A stretch of DNA of 63,178 nucleotides from Ilumatobacteraceae bacterium (lineage in GTDB: Bacteria > Actinomycetota > Acidimicrobiia > Acidimicrobiales > Ilumatobacteraceae). This document shows, one piece after another, positions 1-63,178 of this stretch. The stretch is from positions 1 to 63,178 of the forward strand of contig JALRBS010000160.1 in NCBI GenBank assembly GCA_023262325.1. The letters are read 5' to 3'. Both the position numbers and the translations under genes were made by a program. Each line of letters begins with the position of its first letter. Positions within the stretch are counted from its first letter, which is position 1. The notes beneath the pieces were generated by a model. The model did not search any database, was not told the DNA's origin, and worked only from the letters and a program-made list of their open reading frames with translations.

Positions 1-1
1 A

Positions 2-463
2 TTGCCAGGCGTCGTCACCACCGCCGTCGGCTACATGGGCGGGTGGACACCACATCCGACCTACGAAGAAACCTGCACCTCGCAGACCGGCCACACCGAG
101 TCGGTCATGGTTGTCTACGACCCATCGATCCTTTCGGTCGACACGATCATGCAGGCGTTCTGGGAGAACCACGACCCAACGACACCGAACCGTCAGGGCA
201 ATGACATTGGTACCCAGTATCGGTCAGCGATCTTCACAACTTCCGATGTGCAGCGACGCGAGGTCGACAGTTCTCGCGATCGCTATCAGCGGGCACTTGC
301 CAGCGCCGGTTATGGCTCAATCAGCACACAGATCTGCTCCGCCGAAGAGGCAGGTGATGGGGTGTTCTACTACGCCGAGGATTATCACCAGGGGTACTTG
401 CACAAGAACCCGGGCGGATATTGCAACCACGGCTTCTGCCAAATCGGATACTCCGCGAATTAA
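2..463 (+). CDS. msrA: Peptide-methionine (S)-S-oxide reductase MsrA, 5' end missing
   Basis: The enzyme reduces methionine S-sulfoxide in damaged proteins back to methionine. The visible 153 residues carry the MsrA core: AVGYMGG, the pattern around YEETCTSQTGHTE, FWENHDPTT, the GTQYRSAIF block and the late AEDYHQGYL motif. The reading frame is open to the left edge and residue 1 is a TTG leucine inside the conserved LPGVV segment. The catalytic GCFW cysteine therefore lies outside the window and the true start cannot be given. A cysteine near the C-terminus (GGYCNHGFC) could act as resolving residue. The gene converges on the ABC exporter, 17 bases away. Confidence 0.95.
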   Translation: MPGVVTTAVGYMGGWTPHPTYEETCTSQTGHTESVMVVYDPSILSVDTIMQAFWENHDPTTPNRQGNDIGTQYRSAIFTTSDVQRREVDSSRDRYQRALASAGYGSISTQICSAEEAGDGVFYYAEDYHQGYLHKNPGGYCNHGFCQIGYSAN

Positions 464-480
464 CTGCGACGAGCCGGTCG

Positions 481-2340
481 TCAGATCGGCTCAAGCAGCT
501 CGCCTGCGCGTAGTTGCGAGGCGTAGAGACCATCAGCGGCGACGAGTTCGTCATGTCGACCCTGCTCGGCAATTCCACCATCGGCGATCACCACAATGCG
601 ATCGGCTGATCGAACGGTCGACAGGCGGTGCGCGATGACAATTGCGGTGCGTCCGGTAAGCGCAGCGGTCAGCGCCTCATGGACAAGCGCCTCATGCTCC
701 ATGTCGAGGTGGCTCGTTGCCTCGTCAAGAATCATGATGCGCGGATCTTTGAGGAGTAAGCGGGCGATGGCGAGCCGTTGTTTTTCGCCGCCGCTCAACC
801 GGTAGCCACGCTCGCCGACAACGGTTTCGTAGCCGTCTGGGAGCCGAGCGATCGTCTCGTGAATTCGCGCGGCCGTGCACGCGACGATGAGTTCGTCATT
901 CGTTGCCGATGGCTTTGCGAACCGAAGGTTCTCTGCGATTGATACGTGAAAGAGATGCGGGTCCTGTGCGACGACACCGATCGCTTGCCGCAGCGAATTC
1001 AGTGTGAGGTCACGAACATCGACGCCGTCCACTCGGACGGACCCGCCTGTCACGTCGTAGAGCCGTGGAATGAGTGAGGCAAGCGTCGATTTGCCGGCAC
1101 CTGATGCGCCGACGATTGCGACGGTTTCGCCTTCAGTGATGTGCAGCGAGATCGATCGCAAAATGTCACGGTCGGGATCGGCTCCAGGAATCGCGCGTTG
1201 CTCCATTGATTCGATTGCCGAATCGGTGGCCGGCGGATATCGAAAGGTCACATCGTCGAAGGTGATCGACCCGCCGCAGTCGACGAGATCGATCGCCCCG
1301 GGCCGATCCTGTAGTGGTTCAGGGGCATCGAGCACCTCGAAGACTCGTTCAAACGAGACCATCGATGTCATGAGATCAACACGGGCATTCGTCAGACCAG
1401 TTAATGGTTGATATACCCGAGTCACGAGCGCTGCCAGCGCAACGAGTGTGCCGGCGGTGATCGAGCCTCCGACGACCATCCATGCTCCAATGCCGTAAAT
1501 GGCAGCAGTTCCAACGGCACCGACGAGGCCGAGTGCGACAAAGAACACCCGACCAAGCATCGCTGAGCTCACACCCGCGTCTCGTACAGCGTTCGCTTGC
1601 TCGCTGAACGTGTCGAGCTCCCGTTGCTCGTCGCCAAAAAGCTTGACGAGCATTGCACCCGCGACGTTGAACCGTTCGGTCATCTGTGTGTTCATCGTTG
1701 CGTTGTGTTGCATCTGGCGACGTGCGATGTCCTGTAAACGCCTGCCGACGCGTCGCGCTGGCACGATGAAGGTCGGGAGGACGACGAGGGAGAGCAGCGT
1801 CAAACGCCATTCGAGCGCAGCCATCGTCGCAAGGGTGGTGATGAGCACGATGATGTTGCTCACTACTGAGCCGAGCGTGCTCGTGAGCGCACTCTGCGCA
1901 CCAACGACATCGTGGTTGAGTCGTGCGGTGATGGCGCCGGTTGGAGTGCGGGTAAAAAATGCGATCGGCAGTCGCTGCACTTTCGCATATAACGCGATTC
2001 GAAGGTCGGCGATGAGACCTTCTCCGATACGGGCCGAACACCATCGTTGAAGAATTTGCAGACCTGCATCGACGAGGGCAGATCCGACGGCAACTGCGGC
2101 GAGCACTCCAATGAGGCGGCGATTTCCGTCGGGAATGGCGTGGTCGAGAATTTCGCGTACGACAAGTGGTGGTACGAGCGCAAGCAGTGCAGCAACGAGA
2201 ATCGCAGAGAGAAACAACGCGATCGTCGACCGATACGGGCGGGCGAACGACCACACTCGTGTTCCCGTGCCGGCTTTGAGGTGAACGTCGCGCACTGCGT
2301 CGGTGTCGCGCGGCATCATGTGGTGGGGACCCATCCGCAT
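481..2340 (-). CDS. ABC exporter, fused permease and ATPase
   Basis: A 619-residue half-transporter of the MsbA/multidrug type that would work as a dimer in the cytoplasmic membrane. Residues about 35-330 form a six-helix exporter domain. The ATPase follows, with Walker A GASGAGKST near residue 412, signature LSGGEKQR, Walker B ILDEATS and H-loop AHRLS. The substrate cannot be read from sequence. The ATG start at 2340 is preceded at 6 bases by TAGCCT (minus strand, 2352-2347), which suits a leaderless message. It is divergent from the lipoprotein hydrolase at 2396. Confidence 0.93.
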   Translation of the reverse strand: MRMGPHHMMPRDTDAVRDVHLKAGTGTRVWSFARPYRSTIALFLSAILVAALLALVPPLVVREILDHAIPDGNRRLIGVLAAVAVGSALVDAGLQILQRWCSARIGEGLIADLRIALYAKVQRLPIAFFTRTPTGAITARLNHDVVGAQSALTSTLGSVVSNIIVLITTLATMAALEWRLTLLSLVVLPTFIVPARRVGRRLQDIARRQMQHNATMNTQMTERFNVAGAMLVKLFGDEQRELDTFSEQANAVRDAGVSSAMLGRVFFVALGLVGAVGTAAIYGIGAWMVVGGSITAGTLVALAALVTRVYQPLTGLTNARVDLMTSMVSFERVFEVLDAPEPLQDRPGAIDLVDCGGSITFDDVTFRYPPATDSAIESMEQRAIPGADPDRDILRSISLHITEGETVAIVGASGAGKSTLASLIPRLYDVTGGSVRVDGVDVRDLTLNSLRQAIGVVAQDPHLFHVSIAENLRFAKPSATNDELIVACTAARIHETIARLPDGYETVVGERGYRLSGGEKQRLAIARLLLKDPRIMILDEATSHLDMEHEALVHEALTAALTGRTAIVIAHRLSTVRSADRIVVIADGGIAEQGRHDELVAADGLYASQLRAGELLEPI

Positions 2341-2395
2341 ACCATCAGGCTAAGCACCCATCGCCGCGGTTCGGCACCGACGTACGATGGAGATC

Positions 2396-3976
2396 ATGCG
2401 CAGACGTCACCTTCTTGTCGTTGGCGTCGCGTGCGTAGCGCTGCTGGTTTCGTGTTCCGCTGCACGCGAGCCGATTCTTGTCTCATCAGTAGACGCCGAT
2501 GAACCGGCAAACGAAACCTCGAACAGCACTGACGACACCGCGACGAGCGTGGTCGACGATGTCGTACCGGAGCGCCCGCGCGTTGCCCCCGAATCAACCG
2601 ACTCATTCGCCGTTCGCGACATCACATGGAGTGTGCTTGAACCTGGCGTCGACGAAGGATGGCTCGAGGTTCCGTTGCGATATGACGAACCTGATGGCGA
2701 CATGATCTCGGTGTACGTCGTCCGACACCGCGCCACGGATACGTCGAAGCGAATTGGATCACTGCTCGTCAATCCCGGTGGTCCGGGCTTTGGTGGCAGT
2801 TACCTCGCGCTGTACGCCGATCAGATTTATGACCCAGAACTGCTGAGTGCGTTTGACATCGTCGGCTGGGACCCGCGCGGTACCGGCGAGAGCAATCCGT
2901 CGATCGACTGCATCGCCGATTACGACCCGTTCTTTGCTGAGATCGACATCACCCCTGATTCGATTGACGAACAGAATGAACTTGTTGCGCGTGCGCAAGA
3001 GTTCGCCGATCGTTGCGTTGACAACGGCGAGATTGTCAACTATGTCGGCACAAATAACGCCGCCCGCGATATGGATGTGCTTCGGCGAGCGCTCGGCGAG
3101 CAAACAATTTCGTATTTTGGTTTTTCCTACGGCAGCGAACTTGGTGCCACGTGGGCAACTCTGTTTCCAACCACAGTTCGGGCAGCCGTGCTCGACGGCG
3201 CTGCCGACCCTGATGCTGATGCGTTGCAATCGACACTGCAACAGCTCGAAGGATTCGAACGAGCGCTCGACACATTTCTCGCTCGGTGCAGTGCGGACAA
3301 CCAATGTGCTCTTCACAATGGTGGCGATGCCGAAGGTGCATTCGACGCGTTGATGGCGTCGCTCGACGAGTCGCCCGTGCCGACGGTGAGCGGTAGGCCA
3401 CCGGCGAACCTCGCGGTTGCGATCAACGCAGTGATCGAAGCCATGTACTCCGAGTACTATTGGCCCGACCTCGAGCAGGCGCTCGATGCAGCCGCAAAGG
3501 GTCGAGGCGCTCAACTACTCGAACTTCACGACTCGTACTTTCAACGTCAAGCCGACGGAACGTACGGCAATGAACTTGAGGCCTTTCAAACGATCACCTG
3601 CGCCGACACGATCGATCGAGCGTCGGTAGACGACGAGAACGCGCTCGTTACCGAATACCGCTCGGTTGCGCCAAGACTCGTTCCGGAAGGCTCGTTGGGT
3701 TCATATTTCTGCACGTTTTTCCCGGCACCGGTTGACCCTCGCGTCAGCATCACAGGTGACGGCGCGGGGCCCATCGTCGTCATCGGAACGACCGGCGATC
3801 CGGCGACACCATTGGCGTCAACCGAGGCGATGGCGAACGCGCTTGAGGACGGACGACTCGTCATCGTCGAGGCTGATCAACACACGGGATACGGCGTGAA
3901 TCGGTGCGTTGTCGACGTTGTCAACGACTATCTCATCGATCTCGTACCACCCGATTCAGGTACCGAGTGTCGATAG
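2396..3976 (+). CDS. Secreted alpha/beta hydrolase lipoprotein, TAP-type peptidase
   Basis: The protein looks like an exported tripeptidyl aminopeptidase-type hydrolase. The N-terminus is a short basic stretch, a hydrophobic run and a lipobox ending LVSC, so it should be lipid-anchored outside the membrane. The alpha/beta hydrolase domain has the oxyanion loop NPGGPGFGG, the WDPRGTGES segment, the nucleophile elbow GFSYGSE, and a late DQHTGYG segment supplying the histidine. The C-terminal TAP-like region carries VVIGTTGDPATP. An ATG at 2387 is in frame, but the one at 2396 gives a cleaner signal peptide and lies 7 bases after TACGAT (2383-2388). The physiological substrate is unknown. Confidence 0.85.
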   Translation: MRRRHLLVVGVACVALLVSCSAAREPILVSSVDADEPANETSNSTDDTATSVVDDVVPERPRVAPESTDSFAVRDITWSVLEPGVDEGWLEVPLRYDEPDGDMISVYVVRHRATDTSKRIGSLLVNPGGPGFGGSYLALYADQIYDPELLSAFDIVGWDPRGTGESNPSIDCIADYDPFFAEIDITPDSIDEQNELVARAQEFADRCVDNGEIVNYVGTNNAARDMDVLRRALGEQTISYFGFSYGSELGATWATLFPTTVRAAVLDGAADPDADALQSTLQQLEGFERALDTFLARCSADNQCALHNGGDAEGAFDALMASLDESPVPTVSGRPPANLAVAINAVIEAMYSEYYWPDLEQALDAAAKGRGAQLLELHDSYFQRQADGTYGNELEAFQTITCADTIDRASVDDENALVTEYRSVAPRLVPEGSLGSYFCTFFPAPVDPRVSITGDGAGPIVVIGTTGDPATPLASTEAMANALEDGRLVIVEADQHTGYGVNRCVVDVVNDYLIDLVPPDSGTECR

Positions 3977-4005
3977 CGGCAGGGTTCGAAACACCGATGC
4001 CGTGA

Positions 4006-4095
4006 TGGCGGAAGGAGTGGGATTCGAACCCACGGAGACCCGAAGACCTCAACGGCTTTCGAGGCCGTCCCATTCGTCCGCTCTGGCATCCTTCC
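4006..4095 (-). tRNA. tRNA-Ser (anticodon CGA)
   Basis: The minus strand folds as a class II tRNA with a 7-bp acceptor stem (GGAAGGA with TCCTTCC), a long variable arm and a T-loop GTTCGAATC. The anticodon loop CTCGAAA gives CGA, reading UCG codons. The 3' CCA is encoded (4008-4006). It lies between two protein genes and overlaps neither. Confidence 0.95.
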
Positions 4096-4149
4096 GTCGA
4101 CCGAGGCTATCGGCGAATCGAGAATGCTGGCAGCCTGGCCAGGGTTCCA

Positions 4150-4635
4150 TCAACGGCGAGCGGCGAAGAAGGTTTTCAGCAGCGCACTCGCGACCTCAGC
4201 CTGAACACCTGAAGTGCACTCGACCCGATGGTTGAGTAATGGGGAGTTCACAATGTCGAAGCGACTCCCGGCTGCACCAGCTTTCGGGTCGCTCGTTGCA
4301 AACACCAGTCGTCCGAGTCGTCCGTTGACCATGGCGCCAGCACACATCACGCATGGTTCGAGGGTGACGATCAAGGTGCATTCCTCAAGATGCCACGAGT
4401 TGAGATGTTGCGCAGCGTCTCGTAGTGCGAGCACTTCCGCGTGGGCTGTTGGGTCACCGGTGAGTTCACGTTCATTGTGTCGTGCTGCGATGACATCACC
4501 GTCGTGAATCACGATTGCCCCAACTGGAACGTCATCATGTTCGAGCGCGGCGCGTGCCTCATCGAGCGCGCGCAACATCCAACGGTCAAGTTCAGGTTGT
4601 TCTTCGTGCTCGGTCATCGATGTTCTCGCATTCAT
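4150..4635 (-). CDS. tadA: tRNA-specific adenosine deaminase TadA
   Basis: TadA converts A34 of tRNA-Arg(ACG) to inosine. The 161-residue protein has the zinc deaminase signature in order: HAE in the DPTAHAEVLAL segment, then PCVMCAGA with the two zinc cysteines, and the typical C-terminal SRFDIVNSPLLNHRVE block. The start at 4635 (MNART) is chosen for length; a second in-frame ATG six codons later is also possible. It is divergent from the MFS gene at 4706. Confidence 0.94.
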   Translation of the reverse strand: MNARTSMTEHEEQPELDRWMLRALDEARAALEHDDVPVGAIVIHDGDVIAARHNERELTGDPTAHAEVLALRDAAQHLNSWHLEECTLIVTLEPCVMCAGAMVNGRLGRLVFATSDPKAGAAGSRFDIVNSPLLNHRVECTSGVQAEVASALLKTFFAARR

Positions 4636-4705
4636 GTCGCATTAAGGAGGTTACGAGGGATTCAGACTTCGGTTGTCGTGCCCCTTGCGGCGTAACCTCG
4701 CAGCG

Positions 4706-5968
4706 ATGCCTACGCGCCAGCAGAGCCTGCCACGACTGGTGCCTCGCCGTGTGTTCTACGGCTGGGTTGTCGTCGGCGTCTCGATTATCGCAGTGCTGAT
4801 GACCTCAGGGAGTCGCGCCGCGCCCGGCGCACTGCTTGTCGACATGGAGCGTGAAACGGGCTGGAGCACGTCGACCCTGTCGATTGCGGCATCGATCAGT
4901 CTGATGATGTACGGCATTGGCGGACCGCTTGCTGCCGCCGTCATCGCCCGAATTGGGTTGAGAGTGACGACCGTGTGCAGCCTCGTGCTTGCAGCCTTTT
5001 CGTTCGTGATGAGCGCTCGAGCGTCATCGCTCTGGTCGCTGTATGTCTGGTTTGGCTTCGGTGCGGGGCTGGCGAGCGGCTTGATTGCGAGCGTGCTTGG
5101 CGCAACGATCGCGAATCGTTGGTTCGTTGAGCGCCGCGGTCTTGTCACCGGCCTCTTCGGCGCAGCGATGAGCGCTGGTTTGCTCATTTTCTTTCCGGTG
5201 TTCACCATGCTCGCCTCCAACTCGGGTTGGCGCCGTTCGCTCGAGATCGGTGCGGTGCTACTCGCGCTTGCGGCGATTCCAAGTTGGCTATTCATTCGAA
5301 ACTCGCCGGGCGATGTTGGCCTTGCGCCATATGGTGGCTCGCCTGAGCCGACTCGTTCGCCAGATACCGGACTGTTTCGTCGAGCGTCACGACGACCCGA
5401 ATTCTGGTTGTTGGCGGTGACGTTCATGGTGTGTGGTGGCACGAGCAATGGGCTTGTCGGGCAACACTTCATCGCTCACGCCACGGAGCACGGATTTGCT
5501 GAGGTGACTGCGGCAAATTGGCTCGCAGTGATGGGTCTGTTCAACTTTGTTGGCACGCTCGCAAGCGGTTGGTTGACCGATCGAGTCGATCCGCGTCGTC
5601 TGCTGTTCGCGTACTACACGTTTCGCGGCTTGAGTTTGTTCTTTCTCCCTGTCGTGCACGACAACGTGTCGATCGGGTTGTTCGCAGTGCTCTTCGGACT
5701 CGACTACATCGCAACGGTGCCTCCGACGATCATGCTGTGCGCCGAAACCTTTGGTCGACATAACGCGGGAACGGTGTACGGGTGGGTCTTTGCGGCTCAT
5801 CAGTGCGGGGCGGCGATCGCCGCGTGGGGGGCTGCAGCGATTCGCGAATCTGCCGGCAACTACACATGGGCATTTTCAGCGGGTGGCGGCGTCGCCATCG
5901 CAGCAGGAATGTTGGCGTTGCTCATTCGACGCGATCGACCGAGTGCCGCAGGTCTCGCTGCTGCGTGA
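4706..5968 (+). CDS. MFS transporter, monocarboxylate/OFA-like
   Basis: About 420 residues with twelve predicted membrane helices. The N-terminus YGWVVVGVSI followed by GALLVDMERETGWS is typical of the MFS branch that includes oxalate-formate antiporter-like and monocarboxylate carriers. The loop between helices 2 and 3 and the central loop (residues about 205-235, rich in Arg and Pro) fit MFS topology. The ATG at 4706 follows TAACCT (4693-4698) by 7 bases, so an upstream TTG reading is rejected. The substrate is unknown. Confidence 0.85.
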   Translation: MPTRQQSLPRLVPRRVFYGWVVVGVSIIAVLMTSGSRAAPGALLVDMERETGWSTSTLSIAASISLMMYGIGGPLAAAVIARIGLRVTTVCSLVLAAFSFVMSARASSLWSLYVWFGFGAGLASGLIASVLGATIANRWFVERRGLVTGLFGAAMSAGLLIFFPVFTMLASNSGWRRSLEIGAVLLALAAIPSWLFIRNSPGDVGLAPYGGSPEPTRSPDTGLFRRASRRPEFWLLAVTFMVCGGTSNGLVGQHFIAHATEHGFAEVTAANWLAVMGLFNFVGTLASGWLTDRVDPRRLLFAYYTFRGLSLFFLPVVHDNVSIGLFAVLFGLDYIATVPPTIMLCAETFGRHNAGTVYGWVFAAHQCGAAIAAWGAAAIRESAGNYTWAFSAGGGVAIAAGMLALLIRRDRPSAAGLAAA

Positions 5969-5989
5969 TGCCGTCGGTGATGGCGGTCG

Positions 5990-6244
5990 CTAGGAGACGG
6001 CGACCCGTCGATATGTGCGTGTAGCGGTTGTTCCTGTGAGCACCGACAGCGCGAACAGAGCGATCGCGAGTGCGAATTCAAATGTGCCGTTGCCGTTGTC
6101 GGGCTCGAACCCGGTGAGTGCTTCGACCCATTCACGCGTGATGAGCGTCAACACGAAGAGTACGGCGCTCAGCGCGGCGAGCGCCGACTGCATCCAGAAT
6201 CGCAATGGAAGGTTTCGGCTGTTGTTGCCCTTGTCCTCTCTCAT
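5990..6244 (-). CDS. Small two-helix membrane protein of unknown function
   Basis: An 84-residue protein with two hydrophobic segments (about residues 20-38 and 58-76) and a short polar loop holding FEPDNGNGTFE. I recognise the layout as a small membrane protein common in actinobacteria, but I know no function. A leaderless promoter is visible: TACACT on the minus strand (6258-6253), 8 bases before the ATG. It converges on the MFS gene. Confidence 0.65.
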   Translation of the reverse strand: MREDKGNNSRNLPLRFWMQSALAALSAVLFVLTLITREWVEALTGFEPDNGNGTFEFALAIALFALSVLTGTTATRTYRRVAVS

Positions 6245-6551
6245 AAATGCAAAGTGTAGGTGTGCGCCGCGCGCAACGAGAGAGTCGGGCTGGGTGGGGA
6301 TTCTCCGCCTTTAGACAGTATGGCCTCTGATGTTTCATTGCTGGACCCAATGATCTCTTAATTAAACCGAGTTCAGATGTGGTGCCTATTGCGTGCGTTA
6401 CCTGCATTGCGCGCTTAGCGGCGCTAGCGACATGGCAATCGTGCGTGACTGACTTAAAGGTAAGGTAGGGGCGTCGTGCACAACTAAGTGGGCTTCTCGA
6501 AAGTCTTAGCGATCCTCACAGATAGACGTGCCATGAAGCAAAGGGGTCGTT
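6245..6551. other. Intergenic region between divergent genes
   Basis: About 300 bases with no convincing gene. It holds the TACACT promoter of the small minus-strand gene at its left end and a Shine-Dalgarno-like AAAGGGG about 6 bases before the ATG at 6552. The middle is more AT-rich than its surroundings (for example CTTAATTAAAC near 6356). This is long for a genome this compact, so it may hold regulatory sites of the surface protein, but I see no clear repeat or hairpin. Confidence 0.5.
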
Positions 6552-7544
6552 ATGTCTGAGCGTCATGTCAGTCGTGCACGTTGGGCAGCAATCGGTGCCG
6601 CTGTCGCCGTCACGTTAGGGGCGGGGGGGCTTGTTGGCGTGAATGCTGCGAGTAACGAGTCAATGTTCACACCGATCACACCCGTACGGATGTTGGATAC
6701 CCGACAGGTCGAGCGCGTCGGATCGCTCGTCTCTCCACAGGAGGCAGAGCCCTACCGACTTGCGATCTCCGGACGGCGAGGTGTTCCAGTGTCTGGTGTC
6801 ACTGGTGTATCGCTCAACGTCACCGTTGTCCAAGGAGAAACCAATGGGTACGGGGGGTATGTCACGGTCTACCCATGCGAGTCAGTGACATCTGATCGAA
6901 CCGATACCTCAAATCTCAACTTTAAAACCGGTCAGACGCTTGCGAACCCCGTGACGACTGCGCTCTCTAGTGACGGATATATCTGCCTATTCGTCTACGG
7001 GACCGCGCACCTTCTTGTTGACGCAAACGGGTATTACTCAGCGTCAAGCGCAACTGCGTTACAGGGCCCCGCCGGTGAAACCGGGCCGCAGGGTGAGGTT
7101 GGGCCGGCCGGTGACAATGGCGCCCTTAGCGGTCTCACCTGTGGTGACGAAGAGTTTGTCGCCATGCTCGAAGGTGCATGGACGTGCGCGAGGCTCGTCA
7201 GGGCGCCTGGTGGAACGTTTACTGGGACTCTTGATTTCGAGATGATTTGCTGCACCATTCAGGACTGGGTGAGCGCAGAGGGATTTTCATCGGTGGGGTT
7301 TCAGACAGACAGCACTTGCGACGAACTAATGTGTGTATTTGCTGTCACCGGTATCGAAGACCACACCACCTGCTCGATTCGCGCCGACATTGATGGGATT
7401 TCGTACACCGAAGCAAGTCCTGACGTACACGTTTCACAATACGAAATCGTAATTGATGGCATGGCTTGGTTTACCTTCGAGCACCTTGGCAACCGATCCG
7501 TTGACGTCCAATGTGGCGCTTCGATCGTTGCTGCTAACTCGTAG
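6552..7544 (+). CDS. Exported surface protein: one LDTR module plus a collagen-like segment
   Basis: A 330-residue protein. Residues 10-34 form a signal peptide or anchor. Residues about 39-165 are one copy of a module beginning FTPITPVRMLDTR and ending with a LLVDANGYY strand; its landmarks are GVPVSGVTGVSLNVTV, TSNLNF and a Gly-rich YVTVYP strand. Residues about 171-188 are six Gly-X-Y triplets (GPAGETGPQG...), a short collagen-like stalk. The cysteine-rich C-terminal domain (about nine Cys) is not recognised. There is no LPXTG or C-terminal helix, so attachment to the wall is not explained. The module is related to those in the sortase fusion at 38909. Function unknown; likely cell surface. 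Confidence 0.75.
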   Translation: MSERHVSRARWAAIGAAVAVTLGAGGLVGVNAASNESMFTPITPVRMLDTRQVERVGSLVSPQEAEPYRLAISGRRGVPVSGVTGVSLNVTVVQGETNGYGGYVTVYPCESVTSDRTDTSNLNFKTGQTLANPVTTALSSDGYICLFVYGTAHLLVDANGYYSASSATALQGPAGETGPQGEVGPAGDNGALSGLTCGDEEFVAMLEGAWTCARLVRAPGGTFTGTLDFEMICCTIQDWVSAEGFSSVGFQTDSTCDELMCVFAVTGIEDHTTCSIRADIDGISYTEASPDVHVSQYEIVIDGMAWFTFEHLGNRSVDVQCGASIVAANS

Positions 7545-7716
7545 CGATGCTCGTGAAATACCTCCGACGAATCAGCCAATCGTTGCAACGCGAGCAGACC
7601 GCGGTTGCTGCCTTCAATGTTGTTCACTCACTTACGCTTCGCGAGGTTCAGGTGTGAAATATGAGTTGCTGTGACGTCTCTGGTGTCGCCATGGATGAAG
7701 TGGCATCATTGCGCCT

Positions 7717-10700
7717 GTGACAGTGGATCCAAAATTCCTTGACGGCCTTCGCTATCGCTGCATCGGCCCCACCCGCGGCGGTCGAGTGGTGGCAGTCGCT
7801 GCAGACCCGGTCAAAAAGTCGGTGTTCTACTTCGGCGCCGTCGCCGGCGGCGTATGGAAATCCGATGATGGTGGGCAGTACTGGGAAAACGTATCGGACG
7901 GGTTTTTCAACAGCGCATCGGTAGGCGCGCTTGCCGTTGCACCATCTGATGGCAACGTCATCTATGCCGGCATGGGTGAAACGACAATTCGAATCGATGT
8001 CACGCATGGCGATGGCATGTACAAGTCAACGGACGCAGGCGTGACCTGGAGCCATATTGGTCTTGGCGAAACGCGACATATCGGCGAAATTCGGGTACAT
8101 CCGACAAACCCTGACCTCGTCTACGTCGCAGCACTCGGACATGCGTCAATTGCAAGTTCAGATCGCGGCGTCTACCGATCGTCAGATGGCGGCGCGAGTT
8201 GGGAATGTGTGCTTCATGTGAGTGATGTCGCAGGTGCTGTTGATATTGCGATCGATCCGTCGAACCCGCGCATTGTCTACGCGACGATGTGGCAGGCACA
8301 GCGAACCTTCTGGTCGATGAACAGCGGTGGACCCGATAGTGGGTTGTGGCGTTCGCGTGACGGTGGCGATACCTGGGAAAACATCAGCACGAAGCCAGGA
8401 ATGCCGAACGGCACCCTTGGCAAGATCGGTGTGTCGGTGACGGGCGGGCAGTCTGGACGCGTCTACGTAATGGTTGAGGCTGAGGGTCGAACGCGCGGTC
8501 TCTATCGTTCGGACGACCATGGCGAGAACTGGGAACATGTCTCAGCGAACCCTGACCTGTCCTGGCGACCGTGGTACTACATGCACGTCATTGCGCACCC
8601 GACCGACCCCGACACGGTGTTTGTCTTCAATATGAAGGCATGGAAATCCATCGACGGTGGTCGAACCTTCACGCAGTTCCACACGCCGCACGGCGATAAC
8701 CACGCGCTGTGGATTGACCCGACCGACCCTGAACGAATGATTGGTTGCGACGACGGTGGCGCATGGGTGAGTTCAAACGCCGGCCGGTCATGGTCGACGG
8801 TGTACAACCAGCCAACGGCGCAGTTTTACCATGTCGCCGTTGATGACCAGTTCCCGTATGTGGTCTACGGGTCGCAGCAGGACAACACGAGCATTGCGGT
8901 TCCCAGCCGAACCGGAATGGGTGCAATCAGTTGGAGCGATTGCTTCGCCCCGGGTACTGCCGAGAGCGGCTATGTCGCTCCGAAGCCGGGTGATCACAAC
9001 ATCGTCTATGTCGGCGCGATCGGCTCGTCGCCGGGTGGTGGTGACGCGCTGCAGCGATACGACCATCGCACCGGTCAGATTCAGTTGGTGAGTGTGTGGC
9101 CAGAGTCCGCGCATGACGGCAACTCGGCTGAAGTTCGATTCGCGTGGACCTATCCGATTGTGTTCTCGCCGCAGAACCCAGATGTGCTGTACGCGGGCGG
9201 CAACAAGGTGTTTCGCTCAGAAAACGAGGGGCATTCATGGACTGCGATCAGCCCTGACTTGACCTACGCCGACCCGGACACGCTCGGTGTGTCGGGACCG
9301 CTCACCATGGACGCGGCTGGTGCTGAAATGTACGGCACCGTGTTCTCGTTGATGGCTTCGGCCCATCGACCTGGAATGCTCATCGCCGGTTCGGATGACG
9401 GTCGCGTGCACGTCACCCATGACGAAGGTGGCTCATGGACTGAGGTCACGCCGGCTGATCTGCCGAAATTCTCACAGGTCACAATGATCGCTGAGTCACC
9501 GCACATTGACGGAACGGTCTATATGACGGCTGCTCGACACAAGATGGGCGATTACGCGCCGTATGTGTTCAAGTCAACTGACGCTGGAGCGACCTGGGCA
9601 CGAATTGATCACGGGCTTCCGGCAGAGGAGTTTTGTCGTGTCGTTCGCGAGGATCCGAATCGACGAGGCCTGTTGTACGTCGGAACCGAAATGGGTCTCC
9701 ACATGTCGCTCGATGACGGTGCGACGTGGCAGCCATTGCAACTCAACTTGCCGGTCAGTCCCGTGTACGACCTCGTTGTCGCTGGCACCGATCTCGTTGT
9801 CGCAACGCATGGGCGATCGTTCTGGATTCTTGACGACCTGAGCCCGCTTCACCAGTTGTCTGACGAGGTGATGTCGGCGACCCATCATCTCTTTCGACCA
9901 CGTGACACCGTTCGCATTCGTCCACACATCGCAGCAGCGTGGAGTGGTTCGCCGGGTGGCAAAAACTACGGGGTGCTCGGCGCTCGCAGCTCAGCGTTCT
10001 ACGTTGAAGAGCAGGACACCGGTCATGTGACGAAACGTGTCATTGACGCAGGCGAAGATTTACCGCTCGGTGTGCAATTCTCGTACATCCTTCCGGAGAA
10101 TGCGGTCGGCCAGGCGTCGCTCAGTATCTATGACGCGCATGGTTCGCTTGTCGATACGTTCCCCAGCGAGATTCCTGCGGAGAAAAAGGATCGGAAAGGT
10201 TTGTACATCACGGCAAGAGCTGGAGTGAACACGTTCGTGTGGCCGTACACCTACCCGGCTGGCGAGAAGATGGTCGACACCGACTTCCACGGTCGACCGA
10301 GCGGACCGCTCGCCTGCCCAGGCAACTACACCGCAACATTGACTGTTGGTGACTGGTCAATGTCGCAGGACTTTGTGCTGACCCACGATCCTCGGGTTGA
10401 GGTCGACGATGCTCACCTCGCAGAACAATTCACTCTGTCGATGAGCATTCGTGACAAGTTGTCCGACATCGTCGTCGGAGTGAATTTGATTCGGTCGCTG
10501 CGTCGTCAACTTGACGATTGGCGCTGCCGACTCACCGGCCGTGACGATGCAACGCGCGTGCTGACGGCAATGGAATCGGTACTTGCCAAACTCGGGGCAG
10601 TCGAAGATGTTCTCGTGCAGAAAGAGTTCACCGCGGATGGTGACACGTTGAATCATCGAGAGCAACTCTTCGAATTGCTTGGAGGGCTCGCTCCGATCGT

Positions 10701-10866
10701 GAGCAGTGCTGATGCACGTCCTACGGAACAGTCATACGCCGTGTTTGAGAAGCTGGCGAGCAAGGCAGATGCGCAACTCGCCACCCTGCACGAGCTTGTC
10801 AACGGCGAGCTCGCTGAGGTGAATGCACAGCTCGCCGCGCTCGGCATTGACATCGTCGGCGCGTAG
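7717..10866 (+). CDS. Giant BNR/VPS10-like beta-propeller protein
   Basis: A 1049-residue protein made mostly of beta-propeller repeats of the sortilin/VPS10 and glycosidase BNR type: many copies of S-x-D-x-G-x-x-W (for example KSDDGGQYW, KSTDAGVTW, RSRDGGDTW, YRSDDHGENW, MSLDDGATW). After about residue 690 follows a WILDDLSPL segment, a beta-sandwich region and a helical C-terminal part (about 900-1040). No signal peptide is visible at the chosen GTG start, so it appears cytoplasmic, unlike many secreted relatives. Relatives are often labelled glycosyl hydrolase, but no catalytic acid can be named here. It stands alone. Confidence 0.8.
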   Translation: MTVDPKFLDGLRYRCIGPTRGGRVVAVAADPVKKSVFYFGAVAGGVWKSDDGGQYWENVSDGFFNSASVGALAVAPSDGNVIYAGMGETTIRIDVTHGDGMYKSTDAGVTWSHIGLGETRHIGEIRVHPTNPDLVYVAALGHASIASSDRGVYRSSDGGASWECVLHVSDVAGAVDIAIDPSNPRIVYATMWQAQRTFWSMNSGGPDSGLWRSRDGGDTWENISTKPGMPNGTLGKIGVSVTGGQSGRVYVMVEAEGRTRGLYRSDDHGENWEHVSANPDLSWRPWYYMHVIAHPTDPDTVFVFNMKAWKSIDGGRTFTQFHTPHGDNHALWIDPTDPERMIGCDDGGAWVSSNAGRSWSTVYNQPTAQFYHVAVDDQFPYVVYGSQQDNTSIAVPSRTGMGAISWSDCFAPGTAESGYVAPKPGDHNIVYVGAIGSSPGGGDALQRYDHRTGQIQLVSVWPESAHDGNSAEVRFAWTYPIVFSPQNPDVLYAGGNKVFRSENEGHSWTAISPDLTYADPDTLGVSGPLTMDAAGAEMYGTVFSLMASAHRPGMLIAGSDDGRVHVTHDEGGSWTEVTPADLPKFSQVTMIAESPHIDGTVYMTAARHKMGDYAPYVFKSTDAGATWARIDHGLPAEEFCRVVREDPNRRGLLYVGTEMGLHMSLDDGATWQPLQLNLPVSPVYDLVVAGTDLVVATHGRSFWILDDLSPLHQLSDEVMSATHHLFRPRDTVRIRPHIAAAWSGSPGGKNYGVLGARSSAFYVEEQDTGHVTKRVIDAGEDLPLGVQFSYILPENAVGQASLSIYDAHGSLVDTFPSEIPAEKKDRKGLYITARAGVNTFVWPYTYPAGEKMVDTDFHGRPSGPLACPGNYTATLTVGDWSMSQDFVLTHDPRVEVDDAHLAEQFTLSMSIRDKLSDIVVGVNLIRSLRRQLDDWRCRLTGRDDATRVLTAMESVLAKLGAVEDVLVQKEFTADGDTLNHREQLFELLGGLAPIVSSADARPTEQSYAVFEKLASKADAQLATLHELVNGELAEVNAQLAALGIDIVGA

Positions 10867-10925
10867 GTCCCTTGAGTCGTGAATGTGCCGCCGATGGCTC
10901 GGCGACAATTACGCAGATAGGTCTC

Positions 10926-11330
10926 TCAGGACGCAGGCGGTGGCGGTGGCGGAGGGGGCATTGTCCCTCCGGCTGGGTACTTCGTTGAGGTACCCCAGTT
11001 GTTGGTCCCCGCCTTGGAATCGGCGAACAAAAAGACGAGCAGCACGATTGTGCCAACGAACGGGATGAGTGAGACGAGAATGAACCACCCGCTTTTGTCG
11101 GTGTCGTGAAGTCGACGGATCGTGACTGCAAGTCCTGGAATGATCATCGCAAGCCAATAGACCCCGAGCAGCAACCCAAATATTCCGGATGCACGCGTGA
11201 GAATCGACAGCACGACGTAGGCGATGACGTTCGCAAGCATGTAATGCCAGTATTCGGACCGGCGCGCTCGACCTTTGAAGTTTGCGTAGTTCTGCAGCAC
11301 AACCTGCTGCCACGCAGATATCGGATTCAT
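10926..11330 (-). CDS. DUF805 family membrane protein
   Basis: About 134 residues with the DUF805 hallmarks: an N-terminal amphipathic YANFKGRARRSEYWHY segment, three to four membrane helices and the conserved IRRLHDTDKSGW loop. The C-terminus is a proline tail (GGTMPPPPPPPPAS). I chose the ATG at 11330 because AAAGGGGG lies just before it; a longer frame starting at 11381 lacks support. The function of DUF805 proteins is not established. Confidence 0.85.
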   Translation of the reverse strand: MNPISAWQQVVLQNYANFKGRARRSEYWHYMLANVIAYVVLSILTRASGIFGLLLGVYWLAMIIPGLAVTIRRLHDTDKSGWFILVSLIPFVGTIVLLVFLFADSKAGTNNWGTSTKYPAGGTMPPPPPPPPAS

Positions 11331-11476
11331 TGTGACCCCCTTTGCACAACGCTTGGCAATGTCAAAACCACCGTAGTCCATGGCCTTCGGGTGGATGTTC
11401 GAAAGGTGGCCCCCCGCCGATCCTTCGCCACCTGTCGGATCGGGAAGCCATTGAAGACGTCAAGTACGGTGCACCT

Positions 11477-12178
11477 GTGAGCGCGATTCGCATTGCCCAA
11501 GGATTTCAGGGTCCGTCGGGCAGTGGTCAAGGCGGATGGACGATTCGAATGTTCGCTGAACAATTGAGCGGAACCCATACGTTCGCGATTCGCCGACACA
11601 TACCGCTCGACGAAGATCTCACAGCACACACCGATGACGGCACCTTGCGCACGGCAGCCGGCGAGGTGGTTATTGCCGCATCTCCGTGGGCACCTGACGT
11701 TCCGCTCACCGAGGCGGTGAGTCTTATTGATGCTGAGAATGCACGGCGACGTTTCGTACCGTTTCTTGGCATCGAGATGAGTCGGAGTTGTTTCTCGTGC
11801 GGGCTCACTGATGGCTCAATGGGCGTGCACGCTGCGGCACTTGGCGATGGTCGTTTTGCGACCGATTGGACTGTGCCGACCTGGGTCGATGATCCGGTTA
11901 CCGCATCGGGGGTGTTGTGGGCAGCCCTCGACTGCACCGCAGCGTTTTATGTGTGCAGTAGTGATGAACATCGAATGGCGTTCACGGTTCAATACGCAGT
12001 CAACGAGGCACGACCGGTGGCGCCGGGGGAACGCGTTGCGCTCGTTGGATGGAACGGTGACTATCCGTCGACGTGGGATGGTCGTAAACGCGGTGCGTGT
12101 TCGGCGGCATTTGGGGTTGACGGCGACATCATTGCCTCGGCGCGCTCATTCTGGGTGTCGGTAGACGAAACTCAATGA
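11477..12178 (+). CDS. Putative double hotdog-fold protein (thioesterase-like)
   Basis: About 233 residues. The N-terminal half has the pattern GFQGPSGSGQGGWTIRMFAE, and the second half begins SCFSCGLTDG. Both are typical of an uncharacterised actinobacterial family that I place, on pattern memory only, with tandem hotdog folds of the PaaI/thioesterase kind. No catalytic residue can be assigned. The GTG start at 11477 is fixed by TACGGT (11465-11470), 6 bases upstream; an in-frame extension to 11342 has no support. The stop overlaps the ATG at 12175 of a longer reading of the next gene. Confidence 0.6.
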   Translation: MSAIRIAQGFQGPSGSGQGGWTIRMFAEQLSGTHTFAIRRHIPLDEDLTAHTDDGTLRTAAGEVVIAASPWAPDVPLTEAVSLIDAENARRRFVPFLGIEMSRSCFSCGLTDGSMGVHAAALGDGRFATDWTVPTWVDDPVTASGVLWAALDCTAAFYVCSSDEHRMAFTVQYAVNEARPVAPGERVALVGWNGDYPSTWDGRKRGACSAAFGVDGDIIASARSFWVSVDETQ

Positions 12179-12258
12179 GTGCCAAACCGGCGCTGCGTCG
12201 TCATCAGTCGAGACCGCGGCCTCAAACAACTCTTACCTTTTCGAAATTGAATGACCGA

Positions 12259-13530
12259 ATGAGGCGAGCCGTCGCTATCTCGGGATGCATCATCCTGCTC
12301 GCAGGCTGCTCGCGTGGAGCCTCCGCACCTGTCGATGAGTCGAGGGGCGTGTCGACGGAGGCGATGGCGTCGACTACGTCTGAGTTTCCGGCGTTTGAAC
12401 CGGGAATCTCGGACAACGACGTCAGTGCTCGCGGATCGATCGACTTTTTTGGTGACTACGCAATCACCGACGAAACGTTCGGAACCTCAGTTCGGGTGAC
12501 TGTCCTCGACGGGTTGCGCACGATTCAGACGAATGCACTGCCAGATCATGAAACGGGTGACTTTCCGAACGACGGCAACCCGAACTCGATAGCAGAACAG
12601 GATCGTACGTGGGTGTTTCCTGCTGTTCCGACCTATAGCGAAACGATGAGCATCGTTCAGGTTCCCGGGGTTGCAGTAAACGGCGTGAAGTTTGAACCTG
12701 GCACCGCCGAAACGGTGGTGTGTTCAACAGGTGAGGTGTACCGCGTTGATGGTCTTCAGCCGACAATCAACCTCGGAATGGACATGAACAATGCACACGT
12801 CCAGCCGACTGGCGAGTACCACTATCACGGTGTGGCCGATGCGCTTATTGAGCGCTACGCCGATGGTCAAGACGTCGTTTTTGTTGGATTCGCCGCAGAC
12901 GGACACTTCATCTACCACTCAGTTTCAAATGCCTGGCGCTCGGGATATGTGTTGCGCACCGAACCCAGAACGGGGTCTTCCTGCGCACTGAGTTTGCCCA
13001 GCGGAGAAACGATGGACCTCGATGGATCAATGCCCGATGGGACCTTTGTCGACGATTGGGTATGGGAACGCGGGTCAGGCTCGCTTGATGAATGCAACGG
13101 AACATTTGTGAATGGAGAATACGCATACGTGCTTACTGATGAATTCCCATTCATCCCGCGTTGTTTGCACGGCGAGCTCGATGCCGGTTTCGAGGGCACC
13201 GAGGTCGATGGTGCTACTCGCGTCGGCTCGATTGGACCTCCACCCGGCAATGCTGGCCCGCAGTCTCCCCCGTGTGGTGAGTTCGACCTTGATGTCATTG
13301 AGGTCGTGGGCGGCGTCACATTCGAGCCAGGAAGGTACGTCGTACATGCCTTTGGTATCGAGTGCGACGACGTTCTTGGCGATGGGGGTGTGCTCGAGGT
13401 ATTCCTCGCGCTCGGACACAGCGACCCCCTGCCCGAACCATGGCGGTTTCTCGATGATGCCATTGGTGCGCCAAAGTTCGTCGCAGGACCGCAGCAGGGC
13501 TTTCGTGTGCAACGGCTTCCATCGGGTTGA
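12259..13530 (+). CDS. YHYH-domain lipoprotein
   Basis: About 423 residues. From the ATG at 12259 the protein opens with Arg-Arg, a hydrophobic run and a lipobox LLAGC, so it should be a surface lipoprotein. The middle carries the YHYH signature (PTGEYHYHGVADALIERY) with DVVFVGFAADGHFIYH downstream, as in the YHYH family of exported proteins of unknown function. A longer start at 12175, which would overlap the previous stop, is possible but would bury the signal peptide. The C-terminal third (about 330-420) is a separate beta-rich part that I do not recognise. Confidence 0.75.
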   Translation: MRRAVAISGCIILLAGCSRGASAPVDESRGVSTEAMASTTSEFPAFEPGISDNDVSARGSIDFFGDYAITDETFGTSVRVTVLDGLRTIQTNALPDHETGDFPNDGNPNSIAEQDRTWVFPAVPTYSETMSIVQVPGVAVNGVKFEPGTAETVVCSTGEVYRVDGLQPTINLGMDMNNAHVQPTGEYHYHGVADALIERYADGQDVVFVGFAADGHFIYHSVSNAWRSGYVLRTEPRTGSSCALSLPSGETMDLDGSMPDGTFVDDWVWERGSGSLDECNGTFVNGEYAYVLTDEFPFIPRCLHGELDAGFEGTEVDGATRVGSIGPPPGNAGPQSPPCGEFDLDVIEVVGGVTFEPGRYVVHAFGIECDDVLGDGGVLEVFLALGHSDPLPEPWRFLDDAIGAPKFVAGPQQGFRVQRLPSG

Positions 13531-13589
13531 AACCCATCAAGGACATTTCTCCTATTGCGTTTTGCTCCGTGACGCCACATGATGTCGGT

Positions 13590-13973
13590 GTGACCGAAAC
13601 TTCGAAAGCATCTGGCGTCATTCGTTCGATCTATATGTACGGCGTCTGTCTCATCACGCTCATCACGAGTTTGTTCGCCGCTGTATCAGGTGTGAGCGCG
13701 GTGGTTGATGTCGCATATCCCGACCCGTACGTCGGCTACTACGACCCCTATCCAAGTATCGCCCGACCGGACGCAACCGATGAAACAGCGACCGATCCAG
13801 AGGCGCTTGCAGAGTGGGAAACACGACAGGCCGAACTTTCGCAACAGTCGAATCGACGAAACGCGATACGAGGCATCCTGCGATCGATTGTCACGCTCGC
13901 CTTCGCAGTTCCATTATTTGTGCTGCATTGGCGTTCAGCACTTCGCGAACGCCATCCGAACGAAGAGAACTAG
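13590..13973 (+). CDS. Small membrane protein of unknown function
   Basis: About 127 residues with two hydrophobic segments (near residues 12-35 and 95-113) joined by an acidic, tyrosine-rich external or internal loop (DPYVGYYDPYPS) and a Gln/Glu-rich stretch. The GTG start at 13590 is preceded by CATGAT at 6 bases; an in-frame ATG at 13527 would overlap the YHYH gene. I recognise no family. It probably forms a unit with the YHYH gene before it and the membrane protein after it. Confidence 0.55.
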   Translation: MTETSKASGVIRSIYMYGVCLITLITSLFAAVSGVSAVVDVAYPDPYVGYYDPYPSIARPDATDETATDPEALAEWETRQAELSQQSNRRNAIRGILRSIVTLAFAVPLFVLHWRSALRERHPNEEN

Positions 13974-13976
13974 TTC

Positions 13977-14543
13977 GTGGGCTTGCGCACCACGGTGAGT
14001 CGAACGTTTGTGGTGCGCAGGAATCCTGCGCAGATCATGCTCGTGTGCGTAGTAATCGGCATCGAGTCTCGGCTGTGGATGCGGTTCATCAGCGACCAAG
14101 CTGAATTCACGTGGGGTGGCACAGCGATCGTTGTGTCGATCTTTCCCCTGTTTGGCATCGGCCACGTCATCGCGGCAGCGGCGCGTCGGCGGGGTCGCTT
14201 GGCGTCCGTGTGTGGACGTCTCGCAGGACTGATCTTGACCCTTCCCCTGTTTGGAGCGGCGGGCGCCATGATGTTGCCTTCGGTGATGTTTGGCTCGCTC
14301 GCAACATGGCGGGTGACTTGGCCGAACCCCGTTCGTGTCGGCTGTGGTGTTCTTGCCGCGGTGATTCCAACGTATGTCGTCGTTGACGTGCTCATCACCA
14401 CGTTTTCGGTGCAGCGCGTTGTTGGTGTGCTGATGTTCGTCATCTCGTACACGGCCGTCATCTTGTTGACGGGTCCTGTGACATCGGGTGACTGGGTTGT
14501 GAGGAACGCTTCCGAAGAACATTTGAGTTCTTCTGCACGATGA
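13977..14543 (+). CDS. Membrane protein of unknown function, about five helices
   Basis: A 188-residue frame with hydrophobic segments near residues 20-30, 48-68, 80-110, 118-140 and 148-165 and basic loops (AAAARRRGRL). This is membrane-protein composition; the opposite frame over the same bases is Thr/Arg-rich and lacks such structure. It starts at GTG 13977, three bases after the preceding stop, suggesting translational coupling. No family recognised. Confidence 0.5.
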   Translation: MGLRTTVSRTFVVRRNPAQIMLVCVVIGIESRLWMRFISDQAEFTWGGTAIVVSIFPLFGIGHVIAAAARRRGRLASVCGRLAGLILTLPLFGAAGAMMLPSVMFGSLATWRVTWPNPVRVGCGVLAAVIPTYVVVDVLITTFSVQRVVGVLMFVISYTAVILLTGPVTSGDWVVRNASEEHLSSSAR

Positions 14544-14591
14544 ACCAGTCGCTGCACAGCGTTGCGCTATTAGCGCCCCACCAGCCTTGAG

Positions 14592-14676
14592 CGGAGAGGG
14601 TGGGATTCGAACCCACGGAAGGTTGCCCTTCACACGCTTTCCAAGCGTGCCGATTCGGCCGCTCTCGCACCTCTCC
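14592..14676 (-). tRNA. tRNA-Ser (anticodon GGA)
   Basis: The minus strand gives a class II tRNA: acceptor GGAGAGG with CCTCTCC, long variable arm, T-loop GTTCGAATC, and anticodon loop TTGGAAA with anticodon GGA for UCC/UCU codons. The 3' CCA is not encoded. A TAGCGT box about 11 bases upstream could be its -10 element. Confidence 0.95.
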
Positions 14677-14739
14677 CGAAGTGCCCGACGCTATCGGGCG
14701 CTAGCCTGAGTTCGGTCTTAGTCGTCGGGTCCCGACGGG

Positions 14740-14853
14740 TGAGGTGACGGCCGGGTCCTGTGCGACGAGCGCCCGTGAATCAGGTCAGGCCCGGAAGGGA
14801 GCAGCCTTCAGCGGCATCGCTCGTGCGCCGCAGATCGCCTGGTCGTCACCTCA
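14740..14853 (+). ncRNA. ffs: Signal recognition particle RNA (4.5S type)
   Basis: The RNA binds Ffh and targets membrane proteins to the translocon. The universally conserved domain IV loop is present (CAGGCCCGGAAGGGAGCAG, 14782-14800), closed by a long helix: GAGGTGACG (14741-14749) pairs with CGTCACCTC (14844-14852). An outer stem GGGTCCC (14727-14733) with GGGACCC (14860-14866) may extend it, so the exact ends are uncertain by about 13 bases. It sits between tRNA-Ser and the pirin gene. Confidence 0.92.
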
Positions 14854-14876
14854 GTCGGCGGGACCCGTGGCGCGTC

Positions 14877-15833
14877 TCAGCGACGGTACGGGCGAAGGCC
14901 ATGAGCAGGCACAACGCCAAGGCGACCCGCCTGAAAATCTTCAAATGCCTGTTGCAGTTCGGCGCGGGTGTTCATGACGAATGGGCCGTATTTTGCAACC
15001 GGCTCACGTATTGGTTGACCGCCGAGAAGGTAGAGGTCGATCGATTCATGAGGTGACGCCGTGAATTGCAGAGCGTCGCCACTCGCAAACACTGCGAGGC
15101 GTCCGGTGTGCATCGGCACACCTTCGGCACCGACCGTTCCGGACCCTGAAAGCGTGTAAGCGAGCGCGTTATACGACGGATTCCACGGCAACCGAACCTC
15201 GTGGCCGGCTTCGATGGTGAGGTGCGCGACGGTGATCGGAGTGTGCGTGCCCCCGGGACCTTGGTAACCATCGATGTCGCCCGCAATGATGCGCAGCAGT
15301 GCTCCGGCATCATGAGTCGTGGCGAGCACGACATCTTCTGGCTCAAGATTCTGGTAGCGGGGTTCGCTCATCTTCATCGATGCTGGAAGGTTGACCCATA
15401 GTTGCAATCCGTGAAAGAGACCTCCGGTGATGACAAGTGATTCGGGTGGAGTCTCGATGTGGAGAATGCCGCGGCCGGCGGTCATCCATTGCGTCGCACC
15501 ATTGCTGATTGATCCACCGCCACCGTGTGAATCTTGGTGAAGAAACGTGCCGTCGATGATGTAGGTGACCGTCTCGAAGCCTCGGTGTGGATGCCAGTCA
15601 GTACCACGTGGTTCGTACGGGGCGTAGTTCACTTCACCCATCTGGTCCATATGAATGAACGGGTCGAGTTCACTATCAGGCACGCCTGCGAATGCTCGAC
15701 GCACAGGGAACCCCTCACCCTCGTGCCCGCTTGGAGCGTCGATAATTCTGTGTACAGGTCGGATGACCGCTCCGGCAGCCGTCGGGTCGACAATGCGTGG
15801 CAGTGTGAGTGTGTCAGCGGTTACTGCAGGCAT
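14877..15833 (-). CDS. Pirin family protein
   Basis: A 318-residue bicupin. The N-terminal cupin has the pirin metal motif DWHPHRGFETVTYIIDG (two His and a Glu region) and, later, MTAGRGILHIETP with the third histidine. The C-terminal cupin carries the conserved LGGQPIREPVAKYGPFVMNT block. Pirins bind Fe(II); some oxidise quercetin, others act in transcription or stress, so the role here is open. It is a single-gene unit, convergent with the SRP RNA. Confidence 0.92.
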   Translation of the reverse strand: MPAVTADTLTLPRIVDPTAAGAVIRPVHRIIDAPSGHEGEGFPVRRAFAGVPDSELDPFIHMDQMGEVNYAPYEPRGTDWHPHRGFETVTYIIDGTFLHQDSHGGGGSISNGATQWMTAGRGILHIETPPESLVITGGLFHGLQLWVNLPASMKMSEPRYQNLEPEDVVLATTHDAGALLRIIAGDIDGYQGPGGTHTPITVAHLTIEAGHEVRLPWNPSYNALAYTLSGSGTVGAEGVPMHTGRLAVFASGDALQFTASPHESIDLYLLGGQPIREPVAKYGPFVMNTRAELQQAFEDFQAGRLGVVPAHGLRPYRR

Positions 15834-15895
15834 GAGCCCATTGTGCGTCGCGATATCTCTTCACGCACGGCGCAGCGAGAAATTCCTTGCGTCTC

Positions 15896-16510
15896 TTAAC
15901 TTCCGTGCATGAACGCGCGCACACGGTCGGCGAATGGTTGCGCCTGTTCGATCATCAGCCAGTGACCGGTATTCGGGAAACGATCGAAGGTCACATTCGG
16001 TAGATGCTCCGCAAAATACTCGCCAGCCGCGATCGGAATGAGGCGGTCATTCTCGCCATGCACCACGAGGGTTTCATTCATCACGGTGGCGAGCAGTTCG
16101 GGTGGGAAGGTCAGCGGCTCACCTTTTGCGAAGGTCGCCCGATGTGATCGTTCGACTTCTGGGCGCATCGCAAGCGGAAGTCGCTCCGCGGCAATCGCAT
16201 TGAGGTTGTCTCCGAAGAATGATGGGTCAGCAACAAAACAGGTGAGCAGATCGGCCATCGCCTCGGTTGTCGGCTCTTTGTAGAAGGTGATGAGTTTGAT
16301 GAGTTCGGGACTCGGCGGCAGCGGTGCTCCACCGCCACCCATGAGAACGAGTTTGTCGACACGGCTCGCGTCGGTTGTCACGAGTGCAAGGGAAATGATG
16401 CCTCCCATCGAGTTTCCGACGAGCGTTGCTGTGTCGATGTTGAGTGCGTCGAGACGGTCGGATGACGGTGAAACTGTCGAGTACGTCAGAATGGAATCGT
16501 GAAGGTCCAC
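15896..16510 (-). pseudogene. Alpha/beta hydrolase remnant lacking its N-terminal part
   Basis: The frame holds the middle and end of an alpha/beta hydrolase: nucleophile elbow GNSMGG, helical cap, catalytic Asp in VVHGENDRLIP and catalytic His in FPNTGHWLMIEQ. The first about 80-90 family residues, including the oxyanion HG motif, are missing. Recognisable homology begins near 16465, a few dozen bases before the divergent exonuclease gene, whose start lies inside the same stretch. An in-frame GTG at 16510 has no clear ribosome site. It is best read as a gene truncated by a deletion; expression of a short form cannot be excluded. Confidence 0.6.
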
Positions 16511-17371
16511 CTTGTCGACGGCACATACGAACTCTTCCGGCAGCACTTCGGTGCAACTGCGGGAGGGACTCGAACGCCAGGCGAATTTGACGCGACGACG
16601 GGTGTGCTCGCATCGACAATTCAGCTGCTTGTTGATGGGGCAACTCATCTTGGAGTTGCGAGCGATCACACGATCGAAAGTTTTCGAAACGAGCTGTTCC
16701 CGGCGTACAAAGACTCATCCGGCATGCCGCCAGAACTGACGATGCAAATTCCGTTGATGGAAGAGGGGTTAACCGCTCTTGGAGTCATCGTGTGGCCGAT
16801 GGAACGCTACGAGGCAGACGATGCGCTTGCGTCGGCAGCAGCGGTGGCGAGCGCTGATGTGAGGGTCGAACAGGTGCTCATCGTGACGCCGGACAAGGAT
16901 CTTGGTCAATGTGTCTCCGGAACGAGGGTCGTGCAATACGACCGTCGAAAGGGGGAGTTCACCGACGAAGCCAAGGTCATCGAAAAGTTCGGTGTACCGC
17001 CGGCGAGTATCGCTGACTGGCTGGCACTCGTTGGCGACACGGCAGACGGTATTCCGGGGCTTGCGGGATGGGGTGCGAAGAGCACTTCAGCGGTTCTTGC
17101 GCGGTATCGCCACCTCGAGGACATTCCAGATGAGCCGTCGTTGTGGGACGTCGAGGGATTGCGAGGCGCTGCAAAGTTGGGAGCAACACTTGCCGAGCAT
17201 CGCTCGGAGGCAATGTTGTATCGAACCTTGGCGACGGTTGTGACCGACGTTCCCGTGGGGACTGTGGACGAATGGCGCTGGGTTGGTCCAACAGCGGCTT
17301 TCGCCAATTTCTGTGAACATATTGGGGCGCCTCACCTCGTTGCTCGTGCTGCGAAGATCGCCACCTCGTAG
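16499..17371 (+). CDS. 5'-3' exonuclease of the PolA N-terminal/Xni type
   Basis: A 290-residue stand-alone FEN-like nuclease. The metal-binding acidic residues are in MKVHLVDGTY (Asp7), YEADDALAS, TPDKDLGQ and GDTADGIPGL; the last leads into the helix-3-turn-helix DNA-binding region GWGAKSTSAVL. The size equals the nuclease domain of DNA polymerase I without the polymerase. The GTG start is fixed by the family's usual MxVHLVDG opening and has CAGAAT 6 bases upstream. It is divergent from the truncated hydrolase. Confidence 0.9.
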   Translation: MKVHLVDGTYELFRQHFGATAGGTRTPGEFDATTGVLASTIQLLVDGATHLGVASDHTIESFRNELFPAYKDSSGMPPELTMQIPLMEEGLTALGVIVWPMERYEADDALASAAAVASADVRVEQVLIVTPDKDLGQCVSGTRVVQYDRRKGEFTDEAKVIEKFGVPPASIADWLALVGDTADGIPGLAGWGAKSTSAVLARYRHLEDIPDEPSLWDVEGLRGAAKLGATLAEHRSEAMLYRTLATVVTDVPVGTVDEWRWVGPTAAFANFCEHIGAPHLVARAAKIATS

Positions 17372-17395
17372 CACCCTTGATCTTCACCCAAACGC

Positions 17396-17427
17396 GGTTG
17401 AGCCCCGGCCGTCGCCGGGGCTCAACC
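17396..17427 (+). terminator. Strong bidirectional terminator hairpin
   Basis: A perfect 14-bp stem (GGTTGAGCCCCGGC, 17396-17409, with its complement 17414-17427) closed by the 4-base loop CGTC. It lies 25 bases after the exonuclease stop and 16 bases beyond the end of the small minus-strand peptide gene, so it can serve both. Only a weak T-run follows on either side. Confidence 0.8.
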
Positions 17428-17442
17428 ATTAGGGAGGTCGTG

Positions 17443-17553
17443 TTACTGAATGTCGCCGGGTGCGAGGCCCGCGCCAACGAGCGTGGCGGTGAGCATGATG
17501 CCACCGGCGATGAAGGTCTTGAGAATTCCGTTGTTGTTCTTGTTGCTGTTCAC
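17443..17553 (-). CDS. 36-residue hydrophobic peptide
   Basis: A short frame starting GTG at 17553 with an excellent ribosome site (AAGGGAG about 8 bases upstream). It encodes a polar, Asn-rich head (MNSNKNNNGILK), one hydrophobic helix of about 19 residues (FIAGGIMLTATLVGAGLA) and a short tail ending PGDIQ. It ends just before the shared hairpin terminator. It resembles a small single-span membrane or secreted peptide; no family is recognised. The ribosome site plus terminator argue for a real gene. Confidence 0.55.
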   Translation of the reverse strand: MNSNKNNNGILKTFIAGGIMLTATLVGAGLAPGDIQ

Positions 17554-17683
17554 GATGTGTTCTCCCTTGATTGAGGTGCCGTGTGTTCGGCACGTCGGTC
17601 AAGAGCGTCCGCATCGGGAGTTCTCGCACTTTTTTGAAACGTTTCTGAAATTTTCTCGAGCGAGTTCGCGCGGGCTTATTCGG

Positions 17684-18502
17684 TTATGAGATTGCGACGC
17701 CGCCGTCGCAGCAAATGGTTTCGCCAATGGTGTAGGCGCCTGCGCGCGAGCACAAGAAAATTGTGAGACCGGCGATGTCTTCTGCTGATCCCATTCGTCG
17801 TCGCGGGTTGGTTCGTGCGACAGCATCCCAGTTTGTGTTTTCGACGTCGCCACCTCCGCCAACACCTGTTGAGAGCATCCACGTCGGGAAGGGCCCCGGC
17901 GCGATCGCGTTGAGAATGATGTTGCGCTTCACGAGCTTGGTAGCCATTTCACGCGTAAGGGCGTGCACCGCTGCTTTTGATGGTCCGTAGGAGTGCGTGT
18001 CAAAGATTGGAGCGCGAATGCCGTCGATCGAGCCGATATTCACGACTCGGGAAGGGTCGTCGTTGGTCGCGCCGGCTTCAAGTAGTGGCAACAGTTGCTG
18101 TGTGAGGAAGAACACACCTTTGACATTCGTGTCGAACACCTTGTCCCACCCTTTTTCGGGGAACTCCTCAATCGGAGCGCCCCAAGACACGCCGGCGTTG
18201 TTGACGAGAATGTCAACTTGGGATTCGCGTGCCCCAATTGCGGCTGCCAGAGCGGTGATGCCATCCATGGTCGAAAGATCGGAGGGAATCGAAATGCATT
18301 CACCACCGTAGGTTTCTGCGAGTCGCGCTGCGGTTGCGTCACACTGCTCAGCCTTCCGAGATGAGATGTACACCTTTGCGCCGTTGGCGAGGAGTCCCGC
18401 GGCGATCATTTCGCCAATGCCGCGTGACCCTCCGGTCACCACGGCGACCTTGCCTGCAACAGAGAACAGAGAAGTGATGGACAGTGATTGGGCGTCGCTC
18501 AT
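17684..18502 (-). CDS. SDR family oxidoreductase
   Basis: A classical short-chain dehydrogenase of 272 residues: NAD(P)-binding GGSRGIG near residue 25, NNAG near 100, catalytic Ser in NIGSIDG, and Tyr/Lys in SYGPSKAA. The C-terminal IGETICCDGG strand is typical. The basic residue after the first strand (SSRKAE) hints at NADPH use. Substrate unknown. CAGGAT lies 6 bases before the ATG. The gene sits alone upstream of the small peptide. Confidence 0.9.
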   Translation of the reverse strand: MSDAQSLSITSLFSVAGKVAVVTGGSRGIGEMIAAGLLANGAKVYISSRKAEQCDATAARLAETYGGECISIPSDLSTMDGITALAAAIGARESQVDILVNNAGVSWGAPIEEFPEKGWDKVFDTNVKGVFFLTQQLLPLLEAGATNDDPSRVVNIGSIDGIRAPIFDTHSYGPSKAAVHALTREMATKLVKRNIILNAIAPGPFPTWMLSTGVGGGGDVENTNWDAVARTNPRRRMGSAEDIAGLTIFLCSRAGAYTIGETICCDGGVAIS

Positions 18503-18559
18503 ACGACCATCCTGTCAGGTCGATCGGCTCGGCCGTCCGTCGAAACCGATCGATTGCAG

Positions 18560-18637
<78 letters not shown>

Positions 18638-18652
18638 TAGCGGATGACGATG

Positions 18653-19174
18653 TTATCCGGCGTCGATGGTTTCCGGTTCAGGCTCAGTACCGGCATCGGC
18701 GCCGCTGTCAACCGATTCGTCGACCGCTTCAGCGATGTCGACCGCGACCACACGACCCTCCGTGTATGACTCACCGTTCGCAGCAGCAGCCACCGCCTTG
18801 CGAAGCCGCAATGCGTCAAGTGGTTTGACAAGCCATGCCTCAGCCCCGGAGCGTTGTGCGAGAAACACATCGGCGACTCGGTCAAGCAACATCACGACCG
18901 GTGTTTCAGGCACCGCACCAGCAGATGCGTCGAGCCGAAGATCCATGGCGACTGCCATGCCGCCCATCGAACCGATCTGCAAATCGGCGATGACCACATC
19001 AATGTTGCCGTGCGACACGAGTTCGGACACGAGCCGACCCTCGCGACAGACGGTGAACGAGGTGTGTTCATCGCCCAGTGCAGCGGTCACCTCGTTGACA
19101 ACCCAGTCGGCGTCGGTGGCAATGAGAATATGCACGGACGGCACGCTATCTGAATGCGCTTCGAGGCCGGTCAC
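18653..19174 (-). CDS. Stand-alone response-regulator receiver domain
   Basis: About 173 residues. The receiver fold spans residues about 15-135: acidic residues at the end of strand 1 (ATDAD), the phospho-acceptor Asp in DVVIADLQIG, and the switch Lys in WLVKPLD. No DNA-binding or enzymatic output follows, only an acidic tail (DSGADAGTEPEPE). The GTG start overlaps the stop of the upstream ArsA-like gene (GTGA), so the two are co-translated. This suggests that the receiver modulates the ATPase pair or its partner rather than DNA. No kinase lies nearby. Confidence 0.75.
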   Translation of the reverse strand: MTGLEAHSDSVPSVHILIATDADWVVNEVTAALGDEHTSFTVCREGRLVSELVSHGNIDVVIADLQIGSMGGMAVAMDLRLDASAGAVPETPVVMLLDRVADVFLAQRSGAEAWLVKPLDALRLRKAVAAAANGESYTEGRVVAVDIAEAVDESVDSGADAGTEPEPETIDAG

Positions 19175-20229
19175 ACCGTGGAGGCTCGATCGAGCGCATC
19201 GGCAAGCAACATCAGACCTTTCAGATCGTGTACGTCGAACTGAAGACGTTCCACAGCAACGACCTCAACCCCGAATGTCCCAACCTGGTCAATGAGTTGC
19301 AGTTCTGCGTGTCGCAACGTTGTGGTCCACTCGAGCCAATGTGCAAGCGGCTCGCCAATGGGCTTGTCACCTGTTTCTAATGCGGAAAGATCTGGTGTGC
19401 ATCGGTTGAGAATGAATCGATCAACACCGATGCCATTCGCCCGCAGTTCGTCGGCGAATCGTTCGGCCTCAGTTGTTGATGCGGTCGTCGGGGCTGCGAC
19501 AAGCACGAACGCCGTCGAACCTGCCCGCCACATCTTTTGGACGTCGACTGCTCGGGCACGAAATGATGACTCCATACCGGTGAACGATCGGAGAAATGAC
19601 ACCACGTCGTCAAGCACATTCGAACCGATGACGCGACCGATCGCTTTCAGCAGCGGTTGTGTTGCCGTCGCAAACAGTCGTGCAGCGCGCCCTCCACCTC
19701 CCATCAACAGTCGGAAGACCTGGTGATCAAGAAATCGAACGAGTACATCGGGCGCTTGCACGACAGCAAGCGCACGGTCGCTTGGAGGGGTGTCGACGAT
19801 GACGAGATCAAACCGTTCATCATGCACAAGCCGATAGAGCACCTCCGTCGCCATGTATTCCTGGGTGCCCCCGAGTGAGGTCGAAATTGATCGAGTGAAC
19901 TGATTGTTCAGCGCCTCCTCTGCCTGGCCCGGACGAACCGCGTGCGATCGAATGACTCGCTCAAGTTCGACTGCCGGGTCGAGCATCATCGCCCACAGTT
20001 CACCCTCACCGCGCACACCGTCAACCTCGACCGGTTGCGGATCAGCAGTGAGACCTTCTGCGAAACCAAGCGCGTCACCGAGACGCCGAGCAGGGTCAAC
20101 GGTGACGACACACACGCGTCGTCCTTGACGCGCTGCAGACACACCGAGTGCTGCTGCCATCGTTGTTTTCCCGACACCACCCGCGCCACAACACACGACG
20201 ACATTTCGCTCAGCGACGAGGTCACGCAT
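19171..20229 (-). CDS. ArsA/GET3-like ATPase, second of a pair
   Basis: About 352 residues. The P-loop is a deviant Walker A (GAGGVGKTT near residue 15), followed by the switch I region VDPARRLGDAL and the Walker B-like DLVIVDTPPS. A long insert (about 165-215) is hydrophobic and helical, in the place where GET3 proteins bind client helices. The ATG at 20229 is preferred over an extended start at 20313 because the family begins just before the P-loop; it overlaps the stop of the upstream ATPase by 8 bases. The arrangement matches the mycobacterial pair Rv3679/Rv3680, whose products form a heterodimer. No arsenic genes are nearby. Confidence 0.85.
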   Translation of the reverse strand: MRDLVAERNVVVCCGAGGVGKTTMAAALGVSAARQGRRVCVVTVDPARRLGDALGFAEGLTADPQPVEVDGVRGEGELWAMMLDPAVELERVIRSHAVRPGQAEEALNNQFTRSISTSLGGTQEYMATEVLYRLVHDERFDLVIVDTPPSDRALAVVQAPDVLVRFLDHQVFRLLMGGGGRAARLFATATQPLLKAIGRVIGSNVLDDVVSFLRSFTGMESSFRARAVDVQKMWRAGSTAFVLVAAPTTASTTEAERFADELRANGIGVDRFILNRCTPDLSALETGDKPIGEPLAHWLEWTTTLRHAELQLIDQVGTFGVEVVAVERLQFDVHDLKGLMLLADALDRASTV

Positions 20230-21115
20230 CGTGCACCCACCCGGTGAGCCACCTACCAGCGAGGCGCTCGATATCTGAAGTCTCCAACTCCGTCGTTGGC
20301 AGCCGATCGACAACCCGCACGGCGGCGGAACATCCCAAACGAAAACGTGCGATATCGGCGGTCATGTCACATGCACGTTCATGCAGACCAGCGAGCACAC
20401 CGCTAGCAGCCGCGTAGGCGTCGTCAGCGAAATCGATCGTTGGCTCAACCGCGGCAATAACGCCCCCTGCGATCGACACGTTGAGTTGAGCTAACGACGC
20501 ACACAGCTCCAACGATTCGTTTACTGGGGTGGTCTCCGCGAGTGTGACGACGACGGCACCGCACCGATCGCGATCTCGCAACAGCCGTTCAACGTCGCGA
20601 GCCTGATCGCGAATCGGACCACCTTCGACAATGTCGAGAAGCCCATCGACCGACGACAACATCGACATCGCATGTCCGGTGGCAGGCGCGTCAAGGATGA
20701 CGAGGTCATACCGACCCGATTGTGCGAACTGTTTCACCTTGCCGAGAATGACGAGATCGTGAATGCCCGGAGCCGCGGCGCCGACAACTTCGATGACACC
20801 CGACGACGCAAGTCGGCGCGCAAACGCACCGAATCCCTGATCGAGGAGGTAGTCCTCGAGTGCTGACCCTGCCGATACCGCTCGGACATCGATGTCGGTC
20901 GTGCAGAGCCCTCGTAAGCCCTCGCGACCGTCAATCGCAACGACAAGTACCCGTAGGCCGCTGTGATGCGCCGCCGTGGCGAGCATTGCCGCAGTCGTCG
21001 TACGACCAACCCCACCCTTACCAAGTACGAGGAGCACTCGCGCTCCAGCCTCTGCCCTCGGTAAGGTTCCATCGGGAAGCATCCATGGGGCAACCCCGAT
21101 GCTCCTGTCGCTCAC
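20222..21115 (-). CDS. ArsA/GET3-like ATPase, first of a pair
   Basis: About 297 residues with the deviant Walker A GKGGVGRTT near residue 32, where Arg replaces the usual Lys before TT. Also visible are the switch I-like VVAIDGREGLRGL and Walker B-like YDLVILDAPATGH. It is shorter than its partner and lacks the long hydrophobic insert, so the pair probably works as an asymmetric heterodimer. It begins at GTG 21115, 37 bases from the divergent nfeD gene. Confidence 0.85.
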   Translation of the reverse strand: MSDRSIGVAPWMLPDGTLPRAEAGARVLLVLGKGGVGRTTTAAMLATAAHHSGLRVLVVAIDGREGLRGLCTTDIDVRAVSAGSALEDYLLDQGFGAFARRLASSGVIEVVGAAAPGIHDLVILGKVKQFAQSGRYDLVILDAPATGHAMSMLSSVDGLLDIVEGGPIRDQARDVERLLRDRDRCGAVVVTLAETTPVNESLELCASLAQLNVSIAGGVIAAVEPTIDFADDAYAAASGVLAGLHERACDMTADIARFRLGCSAAVRVVDRLPTTELETSDIERLAGRWLTGWVHDA

Positions 21116-21152
21116 GGCGACACCACTCGTTCACACCACCCCGGAGGCACTC

Positions 21153-22448
21153 GTGCGCAGACTAGCGATCGTCGTTGGCATCGTGCTCTCTGTGCTCGGC
21201 ATCGGTGAGCACGTATCCGCACAAGACTCCGTTCCACCGGTCGATGTCCTGCAAGTCGACGGGTTGATCGACCACATCGTCGCCGACGAGATCATTGCGG
21301 CCGTCGATCGTGCAGCGACCGGCGAATCGCAGGCACTTATCTTGCAAGTGAATTCAAAAGGTTCAGTGCTCTCGCCGGACGAACTTGGTGAGGTATTGAG
21401 TGCGGTCGATACCTCGACGGTGCCGGTCGCAGTATGGGTCGGTCCAACCGGTGCCCGTCTCTTTGGCGCAGCAGCACACCTGCTTGGAGTTGCCGATATC
21501 AGTGGGATGGCCCCGGGTGCTCGCATCGGCGAGCTTGACACGTCGATCATCGGCCCGAACGCTGAAGGTGCGGCTCGAATTGCAATGCTCGCCGGTCGAA
21601 CCGTCGGGCTAACCGACGCACGCGACCTCGGCGTACTCGACCAACGTGTCTCCGACGAAGGCATCGCAACCATCGCCAACATGCTCGATGCGCTCGACGG
21701 GTACTCGGAAAATGGTGTCGAACTCGACACGACGACGGAAGTCGTTACCTCTGAGGGCACCGTCCAACGCAACACCATTGCGACACCACGTTTCTCGAAA
21801 CTCGGACTCTTCAACCAACTCCTGCACACCGCAGCAAGCCCTCCCGTTGCATATCTGCTTCTGTTGATCGGGCTTGGCCTGCTCATCTTCGAGTTCTTCA
21901 CCGCCGGTGTTGGTGTTGCCGGCCTCGTCGGAGCCGGTTCGCTCATGCTCGCGGGCTACGGCATCGCTGAACTTCCAGCACGCGCATGGGCGGTTGCGCT
22001 GCTCGTCATCGCAATGCTTGCATTTGCGATCGACGTGCAGGTGGGTCTCCCTCGCACGTGGACCGGCATTGGCATCGTCTTGACGATCGTGGGCAGTTTG
22101 TGGATCTTTGAATCGGTACCGGGAGCGTCACTTCGCCCGACATGGCTGTCGCTCGTCACCGGGATAGGTGGCGTCATGCTCACGTTTACCGCCGGCATGC
22201 CGTCGATGACTCGCACGCGATTTGCGACACCAACGATCGGTCGAGAGTGGATGATCGGGCTTGAAGGTGACGTTGTCACCGCAGTCGATCCAGATGGCAT
22301 CGTCGAAGTTGACGGAGCGCAGTGGCGGGCACGCACCAACCGTGCGACGCCAGTGAATCCTGGCGATCGAATTCGAGTTGTAGCAATTGATGGTGTGACG
22401 CTTGAGGTTGAACCGCTCGAAGGGGCCGCTCGTGACTACCGGCGGTGA
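21153..22448 (+). CDS. NfeD-like membrane serine protease
   Basis: About 431 residues. A signal peptide (residues 1-25) leads to a ClpP/crotonase-like protease domain (about 30-210), then four to five membrane helices (about 235-345) and a C-terminal OB-fold NfeD domain (about 360-425, [18 protein letters not shown]). NfeD proteins act with stomatin-type partners in membrane quality control; no stomatin gene lies here. GTG 21153 is fixed by GGAGG at 21143-21147. Weak conservation around the expected catalytic Ser ([10 protein letters not shown]) makes activity uncertain. The stop overlaps dut. Confidence 0.85.
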
Positions 22449-22884
22449 TCGCGTCACCGTTGAAGTCACCCGCCTCGATTCCGAACTTCCCCTGCCTGAA
22501 TACGCGCACGCCGGTGATGCGGGTGTCGACCTCTATGCCCGTGAGTCGGCAGTGTTGCCTGCTGCCGGTGGGCGGGTGCTCATACCAACAGGAATCGCTA
22601 TTGCGATTCCGCGCGGCTGGGCTGGATTTGTGCTGCCACGCTCCGGGCTCGCCCTACGGCATGGAGTCACGGTGACGAATTCGCCGGGGCTCATCGACTC
22701 GGCATACCGCGGGGAACTCAAAGTGGTGTTGATGAACTCGGACCCGAACCTCGATTACACCGTTGAACGCGGCGACCGCATTGCTCAACTCGTGATCCAA
22801 CGCGTCAGCGAAATTTCTTGGGTTGAAGTTGATGCTCTCGACGGTGCCGACCGAGGCGGAGGCTTCGGTCACTCGGGTCGTTAA
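22432..22884 (+). CDS. dut: dUTP diphosphatase
   Basis: Hydrolyses dUTP to dUMP, keeping uracil out of DNA. About 150 residues with the trimeric dUTPase motifs in order: [32 protein letters not shown] with the catalytic Asp, GDRIAQLVI, and the C-terminal lid [11 protein letters not shown] 22432 overlaps the end of nfeD by 17 bases; a longer start at 22402 is less likely. Confidence 0.95.
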
Positions 22885-22905
22885 GCACCAGACCTTTCGG
22901 TGGTG

Positions 22906-23763
22906 TCACGCCTCGGTGATGGTCACCGATTCGATCGTCACTTGCTCAAGCGGTGGAACACCATTTGAAGCTGGATTGCCTGCGGCGTCAAGCGCCGGCA
23001 GTGTCGTATCGATGCCCTCGATGACCTGACCGAAGAGCGTGTAATTGGGTGGCAGGTTGACGCCGGTTTCGCCGGTGATGATGAAGAACTGACTGCCGTT
23101 CGTGTTCGCGCCACTATTCGCCATGGCGATCGAGCCAATCTCGTATTCGCCGGCCGCAGGAAGTTCATCGGCGAAGCGGTAGCCCGGTCCGCCCGTTCCC
23201 GATGCAGTCGGGTCGCCACATTGCGCCATGAAGTCAGGGATGATTCGGTGGCACTCGGTGCCATCGAAGTAGTGGTATCGGGCAAGGGTGACAAAGTTGT
23301 TCACGGTGAGCGGCGCCTTCGCCTGATCGAGAGCAACAACCAAGGTGCCCTTGTTTGTCACGATTTCGGCGGTGTAGGTCGCACCAGCGTCAATGCACAT
23401 CGGCGGCGCACTTTCGAACGACTGTGTCTTCAACGCGCTGCCATCGGCTGGTGGACACTCGGTCGTTGACACTGCGGTTGTCTCGGGTGTCGCTACTGCG
23501 CTGTCCGTTGCCGTGCTGTCAGTCGGTGCATCACCCGCAGAGTCGGTTGAATACGCATCAGTTGCAGCATCGTTCGCCGGTGCGTCGCTCGAGAATGCTC
23601 CACCAAGTGCGGCGATGCCGACGACGACCCCCAAACCAACGACGAGCAGTGCCCCGATGCGAAAGGCACGACGCTTCACTTGAGTGACTCGTTCGTGACG
23701 CACCTCACGCTGATGACGTGCTGCCTTGTTCGCCTTTTTGCGCTCTCGTTTCGCTGTTCCCAC
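22906..23763 (-). CDS. Membrane-anchored cyclophilin peptidyl-prolyl isomerase
   Basis: About 285 residues: a very basic cytoplasmic head (KRERKKANKAARHQ), one membrane helix (about 36-58), a Ser/Thr/Asp/Ala-rich linker (about 60-115) and a cyclophilin domain (about 125-283). The domain has YFDGTECHRIIPDFMAQCGD, GSIAMANSGANTNGSQFFI and NYTLFGQVIEG. The catalytic Arg (in HRIIPDF) and the QFF motif are intact. It should assist folding outside the membrane. GTG 23763 is fixed by TAGCCT, 8 bases upstream on the minus strand. Confidence 0.92.
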   Translation of the reverse strand: MGTAKRERKKANKAARHQREVRHERVTQVKRRAFRIGALLVVGLGVVVGIAALGGAFSSDAPANDAATDAYSTDSAGDAPTDSTATDSAVATPETTAVSTTECPPADGSALKTQSFESAPPMCIDAGATYTAEIVTNKGTLVVALDQAKAPLTVNNFVTLARYHYFDGTECHRIIPDFMAQCGDPTASGTGGPGYRFADELPAAGEYEIGSIAMANSGANTNGSQFFIITGETGVNLPPNYTLFGQVIEGIDTTLPALDAAGNPASNGVPPLEQVTIESVTITEA

Positions 23764-23796
23764 GACGGCGAAGGCTACCGGCAACTGTGTTGCGAC

Positions 23797-24447
23797 TTAG
23801 GTCGATGACCGGCGCGTACCGTCAGGACCGGGATCCTCCGAGAACCCGCTCGACGGTGGCGCAGCCTTTGGATCAAACACATGTCCGAGTCGCACCGTGT
23901 CGTGCACGAGGTGCAGCCACACGCCACCCAAATTCGGTGTTCGGTCGCCACCGCCGGTGAAGTGTCGTTGCAACGTTCGAATGACACCTGAATGTGACAC
24001 GACGATTGTTGGCGACGAAGGCTCAATGTGCCCCAAGACCTCCGCCGATGCAGCAAGGACACGTTCGAGGACCTCTTCGTAGGGTTCGAAACCCTCGGGA
24101 CGACGATTTCGCTCAAGGAACCCTGGCCACTGCGCACGAATTTCATCAGGCGTGAGCCCTTGCCAAGGGCCTGCATCGGCTTCGCGCCAACGACTATCGG
24201 TCGACGGCGTTGCGAGTTCGAGGTGGGTGGCGATGATCGCCGCAGTCTCGGCCGCTCGCTTCAGGGTCGATGACATCACGTGTCCGAACGTGTGCGGACT
24301 TTCACTGAGGGCGCGTGCCGCAACCTTCGCCTGTCGTCGCCCGAGGTCGGTGAGGTCGATATCAGCAAGGCCCTGCCACTTCGCAACCGCATTCCACAGA
24401 CTCTGACCATGTCGTACGACAAGCAGACTCGGAACCGGTGTAGCCAC
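23797..24447 (-). CDS. Histidine phosphatase family protein
   Basis: About 216 residues with the phosphoglycerate-mutase-like catalytic RHGQS motif (His at about 14), the second basic pocket (SSTLKRAAETA), catalytic Glu in WREADAG and the late His in VVSHSGVI. This branch covers phosphatases for small phosphate esters; the substrate is open. GTG 24447 has TACCCT 8 bases upstream. Related genes sit near mshA and YbjN genes in other actinobacteria, which fits the local order. Confidence 0.85.
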   Translation of the reverse strand: MATPVPSLLVVRHGQSLWNAVAKWQGLADIDLTDLGRRQAKVAARALSESPHTFGHVMSSTLKRAAETAAIIATHLELATPSTDSRWREADAGPWQGLTPDEIRAQWPGFLERNRRPEGFEPYEEVLERVLAASAEVLGHIEPSSPTIVVSHSGVIRTLQRHFTGGGDRTPNLGGVWLHLVHDTVRLGHVFDPKAAPPSSGFSEDPGPDGTRRSST

Positions 24448-24532
24448 GTCAACTGAGGGTATCCCGAGACAATCCGAGGCGCTGTACCAACCTCACACTG
24501 AAGCCACCAAGGTGTCACCTACTATCGAGGGT

Positions 24533-24775
24533 GTGGCAATCGTTCGAATGTTCGCCTCGGCTCGTGAAGCCGCCGGCACCGGACGAGATGTCGTGCCTGG
24601 TGAGACCGTTGGCGAGGTGCTTGCAACTGCAACGGAGCGCTTCGGACCTCGATTTGGAGAGGTGCTGGCGAGTTGTCGCATCTGGGTGAATGGTGACGAC
24701 GCAACAGACGCAACGACGGTGAGCGACGACGATGAAGTGGCCGTGCTGCCGCCAGTCTCGGGAGGATGCTCGTGA
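24533..24775 (+). CDS. MoaD/ThiS-like sulfur-carrier protein with an extended C-terminus
   Basis: An 80-residue beta-grasp protein: VRMFASAREAAG at the N-terminus, VGEVLATATERFG in the helix, RIWVNGDDAT and DEVAVLPPVSGG at the end. MoaD and ThiS are adenylated and thiocarboxylated at a terminal Gly-Gly, but here two residues (Cys-Ser) follow GG. GTG 24533 is fixed by TACTAT 7 bases before it. It is co-translated with the RsiG-like gene (GTGA overlap). No other molybdopterin gene is in the window. Confidence 0.75.
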   Translation: MAIVRMFASAREAAGTGRDVVPGETVGEVLATATERFGPRFGEVLASCRIWVNGDDATDATTVSDDDEVAVLPPVSGGCS

Positions 24776-25308
24776 CGAACGAAGAGAACATCGACTTGCG
24801 TGCCCTCGACCTCGCCACGTTGCGCGCTGAACGTCATCAACTTCAGGACGAGGACGACACCGTGTCGTACGTGCGACGTGCGGCGCAAGCCCGTCTCGAT
24901 CTTGCGACTGCCGAAATTGATCGTCGCGCACACGGGGAACCTGCTCGCCCTGATGACGCAGACCTGTCAGGCGAATTGCGACGGGTACTTTCGCAACACC
25001 TCACTGCAGCCGGACAATCGACACGACCGCCACGCGACGACCGCGACGACCTTGCGGATAGCGACCTTGCGCGCGAACTCGATTCGCTTTGCGCAGCGCA
25101 CGGATTCTCACGACTGCACAGTGGTACGACGCTTGACGATGCCGAGCTCACAGCCCTCGTCGCTGCACTCCAAGAATTTGAGCAACACATTTCGGCGGAC
25201 CGCAAGGCTCGATTTGAACGAATCGACGCGCTAGGCAGCGAACTTGTCCGACGGTACCGAGAAGGCGAAGCATCAGTCGACACCTTGCTCGACCCCATCG
25301 TCGAGTAG
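24772..25308 (+). CDS. RsiG-like anti-sigma factor (AmfC family), putative c-di-GMP binder
   Basis: About 178 residues, strongly helical. Residues 28-43 fit the c-di-GMP motif known from RsiG, E-x3-S-x2-R-x3-Q-x3-D: here D28, S32, R35, Q39 and D43, with Asp in place of the first Glu. Streptomyces RsiG holds a WhiG-type sigma factor when c-di-GMP is bound. A second helical region (about 95-165, DSDLARELDSLCAAHG) resembles the rest of the family. Only one motif copy is visible, as in homodimeric relatives. GTG 24772 is preferred over ATG 24766 because GGAGG ends 6 bases before it. Its sigma partner is not in the window. Confidence 0.65.
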   Translation: MTNEENIDLRALDLATLRAERHQLQDEDDTVSYVRRAAQARLDLATAEIDRRAHGEPARPDDADLSGELRRVLSQHLTAAGQSTRPPRDDRDDLADSDLARELDSLCAAHGFSRLHSGTTLDDAELTALVAALQEFEQHISADRKARFERIDALGSELVRRYREGEASVDTLLDPIVE

Positions 25309-25352
25309 CCCGAGCGGGGAATATGTCTCGCGCTCGATAGGTTGCGACCTTG

Positions 25353-26582
25353 GTGGAGACAGAAAAGCGACGTCGAGTTGCGGTCATTTCCCTTCACACC
25401 TCGCCCCTCGCACAACCGGGGGCGGGAGACAGTGGCGGAATGAACGTGTACGTGCGCGAGATGTCGTCCGCGCTTGCGCAACATGGCACCGAATGCATCG
25501 TGTACACCCGTGCCGATCGCGCTGGCCTTCCCGCCGAAGTGCTGGTTGAACCTGGCCATCGAGTCGTGCACATCGAAGCAGGACCTCACCACCTGCCGAA
25601 AGAGGCCCTCGGTGATGTTGTCGACGAATTCATCGACAAGGTCGTCGCTGACATTGAGGCGCGTGGAGGCGTCGATGTCGTGCACGCCCACTACTGGCTC
25701 AGTGGTGAGGTTGGCCACGCACTGAAACATCGCCTCGATGTGCCGTTCGTCGTGACCTTCCACACGCTCGCCCGTGTCAAGGGCGCCGCAGGCGACACCG
25801 AATCAGCGGTCCGAGATGCTGCGGAGTCCGCACAACTCGGCTGCGCTGACGCCGTGTGCGTTTCCTGTGATGCCGAACGGAGAGATCTCGTTGCTCACTA
25901 TGGCATCCCGCGTGGCCGAATTGAGACCGTGTCACCAGGTGTTGAACACGCGTTCTTCGGTCCAGGCGATCGTCTCGGCGCCCGCCGCGCCATACGTGAA
26001 GATTCAGGCGACCCATTGCTCCTATTCGCCGGCCGAATTCAAGCGCTGAAGGGGCTCGATATCGCGATTCGTGCGCTCGGAGAACTGTCGCACACCTCGG
26101 CGCGACTACTCGTCGTAGGTGGTGCGAGTGGGGCCGAAGGTTCGAGCGAGGAGCGTGCGATGCGTTTACTCGTCGACGACCTTGGCCTGAACGATCGTGT
26201 CCGGTTTGTGTCGCCTCAGCCGCATCATCTGCTCGCTACGTACTATCGGGCCGCCGACGTCGTTGTGGTGCCGAGTCGCAGCGAGAGTTTTGGACTCGTC
26301 GCCCTCGAAGCGGCGGCGTGCGGCACACCCGTTGTTGCGAGCGCGGTCGGCGGACTCACTTCGCTCGTGACCGATGGTGTCACCGGTCTTCTCGTGAATT
26401 CTCGTACCCCGAGCGCCTTCGCTGCTGCGATTGATCGAGTGCTTGCCGATGTGTCGATGGCGCAGTCGATGGCGATGGCAGCCTCGCTGAACTCTTGGGA
26501 CTATTCGTGGACGTCTGCCGCTGATCGGTTGCGTGACCTCTACGAAGATCTTCGAGCCTCTGCGCTGGTGGAGTGCAAGTGA
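25353..26582 (+). CDS. mshA: D-inositol-3-phosphate glycosyltransferase MshA
   Basis: First step of mycothiol synthesis: transfer of GlcNAc from UDP-GlcNAc to 1D-myo-inositol 3-phosphate. A GT-B enzyme of about 409 residues with the MshA opening HTSPLAQPGAGDSGGMNVYVRE, HAHYWLSGEVG, the phosphate pocket FAGRIQALKGLD and the nucleotide-sugar motif SRSESFGLVALEAAACGTPVV. GTG 25353 lies 9 bases after TAGGTT. It overlaps the YbjN gene. Confidence 0.93.
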   Translation: METEKRRRVAVISLHTSPLAQPGAGDSGGMNVYVREMSSALAQHGTECIVYTRADRAGLPAEVLVEPGHRVVHIEAGPHHLPKEALGDVVDEFIDKVVADIEARGGVDVVHAHYWLSGEVGHALKHRLDVPFVVTFHTLARVKGAAGDTESAVRDAAESAQLGCADAVCVSCDAERRDLVAHYGIPRGRIETVSPGVEHAFFGPGDRLGARRAIREDSGDPLLLFAGRIQALKGLDIAIRALGELSHTSARLLVVGGASGAEGSSEERAMRLLVDDLGLNDRVRFVSPQPHHLLATYYRAADVVVVPSRSESFGLVALEAAACGTPVVASAVGGLTSLVTDGVTGLLVNSRTPSAFAAAIDRVLADVSMAQSMAMAASLNSWDYSWTSAADRLRDLYEDLRASALVECK

Positions 26583-27055
26583 GCGAACTGCAGTCGCCGT
26601 CTGCTGTTGGCGATCTCGAATCTCTCATCACGACCTGGCTGCACGAATTTGCTCGTGAGAACAAACTGGTGCTTGCAATTGATCGCGGCACAAGTGATGA
26701 CACCGTATTCGGGGAACCTCGTTGGTACGTGAGAATGTCGGGCGAGGCGAAGGAGTTCATCACCGTGTGGTTGACGCTCGGCCAGCGCACGCTGCGATAT
26801 GAGACGTACGTCATGCCCGCCCCTGAAGAAAACGAACATGAGGTCGCAGCGCAGTTGCTACGACGTAACGATCGACTCGTCGGAGCGCACTTCTCAGTCG
26901 GCGATGAAGACGCCGTCTATCTCAGAGGAGAGATTCCCGATTCAGCGTTAACCGCCGCCGAACTCGACCGCGTGATCGGAACGTTGTACGCAACGGTTGA
27001 GCTTGTGTTTCAACCGCTGATACGGCTCGGATTCGCAAGCCGGTTTGCGTCCTGA
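26579..27055 (+). CDS. YbjN domain protein
   Basis: About 158 residues with the actinobacterial YbjN look: WYVRMSGEAKEFITVWLTLGQRTLRYETYVMPAPEE in the first half, QLLRRNDRL and an LDRVIGTLYATVE helix at the end. YbjN folds like a type III secretion chaperone; function is not established. GTG 26579 overlaps the mshA stop, so it is co-translated with mshA, a linkage also known in other actinobacteria. Confidence 0.85.
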   Translation: MSELQSPSAVGDLESLITTWLHEFARENKLVLAIDRGTSDDTVFGEPRWYVRMSGEAKEFITVWLTLGQRTLRYETYVMPAPEENEHEVAAQLLRRNDRLVGAHFSVGDEDAVYLRGEIPDSALTAAELDRVIGTLYATVELVFQPLIRLGFASRFAS

Positions 27056-27252
27056 GTGACCGTCGCCTGCGTCATCGTCAAACGTGGTGCTCGACCGCGT
27101 TACGAGTAGGTGTGCGATCGGTTTCCGAGTGCCGAACATTTGATACACCCTGGTTGGACTCGCCTCGGATTGGCCACCTCGGGGAGGTCGGACGCCCGGT
27201 TGATCCGAGGCGACGTCACCGACCGGTCATCGTCCATCGCTAGCGTGCTCCT

Positions 27253-28059
27253 ATGGCATCTGACGAGCATCGTTACGAACTCGCCGTCATCGGAGGCGGG
27301 AACATGGGTTCGGCACTTCTCAGCGGGTTGCTCGCTGCAGACGTCGTTGCGCCGTCGCAGGTCGCCATTGTCGAACCGGCGAGCGAGCGACGTCAGGTAC
27401 TTGTCGAGGAGTTCCCGGGCGTGCTTGTGGCCGACGGCGTGCCGCCATGCACATCCGCCGTCCTCGCGGTGAAACCACCGCTCGTCGCCGAAGTTGCCGG
27501 GCAGGTGGTTGCCGCCGGTGCAACCAAGGTGCTCTCGATCGCCGCTGGGGTGACCTTGTCGACGATGCGCGCCGCCTGCGGCGCAGGAGTTGACATCGTC
27601 CGTGCGATGCCAAATACGCCGGCAATGGTCGGCGCCGGTGTGAGCGCAATCTGCACCGATGCATCAAGCAACCCGAGCGTGCTCGATTGGGCCGACACCC
27701 TTCTCAACGCGGTCGGCATCGTCATTCGGCTCGACGAAGAACATTTCGACGCGATCACCGGTCTGACCGGATCGGGACCGGCGTATGTGTTCGCGTTTGC
27801 CGAGGCACTCATCGCTGCTGGAAGTGGAGTTGGACTTCCTGCGGCCGAACTCGAACGGGTTGTCACGCAACTTCTTGTCGGTTCCTCGAAGCTGCTCGAG
27901 CAGCGCGGCGACCCAGAAGCGCTTCGCGTCGCCGTCACATCGCCAGGTGGCACAACCGCTGCGGGTCTCAGCGTGTTCGACGAACACGGCTTCGCAAACA
28001 CCATTATTTCTGCGGTTTCGGCGGCACGAGATCGGGGCCGAGAGCTCGGATCGTCGTAA
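27253..28059 (+). CDS. proC: Pyrroline-5-carboxylate reductase
   Basis: Last step of proline synthesis, using NAD(P)H. A 268-residue protein with the Rossmann motif IGGGNMGSAL, the AVKPPL loop, RAMPNTPAMVGAG and the dimer/active-site signature ITGLTGSGPAYVF and TSPGGTTAAGL. ATG 27253 lies 6 bases after TAGCGT. The 197 bases before it hold nothing I can name beyond this promoter. Confidence 0.95.
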   Translation: MASDEHRYELAVIGGGNMGSALLSGLLAADVVAPSQVAIVEPASERRQVLVEEFPGVLVADGVPPCTSAVLAVKPPLVAEVAGQVVAAGATKVLSIAAGVTLSTMRAACGAGVDIVRAMPNTPAMVGAGVSAICTDASSNPSVLDWADTLLNAVGIVIRLDEEHFDAITGLTGSGPAYVFAFAEALIAAGSGVGLPAAELERVVTQLLVGSSKLLEQRGDPEALRVAVTSPGGTTAAGLSVFDEHGFANTIISAVSAARDRGRELGSS

Positions 28060-28082
28060 TTCGGCGCGAGGACGTCTCGCTT

Positions 28083-28137
28083 GTGAAAAGAATATCGAGT
28101 GTGGCACTTTTCACATCGACCGTTCTGTGTCTAGAGT
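28083..28137 (+). promoter_or_regulatory. Promoter with an overlapping 8-bp inverted repeat
   Basis: A sigma-70-type promoter is readable: -35 TTCACA (28110-28115), 16-base spacer, -10 TAGAGT (28132-28137). The -35 is overlapped by the right arm of the inverted repeat GTGAAAAG (28083-28090) / CTTTTCAC (28107-28114), which could be an operator or the proC terminator. The next downstream element is the hairpin RNA at about 28144. Confidence 0.5.
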
Positions 28138-28143
28138 GTGTCT

Positions 28144-28225
28144 GTTGAGCCGCACCGGACGTGTTCCGGAAGCGCCGACGGGGCTGGTGCCATCGGGGGG
28201 TTGGCACCAGCCCCAGTCGTTTTTC
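28144..28225 (+). ncRNA. Candidate small RNA of about 82 bases
   Basis: The stretch from the predicted start of the promoter at 28110-28137 to a T-run has no gene and can fold into two hairpins: CCGGA/TCCGG (28155-28169) and a 12-bp stem with an 11-base loop containing six G. It ends with GTTTTT. Promoter, hairpins and terminator together fit a free small RNA. It could also be an attenuated leader of the DUF62 gene at 28320. The G6 loop is the complement of the C-rich loops of actinobacterial 6C RNAs, but this is not that RNA. Confidence 0.4.
28180..28224 (+). terminator. Intrinsic terminator
   Basis: A perfect 12-bp stem GGGGCTGGTGCC (28180-28191) with its complement at 28203-28214, an 11-base loop, then a run of five T (28220-28224). 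It terminates plus-strand transcripts from proC or from the candidate small RNA. Confidence 0.85.
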
Positions 28226-28319
28226 AGCCAATGTTCTGCCCGCACTCACACGTTCTCCGCAGGCGAAGACCACCGCTGCACGTGACCACTACCGTCGACC
28301 TCGCGTTAGCGTCACACCC

Positions 28320-29195
28320 GTGAGTCGTCGCTACGACACCATTTCGTTCCTTTCCGATTATGGGACGCGTGACGAATTTGCGGGAGTCGTGCGATCCGTC
28401 ATTCGCGATATTGCGCCGCACGCACATGTCATCGACCTCACTCACGAGATTGCGCCATTCGATGTTCGTGCGGGAGCCCTCGCCCTCGCCCGGTCAATCG
28501 CCTACGTGCCAGAAGGCGTCGTGCTTGCAGTCGTTGACCCCGGTGTCGGTTCGGCACGACGACCGATTGCAATCGAAGTTGCAGGTGGCGCTGGAATATT
28601 CGTCGGACCCGACAACGGGTTGCTTGCTCCCGCAGTTGCGATCGCTGGTGGAGCCGAGCGCGCCGTGGAACTCTCAAATGCTGACTATCGACTTGAGGGT
28701 GCGAGTACGACGTTCGATGGCCGTGACATTTTTGGACCCGCAGCCGCCTATTTATGCAACGGTGTCGATCTCACAGAACTTGGACCCGAGGTCGATCCCG
28801 CGCTGCTGATGCCGTCGGCCGTTCCACTTCCCCGACACGAGGACGATCACGTCATTGCCGAAGTGCTGTGGGTGGACCGTTTCGGCAACTGTCAACTCAA
28901 CGTAGGTCCCGAGGACTTGCCCGCGGCGTGGGGTTCAACCTTGTCCCTCGAACTTCCTGACCCGGTCGAGATTGGTGCGCGAATCACTAGGGCGGCACGC
29001 CGGGCGACGACGTTCTCAGCGATCGGCGGCGGCATAGGACTCGTACTCGACTCCACTGGCATGCTCGCCGTGTGTATCGACCGGCAGTCGGCCTCGCAGG
29101 AACTTCGTATTGACGTTGGAGACCAGGTGGTGCTTGCACAGGGCAGCGAACCGGGTGAGACCTCGATAACGACACCGGTGATTCTCGGTCGGTAG
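28320..29195 (+). CDS. SAM hydroxide adenosyltransferase (DUF62 family)
   Basis: About 291 residues related to fluorinase/chlorinase but of the hydrolytic group that converts SAM to adenosine and methionine. Visible are FLSDYGTRDEF near the start, DLTHEIAPFDVRAGAL, AVVDPGVGSARRPIA, FVGPDNGLL and FDGRDIFGPAAAYL, followed by the C-terminal beta-barrel with DRFGNCQLN. GTG 28320 is chosen because the family starts just before SFLSDYG; the open frame to 28161 would run through the hairpin RNA. Confidence 0.88.
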   Translation: MSRRYDTISFLSDYGTRDEFAGVVRSVIRDIAPHAHVIDLTHEIAPFDVRAGALALARSIAYVPEGVVLAVVDPGVGSARRPIAIEVAGGAGIFVGPDNGLLAPAVAIAGGAERAVELSNADYRLEGASTTFDGRDIFGPAAAYLCNGVDLTELGPEVDPALLMPSAVPLPRHEDDHVIAEVLWVDRFGNCQLNVGPEDLPAAWGSTLSLELPDPVEIGARITRAARRATTFSAIGGGIGLVLDSTGMLAVCIDRQSASQELRIDVGDQVVLAQGSEPGETSITTPVILGR

Positions 29196-29204
29196 GGTCA
29201 CATC

Positions 29205-29288
29205 GTGCGACCGGCAACGACACTTACCCTTGGCCTCCTGCTTCTTGCGATTCTGGTTGCGGGAACCGTGTCGCTACTTCGGCTGTGA
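29205..29288 (+). CDS. 27-residue single-helix peptide (tentative)
   Basis: A short frame starting GTG at 29205, nine bases after the DUF62 stop: RPATT, then about 18 hydrophobic residues (LTLGLLLLAILVAGTVSLL) and a final Arg-Leu. A weak AGGG sits at the previous stop. It looks like a one-span membrane microprotein translated with the upstream gene. Random hydrophobic frames of this size do occur, so confidence is low. Confidence 0.35.
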   Translation: MRPATTLTLGLLLLAILVAGTVSLLRL

Positions 29289-29332
29289 CACCGAAATTGT
29301 GACGAATTACGCGAAATAAATCCCACGCGACT

Positions 29333-29362
29333 TTGTGAACGTTTGCACGAGCGACCTATCCT
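29333..29362 (+). promoter_or_regulatory. rex promoter with a candidate Rex operator
   Basis: -35 TTGTGA (29333-29338) and -10 TATCCT (29357-29362) stand 18 bases apart, with the -10 ending 8 bases before the rex ATG, so the transcript is probably leaderless. TGTGAACGTTTGCACG (29334-29349) resembles the Rex consensus TGTGAA-N4-TTCACA, with a perfect left half and 4 of 6 in the right half. It overlaps the -35, as expected for autorepression by Rex when NADH is high. Confidence 0.6.
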
Positions 29363-29370
29363 GAGAGGCG

Positions 29371-30069
29371 ATGTCCCCCCATCGATCACGTCGGCGTATC
29401 CCTGATGCGACCGTCGCACGCCTCCCGATCTACCTCCAGTTGCTGAACGAGCAATTGGAGAACGAGGTCGCCAATATTTCATCCGACGAACTTGCAAACC
29501 TTGCCGCAGTGAACGCAGCAAAGGTTCGAAAAGATCTTTCGTACATGGGTAGCTACGGCACTCGAGGTGTCGGCTACGACGTCGAATATCTCGTGTACCA
29601 GATTCGTCGCGAACTCGGTCTCGACCACGAATGGCGCATTGTCATTGTCGGTGCGGGCAACCTCGGCCAAGCCCTGAGTGGGTATGGAGGATTCCCTGAT
29701 CGTGGCTACACGATCGAAGGTGTGTTCGATATCGACGAGTCGAAACTTGATCACGTCGTTGGTGGTGTACGCGTACGTCACCTTGACGACCTCGCCCAAG
29801 TTGTCGCTCAAAAAGATGTGTCGATCGGTGTGATCGCAACTCCGGCTGGCGCAGCACAAGACGCCGCGAACCGCCTCATCAAGAGCGGTGTGACGAGCAT
29901 TCTTAACTTTGCTCCCGTTGTGGTGTCGGCTCCGCTTGGTATCACTGTCCGTCGAGTCGACCTTTCCGTCGAACTTCAGATCCTCTCGTATCACGAACAG
30001 CGACGTCTCACTGCCGCGTCTCAGTTGCGTGCTGTGCCTGCTGAGTCGTCGAGCCACGCGAGCGCGTAG
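29371..30069 (+). CDS. rex: Redox-sensing transcriptional repressor Rex
   Basis: Rex senses the NADH/NAD+ ratio and represses respiratory and haem genes. The 232-residue protein has an N-terminal winged helix (residues about 12-75, with SSDELANLAAVNAAKVRKDLSY as recognition region and the conserved GSYGTRGVGY) and a Rossmann domain with VGAGNLGQAL and FDIDESKLD. The C-terminal domain-swapped helix is present. As in Streptomyces, rex opens the hemACD operon here; only 11 bases separate it from hemA. Confidence 0.95.
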   Translation: MSPHRSRRRIPDATVARLPIYLQLLNEQLENEVANISSDELANLAAVNAAKVRKDLSYMGSYGTRGVGYDVEYLVYQIRRELGLDHEWRIVIVGAGNLGQALSGYGGFPDRGYTIEGVFDIDESKLDHVVGGVRVRHLDDLAQVVAQKDVSIGVIATPAGAAQDAANRLIKSGVTSILNFAPVVVSAPLGITVRRVDLSVELQILSYHEQRRLTAASQLRAVPAESSSHASA

Positions 30070-30080
30070 GGTCACTCTTC

Positions 30081-31349
30081 ATGTCGGTTCTCGTCGTCGG
30101 CGTCAACCACCGCACTGCGCCACTGTCGGTGCTCGAACGTTTTGCGCTCGACGCACAAGAAGTTGCAAAAGCAGTCTCCGGACTAGCCGCCCTCGACAGC
30201 GTGCGCGAAGCGGTTGTCGTGAGCACCTGCAACCGCACCGAGGTGTACGCGATCGCGGAACTCTTTCACCAGGGGTTCGACGACATTCAGCAATTTCTCT
30301 GCACCTCAGCGGGCGTCGAAGCCGACGTGTTGAGCGCCCATATGTACACCGACCACGACGCCGGCGCCATTGAGCATCTGTTTGCAGTCGCGTGCGGCAT
30401 CGATTCGATGGTCATCGGTGAGGGAGAAATTCTCGGCCAGGTACGTGACGCCTGGGAAATCGCACGAGCCGAAGGTGCGGCTCGAACCGGTCTCAATTTG
30501 TTGTTCCGGCATTCGCTCGAAGTCGGCAAACGTGCGCGAACCGACACCGATATTTCACGCGGCACCGCGTCGATCAGCCATGCGGCGGTCGAGATGGCTC
30601 AAGAGCATCTCGGAGACCTCACCGGGCGGAGCGTCGCGATCGTTGGTGCGGGAACAATGGGTGAAGGCATTTCGGTCGCGCTGCGAGGCGCCGGCGTTGG
30701 CAACATCACCGTGCTGAATCGAACCCCAGCACATGGAATGACCGTCGCCGAGCGGACTGGTGCCACCCTCCGACCACTCGACGACCTCTCCTCGGTAGTC
30801 GCCGATGTTGATCTCGTTCTCACCTGCACCGGAGCGAATGAGCCGATCATCACGACCGCAACACTCGACGTGCCGAGAACCTCTCAGGCACCACTTCTCA
30901 TCATTGACGTCGCGGTACCGCGCGACGTACATCACGACGTAGGCGATCTTCCATCGATCACCATTCTCGACCTTGACGACTTGCAGTCGTGGGCCAACCG
31001 AGGCATTCAGCAACGCACCGAAGCGGTGGCCGCAGTACAGGTGCTCATCGACGAAGAAATCGATCGCTACTCGGTTGCGTCAGCCTCAATGCAGGCAGCG
31101 CCTCTTGTTGCTGCGCTACGTGAGCGATTCGATGACATTCGCCGCGCTGAGCTTTCGAAGGTCGAAGGTCGTCTCGACGACGAGGCCCGTCGTGCCCTCG
31201 ATGTCGCGACGACGAAACTCATCGCCAAACTGTTGCACGAACCCTCAGTTCGGTTGCGGCTCGAAGCGGGCACACCACGCGGGGAGCGGCTTGCATCTGC
31301 GGTCGTCGATCTCTTCAACCTTGACGATCCGACTTCAGACAACGAGTGA
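30081..31349 (+). CDS. hemA: Glutamyl-tRNA reductase
   Basis: First committed step of C5 haem synthesis: glutamyl-tRNA to glutamate-1-semialdehyde. A 422-residue protein with catalytic Cys50 in VSTCNRTEVY, the GEGEILGQV signature, NADPH site VGAGTMGEGI and a C-terminal dimerisation helix. A TAGGGT box overlapping the rex stop lies 8 bases before the ATG, so hemA may also have its own promoter inside the operon. Confidence 0.96.
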   Translation: MSVLVVGVNHRTAPLSVLERFALDAQEVAKAVSGLAALDSVREAVVVSTCNRTEVYAIAELFHQGFDDIQQFLCTSAGVEADVLSAHMYTDHDAGAIEHLFAVACGIDSMVIGEGEILGQVRDAWEIARAEGAARTGLNLLFRHSLEVGKRARTDTDISRGTASISHAAVEMAQEHLGDLTGRSVAIVGAGTMGEGISVALRGAGVGNITVLNRTPAHGMTVAERTGATLRPLDDLSSVVADVDLVLTCTGANEPIITTATLDVPRTSQAPLLIIDVAVPRDVHHDVGDLPSITILDLDDLQSWANRGIQQRTEAVAAVQVLIDEEIDRYSVASASMQAAPLVAALRERFDDIRRAELSKVEGRLDDEARRALDVATTKLIAKLLHEPSVRLRLEAGTPRGERLASAVVDLFNLDDPTSDNE

Positions 31350-31360
31350 AACGGCATCAC

Positions 31361-32233
31361 ATGTCCGGCGTCATCCGCATTGCGACACGTGGAAGCCAAC
31401 AGGCAACAACGCAGGCGCAGCACCTCGCCATGCAGATCGAGGCACAGGGTCACCGCTGCGAACTCGTCATTGTTGATACGACCGGAGATCGATCGCAGTC
31501 CGCCAATGTGCCACTGCACAGCATCGGCGGGCTTGGCGTATTCACCAAAGAGGTGCAGCACGCCGTACTCGATGGGCGCGCCGATATTGCTGCGCACTCG
31601 GCGAAAGACCTTCCGACCGAACGACCAGTCGATCTCGAAATTGGTGCCGTGCTGGCGCGACGAAACCCTGCGGATGCCCTCATTGGCCGCACGTTCGACG
31701 ACCTTGGCGTTGGGGCGATCGTCGCAACGGGTTCAGTTCGACGTCGAGCACAACTTCGTGAACACCGGTCCGATCTCGTTTTTGAAGAACTGCGTGGCAA
31801 CATCGGATCGCGACTCGAAAAAATTCCAAACAACGGTGCGATTGTCATGGCGATCGCGGCCTTAGAAATACTTGACCTCACCGATCGTGTCGCCGAACGT
31901 CTTGATCCACGCATCTTCGTTCCCGCTGTTGGTCAAGGCGCAGTGGCCGCCGAATGTCGCATCGACGACCTGACGACGTTGAGCATCTTGCGGAAGGTCA
32001 GCGACATCACGACCTACGACAACGTCTCGATCGAACGTGCATACCTCGCTGAACTCGGCAGCGGTTGTAGTGCGCCTGTGGGTGCGTTCGCAGCGGATGG
32101 GCGTCTCACCGTGTTCCTCGGTGGCGACAGCGGGAACTATCGCGCGACGTACGACCTCACAGGTGTCCGCGACGCCGACTTGGCGCTTGCTGCGCAGGCC
32201 GCACGCACCGCTCGACGTGAGATCGGCGTCTGA
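31361..32233 (+). CDS. hemC: Porphobilinogen deaminase (hydroxymethylbilane synthase)
   Basis: Joins four porphobilinogens into hydroxymethylbilane. About 290 residues: IRIATRGSQQATTQA at the N-terminus, HSAKDLPTE with the catalytic Asp, GTVRRRAQL-like ATGSVRRRAQL, and the dipyrromethane-cofactor Cys in GSGCSAPVGAFA. The ATG at 31361 fits the family; GTG 31346, overlapping the hemA stop, would add five residues and is also possible. Confidence 0.95.
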   Translation: MSGVIRIATRGSQQATTQAQHLAMQIEAQGHRCELVIVDTTGDRSQSANVPLHSIGGLGVFTKEVQHAVLDGRADIAAHSAKDLPTERPVDLEIGAVLARRNPADALIGRTFDDLGVGAIVATGSVRRRAQLREHRSDLVFEELRGNIGSRLEKIPNNGAIVMAIAALEILDLTDRVAERLDPRIFVPAVGQGAVAAECRIDDLTTLSILRKVSDITTYDNVSIERAYLAELGSGCSAPVGAFAADGRLTVFLGGDSGNYRATYDLTGVRDADLALAAQAARTARREIGV

Positions 32234-32958
32234 TGATGACGGGGTCGCAACCGTCCATCGTGAATGCACGGCATGTGGTGACGACGCGCCCCTCCTTAGG
32301 CGACCTCGAAGATGAATTGCGCTCCCGCGGGTACATCGTGACCCATCTCGCGCTGACCGAAATTCGCGATGTTGACCCAGCGGTCGCACCGAGTGGCGGG
32401 GAGTGGCTCGTCGCAACCTCACAACATGGCGCCCGCCGCGCCGCACCGTGGACGAATCGCTATCGACAACTCGCGGCTGTCGGCTCATCAACAGCGCAAA
32501 CGCTTGCGACGTCGGCGGGTCGCCCGGTTGATCTCGTGCCGAGCAGGGCGACGGCGACCGATCTCGTGCGAGAGTTTCCGACTCCACCGGCAACCGGTGG
32601 ACGAGTGACCGTTCTTGTTGGTGATCAGGCCGCCGACACCGTGCGTATCGGGCTCAGTGCACAAGGTTGGGATGTCGAAGAGGTCGTCGTCTACTCGACC
32701 GTTCCGATCCTGCCAAACCAGTCGGAGGTCAAAGCGGCAGTGGAAGCCGATGTCGTGCTCATTGCCGCCGGCTCTGCGGCGCGTTCATGGATGACTGCCG
32801 CACGGCAGTACAACCTCGACTCACCCCCGGTAATCACAATTGGTGCACCATCTGCAGAAGTTGCGGGATCCCTCGGACTGCGCGTTGTTGCAGTCGCCGA
32901 GCCACCGTCAATAGAGGGTCTTATCGACGCCGTCGACGCGTACTTCACTACGCGCTGA
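32233..32958 (+). CDS. hemD: Uroporphyrinogen-III synthase
   Basis: Closes and inverts the linear tetrapyrrole. A 241-residue protein with weak but typical HemD features: VVTTRPSLGDLEDELRSRG, WLVATSQHGARRA, GSSTAQTLATSAGRPVDLVPS, and VLIAAGSAARSW with a final IGAPSAEVAGSLG block. Sequence identity in this family is always low, so the position between hemC and hemB is part of the evidence. It overlaps the hemC stop by one base. Confidence 0.88.
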   Translation: MMTGSQPSIVNARHVVTTRPSLGDLEDELRSRGYIVTHLALTEIRDVDPAVAPSGGEWLVATSQHGARRAAPWTNRYRQLAAVGSSTAQTLATSAGRPVDLVPSRATATDLVREFPTPPATGGRVTVLVGDQAADTVRIGLSAQGWDVEEVVVYSTVPILPNQSEVKAAVEADVVLIAAGSAARSWMTAARQYNLDSPPVITIGAPSAEVAGSLGLRVVAVAEPPSIEGLIDAVDAYFTTR

Positions 32959-33006
32959 CCGCTCGACGGCTGTGGCGTCGGACGAGCATCCTCGTACCAT
33001 GCTGGT

Positions 33007-34011
33007 GTGGCAATTGATCCAGCACTATTTCCACTTCACCGACCTCGACGACTCCGAACCACCTCGGCGATGCGCGACCTCGTTGCTGATACCCGAGTTG
33101 ACGTTCGAGATCTCATTGCGCCGCTGTTCGTGCGAGAAGGAATCGACGCCCCGATTCCGATTAACTCGCTTCCGGGAGTTGTGCAGCATTCGGTCGAGTC
33201 GCTGCGACGAGAAGTTGGAGAACTTGCAGAACTTGGCGTGAAGTCGATCATGGTGTTTGGTATTCCAGAACACAAAGATGCCGTCGGTTCACAATCGTGT
33301 GCCGCTGATGGAGTCGCTCAACTTGCGCTACAACAGCTGCGCGCCGATGTCGGCGATGATGTCGTGCTGGTCGCTGACCTTTGCGTCGACGAATACACCG
33401 ACCACGGGCACTGCGGCATCATCGACGAACACGGCAACGTCGATAATGACGCAACCCTCGCGCTGTACGCGGCTGCAGCAGTCGCTCAGGCCGACGCCGG
33501 AGCGCACATGGTTGCGCCAAGCGGAATGATGGACGGTCAAGTCGCAGCAATTCGCGCCGCACTCGATAGCGCCGGTCACACGAACATCCCGATCATGGCG
33601 TACTCAAGCAAGTATGCGAGCGGTCTCTACGGGCCATTCCGTGAAGCGGTCGACGTGACCAGTGCTGGCGGCGGCGATCGGAAGGGGTACCAACAGGACT
33701 GGCGTAACGGCCGCGAAGCGCTCGTCGAGGTGGCGGGAGATATTGCGCAAGGTGCAGACATCGTCATGGTCAAACCTGCGGTGACGTACCTCGACGTCAT
33801 CTCATCGGTTCGGTCGGCGGTCGACATTCCTGTTGCGGCGTATCACGTGAGCGGCGAATACGCGATGATCAAGGCCGCCGCTGCAAACGGATGGATCGAC
33901 GGTGACGTCGTCGCGCTCGAACAGCTCACTGCGATCAAGCGCGCTGGTGCCGGAATCATCCTCACGTACCTCACCCGATGGTTCGCTGAGGGCGCCGGCG
34001 GATTGCGATGA
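33007..34011 (+). CDS. hemB: Delta-aminolevulinic acid dehydratase
   Basis: Condenses two aminolevulinates to porphobilinogen. A 334-residue protein; the two Schiff-base lysines lie in AYSSKYAS and VMVKPA. The metal loop is DLCVDEYTDHGHCG: Cys126 and Cys136 are kept, but the middle zinc Cys is Asp128, the mixed form common in actinobacteria. GTG 33007 follows TACCAT (32995-33000) by 6 bases, so a secondary promoter within the hem operon is likely. Confidence 0.95.
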   Translation: MAIDPALFPLHRPRRLRTTSAMRDLVADTRVDVRDLIAPLFVREGIDAPIPINSLPGVVQHSVESLRREVGELAELGVKSIMVFGIPEHKDAVGSQSCAADGVAQLALQQLRADVGDDVVLVADLCVDEYTDHGHCGIIDEHGNVDNDATLALYAAAAVAQADAGAHMVAPSGMMDGQVAAIRAALDSAGHTNIPIMAYSSKYASGLYGPFREAVDVTSAGGGDRKGYQQDWRNGREALVEVAGDIAQGADIVMVKPAVTYLDVISSVRSAVDIPVAAYHVSGEYAMIKAAAANGWIDGDVVALEQLTAIKRAGAGIILTYLTRWFAEGAGGLR

Positions 34012-35345
34012 TCGAACTCTGTGACCCGGTCCGCTGTGTGGCCGCCGGATGCTCGGCAACGACGTGCACCGGTGTCGGGCTTGCATCAAATGACGAACTC
34101 TTTGCACGTTCAGCCGCCGCGATTCCAGGTGGTGTGAATTCGAGTATTCGAGCATTCAAGTCCGTTGGTGGGCGACCCTATGTTGTCGCTCGCGCCGAAG
34201 GTGCTCACGTCTGGGATGCCGAAGGCACCCGATACATCGATCTCGTGCAGAGCTACGGCGCGGTCATTCTCGGACACGCACACCCGGCGATTTCCGCAGC
34301 GGTGAGTCGCGCCGCGGCTGATGGCACGTCCTACGGTGCGCCGACGGCACGCGAGATGAAACTTGCGGAAGCGATTCGTGAGCGCGTGCCATCGTGTGAA
34401 CGCGTGCGGTTCATGAACTCGGGTACCGAGGCGACATCAACTGCGGTTCGTCTTGCACGCGGCTACACCGGTCGTGACCGACTCGTCATCTTCCACGGCA
34501 ACTTTCACGGAGCCACCGACGCTCTGCTCGCCGCAGGCGGAAGCGGCGTCGCAACCCTCGGTATCCCGGGCACCGCCGGTGTGCCGGCCGGAGCTGTCGG
34601 CGAAACGCTCGTCGTTCCCTACAACGTGGTGCCAACTCTTGATGAGACCGTCGCCGCGGTGATCGTTGAACCGGTCGCCGCCAACATGGGCGTCGTTGCA
34701 CCGATTGACGGTTTCCTCAGCGGGCTCCGTGCAGAATGCGATCGCGTTGGCGCAGTGTTGATCTTTGATGAGGTCATCACCGGTTTTCGCCTTGGACCCT
34801 CAGGTGCGCAGGGTCGGTACAACGTTCGACCAGATCTCACGACCTTTGGAAAGGTCATCGGTGGTGGTCTCCCGATCGGCGCAGTTGGCGGACGACGCGA
34901 GATCATGGAAACGCTCTCACCGCTCGGACCGGTCTTTCACGCCGGCACGCTTGCAGGTAACCCGATCGCAACAGCGGCAGGTCTCACCGCCCTTGACCTC
35001 CTCACCGATGACGTGTACGTCGAACTTGAGCGACGGGCGACTCGCCTTGCCGAACTGCTACACGATGCATGTTCGAGCGCCGGTCTCCCCGCGCATTTTC
35101 CGCATGTTGGAACCCTTGTCGGAGCGTTCATCGGTCACGATTCACCTGTCGTGAACTTTGATGATGCTCGCCGCACCGACGAATCGATGTACGCACGGCT
35201 CTTTCATGCAATGCTCGCCGAACGGGTCGCAATGGCCCCGGGCGCGTACGAGGCGCTGTTCGTTGGTCTCGGTCACGATGACCAAGTGCTGAGCGATCTT
35301 GCCGATGCCGCTCACCGCGCTGCCGCAGACGCTGTCGCTCACTGA
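34008..35345 (+). CDS. hemL: Glutamate-1-semialdehyde 2,1-aminomutase
   Basis: PLP enzyme making 5-aminolevulinate from the hemA product. Features: RSAAAIPGGVNSSIRAF, FMNSGTEATSTAVRLARGYTGRD, FHGNFHGATDALL, IFDEVITGFR and the PLP lysine in TFGKVIGGGLPIGA. The ATG at 34008 overlaps the hemB stop (ATGA), giving an extra N-terminal stretch of about 25 residues with three cysteines compared with most relatives; a later start cannot be excluded. Confidence 0.95.
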   Translation: MIELCDPVRCVAAGCSATTCTGVGLASNDELFARSAAAIPGGVNSSIRAFKSVGGRPYVVARAEGAHVWDAEGTRYIDLVQSYGAVILGHAHPAISAAVSRAAADGTSYGAPTAREMKLAEAIRERVPSCERVRFMNSGTEATSTAVRLARGYTGRDRLVIFHGNFHGATDALLAAGGSGVATLGIPGTAGVPAGAVGETLVVPYNVVPTLDETVAAVIVEPVAANMGVVAPIDGFLSGLRAECDRVGAVLIFDEVITGFRLGPSGAQGRYNVRPDLTTFGKVIGGGLPIGAVGGRREIMETLSPLGPVFHAGTLAGNPIATAAGLTALDLLTDDVYVELERRATRLAELLHDACSSAGLPAHFPHVGTLVGAFIGHDSPVVNFDDARRTDESMYARLFHAMLAERVAMAPGAYEALFVGLGHDDQVLSDLADAAHRAAADAVAH

Positions 35346-35403
35346 CCGCAGCGGAAGTCGTTCGGGCTCAGCTCGCATGAGCCGCTCCGAATACTGTTGG
35401 CAT

Positions 35404-36057
35404 ATGCGTGAGCAACTTGCCAACGGCACTCCAATTGACATCGTTCGAGTAGAGGGCGCCCAGCGCGGACTCATCGTTGCCCCCGACATCTTTGGGCTGC
35501 GGCCTCTGTTTTCAGATCTCGTCACCCGCTTTGCTCATGAATGGGGCATGACAACAGTCGCCGTTGAGCCGTTTCCGACCGAGGAGCTCTCGCCCGATAT
35601 CGAACCGCGTTTTGAAGCGGTTGCGCGTCTGCACGACGATCGCGTGATCGGTGACCTCATCGACGCGGCTGCCGCAACCGGATGCAAGGCCGTGAGTTTG
35701 ATCGGGTTTTGCCTCGGCGGGATGCATTGCTTCAAAGCAGCCGATGCCGGTCGGTTTGATCGCATTGCAAGCTTCTACGGAATGATTCACCTTCCGCCGG
35801 CCTGGAGTGGACCGGGTCAGGGCGAACCTCTTCCGCACGTCATCGCAAGCCCCGGGCCGGTGCTCGCTGTCATCGGCGAACTCGACCCGTACACGCCGCC
35901 CGACGCTGTTGCCGACCTCGAAGCCAGCGGCGCGCAGGTCGTTCGCTACGCGGATGCCGAACACGGTTTCGCACATGATTCGAGTCGACCCTCGCACCGA
36001 GCCGCCGACGCTGCCGATGCCTTCGCACGGGCGCAGGCTTGGCTATCGGGTCGCTAG
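35404..36057 (+). CDS. Dienelactone hydrolase family protein
   Basis: About 217 residues. The nucleophile is Cys103 in GFCLGGMH, with the partner Asp in GELDPYTP and His in AEHGFAHD, the Cys-Asp-His triad of dienelactone hydrolases. The fold opens with GLIVAPDIFGLRP. ATG 35404 is fixed by TACTGT (35392-35397), 6 bases before it; earlier in-frame starts would lie inside hemL. The true ester substrate is unknown, and there is no aromatic pathway nearby. Confidence 0.88.
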   Translation: MREQLANGTPIDIVRVEGAQRGLIVAPDIFGLRPLFSDLVTRFAHEWGMTTVAVEPFPTEELSPDIEPRFEAVARLHDDRVIGDLIDAAAATGCKAVSLIGFCLGGMHCFKAADAGRFDRIASFYGMIHLPPAWSGPGQGEPLPHVIASPGPVLAVIGELDPYTPPDAVADLEASGAQVVRYADAEHGFAHDSSRPSHRAADAADAFARAQAWLSGR

Positions 36058-36073
36058 ACGACGATTGACGCGA

Positions 36074-36757
36074 TTAGCGAGCGCGCTGTTCGAGTCGATC
36101 GCGTTGAAGGATTCGGTAGTGGCGTTCATGCTGTTCGAGCCACCCGAGTCTCACAAAGCTTGAGATCGCCTTATTGACTCGTTCGCGTGATGCGCCGACC
36201 ATGCCAGCCAACTCCTCTTGGGTAACTGGCAAGACAAATTCGTCGGCTCCTTCAGACAGGTCGATGACCCGTTTTGCGGTGCGGCCGGTGACATCGAGAA
36301 ACACCGAATCAGCGAGCGCTTCGTCCATGACGCGGAGTCGTTTGGCGAGCATTCTTCCCATACCCCAGACAAGTTCTGGCTGGTCCTCAAAAAGCGCTCG
36401 GACTGGTTCGTAGGGAATCTCGATGACGGTGCTCGGCTCAAGTGCACGCGCCGTCGCAGATCGAGTCCCATCATCGAGCAGACCAAGTTCTCCGAATAAA
36501 TCACCGACCTCCATGAGGGCGATCACGCTCTCACGCTGGTCGATTTCAGAAGTCATGACGATCGCTACTCGCCCCGAAAGCACGAGATAGAGCGAGTGAG
36601 AAATGTCGCCCTCATCGAAGAGGAGGTCGCCACGCATCAGGTCGAACGTACGCCCAGACGAGACAAGTCGAGCCAGGTCGTCAGCGGTCGTCGACGTGAA
36701 GAGCTGGTGCTCGCTCAGAGCGCTGAGCGGATCAATATGTGTTGCGTTGTCAGTCAC
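36074..36757 (-). CDS. Crp/Fnr family transcriptional regulator
   Basis: A 227-residue regulator: cyclic-nucleotide-binding-like beta roll (about 18-125, with LFDEGDISHSLYLVLSGRV and GDLFGELGLLDDGTRSATARA), dimer helix, and a winged helix near 170-215 (TQEELAGMVGASRERVNKAI). The phosphate-binding cassette reads GELGLLDDGTRSATA, with the Arg, Ser and Ala of a cAMP-type pocket, so a cyclic nucleotide ligand is plausible. No Fnr-type cysteine cluster is seen. It starts GTG, 9 bases after TAGAAT on the minus strand, facing ispD across 30 bases. Confidence 0.92.
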   Translation of the reverse strand: MTDNATHIDPLSALSEHQLFTSTTADDLARLVSSGRTFDLMRGDLLFDEGDISHSLYLVLSGRVAIVMTSEIDQRESVIALMEVGDLFGELGLLDDGTRSATARALEPSTVIEIPYEPVRALFEDQPELVWGMGRMLAKRLRVMDEALADSVFLDVTGRTAKRVIDLSEGADEFVLPVTQEELAGMVGASRERVNKAISSFVRLGWLEQHERHYRILQRDRLEQRAR

Positions 36758-36787
36758 CTTGCTTTCATTCTACTACCCTGCGGCGCC

Positions 36788-37450
36788 GTGGCTCTTGGCG
36801 AAACAACGAACACTGAAGTGATCTGGACGATTGTTGTTGGCGCGGGCGCAGGAACACGTTTTGGGGGGCTGAAGCAATACGAGACGATCGGGGGACGACG
36901 AATCATCGATGTGTCGGTAGCCGTTGCTCGCGAGTGCTCCGATGGTGTTGTCGTCGTCGTTCCAGCGGACGACGCCGAACGTGAACAGGGGGTGCCCGGC
37001 GGGGCGACGCGCAGTGCGAGCGTTCGTGCCGGGCTTTTTGCGGTGCCCGACGAGGCGACGATTATCTGCGTACACGATGCGGCACGTCCATTCGCCGACG
37101 TCGACCTCTATCACCGCGTGATCGACGCCGTTCGAGCCGGCGCAGACGGTGCGGTGCCGGGAGTCGAGGTGACCGACACGATCAAGGTTGTCGCCGACGA
37201 TCATTCAGGTCGAGTGATCTCGACTCCGTCACGATCGACGCTCACCGCAGTGCAGACGCCGCAGGCCTTTCGTGCTGGAGCGTTGCGAGCGGCTCACGAT
37301 CGCAACGTCGAGTCCACCGTCAGTCCAACCGATGACGCCATGATGGTGGAGCGGGACGGTGTCGTGGTTGTTGTTGCTGGCGATCGACGAAATCGAAAAA
37401 TCACAACCCAAGAGGACCTTGTGTGGGCAAGAGGCGAGGTTGAGCGATGA
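36788..37450 (+). CDS. ispD: 2-C-methyl-D-erythritol 4-phosphate cytidylyltransferase
   Basis: MEP isoprenoid pathway. About 220 residues: the nucleotide-binding VVGAGAGTRFGGLKQY (a variant of the usual AAGxGxRxG..KQ), CVHDAARPFAD, VEVTDTIKVV, AVQTPQAFRAGALRAAHD and DDAMMVERDG. The GTG start at 36788 lies 8 bases after TACCCT (36774-36779); the open frame reaching back to 36596 lies inside the Crp gene. It overlaps ispF by four bases. Confidence 0.92.
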   Translation: MALGETTNTEVIWTIVVGAGAGTRFGGLKQYETIGGRRIIDVSVAVARECSDGVVVVVPADDAEREQGVPGGATRSASVRAGLFAVPDEATIICVHDAARPFADVDLYHRVIDAVRAGADGAVPGVEVTDTIKVVADDHSGRVISTPSRSTLTAVQTPQAFRAGALRAAHDRNVESTVSPTDDAMMVERDGVVVVVAGDRRNRKITTQEDLVWARGEVER

Positions 37451-37926
37451 CAACTGATATTCGGGTCGGTCAGGGATTCGATATTCACAGATTCGGCGAT
37501 GATCCGGAACGCACACTTGTGCTCGGTGGCGTGCAGTTCCCGGGCGAACGACCGCTCATTGGACACTCCGACGCCGACGTTCCGGCGCATGCCATCACCG
37601 ATGCGCTGCTCGCAGCCGCCGGGCTCGGCGATCTCGGCTCGAGATTTCCTGATACCGATGCCGCCTGGAAAGATGCGAACTCGATCGAGATGTTGCGTTC
37701 GGTCGCCGATGAGGTCCGTTCTCTCGGGTGGACGATCGGAAACGCTTCCGCAGCAATTGTGTGTGAGCAGCCGCGTATCGCACCGGCTCGAGAACAGATG
37801 CAGGCACATCTTGAGGTCGCGTGTGGCGCGCCGGTCACCGTCACCGGCCGTCGAGCAGAGGGTCTCGGCGCAATTGGCCGGGTTGAAGGAATTGCCTGTT
37901 GGGCGGTGGTGGTGATTTCGAGATGA
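37447..37926 (+). CDS. ispF: 2-C-methyl-D-erythritol 2,4-cyclodiphosphate synthase
   Basis: Next but one step after IspD in the MEP pathway. A 159-residue protein with the zinc motif GQGFDIHRF (Asp and His), LIGHSDADVPAHAI with the third His, the FPDTDAAWKDANS loop and VTGRRAEGLGAIGR near the end. ATG 37447 overlaps the ispD stop; its own stop overlaps the rlmB ATG, so all three are translationally coupled. Confidence 0.95.
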   Translation: MTTDIRVGQGFDIHRFGDDPERTLVLGGVQFPGERPLIGHSDADVPAHAITDALLAAAGLGDLGSRFPDTDAAWKDANSIEMLRSVADEVRSLGWTIGNASAAIVCEQPRIAPAREQMQAHLEVACGAPVTVTGRRAEGLGAIGRVEGIACWAVVVISR

Positions 37927-38867
37927 ATGCACGAGGAGGACGAGGTCAGAAGCCGTCAGGTGGACGAGGAAAGTCGTCAGGAGCGCGTTCAGGTAGCCGC
38001 CCCTCGGGCCGCACCTCGTCGTCTCGCGGTGCAAGCGCACAGCGAAGTAGGGGTGCCGGACGAACCGGCGCGATTCGACGAGAGGGCGAAGCCCGTCCGA
38101 CACGACCGAAGTCGCTCGGAGGAGGTCAGGTAGAAGGGCGTCAGGCCGTTCGAGAACTGCTCATCGCACAGCGCCGAAAAGTTCACGAGGTATGGATCTC
38201 GTCTGAACTCGAAGGTGACGAGGCGCTCGATGACATCGTTGGTCTTGCGAAAGCGAACCGGGTGCCGGTTTCGTACGTCGCTCGACGTCGACTCGACGCC
38301 GAAGCTCGATCTGAGGCGCCACAGGGTGTGCTCGCCAAAGCCGCTGAGGTTCCAGAAATTGATCTCGCGCGCCTCATTAGCCGTCGCCCCGGACGACCCC
38401 CATTTATCGTTGCTGTTGACGGCGTGACCGACCCGGGCAACCTTGGTGCGATCATGCGCTCATGCGAAGGAGCAGGGGTTGACGGTCTCGTCGTACCGCG
38501 ACACCGTGCGGTGCACATCACACCGACGGTCGCGAAAGCGGCAGCAGGTGCTGTTGAACACGTGCCGGTTGCCGTTGTACCGGGGCTGCCGGCAGCGCTC
38601 GCACGAATGAAAGACAACGGAATCTGGGTTGTTGGGCTCGATGATGCGGCAGATCGCAGTTTGTTTGAACTTGGCGACCTTGCCGAGCAGGCGGTGTGCA
38701 TCGTGCTCGGTGCCGAAGGAGCCGGTCTTTCACGACTCGTGCGCGATCGGTGCGATCTCATCTGCGCGATTCCGATGCACGGTCGTGTTGAGTCACTCAA
38801 CGTGTCGGCGGCCGCTGCGCTCGCGGCATACGAGGTTCGTCGACACCGAACCCAACCTGGCCTGTGA
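37923..38867 (+). CDS. rlmB: 23S rRNA (guanosine-2'-O-)-methyltransferase, RlmB/TrmH type
   Basis: SpoU-family SAM methyltransferase of about 314 residues. A basic, Gly/Ser/Arg-rich head (about 1-70) precedes the substrate-binding domain (EGRQAVRELL) and the knotted catalytic domain with VTDPGNLGAIMRSCEGAGVDGLV, CIVLGAEGAGLSRLV and IPMHGRVESLNVSAAAALAAYE. The disordered head may bind rRNA. It is last in the ispD-ispF-rlmB unit. Confidence 0.92.
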   Translation: MNARGGRGQKPSGGRGKSSGARSGSRPSGRTSSSRGASAQRSRGAGRTGAIRREGEARPTRPKSLGGGQVEGRQAVRELLIAQRRKVHEVWISSELEGDEALDDIVGLAKANRVPVSYVARRRLDAEARSEAPQGVLAKAAEVPEIDLARLISRRPGRPPFIVAVDGVTDPGNLGAIMRSCEGAGVDGLVVPRHRAVHITPTVAKAAAGAVEHVPVAVVPGLPAALARMKDNGIWVVGLDDAADRSLFELGDLAEQAVCIVLGAEGAGLSRLVRDRCDLICAIPMHGRVESLNVSAAAALAAYEVRRHRTQPGL

Positions 38868-38908
38868 CGGCTACCTGACACACGCCAGGCTTGCGTAACC
38901 TCTGCCGA

Positions 38909-40687
38909 GTGGACGGCGTCTCTGAGCACTCATTCGAGGTGCCCCGCCGCCAGTTCATCGCCGGCATCGGCGCCGGCGTTGGTCTCGCAATGGCAGCAGA
39001 CGCCGGGCTGTTCTCACCGCGGCTCCTTGCAGCAGCATCAGTTCCAACTGGAGCGACACGGTTCGTTCCGCTCCCGATGCAGGTTCGACTAGCCGACACC
39101 CGTAAACCCCCCGACGGTGAGTATCCCTACGAAGTCGTCGATGCAGAGTCGGGGCAACATATTCGAGTTCGCGTCATCGGTCGCGCCGGAGTGCCAACGA
39201 CCGCGACCGCCGCCGTCTTCACGGTGACTGCTGTCAATCGAGCTACGACGAACTACATAACGGCATTCCCGAGCGGACCATCGGTTCCGGTTGTCTCAAC
39301 GCTCAACATGGCGCGACGTGGCGAAGTCGCAGCAAACCTCGCAACGATCAAACTTGGCGCCGGAGGAATGATCGACGTGCTGTCGAAGTATGAGGCGAAA
39401 CTCATTGTCGACATCGCCGGGTATTACGAGGCGGTCGACATGCCTGTGCGGGCAGGACGCTACGTCGGACTCGATTCACCCGAACGAATTCTCGACAGTC
39501 GAAACGGTGGTGCGGCGGTGCCCGGCCGCGAGGCCATTGTTGAGGTGCCTCTTGATCGTCGGGTGCCTGAACATGCAACCGCCGTAGCGATCAATTTGAC
39601 GACGACAAAAACGCTCGGCTGGGGGTATCTCTCGTGCGTGCCATTCGGCTCGACAGACATGCCCTCGACGTCAAACCTCAACGTTGATGGGGTGATGCAG
39701 ACGCGGGCTGCGGCCGCGGTCGTGCGCGTTGGAGAATCATCCGGCACAAGAGGCTTCTCGGTGATGACCTCCGGCGGCGGTCACATCATCGTTGATCTCG
39801 TCGGTTATTACACCGGCGACGAAGCGGACGAAAGCAGTGATGGTCTCTTTGTGCCCGCGGACCCTGTGCGGATCGTCGACACGAGGAACCCAACACCTGC
39901 TCGGCTCTGGCGAAATTGGATGCTCGAATCAACCGTGCCGGGGCGCGCTGCGACCGACGCGTCATCAGTTGTCGTCAATGTGACCGCGGTCGACGCGCTC
40001 GGACCGGGTTACGTATCGATGTTGCCGGCGAGATCATTCCGGTGGACGCCCTCGGTTCGCCCATCGACATCGAGCGTGAACCACACGGTGCGCGGCCAGA
40101 CCGTTGCGAACCAGGTTGTCTGCAGAGTCACGGACACCTACGGAATTTCGGCCTACGCCTCCGAAGGTTGCCACCTCCTCATCGACTACTCGGGTTACTT
40201 CACCGGTCGACCGCGCCAACCCACTGTCGGCGCACCATCCAATCCGCCGCCGCAGTCGACCGGGCCCGAATGGCGACTGAGAATTCCAAAGATTGGGCAC
40301 CTGTCCACGGTTCGCGACGGAAATTCGATCGAGGTCACCGACAGCGGCGATACCTGGCATTGGAGCGGCACCGGCAACATGGGTGATGTCGCCAACGTTG
40401 CGCTATTCGCGCATCGCACCGCTGCCGGTGGACCGTTTTACAACCTGCACTTGCTTGCGCACGGAGATCGCGTTGAGGTCGTAACGAGCGACCGCCGAGT
40501 TTTCGAATATGAGGTCGCTAGTCGACGACTAACGACGAATGATCGGGATGACATTTTGAACGCCGCACGATCCGTCGATGCACCCTCGGTCGCTCTCATT
40601 GCGTGCACGTACCGCAACTATCTACCGTCGAGTCTTGCCTACCGGATTGTCGTACTCGCAAAACTTGTGCGCTGGTACGAGTGGTAG
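38909..40687 (+). CDS. Exported sortase fused to three LDTR-type repeats
   Basis: A 592-residue protein. The N-terminus has a twin-arginine-like signal (PRRQFIAGIGAG, Arg13-Arg14). Three copies of a module of about 120 residues follow: LADTR at 61-65, ILDSR near 190 and IVDTR near 320, each ending in a VDIAGYY/VDLVGYY-type strand. The C-terminal domain (about 455-590) is a sortase: LRIPKIG opening, His502 in LFAHRTAAGGPF, Cys566 in LIACTYRN and Arg579 in LAYRIVV, the full His-Cys-Arg set although the usual TLxTC reads ALIAC. GTG 38909 lies 7 bases after TAACCT. Likely a surface transpeptidase; substrate unknown. Confidence 0.8.
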   Translation: MDGVSEHSFEVPRRQFIAGIGAGVGLAMAADAGLFSPRLLAAASVPTGATRFVPLPMQVRLADTRKPPDGEYPYEVVDAESGQHIRVRVIGRAGVPTTATAAVFTVTAVNRATTNYITAFPSGPSVPVVSTLNMARRGEVAANLATIKLGAGGMIDVLSKYEAKLIVDIAGYYEAVDMPVRAGRYVGLDSPERILDSRNGGAAVPGREAIVEVPLDRRVPEHATAVAINLTTTKTLGWGYLSCVPFGSTDMPSTSNLNVDGVMQTRAAAAVVRVGESSGTRGFSVMTSGGGHIIVDLVGYYTGDEADESSDGLFVPADPVRIVDTRNPTPARLWRNWMLESTVPGRAATDASSVVVNVTAVDALGPGYVSMLPARSFRWTPSVRPSTSSVNHTVRGQTVANQVVCRVTDTYGISAYASEGCHLLIDYSGYFTGRPRQPTVGAPSNPPPQSTGPEWRLRIPKIGHLSTVRDGNSIEVTDSGDTWHWSGTGNMGDVANVALFAHRTAAGGPFYNLHLLAHGDRVEVVTSDRRVFEYEVASRRLTTNDRDDILNAARSVDAPSVALIACTYRNYLPSSLAYRIVVLAKLVRWYEW

Positions 40688-40756
40688 TCAACGTCGCTCG
40701 TGTAGCACGTGCGCATCCGCCGTTAGCCTCTGACGGGTTCGACACATCGGACACCT

Positions 40757-40832
40757 GCCGGGTTAGCTCAGTTGGTAGAGCACTTGACTTGTAATCATGT
40801 GGTCGCGAGTTCGATTCTCGCACCCGGCTCCA
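40757..40832 (+). tRNA. tRNA-Thr (anticodon TGT)
   Basis: A 76-base tRNA with acceptor GCCGGGT/ACCCGGC, D-arm GCTCAGTTGGTAGAGC, T-loop GTTCGATTC and encoded CCA. The anticodon loop CTTGTAA gives TGT for ACA codons. The anticodon stem CTTGA/TCATG has a U28-U42 mismatch. Confidence 0.95.
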
Positions 40833-40844
40833 CGCCGAAGAGCG

Positions 40845-41804
40845 TCAGAATTGATGCTGTTCGTAAATTGCGCCGAGATGGTGCGCAACAACATCGGCGA
40901 ATCTGATCGGCTCACACCCGGGCTGGACGCCTTCTTCGCAACACGAGGCGATTGGCTCGACGATCGTGTTCATGTGCGGGTCGCAGAACAGCACACACGA
41001 GTAACGGTCGGTACCACCCCGATTGCGTACTCGATGTGGGGTAGCCCTGAGCCGACCGTTTGACCATCGTCGCAACATCGAGCCAGAGTTCATAACGAAC
41101 GCGCCGTCGATCGGTTCAACGTCCAACCAGTCGCCGCCACCCATCGAGACTTGGAGACCGCCTGCAGCATCTTGAGACACCAACGTGATACCGCCGAAGT
41201 CGATATGTGGTGCTGAGCCGAATACGTCCTCCGGAGCGTCGGTCGCTACCGACGGATAATGAAGGAGACGAAACCATGTCGTGGGGACCTCAAAGGTCGA
41301 GATGATTGCGCCGTTTCCGTCGAGAGCCTCGTCGACGATCTGCAAGATGTCGAGAGCGGTATCGCGCATCGCATCGTGGCAGGCGGTGACTGCGTCGCGA
41401 AAGCCATCAAGTGCTGGCCATTGATTTGGCCCGGCCATTGGTGTGCGGTTCCGAACCTCGCGTGAGTCGGGAGCGTCTTCGCGCATCATCATGAACGATT
41501 CGCTGCGATTTGCTGCCGTTGCGGTGACAACCTCGGATGAGCGATCAACTGCAGTGCCGTCGGCGATATATCCGCGATGGTTGTGGTCAAGGGCGATGCC
41601 GAGTTTTTCCTCCAACGGCAATGCGTGAAAGCGCCGCGACGCTTCGAATGCCGCTGCGACGACGTCAGGGGCAACCCCGTGGCCGACGATCTGCGCGAAG
41701 CCGATGTGTTCGTAGGCCTCAAGCAGTTGAGCGGCTACCGATGCGCGAGCACCTTGAAGGTCAATGATCGGTACCGACGTTGATCGCACGGGCGAAATGT
41801 ACAT
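40845..41804 (-). CDS. 2-oxoglutarate/Fe(II)-dependent dioxygenase, isopenicillin N synthase-like
   Basis: A 319-residue protein. The N-terminal domain has VPIIDLQG and YEHIGFAQIVGHGV; the jelly-roll core supplies the iron ligands HID in APHIDFGGIT and a later His in ATPHRV. DRYSCVLFCDPH gives the Arg-x-Ser that binds 2-oxoglutarate. Fungal-type beta-lactam genes are absent, so it is a general oxygenase of this superfamily. It ends 13 bases from tRNA-Thr. The ATG at 41804 is the first plausible start; a nearby in-frame GTG is possible. Confidence 0.88.
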   Translation of the reverse strand: MYISPVRSTSVPIIDLQGARASVAAQLLEAYEHIGFAQIVGHGVAPDVVAAAFEASRRFHALPLEEKLGIALDHNHRGYIADGTAVDRSSEVVTATAANRSESFMMMREDAPDSREVRNRTPMAGPNQWPALDGFRDAVTACHDAMRDTALDILQIVDEALDGNGAIISTFEVPTTWFRLLHYPSVATDAPEDVFGSAPHIDFGGITLVSQDAAGGLQVSMGGGDWLDVEPIDGAFVMNSGSMLRRWSNGRLRATPHRVRNRGGTDRYSCVLFCDPHMNTIVEPIASCCEEGVQPGCEPIRFADVVAHHLGAIYEQHQF

Positions 41805-41875
41805 CGCCGAGTCACCAACTCACAGCGAACCTCTCGCGAGTGACATCCTGCGGCGAATATGACTACCCTTCACCT

Positions 41876-42442
41876 ATGGCACGCGACGCTCAACGTCGCC
41901 CACGGGCGATTCGAACAACTGCTCTCATCACGGCATCCATGCTCGCTGCGATGTTCGGTACCGCTTGCGGGGGCAGCAGTACTGCCGAAGAAACCACGAC
42001 CACACTTGCGCAAGAAGTTGCGACGACGGAGGCCACGGTAGCGACCACGACGACAGAGGCAATCGAGACAACGACAACGGCCGCTGTCATCGAGCTCACT
42101 CTCGACGGTGCCAAGGTGGTCGTTGCGAACGCGAGCAGCGTCAACGGGTCGGCAGGACGAATGACGGAATTACTTGCCGCTGAAGGGTTCACCATGGGAA
42201 CCCCAACCAACTCGACCGAAGGAAATCTCGGCGCATCAAAGATCTACTACGGCGACGCTGATGGAGCGCTCGCCGTCGCCGAGTCACTCGTTCGAGTGTT
42301 CGGAGGGGTTATTCAACTGCTCGAGATGCCGACCGTACCTCCAGTCGCATCGTCAGACCTTGGTGACGCCACGGTGCTCGTCGCGCTCGGCGATGACTTT
42401 GCCGATCAGGCACTGCCAGGTGCGACGACCGCATCCCCCTGA
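41876..42442 (+). CDS. LytR_C domain lipoprotein
   Basis: About 188 residues. A Tat- or Sec-type signal with lipobox ending GTAC gives a lipid-anchored outside protein. A Thr/Glu/Ala-rich linker (about 40-75) precedes a LytR_C domain (about 78-185) opening KVVVANASSVNGSAGRMTELLAAEGF. LytR_C domains accompany wall-polymer ligases of the LCP family. The ATG at 41876 follows TACCCT (41864-41869) by 6 bases. A second LytR_C protein sits 1 kb away at 43411. Confidence 0.8.
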   Translation: MARDAQRRPRAIRTTALITASMLAAMFGTACGGSSTAEETTTTLAQEVATTEATVATTTTEAIETTTTAAVIELTLDGAKVVVANASSVNGSAGRMTELLAAEGFTMGTPTNSTEGNLGASKIYYGDADGALAVAESLVRVFGGVIQLLEMPTVPPVASSDLGDATVLVALGDDFADQALPGATTASP

Positions 42443-42448
42443 ACCTCA

Positions 42449-43126
42449 TCAATCGGCAAGTTCACGCACCCGAGCGAGCAGCATGTCGAGAGCCGGACGG
42501 TTGAGCCCACCCTCGGGGATGATGACATCGGCATGCGCTCGACTCGGTTCGATGAAGTCCTCGTGACTTGGGCGAACCGTCGCAAGATATTGGGCGACGA
42601 TGCTGTCAGGTGTCCGACCTCGTTCGACGACGTCTCGCTGTAACCGTCGAATGAATCGAAGGTCGGCAGGAGTGTCGACGAATAATTTCAGGTCGAATTG
42701 CTCCCGCAAGTCTGCATCCCAGAGCACGAGGATTCCCTCGACAACGATGATTCGAGCAGGCTGCACCCAATCAACGATGTCGGTTCGGTCGTGAATGCTG
42801 TAGTCGTAGGTCGGAACGGGAGCGGCCCGCCAGGCGGTGAGTTCCGCAAGGTGCTCGCGCATGAGCGCCCAGTCGAACGCTGACGGGTGGTCATAATTTG
42901 CTGCCGCACGTTGTTCCATTGGTTCGTGCGTCCGTCGAACGTAGTACGAGTCAAGTTTTACGAGCGCGAGTCCATCGGTTCCGATCGTGTCGAGCAAGCG
43001 TTGCGCGATCGTTGATTTGCCCGAGCAGGTGCCCCCAGAGACCCCGATGATGAACGGTCGTTCTCGCACAGAGGGTGAGGATAATTCACTGAGAAGCGAA
43101 GTTGTTATGGAGGGTGCTTGTTTCAC
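42449..43126 (-). CDS. udk: Uridine kinase
   Basis: Pyrimidine salvage: phosphorylates uridine and cytidine. A 225-residue P-loop kinase with SGGTCSGKST near residue 30, LDSYYVRRTHEPME, NYDHPSAFDWALM, YDYSIHDRT and VVEGILVLWDADL. It converges on the LytR_C lipoprotein and starts opposite the DUF3263 gene; the GTG at 43126 and the preceding GGGAGGT support the start. Confidence 0.93.
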   Translation of the reverse strand: MKQAPSITTSLLSELSSPSVRERPFIIGVSGGTCSGKSTIAQRLLDTIGTDGLALVKLDSYYVRRTHEPMEQRAAANYDHPSAFDWALMREHLAELTAWRAAPVPTYDYSIHDRTDIVDWVQPARIIVVEGILVLWDADLREQFDLKLFVDTPADLRFIRRLQRDVVERGRTPDSIVAQYLATVRPSHEDFIEPSRAHADVIIPEGGLNRPALDMLLARVRELAD

Positions 43127-43153
43127 ACACCTCCCACCGGTAAATGTGTTGTG

Positions 43154-43414
43154 GTGTTCTCTGATCGACAGCGCGCCATTCTCGAATTCGAACGTTCATG
43201 GTGGACGTTGGATGAGCCACGCGATCGGGCAATCCGCGCGCGCTTTCAGTGCTCGGTAGACGAGTACCATGCAGAACTCAACGAGTTGCTTGAAACTCCC
43301 GAGGCGGTCGAGCACGACGAACTGCTCGTACGCCGCCTTCAACGGCAGCGGTCACTTCGCCGTCGGGAGCGTTTAGGCAACGGAACCGAGCTCTCAGGAG
43401 GCACACCCACATGA
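43154..43414 (+). CDS. DUF3263 family protein
   Basis: About 86 residues with the actinobacterial DUF3263 core FSDRQRAILEFERSWW followed by an RARFQCSVDEYHAELNELLETPEA helix pair and a basic tail. It looks like a small helical, possibly DNA-binding protein; function unknown. In mycobacteria the same family (Rv0430) lies next to the LytR_C protein VirR (Rv0431). The gene is coupled to the LytR_C gene at 43411 by an ATGA overlap. Confidence 0.85.
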   Translation: MFSDRQRAILEFERSWWTLDEPRDRAIRARFQCSVDEYHAELNELLETPEAVEHDELLVRRLQRQRSLRRRERLGNGTELSGGTPT

Positions 43415-44040
43415 GCGAGACACGTGATCCGAGCGGGGGCGTTCCACGTCGAGTACCGCGCAACGAACCGGCTCAGGTCGCGGGCGGACTTGCCATTGTT
43501 CTTGCGGTGATCGCCGTCGTCGCCGGCTTCCTCATTCTGCGCTCGATTTCGTCGAGCGGTGATGCGGTGCTCGGCAGCCCGGTTGCCACAACAACGGTCG
43601 AGACCACCGTTCCCACGGCTGCGGCCGAGTCAACGACAACCGTTGCTGAGGTCACCACGACCTCGGTTGCAGGACCGGTCACCGATGGAGCGTCTGTCAT
43701 CATCGCCAACGCCAACGGTGTGAGTGGTTCGGCGGGTCTGTTGAGTGATGAACTCGTTGCCGCCGGCTATTCGGTTGGTTCGCCGACAAATGCATCGTCC
43801 TCGATTGGTGGGCGGCTTGAGCTCACCGTCGTCTACTACGACGCTGGCATTCCTGCGGCTCAAGCCGTAGCGGAATCGATTGCTGCGGCACTCGGCGGAG
43901 TTTCTTCAATTGCGCCGGTACAAACGCCAGCGCCAACCCAGACGGGCTCGCTTGACGGAGCCGGCGTCCTCATCATGCTCGGTCTCGACAAGGCTGGCCG
44001 AACGCTCGCCGAGCTTGCGCCGGCGTCAGCGACCGGCTGA
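43411..44040 (+). CDS. LytR_C domain membrane protein, VirR-like
   Basis: A 209-residue protein: cytoplasmic head of about 22 residues, one membrane helix (about 24-46), a Thr/Val/Ala-rich linker, and an external LytR_C domain from about residue 93 (VIIANANGVSGSAGLLSDELVAAGY). Pairing with DUF3263 matches the mycobacterial Rv0430-VirR locus, where VirR scaffolds LCP wall ligases. The assignment rests on order and architecture. It converges on glycerate kinase. Confidence 0.82.
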   Translation: MSETRDPSGGVPRRVPRNEPAQVAGGLAIVLAVIAVVAGFLILRSISSSGDAVLGSPVATTTVETTVPTAAAESTTTVAEVTTTSVAGPVTDGASVIIANANGVSGSAGLLSDELVAAGYSVGSPTNASSSIGGRLELTVVYYDAGIPAAQAVAESIAAALGGVSSIAPVQTPAPTQTGSLDGAGVLIMLGLDKAGRTLAELAPASATG

Positions 44041-44042
44041 TC

Positions 44043-45038
44043 TCAGCGTTTCTCAAACGACTGCAAAATCTCGCGTGCTGTGCCCGCAATGCACTGGCGG
44101 GTCGCTGAAAACGCACGCTGCTCGCCCCACCTCGAAACGAGTGTGTGAACTGGAATGTCGGTCGACATACCCGATTCTGCGTCGCCGCAGATGATGACGA
44201 CGGGCACGTTGTGACGCTGTGCGAGACCCGCAACGCCGCCAACAACTTTTCCTTGGAAGCTCTGCTCGTCCATGAATCCCTCACCGGTGATGACGAGATC
44301 AGCGGATTCGATTGCGTCATAGAGACCGACCTCGTCAGCGACGAGATCAAACCCGGTTTGAATCGTGCCACCAAGCGCAACGAGTCCGCCCGCAAGCCCA
44401 CCAGCCGCACCTGAACCGCTGATCTCCCGCACATCGATTCCATAGTCATCGAGGTACTGCTGGGCGAGTCGTTCCAGACGACCTTCAAGAAACTTGATCT
44501 CGGTGGCGGAAGCGCCCTTTTGCGGGCCGAACACCCGCGGGGCATCGGTAAAACGCGTGCTCACATCGCACGCAATGTCGAGCGTGACTCCTGCGATTCG
44601 ACCTTTGCTGCCGATTGCCTGTAGCGCTCCAAGCCCTCCATCGGTTGTTGCAGATCCGCCAAGGCCGACGATGACGCGTTTTGCGCCGCCGGATACGGCG
44701 GCAAGGATGAGTTCACCGACCCCCGCCGTTGTGGCATCGAGTGGTCGGTTTCCCTCTGCGCCGCCGGCAAGTTGCAGTCCTGCCGCTTGTGCCATTTCGA
44801 TGATTGCGGTTTTTCCGTTGCTTCTCCAACCCGCTTCAACCGGCGTGCCGAGAGGACCAGTCACCGTGTTGTGTCGATTTGGACCCCCAAAGACATCGAG
44901 TAAACCCTCACCTCCATCGGCGAGCGGAATTTCGACAACTTCGTGTCCGAGATCCCAACATGCATCGCCAATCGCAGACGCGACTTCGTGCGCGGTTGCG
45001 GTTCCTCGAAATTTGTCGACGGCGGCGATCACGCGCAC
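44043..45038 (-). CDS. Glycerate kinase, GK-II/GarK type
   Basis: Phosphorylates D-glycerate. A 331-residue protein of the GarK/GlxK family: AAVDKFRGTATAHEVASAIG, PLADGGEGLLDV, GPLGTPVEAGW, GVGELILAAVSGGAKRVIVGLGGSATTDGGLG, SGSGAAGGLAGGL and ITGEGFMDEQSFQGKV. The GTG at 45038 follows TAGGTT by 6 bases on the minus strand. Divergent from the cysO-like gene. Confidence 0.93.
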   Translation of the reverse strand: MRVIAAVDKFRGTATAHEVASAIGDACWDLGHEVVEIPLADGGEGLLDVFGGPNRHNTVTGPLGTPVEAGWRSNGKTAIIEMAQAAGLQLAGGAEGNRPLDATTAGVGELILAAVSGGAKRVIVGLGGSATTDGGLGALQAIGSKGRIAGVTLDIACDVSTRFTDAPRVFGPQKGASATEIKFLEGRLERLAQQYLDDYGIDVREISGSGAAGGLAGGLVALGGTIQTGFDLVADEVGLYDAIESADLVITGEGFMDEQSFQGKVVGGVAGLAQRHNVPVVIICGDAESGMSTDIPVHTLVSRWGEQRAFSATRQCIAGTAREILQSFEKR

Positions 45039-45068
45039 GACTGCAACCTAGCCGGTCAGCCAGTGTCG

Positions 45069-45092
45069 AATTCCGACCGAGTTGGTAGTATT
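45069..45092 (+). promoter_or_regulatory. cysO-like gene promoter with a candidate operator
   Basis: TAGTAT (45086-45091) ends 6 bases before the ATG, a leaderless -10. No good -35 is visible. Overlapping and left of it, 45069-45092 reads AATTCCGACC then GAGTTGGTAGTATT, an imperfect inverted pattern resembling sites of Rrf2-family regulators. This is a pattern impression only. Confidence 0.35.
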
Positions 45093-45097
45093 TAGCT

Positions 45098-45373
45098 ATG
45101 GCAGTCATCGTGCGAATTCCAACAACGCTTCGTCCGCTCTCTGGTGGAGCAAAGCAGGTCGAAGTTGGGTCCGGTGCGCTGTCAGAGGTCATTCAGGCGC
45201 TCGATGGTGCCCACCCCGGATTTGCAGATCGACTCCTTGATGACGACGGTGCATTGCGCAAATTTGTCAACGTCTTTGTTGACGACGATGACGTGCGCTA
45301 TCTCGACGGCCTGTCAACGAGCGTTGCTGACGGTGTCACCGTCAGCATCATTCCCGCCGTCGCCGGCGGCTGA
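45098..45373 (+). CDS. cysO: CysO-like ubiquitin-fold sulfur carrier
   Basis: A 91-residue beta-grasp protein ending in Gly-Gly (PAVAGG), ready for thiocarboxylation. It aligns by eye with mycobacterial CysO: VRIPTTLRPLSGG, ALSEVIQALDGAHPGF, RKFVNVFVDDDDVRYLDGL and DGVTVSIIPAVAGG. CysO donates sulfur for cysteine synthesis with CysM and the protease Mec; neither is visible here. The following gene is an ATP-grasp ligase 35 bases on, which is unusual company. Confidence 0.82.
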   Translation: MAVIVRIPTTLRPLSGGAKQVEVGSGALSEVIQALDGAHPGFADRLLDDDGALRKFVNVFVDDDDVRYLDGLSTSVADGVTVSIIPAVAGG

Positions 45374-45408
45374 CCGGCGCCAGCGACACGATCACACAAG
45401 AGGGACCC

Positions 45409-46263
45409 GTGATTGCGCTCGTCACCGCTACTGCTGCGGCTTATCTCGACCCTGACCTGGCGCCCTTGCGCGAGGCACTGCACCGCGAGGGCGTCGAGGC
45501 GGTCGTTGCGTCCTGGGATGACACAACAGTGAATTGGTCGACCTTCGAGGCCGTATTTCTTCGGTCAACCTGGGACTACCACCTCAATTTCGATGCATTT
45601 GCTGCATGGATTGATTCGACGTCGCAGGTCACGACGATGTGGAATCCACCCGCATTGATGCGGTGGAATCTCGATAAGCGATACTTACGAGACCTTGCAG
45701 ACCAAGGTATTCCGATCGTTGAGACGATCTTTCTCTCGCCGGAGGACGACGAGTCGGCTGATGCCGCGGTGCTCGACGGTGACGTCGTCGTGAAGGCGAC
45801 GATCGGAGCCGGTTCGCATGGCGTGCAGCGTTTTCGTCGTGATGCAGACGCCGCGCAGCGCTACGTCGACGAACTTCTGAACGGTGGTCGTCACGTCATG
45901 GTGCAGCCGTATTTGGCAGCAGTCGACACACAGGGTGAAACTGGCATTGTGGTCCTCGGAGGAGTTGCTGAGTACGCATTCGAAAAAGGCGCAATCCTCA
46001 CCGGAGAGACGACGTCTTCAACGGGGCTTTACGCCGAGGAGCGAATCACCCCACGCATCGCCTCCGCCGATGAACGCGCACTCGCAGAACGCGTCATAGA
46101 GGTGCTGCCGCAAACGGCGTACGCGCGCATCGACATGTTGCCGACGTCGAACGGCCCGGTTATCTCAGAAGTTGAACTTGTCGAACCTTCATTGTTCTTT
46201 GATGTCGATGCGAACGCCGCGGTCCGAACTGCGGCCGCCTTTGCTTCGCTTCTCGATCGGTAG
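45409..46263 (+). CDS. RimK/DcsG-like ATP-grasp protein
   Basis: A 284-residue ATP-grasp enzyme. The N-terminal part has the LRSTWDYHLNFDAFAAWI segment and WNLDKRYLRDLADQGIPIVET typical of the cycloserine-biosynthesis DcsG-like group. The ATP-grasp core has VVVKATIGAGSHGVQRF, the FEKGAIL turn and the metal-binding end RIDMLPTSNGPVISEVELVEPSLFF. Such enzymes join a carboxylate to an amine or thiol; the substrate is unknown. It starts GTG 45409 after AGAGGGA and ends directly before the hemQ promoter. Confidence 0.78.
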   Translation: MIALVTATAAAYLDPDLAPLREALHREGVEAVVASWDDTTVNWSTFEAVFLRSTWDYHLNFDAFAAWIDSTSQVTTMWNPPALMRWNLDKRYLRDLADQGIPIVETIFLSPEDDESADAAVLDGDVVVKATIGAGSHGVQRFRRDADAAQRYVDELLNGGRHVMVQPYLAAVDTQGETGIVVLGGVAEYAFEKGAILTGETTSSTGLYAEERITPRIASADERALAERVIEVLPQTAYARIDMLPTSNGPVISEVELVEPSLFFDVDANAAVRTAAAFASLLDR

Positions 46264-46272
46264 CCTGCTGTT

Positions 46273-46926
46273 ATGAACATGGAAACCGGAGTTTGCGTGC
46301 TGCACCTGTTCTGCTCTCCACGCGAGAACGCATCAGCTTCGGCGCTCCGCCAGGTCATCGAATCGGCAACAGCAAGCGGGTGCCAGGTGATGACCGCAGC
46401 AATGCTCGGACATCGCTGTGATATCGCGGTCATGGCGCTCAGCGCGGACATCGCTGCGCTGAAGGCATTGCAGACAGGCCTCCAACGCGCTGGACTCGAC
46501 GTGCGAGACAGCTACATCAGCATCACCGAAGTCAGCGAATACGCAAAGGGTCTGCCCGCTGAAGCCCTGCAAGATCGTCTCTACCCGGTTCTTCCCCCCG
46601 AAGGAAAACCAGCGTTCTGCTTCTACCCCATGAGTAAAAAGCGCGAGGGTCACGCGAACTGGTATGCAACTCCGTTCGAAGAGCGCACCGCAATGATGAT
46701 GGAGCACGGCAAGAGTGGTCGGACCTTCGCAGGCAAGATTGTGCAGCTGGTGACGGCGTCGACTGGACTCGACACGCACGAGTGGGGCGTCACGCTGTTC
46801 GGTGTCACCCTCGAGGTCATTAAAGACGTCGTCTACACGATGCGATTCGACAAAGGGTCGGCGCTCTACGGAGAATTTGGCAATTTCTACGTCGGCTATC
46901 TCGCCGACATTGAAACGATTATCTAA
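46273..46926 (+). CDS. hemQ: Coproheme decarboxylase HemQ (ChdC)
   Basis: Last step of the coproporphyrin-dependent haem pathway of Gram-positive bacteria. A 217-residue protein of the chlorite-dismutase fold. The catalytic Tyr118 (FYPMSKKR) and the haem-ligating His145 (MMMEHGKSGR) stand 27 residues apart, the same spacing as the known Tyr/His pair in Staphylococcus HemQ. HEWGVTLFGVTLEVIKDVVYTMRFD and YGEFGNFYVGYL follow. TAGCCT overlapping the previous stop lies 6 bases before the ATG, so it has its own promoter. It complements the hem operon 11 kb upstream. Confidence 0.92.
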   Translation: MNMETGVCVLHLFCSPRENASASALRQVIESATASGCQVMTAAMLGHRCDIAVMALSADIAALKALQTGLQRAGLDVRDSYISITEVSEYAKGLPAEALQDRLYPVLPPEGKPAFCFYPMSKKREGHANWYATPFEERTAMMMEHGKSGRTFAGKIVQLVTASTGLDTHEWGVTLFGVTLEVIKDVVYTMRFDKGSALYGEFGNFYVGYLADIETII

Positions 46927-48186
46927 CTAGAACGAAATCTCATAACCGGTTTCGTTATAGATGTACTCGCGGCCGGAGTCATCAAACCGGAACTCGCGGA
47001 ACCACCCACGGGTGAGTTCCCCGGTTGACGAAAGGTCGACGGAACCTGAGAGACCGTTGTAGTCGATCTGTAACCCTTGGCGAATGAGCGACGCGCACTC
47101 TGGGAACGACAAACAGATGCGTCCGCCCGACGACACCGAGGCGACCTGATTGGCGATCGATCGTGGGTCATCCACGCCAGCTTGAATTGCCGCAAGCGCA
47201 AGCAAGATGACGCAGTCGTAGGCATTAGTTGCGAAATAGCCGGACGGTGAATCAACCGCCGTGACAATTGCGCGAGGTGCGACACCAACGATCTGCGCTC
47301 GTGTCTCGGGCGACATCGCTGCGACAACATCGGTTGCATTTCGAAGCGCGTCGTTCACGATGATGAACGGACGAGTGGCATCATTCGCAACGAGTACGGC
47401 ATCAAGTGCTGCCAACATTCGTCCGCCGTCGTCGACGTCACCGAGCAACGCAATAATTCGCGACTCGCTTGCGATCGCGGCCGCAGCATCATCGTCGAGT
47501 TCAGGATCGTCGCCGTTGAACGGAAGCACCTCGCGGACGCTGAGGCTTGCCCGACTGTCGACGGCGGTTTGAAGCGAGTTAGCGAGTCCGCGACCGTAGG
47601 GATCGTCGAGGTGAACAATGGTGATTGATCCGCTGCCAGTTCGCGCGGCGGTTCGCGCCAGTGCCGCCATTTGCATCGAGTCGCTTCCCACGGTTCGGAA
47701 GAACAGATTTGCGTCTGGGTATCGATCGAGCAGCAGCGTTGTTGCGGACGGTGAACACGAAAGGAGGCCGGATTCAATCGCACGGTCGAGAAAATGGATT
47801 GCCGTTCGCGATGATGCCGGACCCACGATGACGTCACTGCCGGTTTGGGCGAGCCCGCTGACGTCGATTGCGGTTGCCTCATCGACGAACTCGACATCGA
47901 CCGGTTGATCAAACACGCCACCGGCGGCGTTCACTTCACTAATCGCCAGTCGAACTGCATCGGTCATCGGGGTGCCAATGCGCGCACCAGCACCCGTTGT
48001 GGGCAGGAGCACGCCAACTCGCAGTACTCCATCGTTCACTCGGTCGGCCGGCGTTGTCGTTGACGGCGGAGTGACCGTGACATCGGGCGTCGTGATTGAT
48101 GTGCCCCCACAGGATGCGAGGATGCATGCGCTGATCGTCGAAAAGGCGGCGATGAGCACGCGACGACATCCACGCGAACCGCACAT
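46927..48186 (-). CDS. ABC transporter substrate-binding lipoprotein, branched-chain amino acid type
   Basis: About 419 residues. The signal peptide ends in lipobox ILASC, followed by a Thr/Pro linker and a type 1 periplasmic-binding fold opening LRVGVLLPTTGAGARIGTPMTDAVRLAISEVNAAGG. It resembles the Leu/Ile/Val-binding family (Peripla_BP_6). No permease or ATPase genes lie nearby, so it is an orphan and could be a sensor. ATG 48186 is chosen because AAGGA lies at the right distance; an ATG at 48192 is nearly equal. Confidence 0.85.
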   Translation of the reverse strand: MCGSRGCRRVLIAAFSTISACILASCGGTSITTPDVTVTPPSTTTPADRVNDGVLRVGVLLPTTGAGARIGTPMTDAVRLAISEVNAAGGVFDQPVDVEFVDEATAIDVSGLAQTGSDVIVGPASSRTAIHFLDRAIESGLLSCSPSATTLLLDRYPDANLFFRTVGSDSMQMAALARTAARTGSGSITIVHLDDPYGRGLANSLQTAVDSRASLSVREVLPFNGDDPELDDDAAAAIASESRIIALLGDVDDGGRMLAALDAVLVANDATRPFIIVNDALRNATDVVAAMSPETRAQIVGVAPRAIVTAVDSPSGYFATNAYDCVILLALAAIQAGVDDPRSIANQVASVSSGGRICLSFPECASLIRQGLQIDYNGLSGSVDLSSTGELTRGWFREFRFDDSGREYIYNETGYEISF

Positions 48187-48214
48187 CAACATTCCTTCAC
48201 GATAGAAGGAGTTC

Positions 48215-48673
48215 ATGGAAGAGTCATGGTCGCCGGTCGAAGATCTCCTGGTGGACCTCAATAACTGCCTCGGTGGGTGGTTGGTTCGGCGTGTCGTTGC
48301 GGTCGCCCAACGGTCCGGTTCGATCGCAGATGAGCAAGTTGCTCTGCTGAGTGAGCGAGCCGCGGCGATTGCCGTGGAACTTCTTGCAGATCTTCACGAC
48401 CTGCTGCAGATGGATCCCGACGAACAACGAACAAATCCACTCGACCTCATTCGACGAGGTTTGCATCCCGCAACGCGTGCCCTTGATGACCTCGGCATTG
48501 AACCGTCGCTGCGCGATCCCTTCGACGTGCGGACGCTTCCCGATGACCGCCACTCGCTCGCCCCAATGACCTGGGCCGACATCGACGAACGTCTCGTCGA
48601 GTCGGGGCTGCGTTGGGGAGCGTGGAAGGCGTCGGTCATCCTTCGTCGACGTCGCGAGGAAGGTCTGCGCTAG
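48215..48673 (+). CDS. Conserved hypothetical protein, 152 residues
   Basis: A mainly helical soluble protein. It starts ATG 48215 with a very good ribosome site (AGAAGGAG). The first half is a helical bundle (VEDLLVDLNNCLGGWLVRRVV and SERAAAIAVELLADLHDLLQ), the second half ends in a basic WKASVILRRRREEGLR helix. I do not recognise a family. The position directly before glnD may be conserved. It diverges from the substrate-binding lipoprotein gene. Confidence 0.7.
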   Translation: MEESWSPVEDLLVDLNNCLGGWLVRRVVAVAQRSGSIADEQVALLSERAAAIAVELLADLHDLLQMDPDEQRTNPLDLIRRGLHPATRALDDLGIEPSLRDPFDVRTLPDDRHSLAPMTWADIDERLVESGLRWGAWKASVILRRRREEGLR

Positions 48674-48712
48674 CCGCAGTCATTCGGGCGAATACGCCGT
48701 ACTCTTCATCAC

Positions 48713-51022
48713 ATGTCGGCGAGTCGAACGAAGGTTGTGACCACCTCGACTCGACGCGGTGTGGACTTCTGTCACGAGTTGGCTGAGGCCACCGATTCTT
48801 GGATCATTGAGCTGTACGAAGCAGCGCGTGCGGCTCATCCTCGTGCGCCGAAGGTCGCGTTACTTGCCATTGGCGGATACGGACGAGGTGAACTCGCGCC
48901 GTTCAGCGACCTTGATGTGCTGCTCATCCACCGTTCAACGGCGCAGCGTGTTGAAGGAATTGCTTCTGCGATGTGGTACCCGATTTGGGACTCGGGAGCG
49001 ATTCTTGGACACGCTGTGCGGTCAGTTGACGAACAGGTCGAGCTCGCAAAACATGATCTTGACACTGCCTCAAGTCTCGTTACCGCGCGATTTCTTGCCG
49101 GAGATCAGCGATTGGCTGCAGAGGTTATTGAGTCAGGTCTTCAGTTGTGGCGACGCCGTCGGAAGCGATGGTTGAGCGAACTCCGTGACGCCGTCGCCGC
49201 GCGGCGTGCAGCAACCGATGATGTCGCATACATTCTCGAACCCGATATCAAGGACGGCCATGGCGGGCTTCGAGATGTCCAGTCGCTGTGGTGGGGAGCT
49301 GCCGGCGGTCTCTCACTTCGCGATGACGACGTTGCCGCCCTGACGGAATGTTACGAAACGTTGGTTCGTGCTCGGGTTGGGCTGCATCGCTCCGCAGGTC
49401 GACGTGGCGACGTGCTTCGGCTCGAAGAGCAGGATGCAGCGGCGCAGTCGGCAGGGTTCGTCGACGCTGATGACATGATGAGCGAAATCTCGGCTGCAGC
49501 GCGGTCGATCGCATGGATTTCCGATGAGGTATGGGCTCGATACGGACGCGTCGGTGATGGCAAACCTCTCGTCATCGCACCTGGTATCAGCCTTGTCGAG
49601 GGCGATGTCGAGATTGACGCCGACGTTGATCCGGCAACCGATCCGGTGCTGATGTTGCGCGTCGCCCAAGCATCTGCGCGAACAGGTCACCGCATTGGAC
49701 GCAACACACTCGATCGGCTCGCGCGTGAGATGGAACCTTGGCCAGATCGGTGGCCTCCAGGTGCAGTTGATGAACTTGTTGCGTTGCTCCTCGAGGGGCA
49801 TGCGGCGATTCCGGTGCTCGAGGCGCTCGATCAGCGGTCCCTCATCGAACGAATGCTGCCTGAGTGGGCTCCAGTTCGCGCACGGCCACAACGAAACGCG
49901 TATCACCGCTTCACCGTTGATCGGCATCTCTGGGAGGCCGCAGCCAATGCCGCAGAACTTGCACATCACGTGCAGCGGCCAGATCTGCTCGTACTCGGGG
50001 CTCTCTTCCATGACATCGGAAAAGGACGCCCCGGCGACCACACCGAGGTTGGCATTGCGCTCGTCCGGGACTCGATCGGCCCGAGACTTGGGCTGGGCGA
50101 TGCTGACGTTGCGACGATCTGTTCACTTGTTGAACACCATTTGTTGCTACCCGATGTTGCGATGCGGCGCGATCTCAGCGACCCGTCGACGATTGAAAGC
50201 GTTGTTGCCGCGGTTGGCGATGCCTTCACCCTTGAACTGCTCCACGCGCTCACCGAGAGTGATTCAAAGGCCACCGGTCCGGCGGCCTGGGGATCATGGA
50301 AAGAAGGGCTCGTACGCGATCTCGTCGATCGAGCGGCGCACGTGCTGGGTGGCGGAGCGGTCTCAGAGGCAACATGGAGACTCTTTCCAGATGCTGCGAC
50401 CCTCGAACGAATGGCCTCCGGCGAGACCTCGATTCTCTCGGTTGAAGAGTCGGGCTACGACCGTGTCACCGTTGTCACCCCTGACATCCCTGGCGCCTTC
50501 AGTCGTATCGCAGGCGTGCTCTCATTGCACGGTCTTGACGTTGCTGGGGCGCGTGCGCATTCCGATGAGCCGCAACCCGGTCAGGCGGCGATGGCCGCAT
50601 CGCAATTCCTTGTCATTCGACCGAAGAACGGCATCGACTGGAAGCCAGTTCGAGCCGACCTCGAACGTGCGCTGCGTGGAGAACTTGCGATCGAGGCGCG
50701 CCTCGCCGAACGCGCCCGAACCTACCGTCGCAGACGCGCAACCCAGGCGCATGTGCTCGCCGAACCGACCGTTGTCTTTGATGACGCTGCGTCCTCGACA
50801 GCAACGGTCATCGAAGTGCACTGCGTGTCCAAGATTGGTGTTTTGCATCGCATTACGAAGGCGTTCGCAGAGCTCGATCTCGATATCAGACATGCGACGG
50901 TTCAAACCCTTGGAATGGAAGTCGTCGACACGTTCTACGTTCGGACACGGAGCGGCGAACTCCTCAGCGATCGTTTTCATCGCAACGAGGTTCGGCGGGC
51001 AGTTCTCCACGTTGTGTCGTGA
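48713..51022 (+). CDS. glnD: Bifunctional uridylyltransferase/uridylyl-removing enzyme GlnD
   Basis: Senses glutamine and modifies the PII protein. A 769-residue protein: nucleotidyltransferase domain with GGYGRGELAPFSDLDVLL near residue 55, the DIKDGHGGLRDVQSL segment, an HD hydrolase domain with LFHDIGKG near 430 and HHLLLPDVAMRRD, and two ACT domains (about 585-660 and 695-765) for glutamine sensing. Its PII target (glnB/glnK) is not in the window. TACTCT (48700-48705) lies 7 bases before the ATG. Confidence 0.95.
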   Translation: MSASRTKVVTTSTRRGVDFCHELAEATDSWIIELYEAARAAHPRAPKVALLAIGGYGRGELAPFSDLDVLLIHRSTAQRVEGIASAMWYPIWDSGAILGHAVRSVDEQVELAKHDLDTASSLVTARFLAGDQRLAAEVIESGLQLWRRRRKRWLSELRDAVAARRAATDDVAYILEPDIKDGHGGLRDVQSLWWGAAGGLSLRDDDVAALTECYETLVRARVGLHRSAGRRGDVLRLEEQDAAAQSAGFVDADDMMSEISAAARSIAWISDEVWARYGRVGDGKPLVIAPGISLVEGDVEIDADVDPATDPVLMLRVAQASARTGHRIGRNTLDRLAREMEPWPDRWPPGAVDELVALLLEGHAAIPVLEALDQRSLIERMLPEWAPVRARPQRNAYHRFTVDRHLWEAAANAAELAHHVQRPDLLVLGALFHDIGKGRPGDHTEVGIALVRDSIGPRLGLGDADVATICSLVEHHLLLPDVAMRRDLSDPSTIESVVAAVGDAFTLELLHALTESDSKATGPAAWGSWKEGLVRDLVDRAAHVLGGGAVSEATWRLFPDAATLERMASGETSILSVEESGYDRVTVVTPDIPGAFSRIAGVLSLHGLDVAGARAHSDEPQPGQAAMAASQFLVIRPKNGIDWKPVRADLERALRGELAIEARLAERARTYRRRRATQAHVLAEPTVVFDDAASSTATVIEVHCVSKIGVLHRITKAFAELDLDIRHATVQTLGMEVVDTFYVRTRSGELLSDRFHRNEVRRAVLHVVS

Positions 51023-51040
51023 CGACTAGGTTGGCGAGCG

Positions 51041-51796
51041 ATGTCGTCCCATTTGCCTGACCCACGCGATCTTGCGCGATGGAGCGATGCGCTCGCTGGA
51101 ATTGCGAGAACTGGGCTTGCTTTTACCGAGTCGCTGTACGAGCGAGAGCGTTATGAAGAGGTGCTGCATGTTGCTGCTGATATCAAGGCTGCAGCGGCAG
51201 AACTCGAAGAAGGCATCGAGACTGCCCGTGAAGCAGATCATTTTGTTCAGGAATGGCTGGACAACGTTGGCGAAGGCATCCCGGGTTATGTGACTCCAAA
51301 GGTGGCAATTGGCGCGATCGTCGGCAACGCCAATGGTGAGGTGCTACTCGTTCAACGTAAGGAGTCCGGTGTGTGGCTCTATCCGACAGGATGGGCCGAC
51401 GTCGGTTACTCGCCTTCCGAGGTTGCAGTCAAAGAAGTACACGAGGAAACCGGCATCGAATGTGAGCCCATCGGGCTGCTTTCGGTTGTCGATGGACAGC
51501 GAATGGGATTCTCTCGCTTTGGCATGTACATGCTTGTCTTTCTCTGTCGAGCAACCGGTGGAGAACTCAACGGTCACCCTCTCGAAACGAGCGATGTCGG
51601 GTGGTTCGGCGAAGGAGCGCTTCCCGAGCCAACCGCTGGGGCGAGTTGGTGGGCACCACCAGCATTCGCTGCGATCAGAGGCGATCGATCGGCAACGACG
51701 TTTGACCTCCCTCGAGACCCCGTCTGGCGAGGTGACGTCGCAGTCGACGATGCGTCACGTGCGGTGCTCAACGAGACCGATCTGCGCGATTCGTGA
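51041..51796 (+). CDS. NUDIX hydrolase with an N-terminal Nudix_N domain
   Basis: A 251-residue protein. Residues about 10-65 (ALAGIARTGLAFTESLYERERYEEVLHVAADI) match the helical Nudix_N domain. The catalytic NUDIX box is GWADVGYSPSEVAVKEVHEETGIE, with the REUxEE-like Glu residues in place (KEVHEETG). Members act on nucleoside diphosphate-linked compounds such as sugar nucleotides; the substrate here is open. TAGGTT lies 8 bases before the ATG. Confidence 0.88.
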   Translation: MSSHLPDPRDLARWSDALAGIARTGLAFTESLYERERYEEVLHVAADIKAAAAELEEGIETAREADHFVQEWLDNVGEGIPGYVTPKVAIGAIVGNANGEVLLVQRKESGVWLYPTGWADVGYSPSEVAVKEVHEETGIECEPIGLLSVVDGQRMGFSRFGMYMLVFLCRATGGELNGHPLETSDVGWFGEGALPEPTAGASWWAPPAFAAIRGDRSATTFDLPRDPVWRGDVAVDDASRAVLNETDLRDS

Positions 51797-51800
51797 CGCG

Positions 51801-52682
51801 TTAACTCTCTCCGTCATGGTCACGAAGAAATTGCTCAACTTCTCCGAGTAAGTCTGCTGATTCGGACAGGTCGATCGGCCCGCTCGAATCCTCGTCGTCC
51901 ATGTCGTCGACAATCGATTCGAGTTGTTCGATATGAATAACGAGGTCGTCGTCGTCGGCGATGAGGGCATCGACCCGTGCGTCATAGTCCTCAAGGTCGT
52001 CCGCAAGTCCACCGATCGGTGCTGGAGTACCCATCATCGTGCTCGCTCGTTCAATGAGTGCGACAGCCGCCTTTGGACTTGGGACCTGCGAGGCGTATCC
52101 GGGCACGGCGGCCCATAGCGATGCGCTTGGAATGCCGGCGGCTGAGAATGCATTCTGCAGGACACCGACGATGCCGGTTGGACCCTCGTAACGAGAACGT
52201 TCAAGGTCGAAGCGATTGATGAGGTCATCGTCGGTTGCGCTGCCAAAGATGTGAACGGGTCGAGTGTGCGGCACGTCGGCGAGCAGCGCGCCAAGGCTGA
52301 TGACGAGTGGGCACGAATATTTTTGTGCGATACCGACAACCTGGGCAGTGAACGACTTCCACCGAAGCGCAGGCTCTGGGCCGAGGACGAAGATGACGTC
52401 AGCGCCAGGAAGGGAGGCTGACCATGCGCCGACGGTCGGCCAGACGATATTTCGTTTTTGTTCCTCGTCAAGACGAACATGCGGTCGCACGGTTGCAAAA
52501 TCGGTGAAATGTTCTGGGTCGACCTCGGCGAGTGGCGCGGCACCACTTGTCTCGATGAGCGTTCGAACGGCGGTCGAAGCGGCGTCACCTGCGTCGTTCC
52601 ATCCGGTGAAACCCACAACCATGACGGGGCTCGTCAACGACGGCTCAGCGTGCCATCGAATATGCCTTGTGTCGTTCTCCAT
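51801..52682 (-). CDS. PAC2 family protein (proteasome-assembly-chaperone-like)
   Basis: A 293-residue protein. PAC2 features: VVGFTGWNDAGDAASTAV, GADVIFVLGPEPALRW, LGALLADVPHTRPV, the YEGPTGIVGVL segment and ASLWAAVPGYA. The C-terminus is a long acidic helix (EDYDARVDALIADDDDLV and beyond). In actinobacteria the family is near-universal but its role is not settled. No proteasome genes lie nearby. It diverges from the GNAT gene; TAGCCT is 10 bases before its ATG. Confidence 0.88.
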   Translation of the reverse strand: MENDTRHIRWHAEPSLTSPVMVVGFTGWNDAGDAASTAVRTLIETSGAAPLAEVDPEHFTDFATVRPHVRLDEEQKRNIVWPTVGAWSASLPGADVIFVLGPEPALRWKSFTAQVVGIAQKYSCPLVISLGALLADVPHTRPVHIFGSATDDDLINRFDLERSRYEGPTGIVGVLQNAFSAAGIPSASLWAAVPGYASQVPSPKAAVALIERASTMMGTPAPIGGLADDLEDYDARVDALIADDDDLVIHIEQLESIVDDMDDEDSSGPIDLSESADLLGEVEQFLRDHDGES

Positions 52683-52733
52683 GACGACGGGAAGGCTACC
52701 GGTGGGTACCCGAACTCAGGTACCGTCACAGTT

Positions 52734-53177
52734 GTGACTCTTGTAGTTCGAGCGGCGACAGAAGTCGATGACGCATTGACCACGGCATTTGCGTCATTGA
52801 TACCCCAATTGTCTTCATCTTCACCGCCACCGAGTGCCGCCGAACTCCTTGACATCATCGACAATCCGCATTCTGTGTTGTTCGTGGCGGAGTTAACGGA
52901 CGACGCTGAAACCAGGCTCGTTGGAAGCCTCACCCTTGCGTTCTACCGGATACCAACCGGACTTAAGGCATGGATCGAAGACGTTGTTGTTGACGAGTCG
53001 GCGCGCGGCCACGGCGTTGGTGAAGCGTTGAATCTTGCTGCGATCGATGAGGCGCGAACGCGCGGCGCAAAGAATGTCAGCCTGACAAGTCGACCATCGC
53101 GCGAGGCGGCGAATCGGCTGTATCAACGGCTCGGCTTTGAGCCATACGAAACAAATCTCTACCGCTTTTCGCTCTGA
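52734..53177 (+). CDS. GNAT family N-acetyltransferase
   Basis: A 147-residue acetyltransferase. The acetyl-CoA loop is VVVDESARGHGVGEALNLAA, followed by the ARTRGAKNVSLTSRPSREAANRLYQRLGFEPYETNLYR end that closes the GNAT fold. The acceptor is unknown. GTG 52734 lies 7 bases after TACCGT (52721-52726), so the long open frame from 52458 is a false extension. It converges on the methyltransferase gene. Confidence 0.88.
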   Translation: MTLVVRAATEVDDALTTAFASLIPQLSSSSPPPSAAELLDIIDNPHSVLFVAELTDDAETRLVGSLTLAFYRIPTGLKAWIEDVVVDESARGHGVGEALNLAAIDEARTRGAKNVSLTSRPSREAANRLYQRLGFEPYETNLYRFSL

Positions 53178-53183
53178 ACCTTC

Positions 53184-53217
53184 GGTTGGGCCGTGCTCAG
53201 CCAACCCTTGTGAGCAC
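53184..53217. terminator. Overlapping hairpins between convergent genes
   Basis: GGTTGG (53184-53189) can pair with CCAACC (53201-53206), and GTGCTCA (53193-53199) with TGAGCAC (53211-53217). The stems overlap, so only one can form. They lie at the shared 3' ends of the GNAT and methyltransferase genes. There is no T-run, so termination is only suggested. Confidence 0.35.
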
Positions 53218-53802
53218 GACCCAGGTGAAGGACTGCATTGATCCCCAGGGCGTGACATGGACCTCGCGGTCGGCACGACTCACGGTGAATCCGCCAGCAA
53301 AGATCTCGGCGAGTGCAGATGCGTCGTACCGTTGTGTTGGCAGACCCGAACAGGTCTCGGGACCATCCGTCGCAAATGTTGCCAGGACGAGCCGTCCACC
53401 GCTCGTGATCGCAGCCGTGGCGCGTTGCACGTACCGGTCACGATCAGCATCACGTAGGAAGTGAAACACTGCCCTGTCGTGCCACACGTCAAACGAACGT
53501 GTCGGTTCCCACGTCGTCACATCGCCAGTGACAAGTTCGACGTCGCCGCATCGGTCGGCGAGTCGACAGCATGTCGCCTCAAGCGCAGACGGCGCAAGGT
53601 CGAGAAGAGTGATGTGTTCCCACCCTCCATCGATGAGTGAGTCGACGAGAGATGAGGTCCCAGCCCCAATATCAACGATCGCACCCCGTGGCGGCGTGTC
53701 ACCGATGAGATCGATTGATCGACTCGGCTCGCGCTGAAACCATGACAGTTCCTCCGCATGTTTTGTTGCGTAAATCGTGTCCCAATGTGAAGCAATGTCC
53801 AC
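53197..53802 (-). CDS. Class I SAM-dependent methyltransferase
   Basis: A 201-residue protein. The opening HWDTIYATKHAEELSWFQREPSRSIDLI, the SAM motif IVDIGAGTSSLVDSL, LLDLAPSALEA, VTGDVTTW and WHDRAVFHFLRDADRDRYV place it in the family of small methyltransferases related to thiopurine/tellurite-type enzymes. Substrate unknown. GTG 53802 has TAATCT 6 bases upstream. The MFS gene follows on the same strand further right. Confidence 0.88.
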   Translation of the reverse strand: MDIASHWDTIYATKHAEELSWFQREPSRSIDLIGDTPPRGAIVDIGAGTSSLVDSLIDGGWEHITLLDLAPSALEATCCRLADRCGDVELVTGDVTTWEPTRSFDVWHDRAVFHFLRDADRDRYVQRATAAITSGGRLVLATFATDGPETCSGLPTQRYDASALAEIFAGGFTVSRADREVHVTPWGSMQSFTWVVLTRVG

Positions 53803-53822
53803 GATCGAAGATTAGCGACGGG

Positions 53823-55043
53823 TTACTCAACCCCATGGACGTGTGTTTGGGTGCGCAAGAGCAGGAGGTCGTAGGTGAGCTTGAGCGCGGCACAGATGAT
53901 GAGGGGCCATGCAAATTCGTATCGACCGATCATCCAGCCAGCGAAGGCTGCCGGCAGCGCGGCGGTGAAGGATCGCGGCACGTTCGTGACCGCGGCGGCG
54001 CTCGCTCGATATTCGGCCGGCACGATCGACATGACAAAGCTCGCACGTATCGGTGCATCGAGACGCGATGTGAGCCCCCGAGCAACAAACAGAATGAGCG
54101 CGATCGAGATGTGGGGGGAGAGGGCAACGCCGACGAGCATCAGACTTGATGGGATGTGAGTGAAGACCATCGTGCGAATCGAACCGAGGCGGGTGACAAG
54201 CAGTGGTGACAGCTGGGCTGAACATGCAGCAGCAATCGCGGTACAGGAGAACACTGCACCGACGACAGCCGGTGACAGATCGAACCGGGCGTAGAGCCAC
54301 AGCGCGATGACGGCGTGGGACGCGAATCCACTTCCGAGCGAGTCGAGGCTGAACAACAGGGACAGTGTTCTCACCCTCGAACGTGTCGCCCGATCAATTT
54401 TTGTTGTCGTCGTCGTGCCCCACTGCGGCGGGCGCCAACGCAAGTAGGTAACGAGTACCAGCAACCCGCCGAAGGCGTATAACACGAAGTTGGCGCGAAG
54501 TGCTGTCGTCGACGACAGCCCGAGCGCCTCTCCACACGCGTTGATGACACCAGCACAGGCGGTTCCCGCAGCGAGTGACAACACAGCGACGAGGTCGAGA
54601 CGCGCCATTGCCTTCGGTCGTGACGTGTCGTCGGTGAGCGTGGCGATCGATGCTTGCTCAAGTGGGATGAACACGCTCGTGTCACCTGCGGATGTATTCA
54701 ATGTTCCAACGATTGCGATGACAAAGAGCAATCCGATCGACGTCGAAAGGGAAAAGCCAAGTCCGGTTGCAATCATGAGGATGCTCGCAAGGATGAGCAA
54801 GGGTGATGTGCCGCGTGTGCGGGCAGCATGTGCCACAACCACCGTTGCAATTGCCGACCCCAGCATGGCGGCAGTAATGATCGCCCCCACTTGTGCAGCG
54901 TTTGCTCCGTTGGCGAGCAAGTAGGTCGGCAGAGCAACGAGGCAGAGGCCGTCGACAAAGGACCGGACACCTCGAGCGACGACGATGGGAATGAACGACG
55001 TCGTGCCGGTCTCCACATAGGTCGGAGGTGCGGGGTGGCTCAT
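53823..55043 (-). CDS. MFS transporter
   Basis: A 406-residue carrier with twelve predicted helices: SFIPIVVARGVRSFVDGLCLVALPTYLLANG at the N-terminus and the motif-A-like stretch after helix 2 (VAHAARTRGTSPLL). The second half repeats the fold (LFSLDSLGSGFASHAVIALWLY). Ligand unknown; drug efflux is possible but unproven. It ends 20 bases before the methyltransferase start, and the two may be cotranscribed. Confidence 0.85.
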   Translation of the reverse strand: MSHPAPPTYVETGTTSFIPIVVARGVRSFVDGLCLVALPTYLLANGANAAQVGAIITAAMLGSAIATVVVAHAARTRGTSPLLILASILMIATGLGFSLSTSIGLLFVIAIVGTLNTSAGDTSVFIPLEQASIATLTDDTSRPKAMARLDLVAVLSLAAGTACAGVINACGEALGLSSTTALRANFVLYAFGGLLVLVTYLRWRPPQWGTTTTTKIDRATRSRVRTLSLLFSLDSLGSGFASHAVIALWLYARFDLSPAVVGAVFSCTAIAAACSAQLSPLLVTRLGSIRTMVFTHIPSSLMLVGVALSPHISIALILFVARGLTSRLDAPIRASFVMSIVPAEYRASAAAVTNVPRSFTAALPAAFAGWMIGRYEFAWPLIICAALKLTYDLLLLRTQTHVHGVE

Positions 55044-55093
55044 ATGAGCGTCACGAGCAGAAGTATTGCGCGTCGGGTCGGTACCGTGCAGGT

Positions 55094-55837
55094 GTGGTCG
55101 GATCCGGCACGATACTCAATGTCGTCACAGTGCTGGCGGGCTCCGCCATCGGCATAGTCGTTGGCAATCGGCTTCGAGATGACACACGGGTAACTGTGAC
55201 CGACGGACTCGGATTGATCACCCTTATCGTCGGCGCGCTCAACTGCACCGCGATTGGTGACGCCGCGTTTGAACGCGCGGTTGGCGAGAACTGGACGCTG
55301 CTCGTCGTTCTTGGCGCAGTTGTCGTTGGCGGCATCACCGGTTCGATGCTTGGCATCGAACGTCGACTTAACGGCGTTGGAGCCCGTCTCGAGCGTCGCT
55401 TTGCGTCGAGTGGTACCTCGGAAGGTCAAGCGAGGTTCGTACAAGGATTTGTGAGCGCTTCGTTGCTCTTCTGTGTTGGTCCGTTAACAATTCTCGGTTC
55501 GATCAACGACGGTCTCGGTCGTGGTATCGAACAACTTGCGTTGAAGTCGTTGCTCGACTTTTTTGCGTCGATTGCCTTCGCTGCTTCTCTCGGCATCGGG
55601 GTTGCCTTCGCAGCGATCACTGTCGCCGTCGTCCAGGGAGCGCTCACGATGTTGGGTGTGCTGTTTGGAAGCGTCATGCCCGACTCGCTTGTGTCGGCAA
55701 TGACCGCAACTGGTGGTGTCCTTCTGCTCGGCATAGGCATGCGACTGCTTGCGCTGCGCGATGTTCGGGTTGCCGACATGTTGCCGGCGCTCATCGTTGC
55801 GCCAGTGCTCACCTATGTGGTTGACATCATTCGTTGA
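55094..55837 (+). CDS. DUF554 family membrane protein
   Basis: About 247 residues, strongly hydrophobic, with six to seven predicted helices. The DUF554 (YdfK-like) landmarks are GTILNVVTVLAGSAIGIVVGNRL, GLGLITLIVGALN, FVQGFVSASLLFCVGPLTILGSINDGL and the second-half repeat SVMPDSLVSAMTATGGVLLLGIGMRLL. Function unknown; some are listed as possible transporters. GTG 55094 lies 6 bases after TACCGT (55082-55087). Its end overlaps the convergent EamA gene by 11 bases. Confidence 0.88.
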   Translation: MVGSGTILNVVTVLAGSAIGIVVGNRLRDDTRVTVTDGLGLITLIVGALNCTAIGDAAFERAVGENWTLLVVLGAVVVGGITGSMLGIERRLNGVGARLERRFASSGTSEGQARFVQGFVSASLLFCVGPLTILGSINDGLGRGIEQLALKSLLDFFASIAFAASLGIGVAFAAITVAVVQGALTMLGVLFGSVMPDSLVSAMTATGGVLLLGIGMRLLALRDVRVADMLPALIVAPVLTYVVDIIR

Positions 55838-56780
55838 TCGGTGCTGAACCGCTCTGGTGTTGTGCACCTCCATCAACGGTGGCGGGGGCTTCCCTCACTC
55901 GTGTCACCATCGCGACTCCGATGAGCGCAACCGCGAATCCGGCGATTGCGGCGCCGCCGAGTGCTTCTCCGAAGAGGATCGCAGCCTCGATCGCGGATAG
56001 CGCAGGAACGAGAAAGAACAGACTGGAGACACTTGCGGCCGCCCGATGACGTAAGAGCCACAGCATCGTGAGCACGGCGACGAGCGAAAGCACCAGAGTC
56101 GCCCACACGAGGGCCCACAGGGTCGTCGCGGAGAACGTGATCGACGCGCGGCGAGTCGACGTCGCAGCAATCCATAAGGCACCCGAAGCACTCGCATATT
56201 GGGCAACAGTTCCCCACAGGAGTGGAACACCGGCGCAGAATTTTCGTTGAATGATGGTTCCGGCCGACATTCCGACCATTGCGACACTTGCGGAAACAAC
56301 TGCACTCGTCGGAATCACGAGAGAGGCATCGCGGAGTCGCTCGGCGACGACAAGGGTTACGCCGAGCAGACCGAGAACGACCCCGAACCATTGCTGCCGC
56401 GCGAGCCGCTCATGCAAGAAGATGCCACCAGCAACTGCCGTGACGACGGGGTGCAACCCGCCAATAAGTGCACCGACTCCTGAGGGCAGCCCACGATCGA
56501 TTGCGATAAAGACGCCACCGAGATAGACGGCGTGAATGCCGAGGCCGACGATGGCCGACCACCGAACAGCCTGAAGGTTCAACTTTGGGGCTCGAGTAAC
56601 GACGGCGATTCCGGCGAGGAGCAGCGCAGCAAGGACGAGACGTGCCCCAAGAAACGCAAGTGGGTCGCTGTCGGTTGTCGCGTACCGAGCAACAACGAAA
56701 CCTGTGCTCCACAGAAACACAAAGATCCACGGCGCTCCGGCAGCAAGACGTGCCTGAAACTCTGAATTTGGCGCGCGCAC
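55827..56780 (-). CDS. EamA/DMT-family transporter
   Basis: About 317 residues with ten predicted helices in two EamA halves: PWIFVFLWSTGFVVARYATTDSDPLAFLGARL and PLLWGTVAQYASASGALW begin the halves. Such carriers export amino acids or other small metabolites. The GTG at 56780 shares one base with the upstream stop (TAGTG), so translation is coupled to the oxidase-like gene. A longer in-frame reading to 57143 lies over that gene in another frame and is rejected. Confidence 0.87.
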   Translation of the reverse strand: MRAPNSEFQARLAAGAPWIFVFLWSTGFVVARYATTDSDPLAFLGARLVLAALLLAGIAVVTRAPKLNLQAVRWSAIVGLGIHAVYLGGVFIAIDRGLPSGVGALIGGLHPVVTAVAGGIFLHERLARQQWFGVVLGLLGVTLVVAERLRDASLVIPTSAVVSASVAMVGMSAGTIIQRKFCAGVPLLWGTVAQYASASGALWIAATSTRRASITFSATTLWALVWATLVLSLVAVLTMLWLLRHRAAASVSSLFFLVPALSAIEAAILFGEALGGAAIAGFAVALIGVAMVTRVREAPATVDGGAQHQSGSAPINE

Positions 56781-57184
56781 TACGACGTTCGATTGTTGTT
56801 CGGCAACGTGCCCATGACTGCTCGATGCGGTGTCACACAAATGAATGCGAGCGCACCGACGTCGGGGTCGGGCTCCGGTCCCGGTCTCCAGTTGTATTTC
56901 GATTCGAATCGCGTCAGAACACCTTCGGGCGCCGTGCGAACGACTACGGCGTTTCCTTCGATGACGGCATCTTCTTCGATGGAGCCGTGTCGAGGGAAAC
57001 CGAGTTGCACGCGGGAATCGTGCGCAATATTTCTCACTTTCACACTCTCGAATCCGGTTGCAATCCAGACCACGCCATCCTCGAGGACAAACCAGATCGG
57101 CACGAGATGGCTTGCTCCATTTGGGCGACTCGTCGAGAGCCACACGTCGCGTGGTTCGTCTGCAGTATCAGAAGGTGATGACAC
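56780..57184 (-). CDS. Pyridoxamine 5'-phosphate oxidase-like protein, F420/FMN split barrel
   Basis: About 134 residues of the split-barrel fold: DVWLSTSRPNGASHLVPIWFVLEDG, VVWIATGFESVKVRNIAHDSRVQLGF and AVVVRTAPEGVLTRFESKYNW. The pattern resembles PPOX-class F420-dependent proteins of actinobacteria, but FMN use cannot be excluded. GTG 57184 overlaps the upstream quinone oxidoreductase gene by 17 bases; a longer start to 57247 is possible. Confidence 0.8.
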   Translation of the reverse strand: MSSPSDTADEPRDVWLSTSRPNGASHLVPIWFVLEDGVVWIATGFESVKVRNIAHDSRVQLGFPRHGSIEEDAVIEGNAVVVRTAPEGVLTRFESKYNWRPGPEPDPDVGALAFICVTPHRAVMGTLPNNNRTS

Positions 57185-58106
57185 ATCGACCTCGGGTGCC
57201 GCCGGCTTCGAGTACCCGGTGTGCGTCGGGGGCATCCGACGCTGCAAATGTGCGCGCTACTCTCAGCGTGACCGCGCCTGAGGCTGTCAGGTCGCGCAGC
57301 CGTTCAAGTTTTTCCAGCTCGGTTGCGTAGTTACGAACCCACACTGGATGAATCGAGATATTTCGTTCGGTGGGTCCGTCCCACCCTCGAATCGTCGCCA
57401 TCTGACCATTGTCCGCAATCGCTGGAAGCAATTGTTCGCACTGCACCGAACCATCTGCGAGACCATCGACACCGTCTGGCACGACTGCTCGAATTCGCTC
57501 AGCGACATCGGGTCCACGCGCAACAACGTCGTGCGCCCCGAGCGCCTTAACGAGGTGGACATCGTTGTCCGATGCGTCGGCGATGACACGAAAGCCGTAC
57601 GCGACACCAAGTTGCACCATGTAGCCGCCAAACGCCCCGGCAGCGCCCGTGACTGCGAGCGTTGCACCCGCCCCCAACTGCATGAGGTCGAACGCGAATT
57701 GCGCAGTGAGGCCATTCATCGGAAGCGTGCACGCCTCGACGAGCGTCGCACCCTTCGGGGTCGTCGTAACTGATCGTGCTGGGAGTACGAGTGACGATGA
57801 ATATCCGCCGTGCGATGCGGTGGGCACAACAATTCCCATCACCTCGTCGCCGACCGCAATGTGCGTGACCCCGGCACCGACTTCGTCGACAACGCCAGCG
57901 ATGTCCATGCCGGGCACGTACGGCGGTGGATCCTTCTTGAGTAGCTCGGCACGACCACCCGAGCGATGAATTGTGTCGGTTGGGTTGACCGCGGCGGCGG
58001 CAACAGCGACGCGAACTTCGCCTGGTCCAGCGTGTCGTTCCGGGACGTCAAACACTTGAAGTTGTTCGGGCCCGCCAAATTCTTCGACACCTACCACTCT
58101 CGGCAT
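57168..58106 (-). CDS. Quinone oxidoreductase-like medium-chain dehydrogenase
   Basis: A 312-residue MDR enzyme of the zinc-free QOR kind: EEFGGPEQLQVFDVPERHAGPGEVRVAVAAAAVNPTD, GMDIAGVVDEVGAGVTHIAVGDEVMG and the nucleotide-binding TGAAGAFGGYMVQLG. No structural zinc cysteines are visible. It would reduce quinones or enones with NADPH. It starts an operon-like run with the split-barrel protein and the EamA carrier. Confidence 0.88.
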   Translation of the reverse strand: MPRVVGVEEFGGPEQLQVFDVPERHAGPGEVRVAVAAAAVNPTDTIHRSGGRAELLKKDPPPYVPGMDIAGVVDEVGAGVTHIAVGDEVMGIVVPTASHGGYSSSLVLPARSVTTTPKGATLVEACTLPMNGLTAQFAFDLMQLGAGATLAVTGAAGAFGGYMVQLGVAYGFRVIADASDNDVHLVKALGAHDVVARGPDVAERIRAVVPDGVDGLADGSVQCEQLLPAIADNGQMATIRGWDGPTERNISIHPVWVRNYATELEKLERLRDLTASGAVTLRVARTFAASDAPDAHRVLEAGGTRGRCVITF

Positions 58107-58138
58107 CCGCCACCCTCCGTTCTGTTGGACCGACGGAA

Positions 58139-58630
58139 TCAGTGTTGCCGATGTGCAAGGCGTTCCATGCGTCCGAGAGCTGATCGAAAGAGCGCCGCGC
58201 TGAGTTTTCCGACAATCACGGTGAACAGACGCGGCAGGAATTTCACATGAACCTCTTCATGCCATTGGATACGGGTGTGACCTACCTGTGACCCCGGCGT
58301 GACGGTGAGATCAGCGAAACCGACAAGGATTGGTCCAAGTTTGTGCACTCGACATCGCCCGCGCGATTCGTTGAATGTCATCTCAACAGCGACCATTTCA
58401 TCACGGAGTGAGAGCCGACGTCCCCAGCGTGCTGCCCCTGGTCCCGACCAGGCGGTGAAGCGAGCCGGGTCGTTCGGGTCAACCTCGACGTGCGTGAGTG
58501 GCACCCAGGCAGAGTGGCCCGCCCAATCGACTAACTCATCCCAGGCAGCCTGAGGTGTCATGGCCACTTCGCGCACCGAATCGAACACGACGCGACCTCC
58601 GGGTCCCGTTGGAATGTGCTCGTCATTCAT
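58139..58630 (-). CDS. SRPBCC-fold protein
   Basis: About 163 residues with the START/Bet v1-like pattern FDSVREVAMTPQAAWDELVDWAGHSAWVPL, a middle beta sheet and a long C-terminal helix (FTVIVGKLSAALFRSALGRMERLA). The family binds hydrophobic ligands and includes polyketide cyclases. The start at 58630 (MNDEHI) is favoured; an in-frame GTG at 58684 would add 18 residues. Convergence or coupling with neighbours is not clear. Confidence 0.8.
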   Translation of the reverse strand: MNDEHIPTGPGGRVVFDSVREVAMTPQAAWDELVDWAGHSAWVPLTHVEVDPNDPARFTAWSGPGAARWGRRLSLRDEMVAVEMTFNESRGRCRVHKLGPILVGFADLTVTPGSQVGHTRIQWHEEVHVKFLPRLFTVIVGKLSAALFRSALGRMERLAHRQH

Positions 58631-58744
58631 CGTTGGTGTCACACAACGATCAACGTCGCTGGGAGGCGCTTCATTCCTCGTCACGTGAATCGACGCATCG
58701 GGTCATTACGTTGAGGAACGAGCAGCGTGAGTGAGGAGGTATCG

Positions 58745-59512
58745 ATGAGTTCACGGTTTGATCTTTTGGGCAAGGTCGCGGTCGTGACCGGTGGTAGTCG
58801 GGGGCTGGGTCGTGAGATGGTGCTCGCCTTCGCTGAACATGGGGCCGACGTGGTGATCGCCAGTCGAAAACTCGACGCCTGCGAGACACTCGCTGCAGAG
58901 GTCACCGACCGCACTGGGCGGCGCGCGATTGCGCACGCCTTTCATGCTGGACGTTGGGAACAGGCGGATGAGCTTGCCGACTTGGTGTACGACTCGTTTG
59001 GTCGCTGTGACGTGCTCGTGAATAACGCCGGTATGTCGCCGCTCTACCCGTCGTTGCCCGAAATCACTGAGGAACTCTTCGACAAGGTGGTCGGCGTGAA
59101 CTTCAAGGGGCCGTTTCGACTCGCTTCGATCATCGGGACACGTATGGCGGCAGGCGCAGGTGGTTCGATCATCAACGTGTCATCGATTGCTGCGGTTGCA
59201 CCGACCCCCAACGAACTCATCTATGCCGGAGCAAAGGCCGCACTCGATGCGATGACTGCCGGCATGGCGAGGGCGTTTGCGCCAAAGGTTCGTTGCAACG
59301 TCATCATGCCTGGACCGTTTCTTACCGATATTTCAAAGGCGTGGGATCTCGAGGCATTCGCCGAGCGCGCCCGCACAAGTATTCCGCTGCAACGCGGCGG
59401 TGAAGCCGAAGAAATCGTTGGAGCTGCGCTCTACCTTGCGAGCGACGCGTCGAGCTATACGACGGGAGCAACAATTCGGATCGACGGCGGAAGCGCATAC
59501 ACCGCCGGATAG
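58745..59512 (+). CDS. SDR family oxidoreductase
   Basis: A 255-residue short-chain dehydrogenase: GGSRGLG cofactor loop, NNAG, catalytic Ser in NVSSIAAV and Tyr/Lys in YAGAKAALDAM. C-terminal SYTTGATIRIDGGSAYT is typical. The ATG at 58745 is fixed by GAGGAGG about 6 bases before it; a GTG at 58727 would lie upstream of that site. Substrate unknown. Confidence 0.9.
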   Translation: MSSRFDLLGKVAVVTGGSRGLGREMVLAFAEHGADVVIASRKLDACETLAAEVTDRTGRRAIAHAFHAGRWEQADELADLVYDSFGRCDVLVNNAGMSPLYPSLPEITEELFDKVVGVNFKGPFRLASIIGTRMAAGAGGSIINVSSIAAVAPTPNELIYAGAKAALDAMTAGMARAFAPKVRCNVIMPGPFLTDISKAWDLEAFAERARTSIPLQRGGEAEEIVGAALYLASDASSYTTGATIRIDGGSAYTAG

Positions 59513-59587
59513 CCGCCGACCACAAGTCAGCCAGGTACAGCACAGCATCGTCTCTCCTCACCGATGCTTCCGCTCTAGTGTGACCAC

Positions 59588-60358
59588 ATGAGTTGGATTT
59601 CCGAACCCTCAGCGTGGTCTGCGCTCGTGGCGTTACTTGTCCTCGAAGTTGTCCTCGGTGTCGACAACGTCATCTTCATCTCGATTCTCGCCGCAAAGCT
59701 TCCAGAGGATCAACGCGTTCGCGCGCGGAAAATCGGACTTCTCGCAGCGGGTGCCGTTCGCGTGCTGCTCCTGCTGAGCGTCGGATGGATCATTTCGCTC
59801 AAGGAAGAACTTTTCGCGGTTTCTCTGTTTGGCAAGGACCTCGGATTTTCAGGCAAAGAACTCATCCTGCTCGCAGGTGGTGTCTTCTTGCTCTACAAGG
59901 CGACGAAGGAGATTCACCACAAGCTCGAAGGGGAAGGCGGTCACAGTAGCGCTGGGGCAGCGGTGACCTTCGGCGCGGTGATCGCCCAGGTGATGGTTCT
60001 CGACATCGTTTTTTCACTCGATTCGGTCTTCACCGCCGTCGGGATGACCGAACACGTGCCGGTCATGGTGATCGCAATTGTGATTGCAGTGATTATCATG
60101 CTCGGCGCCTCGGGTCCCATTTACGAATTTGTCAATCGGCATCCATCGGTGAAAATGCTCGCACTTGCGTTTTTGTTGCTCATCGGATTTACGTTGGTGA
60201 TCGAAGGATTTGGCGAACACATTCCAAAGGGCTACATCTATGCGGCGATGCTGTTTTCAGTGTTCGTCGAAACGCTCAACATTCGAACTCGGAAGCATCC
60301 AGAGATTGAACCGGTCGCCCTTCGCACCCGAGTCGATGACGTGCAGCGGACCGATTAG
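59588..60358 (+). CDS. TerC family integral membrane protein
   Basis: A 256-residue membrane protein with about seven helices. The two signature acidic motifs are VVLGVDNVIF and DIVFSLDSVFTAVGM, and the family's basic loop AAKLPEDQRVRARKIGL is present. TerC proteins are linked to manganese export and membrane-protein metalation, and to tellurite resistance in other species. ATG 59588 lies 6 bases after TAGTGT (59576-59581). Confidence 0.93.
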   Translation: MSWISEPSAWSALVALLVLEVVLGVDNVIFISILAAKLPEDQRVRARKIGLLAAGAVRVLLLLSVGWIISLKEELFAVSLFGKDLGFSGKELILLAGGVFLLYKATKEIHHKLEGEGGHSSAGAAVTFGAVIAQVMVLDIVFSLDSVFTAVGMTEHVPVMVIAIVIAVIIMLGASGPIYEFVNRHPSVKMLALAFLLLIGFTLVIEGFGEHIPKGYIYAAMLFSVFVETLNIRTRKHPEIEPVALRTRVDDVQRTD

Positions 60359-60459
60359 TTAGCATTAGTTCGCAGCGCTGTTGTCTGAGGTGACCGTTCC
60401 GGCGCAACAACGACTACGATCTAGGTACGTTCCGTCCGAGCCCGTAAAGGAGCGTTTCC

Positions 60460-61740
60460 ATGCCTGTCACCGTCGTCGTCGGCGCCCAGTGGGGTGACGA
60501 AGGCAAGGCAAAGGTCATCGACCTTCTCGCCAAGGAACACCCCTTCGTTGTCCGCTATCAAGGTGGACACAACGCTGGGCACACCGTTGTTGTCGGCGAG
60601 GAGCGCTATGCGCTGCAACTGACGCCGTCGGGGGTCCTCTACGACTCGGTGACACCGGTCATCGGTAACGGTGTGGTCGTCGATCTGCCGACGCTCTTTC
60701 GAGAAATCGACATGTTGACCGAGCGTGGAATCGACTGCAGCCGAGTCAAGTTGTCTACTCGCGCCCATCTCATCTTCCCGTGGCATCAAAGCCATGACGC
60801 GATCGCCGAAGCTGCTCGTGGTGAGAACAAGATCGGCACCACGTTGAAAGGCATCGGTCCTGCGTATGCCGACAAGGCTCGTCGGGTAGGAATCCGCGCT
60901 GGAGAAACAACTGATGTTGTGCATTTCGCTGAGTCCGTGCGCGCTCGATGCGAAGAAGAAAACATTGCGATTGTTGCGGCAGGCGGTGAGGCGCTCGACG
61001 TTGATGACGTGGTCGCGCTCTTCTCTCGTCTTGGCGAGCGTCTCCAGCCCTATCTTGCCGACACGGTGAACTTGCTTCATGATGCACTTGCAGAAGGTGA
61101 CGACATTCTTCTCGAAGGTGCGCAGGCCACATTCCTCGATCTCGATCACGGGACGTATCCGTATGTGACTTCATCGAATCCGACTGCCGGAGGTGCATGC
61201 GCCGGCACTGGCCTCGGCCCGCGTGACATCACACGTGTCGTTGGCATCACGAAGAGTTACACCACTCGAGTTGGTGCGGGTCCGTTCCCAACCGAACTCA
61301 CCGACGAACTTGGTGACCGCATCGTCGACATCGGTCGCGAATTTGGAACGGTGACCGGTCGAAGGCGGCGCGCTGGCTGGCTTGACTGCGTCATGTTGCG
61401 ACATGCAGTCAAGTTGAACAGTCTGACCGAGCTTGCTGTGACGAAGCTCGATGTGCTCGACACGTTTGAGCAGATCCGCGTGTGCGTTGGTTACCGACGG
61501 CACGGCGTCGAGGTGACGAATTATCCAGATCTTTCGACCACACTCGAGGAGGTCGAGCCGGTGTACGTCGACCTCGACGGATGGTGTTGTGACTCGACGA
61601 AGGCTCGAACCTCGAGCGACTTGCCGGAACAGGCAAGGGCGCTCATTTCGTTGATCGAATCCGAAGTTGGCATTCCGGTGCGCATTGTTGGCGTCGGCGC
61701 CGAACGGGATGACTATGTCATCTGGGGTGACGACGCGTGA
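60460..61740 (+). CDS. purA: Adenylosuccinate synthetase
   Basis: First step from IMP to AMP, using GTP and aspartate. A 426-residue enzyme with GAQWGDEGKAKVIDLL (here Ala in place of the usual Gly before KVID), GGHNAGHTVV, the IMP-binding GTTLKGIGPAYADK, EGAQATFLDLDHGTYPYVTSSNPTAGGA and the base-binding TKLDVLD. A ribosome site AAAGGAG precedes the ATG. It is coupled to purB by a GTGA overlap. Confidence 0.96.
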   Translation: MPVTVVVGAQWGDEGKAKVIDLLAKEHPFVVRYQGGHNAGHTVVVGEERYALQLTPSGVLYDSVTPVIGNGVVVDLPTLFREIDMLTERGIDCSRVKLSTRAHLIFPWHQSHDAIAEAARGENKIGTTLKGIGPAYADKARRVGIRAGETTDVVHFAESVRARCEEENIAIVAAGGEALDVDDVVALFSRLGERLQPYLADTVNLLHDALAEGDDILLEGAQATFLDLDHGTYPYVTSSNPTAGGACAGTGLGPRDITRVVGITKSYTTRVGAGPFPTELTDELGDRIVDIGREFGTVTGRRRRAGWLDCVMLRHAVKLNSLTELAVTKLDVLDTFEQIRVCVGYRRHGVEVTNYPDLSTTLEEVEPVYVDLDGWCCDSTKARTSSDLPEQARALISLIESEVGIPVRIVGVGAERDDYVIWGDDA

Positions 61741-63068
61741 TCGACCGATACCGCACAGAAGAGATGTCGGCGCTCTGGTCAGAGCAAGCCAAATTTTCGC
61801 GTTGGCTTGAGGTCGAGCTGCTCGCAACGGAGGCGCACGCACAACTTGGCATTGTTGAGAACACTGTTGCCGTCGCGTGCCGCCAACGTGCCCCGCGTGT
61901 CGATGACGCCTTCGTCGACAGAGTCGCTCGTCGAGAGGAGATCACGCATCACGATGTCGCGGCATTTGTCGACATCGTTCAAGAACAGATCGGCTCTCCT
62001 GATGGGTCATGGATTCACTACGGACTCACCTCCACCGACGTCGTCGATACCGCGTTGTGCTGGGCACTACGAGATGCCGCGGACGTCATCCTTGAGGCGC
62101 TCGACCGGCTCATTGTGGTGCTCGCTCAGCGCGCCGAGGAGCATCGTGACACGGTCATGATCGGTCGCACACACGGCATTCACGCCGAACCAACAACCTT
62201 TGGTCTCAAACTCGCGTTGTGGGCCCTGCAGGTTGATCGTGACCGCTCTCGAATGAAGGCGGCCCGAGCCTCAATCGCCGTGATGAAACTTTCCGGGGCG
62301 GTCGGCACCTTCTCGAACATTCCTCCAGAGGTTGAAGATCACGTCGGTTCCGTGCTTGGTCTCGATCCTGTTCCGGCGACGCAGGTCGTTGCTCGCGATC
62401 GGCATGCCGAATTTCTTTGGGCGTGCGCTTCGATTGCGGCAACCTGCGAGATGATCGCTGTGGAATTGCGTCACCTACAGCGAACCGAGGTTGGCGAGGT
62501 TCGCGAAGGCTTTGCCGACGGTCAAAAAGGCTCCTCGGCGATGCCGCACAAACGCAATCCAATTTCGGCAGAAACCATCTCGGGTCTCGCACGAGTCGTT
62601 CGGTCAAATTTGCTCGCCGGCTTGCAGGATGTGGCGCTATGGCATGAGCGAGATATTTCGCATTCAAGCGTTGAACGCGTCATCCTCCCAGACACGTCGA
62701 CACTTGCTCATTACCTCATACGCAGGCTGTCAGTGCTGATGGAACGCCTCGAGGTTCTTCCTGATGCGATGACGAAAAACCTCGAGTCGAGCTTCCGGGT
62801 TGTGTTCTCGCAGCCGGTTCTTCTCGCGCTCGTTCAGAGCGGGCTTACCCGTGATGAGGCATATCGAATCGTTCAGCGTAACGCAATGATCGCCTGGGAT
62901 GAACGGCGTGATTTTCGAGAAGTACTCGAGTCTGACGCTGAGATCAGCAGCCGTCAGCCCGCGGTTGATTTCGATGCGGCCTTTGACGTGTCACACTCAC
63001 TTCGCCATATTTCACGAACATTTGACGCGCTCGGCGAGATGATGGCGGCTCACACGAACGTTCGGTGA
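61737..63068 (+). CDS. purB: Adenylosuccinate lyase
   Basis: Acts twice in purine synthesis: on SAICAR and on adenylosuccinate. A 443-residue member of the fumarase/aspartase fold: IHYGLTSTDVVDTALC, TMIGRTHGIHAEPTTFG and the superfamily signature GSSAMPHKRNPISAE with its catalytic Ser. The GTG at 61737 overlaps the purA stop, giving a purA-purB operon. Confidence 0.96.
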   Translation: MIDRYRTEEMSALWSEQAKFSRWLEVELLATEAHAQLGIVENTVAVACRQRAPRVDDAFVDRVARREEITHHDVAAFVDIVQEQIGSPDGSWIHYGLTSTDVVDTALCWALRDAADVILEALDRLIVVLAQRAEEHRDTVMIGRTHGIHAEPTTFGLKLALWALQVDRDRSRMKAARASIAVMKLSGAVGTFSNIPPEVEDHVGSVLGLDPVPATQVVARDRHAEFLWACASIAATCEMIAVELRHLQRTEVGEVREGFADGQKGSSAMPHKRNPISAETISGLARVVRSNLLAGLQDVALWHERDISHSSVERVILPDTSTLAHYLIRRLSVLMERLEVLPDAMTKNLESSFRVVFSQPVLLALVQSGLTRDEAYRIVQRNAMIAWDERRDFREVLESDAEISSRQPAVDFDAAFDVSHSLRHISRTFDALGEMMAAHTNVR

Positions 63069-63084
63069 GCTGTTGCTGGTCGTG

Positions 63085-63178
63085 TTAGAGCGAACGCGGG
63101 ACGCCAGCGCGCTTGAGCACTGCGGCATCGACGCCGATTTCTCGCCACGTTGCATACGAAATATTGCGCCGTTCACTG
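63085..63178 (-). CDS. 3' end of an unidentified gene, cut by the window edge
   Basis: On the minus strand a frame is open from the right edge to a TAA at 63085, 30 residues with a mixed helical look (ATWREIGVDAAVLKRAGVPRSL). It converges on purB with a 16-base gap, which is normal spacing here. Too short to identify. Confidence 0.4.
   Translation of the reverse strand, partial: SERRNISYATWREIGVDAAVLKRAGVPRSL

Follow-up and report, generated by a model that had tools for sequence, protein, structure and literature searches.

A sortase domain fused to three LDTR repeats in Ilumatobacteraceae and its possible surface-docking head

The window, the whole stretch of 63,178 nucleotides that was analysed, carries a gene for a sortase domain preceded by three LDTR repeats (LDTR3-sortase), and this fusion is conserved within the family Ilumatobacteraceae. 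The product is a conserved, unclassified sortase variant in which the anchor appears to have been swapped. In the genomes counted, the number of LDTR copies per protein follows a one-or-three rule. We propose that LDTR3-sortase is a cysteine transpeptidase of sortase type that is exported and carries a surface-docking head instead of the usual membrane anchor, a reading to which we give an even chance.

The fused gene and its conservation

The window corresponds to contig C126 in a fragmented source genome of 2.23 Mb and 221 contigs. The features of the fused gene and of the genes directly before it are as follows.

36770..38867, + strand: ispD-ispF-rlmB-like genes directly upstream, named from their sequences; conserved neighbours that do not belong to the machine
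38909..40687, + strand: LDTR3-sortase gene, 592 aa; GTG start, with an in-frame TTG at 38891 also possible
38909..39052, + strand: predicted N-terminal export signal of twin-arginine type (RRQFI, helix, A-x-A)
38945-38959, + strand: Tat motif RRQFI, aa 13-17; the signal helix covers aa 13-28 and A-x-A precedes repeat 1
39059..39433, + strand: LDTR copy 1, aa 51-175
39458..39817, + strand: LDTR copy 2, aa 184-303, the copy modelled alone
39845..40207, + strand: LDTR copy 3, aa 313-433
40208..40255, + strand: proline-rich linker from head to sortase, read from the translation
40256..40684, + strand: sortase domain (Pfam PF04203 and fold)
40361..40363, + strand: Trp485, aligned with the class E Tyr (GHY) in a PDB alignment
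40412..40414, + strand: His502, predicted catalytic
40604..40606, + strand: Cys566, predicted catalytic nucleophile
40643..40645, + strand: Arg579, predicted catalytic

By eye, no clear ribosome-binding site was seen at either GTG 38909 or TTG 38891. The protein consists, in order, of the twin-arginine signal, three LDTR repeats, the proline-rich linker and the C-terminal sortase domain. The reading frame, repeats, sortase domain and three putative catalytic residues all lie where the original prediction had placed them. The LDTR repeats are 26–32% identical to the first copy. The AlphaFold2 model of the full-length protein (22 rows) has a mean pLDDT of 88.3 and a pTM of 0.79, and its low-confidence part is confined to residues 1–41 (pLDDT <50). 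The sole 19-residue segment with a hydrophobicity of at least 1.4 starts at residue 17, and no hydrophobic segment was found at the C-terminus of the protein.

A search for the LDTR–sortase domain architecture had been suggested, and the fusion does recur. A full-length orthologue is present in 22 of 100 genomes, the window's own included, among the matches listed. Among the same matches, all of these genomes belong to the 61 from the window's own family and none to the 39 from other families of the order. Pieces of the gene occur in three more genomes (G010, G011 and G049), at least some of them at contig ends. In an even draw of the class, 12 of 296 genomes gave a match at E ≤ 1e-25, all of the same family, and named records with the fused gene are mostly Ilumatobacteraceae, Ilumatobacter and casp-actino5-type MAGs. 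The 22 orthologues, the window's protein among them, share 28–61% identity, which rules out chance or an artefact as the source of the fusion.

The surroundings of the gene are of a housekeeping kind. An rlmB homologue lies directly upstream in 12 of 28 loci, and other clades have upstream shikimate-type genes or a cysteine synthase/glutamate racemase pair, as named from their sequences. Downstream of the sortase gene, LytR_C-domain proteins at 41780-42442 and 43411-44040 (+) flank a uridine-kinase-like gene, and this arrangement is conserved in the four closest loci.

Copy number and fold of the LDTR domain

The repeat type had been linked to secreted Acidimicrobiia proteins, and it is indeed common among them. 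For a lone LDTR repeat (copy 2), the predicted model has a pLDDT of 96.5. No sequence match to it was found in the PDB, no credible LDTR model in Pfam, NCBIfam or PHROGs, and no Foldseek match against the PDB at E ≤ 0.001. By VIA, the nearest fold is that of the Bd2133 fibre tip (8ond, Z 9.5; 8ok3, Z 9.4), with 104 of 120 residues aligned at 2.6 Å and 9% identity. The lead of Bd2133 is modest, as Pgp3 (Z 7.7) and many jelly rolls (Z ~6–7) follow, and the VIA folds near the lone repeat include adhesin tips and carbohydrate-binding modules. The Bd2133 tip of Bdellovibrio fibres is described as a trimeric β-sandwich (PMC10769870). The likeness to a trimeric fibre tip prompted a count of LDTR copies per protein.

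In the complete genome G027 (stretches L273-L301), the best 150 of 287 candidates grouped into 33 three-copy, 11 two-copy and 29 one-copy clusters. Reading 40 non-triple clusters at the DNA level gave 17 ORFs with three copies, 21 with one and none with two, and all 11 apparent pairs among the best 150 of 287 became triples. The tally for these best 150 of 287 candidates is thus 50 ORFs or clusters with three copies, 21 ORFs with one and none with two. The 21 matches in G101 (stretches L302-L310), a complete genome from another family, represent six triples and three singles. The 20 matches in G007 represent six triples and two singles, one single being cut by a contig end.

The window's own genome (G000), a fragmented MAG, has 32 matches. 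They make up six triples, eight singles and one pair, together with four fragments that border contig ends or sit in short frames and were left out of the counting. The pair, on contig C193, is followed by the first quarter of a third copy before the match ends, and a case on contig C5 is cut by the contig end and is not a sound two-copy protein. The C193 protein (L013, L023) is a subtilase with two LDTR copies and a broken-off third, reflecting either an assembly error or real decay. The loci of fused-gene records, a sample picked for likeness to a three-repeat query, have 76 triples, 2 pairs and 3 singles. Of the two-copy cases, L114 proved to be a triple that a frame change splits, and L110 a triple interrupted within one frame.

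Hence, the pairs that were re-checked all proved to be interrupted triples or listing effects, and no sound two-copy LDTR protein was found. Nor were proteins with four or more copies found in G027 (best 150 of 287), G101, G007, G000 or the fused loci. In the fused family, each of the 34 rows that are neither cut nor frame-broken has exactly three copies.

Over the 22 orthologues the copies cluster by position: first repeats form one clade (support 100/99), third repeats likewise (89/81), and second repeats nearly do. In a quick tree of 39 triples, 25 singles and the window's protein, position labels also cluster, needing 59 changes where shuffled labels needed 79 on average, yet they are mixed, which gives a divided picture as to one triplication event shared by all LDTR proteins. 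The copy number of three is not arbitrary, a point missed in the original prediction; it favours a single-chain trimer over three independent modules, and we consider it probable that LDTR3 has this form.

The single-copy proteins differ from the triples in what accompanies the domain. The comparison was confined to complete ORFs, which removed longer triple ORFs truncated at stretch ends. Among the single-copy ORFs, 13 of 30 have runs of five or more GXY triplets, compared with none of the 21 triple-copy ORFs (Fisher p 2.7e-4, collagen counted by itself). These counts were made after the collagen and HxHDDRY motifs had been noticed and in a set where many G027 singles are paralogues. A further 8 single-copy ORFs contain HxHDDRY, which we take to be a motif of phage tail fibres, and 9 of the 30 have neither. 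Either motif is thus present in 21/30 single-copy and 0/21 triple-copy ORFs. HxHDDRY directly follows the single LDTR domain in L273, L277, L281, L286, L287 and L295 of G027. Single-copy proteins L302 and L303 of G101 have 58 and 64 consecutive GXY triplets, respectively, forming collagen-like stalks. The window holds a protein of the same kind.

6552-7544, + strand: LDTR protein of 330 aa with one copy of the domain, directly followed by a short collagen-like stretch

In this protein the LDTR domain is followed by GPAGETGPQGEVGPAGDNGA, which gives a weak match to Pfam Collagen (E 0.0065) that falls under the cut-off. The next gene, at 7717-10866, matches Sortilin-Vps10/BNR.

The sortase domain, its sisters and candidate substrates

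Residues 457–587 match Pfam Sortase (PF04203) with an E value of 2.3e-17 and 63.4 bits, above the gathering score of 26.6. Residues ~446–592 of the predicted model match solved sortases by VIA with Z scores of 19.0–18.5 over 131–143 residues. The top structure is 3re9 (SrtC1; Z 19.0, 131 residues aligned, 2.2 Å), and 5cuw (SrtE1; Z 18.8, 134 aligned, 2.0 Å, 27% identity) and 5utt (A. oris SrtA; Z 18.5) score similarly. The proposal that this domain is a sortase, which a different fold would have overturned, thus stands.

The same is true of the proposed catalytic residues, Cys566 and Arg579 being conserved in 22/22 orthologues and His502 in 21/22, which points to retained catalysis. From its sequence and predicted model, LDTR3-sortase is very likely to be an active sortase. 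The close orthologue L026 (G012) has Tyr at the His502 position (AYRT) and keeps Cys and Arg; a sequencing error is possible there. The motif ALIAC in place of TLxTC was read correctly in the original prediction, but it is less odd than was thought, as another sortase of the same genome has LFAC. The residue directly before the catalytic Cys is Ala in 20/22 orthologues and Gly in 2/22.

The assignment to a class is less straightforward. The best of the NCBIfam sortase class models is that of class E (NF033747), at 46.3 bits against a cut-off of 160, and the models of class F (NF033748; 25.1 bits, cut-off 166) and class D (NF033746; 18.9 bits, cut-off 165) also remain below their cut-offs; the class GN model scores below the class E model. 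For class E, one report (PMC5148588) proposes that a Tyr of the β3/β4 loop, Tyr229 of SrtE1, favours Ala in LAXTG. The Tyr of the GHY motif in the aligned class E PDB chains would correspond to Tyr229. At this position the orthologues have Trp (20/22), Leu (one) or Ile (one). With both the class E cut-off and the Tyr lacking, the window's sortase resembles class E yet misses two of its marks. Of the sorting signals collected in related genomes, 28/29 are LPXTG, in a set found with an LPXTG model.

Three sortases from the window's genus (L053, L313 and L314, in G015, G014 and G006) have an N-terminal membrane helix and an acidic stalk and are without LDTR. A sortase tree of 68 domains included 37 fused ones. 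In a tree of 70 rows, 25 fused rows form a clade with these three unfused rows (support 98/95), and four fused rows (L045, L048, L121 and L204) group with 30 other unfused sortases (98/76). Given the position of these four, the fusion may have arisen more than once. None of 14 genomes has both the fused and the membrane-anchored form, a count that is indicative only, as the genomes were picked for having one form or the other. L053 sits in another gene context, and hence the anchor was not swapped in place. Separate from these are class F-like sortases (LITCGG, by eye), L199, L315-L319 and L194, in G033, G051, G030 and G001; among the matches listed, LPXTG-like matches lie near them in G001 and G033.

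As predicted, no LPXTG substrate gene is present in the window, where the best sorting signal has an E value of 0.71 and no LPXTG match. A genome-wide search found at least two LPXTG proteins in the source genome, with LPSTG on contig C102 and LPITG on contig C75 (E 8.9e-9 and 3.3e-7). Two further sortases, both on contig C97, read as class E-like from their TLTTCHP and TLFACHP motifs, and they could serve these two proteins. A dedicated substrate of LDTR3-sortase encoded in its neighbourhood was rejected as unproven; the neighbours are housekeeping genes. LPXTG-like proteins occur within ~8 kb of the gene in two (G033 and G030) of 11 fused genomes among the matches listed, a number that chance might account for. 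In Ilumatobacter coccineum, the reported number of LPXTG ORFs is 13 (PMC3910706).

Proposed mode of action and comparison with known systems

In the first step of the proposed route, the folded protein would leave the cell via Tat, or via Sec in deep-branching relatives, and its signal would then be cut. The N-terminal signal had been predicted to be of Tat type. This holds for most of the family, RRx[FVL][IL] being present in 16/22 orthologues, but not for all of it: the N-termini of the other six, which are deep-branching, have no Tat motif and look Sec-like. The source genome has a gene for TatC (E 2e-61), so that both sequence marks of a Tat substrate, the twin-arginine motif and TatC in the genome, are present. 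Thus, Tat export of LDTR3-sortase can be proposed with good confidence.

Were the Tat signal to stay uncut, LDTR3-sortase would be anchored in the membrane after all. It would then be an ordinary type II membrane sortase, with the uncut Tat or Sec signal as anchor and the LDTR trimer as a spacer that sets its height in the envelope. All other sortases that were read, the class F-like and L053 types, do have an N-terminal membrane helix, the signal is the only hydrophobic stretch of the window's protein, and 4/22 orthologues are without a plain A-x-A ahead of repeat 1. However, A-x-A is found there in 18/22, and Sec-like N-termini of deep-branching members have it as well. Moreover, a spacer would not need exactly three copies, and the anchored sisters use an acidic stalk. 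A membrane sortase of this kind is therefore unlikely.

In the second step, the three LDTR domains would pack around one axis to form the single-chain trimer, as the copy number, stalks and fold suggest, and single-copy LDTR proteins would form an equivalent trimer from three chains. In the third, the LDTR3 head would bind a component of the wall or surface and keep the enzyme where sorting signals are presented, a role suggested by the membrane-anchored sisters. The idea that the enzyme docks through its own repeats gains from L053, L313 and L314, which lack the repeats and are held by a helix; the accompanying idea that it binds other repeat-bearing proteins is so far unsupported. The chances that the head serves as a dock are, in our view, evenly divided. 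In the last step, Cys566, with His502 and Arg579, would cleave a C-terminal LPXTG-type signal and hand the protein to an amine.

The protein might also be mainly a binding or sensing protein, in which the head, as a trimer, would recognise some glycan or surface polymer, while the sortase domain only hydrolyses or has lost transpeptidation. The adhesin tips and carbohydrate-binding modules among the nearest folds of the head would suit such a function, as would the orthologue with Tyr for the catalytic His and the fact that no dedicated substrate gene travels with the fused gene. The near-complete conservation of Cys, Arg and His at 28–61% identity speaks against it and makes it improbable. 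Self-association, in which the repeats would let the enzyme join with other LDTR proteins that the cell makes, or act on them, is more improbable still: such proteins are numerous (30 matches in the window's own genome in one search; at least 150 listed in G027), but none with a readable C-terminus ends in an LPXTG signal, for which reason they were also rejected as substrates, and three copies that already close a ring need no partner copy.

Taken together, docking by LDTR3 in place of an anchor is the reading preferred here. We tentatively extend it, at somewhat less than even odds, to the view that the LDTR domains of Acidimicrobiia are surface domains that always form trimers, built from three chains with collagen or fibre stalks or from one chain; in Ilumatobacteraceae the one-chain form would have been joined to a sortase as its anchor, giving a soluble, self-docking family outside the named classes. 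The membrane, as the meeting place of lipid II and the sorting signal, is generally regarded as the site of sortase action. If the proposal is true, the existence of a conserved exported family that lacks a membrane helix of its own implies either exceptions to this rule or a surface head able to take the membrane's part. The one-or-three rule is simple and testable for LDTR, which is abundant in the genomes examined and has no family model. Through it, a repeat without a name becomes a candidate trimeric domain, and hundreds of secreted proteins that lack names could be interpreted as trimers. No report of LDTR or of an LDTR–sortase fusion was found in a literature search that left subscription papers outside, and novelty in print is thus not established; the search likewise found nothing on a soluble or secreted sortase, a pseudosortase, or a class E sortase in Acidimicrobiia.

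Among solved structures, the Bd2133 tip (8ond, 8ok3) and, more remotely, C1q/BclA-like trimeric heads are closest to one LDTR domain. Like the C1q/BclA-like heads, single LDTR domains adjoin collagen runs, but in single-copy proteins they usually stand before the collagen and not after it. Unlike both the Bd2133 and C1q-like heads, LDTR3 has its three copies in one chain.

The class E sortases, S. coelicolor SrtE1 (5cuw), S. avermitilis SrtE (5go5) and A. oris SrtA (5utt), have the fold and the His-Cys-Arg set in common with the window's protein. In contrast to them, it has no separate membrane helix, carries a 400-residue head in front, and its sortase type forms its own branch of the sortase tree. 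The membrane-anchored sisters, L053, L313 and L314, lie inside the fused clade and have the same sortase subtype with WHW and LVACS motifs, but possess a helix and acidic stalk where the window's protein has the signal and LDTR3.
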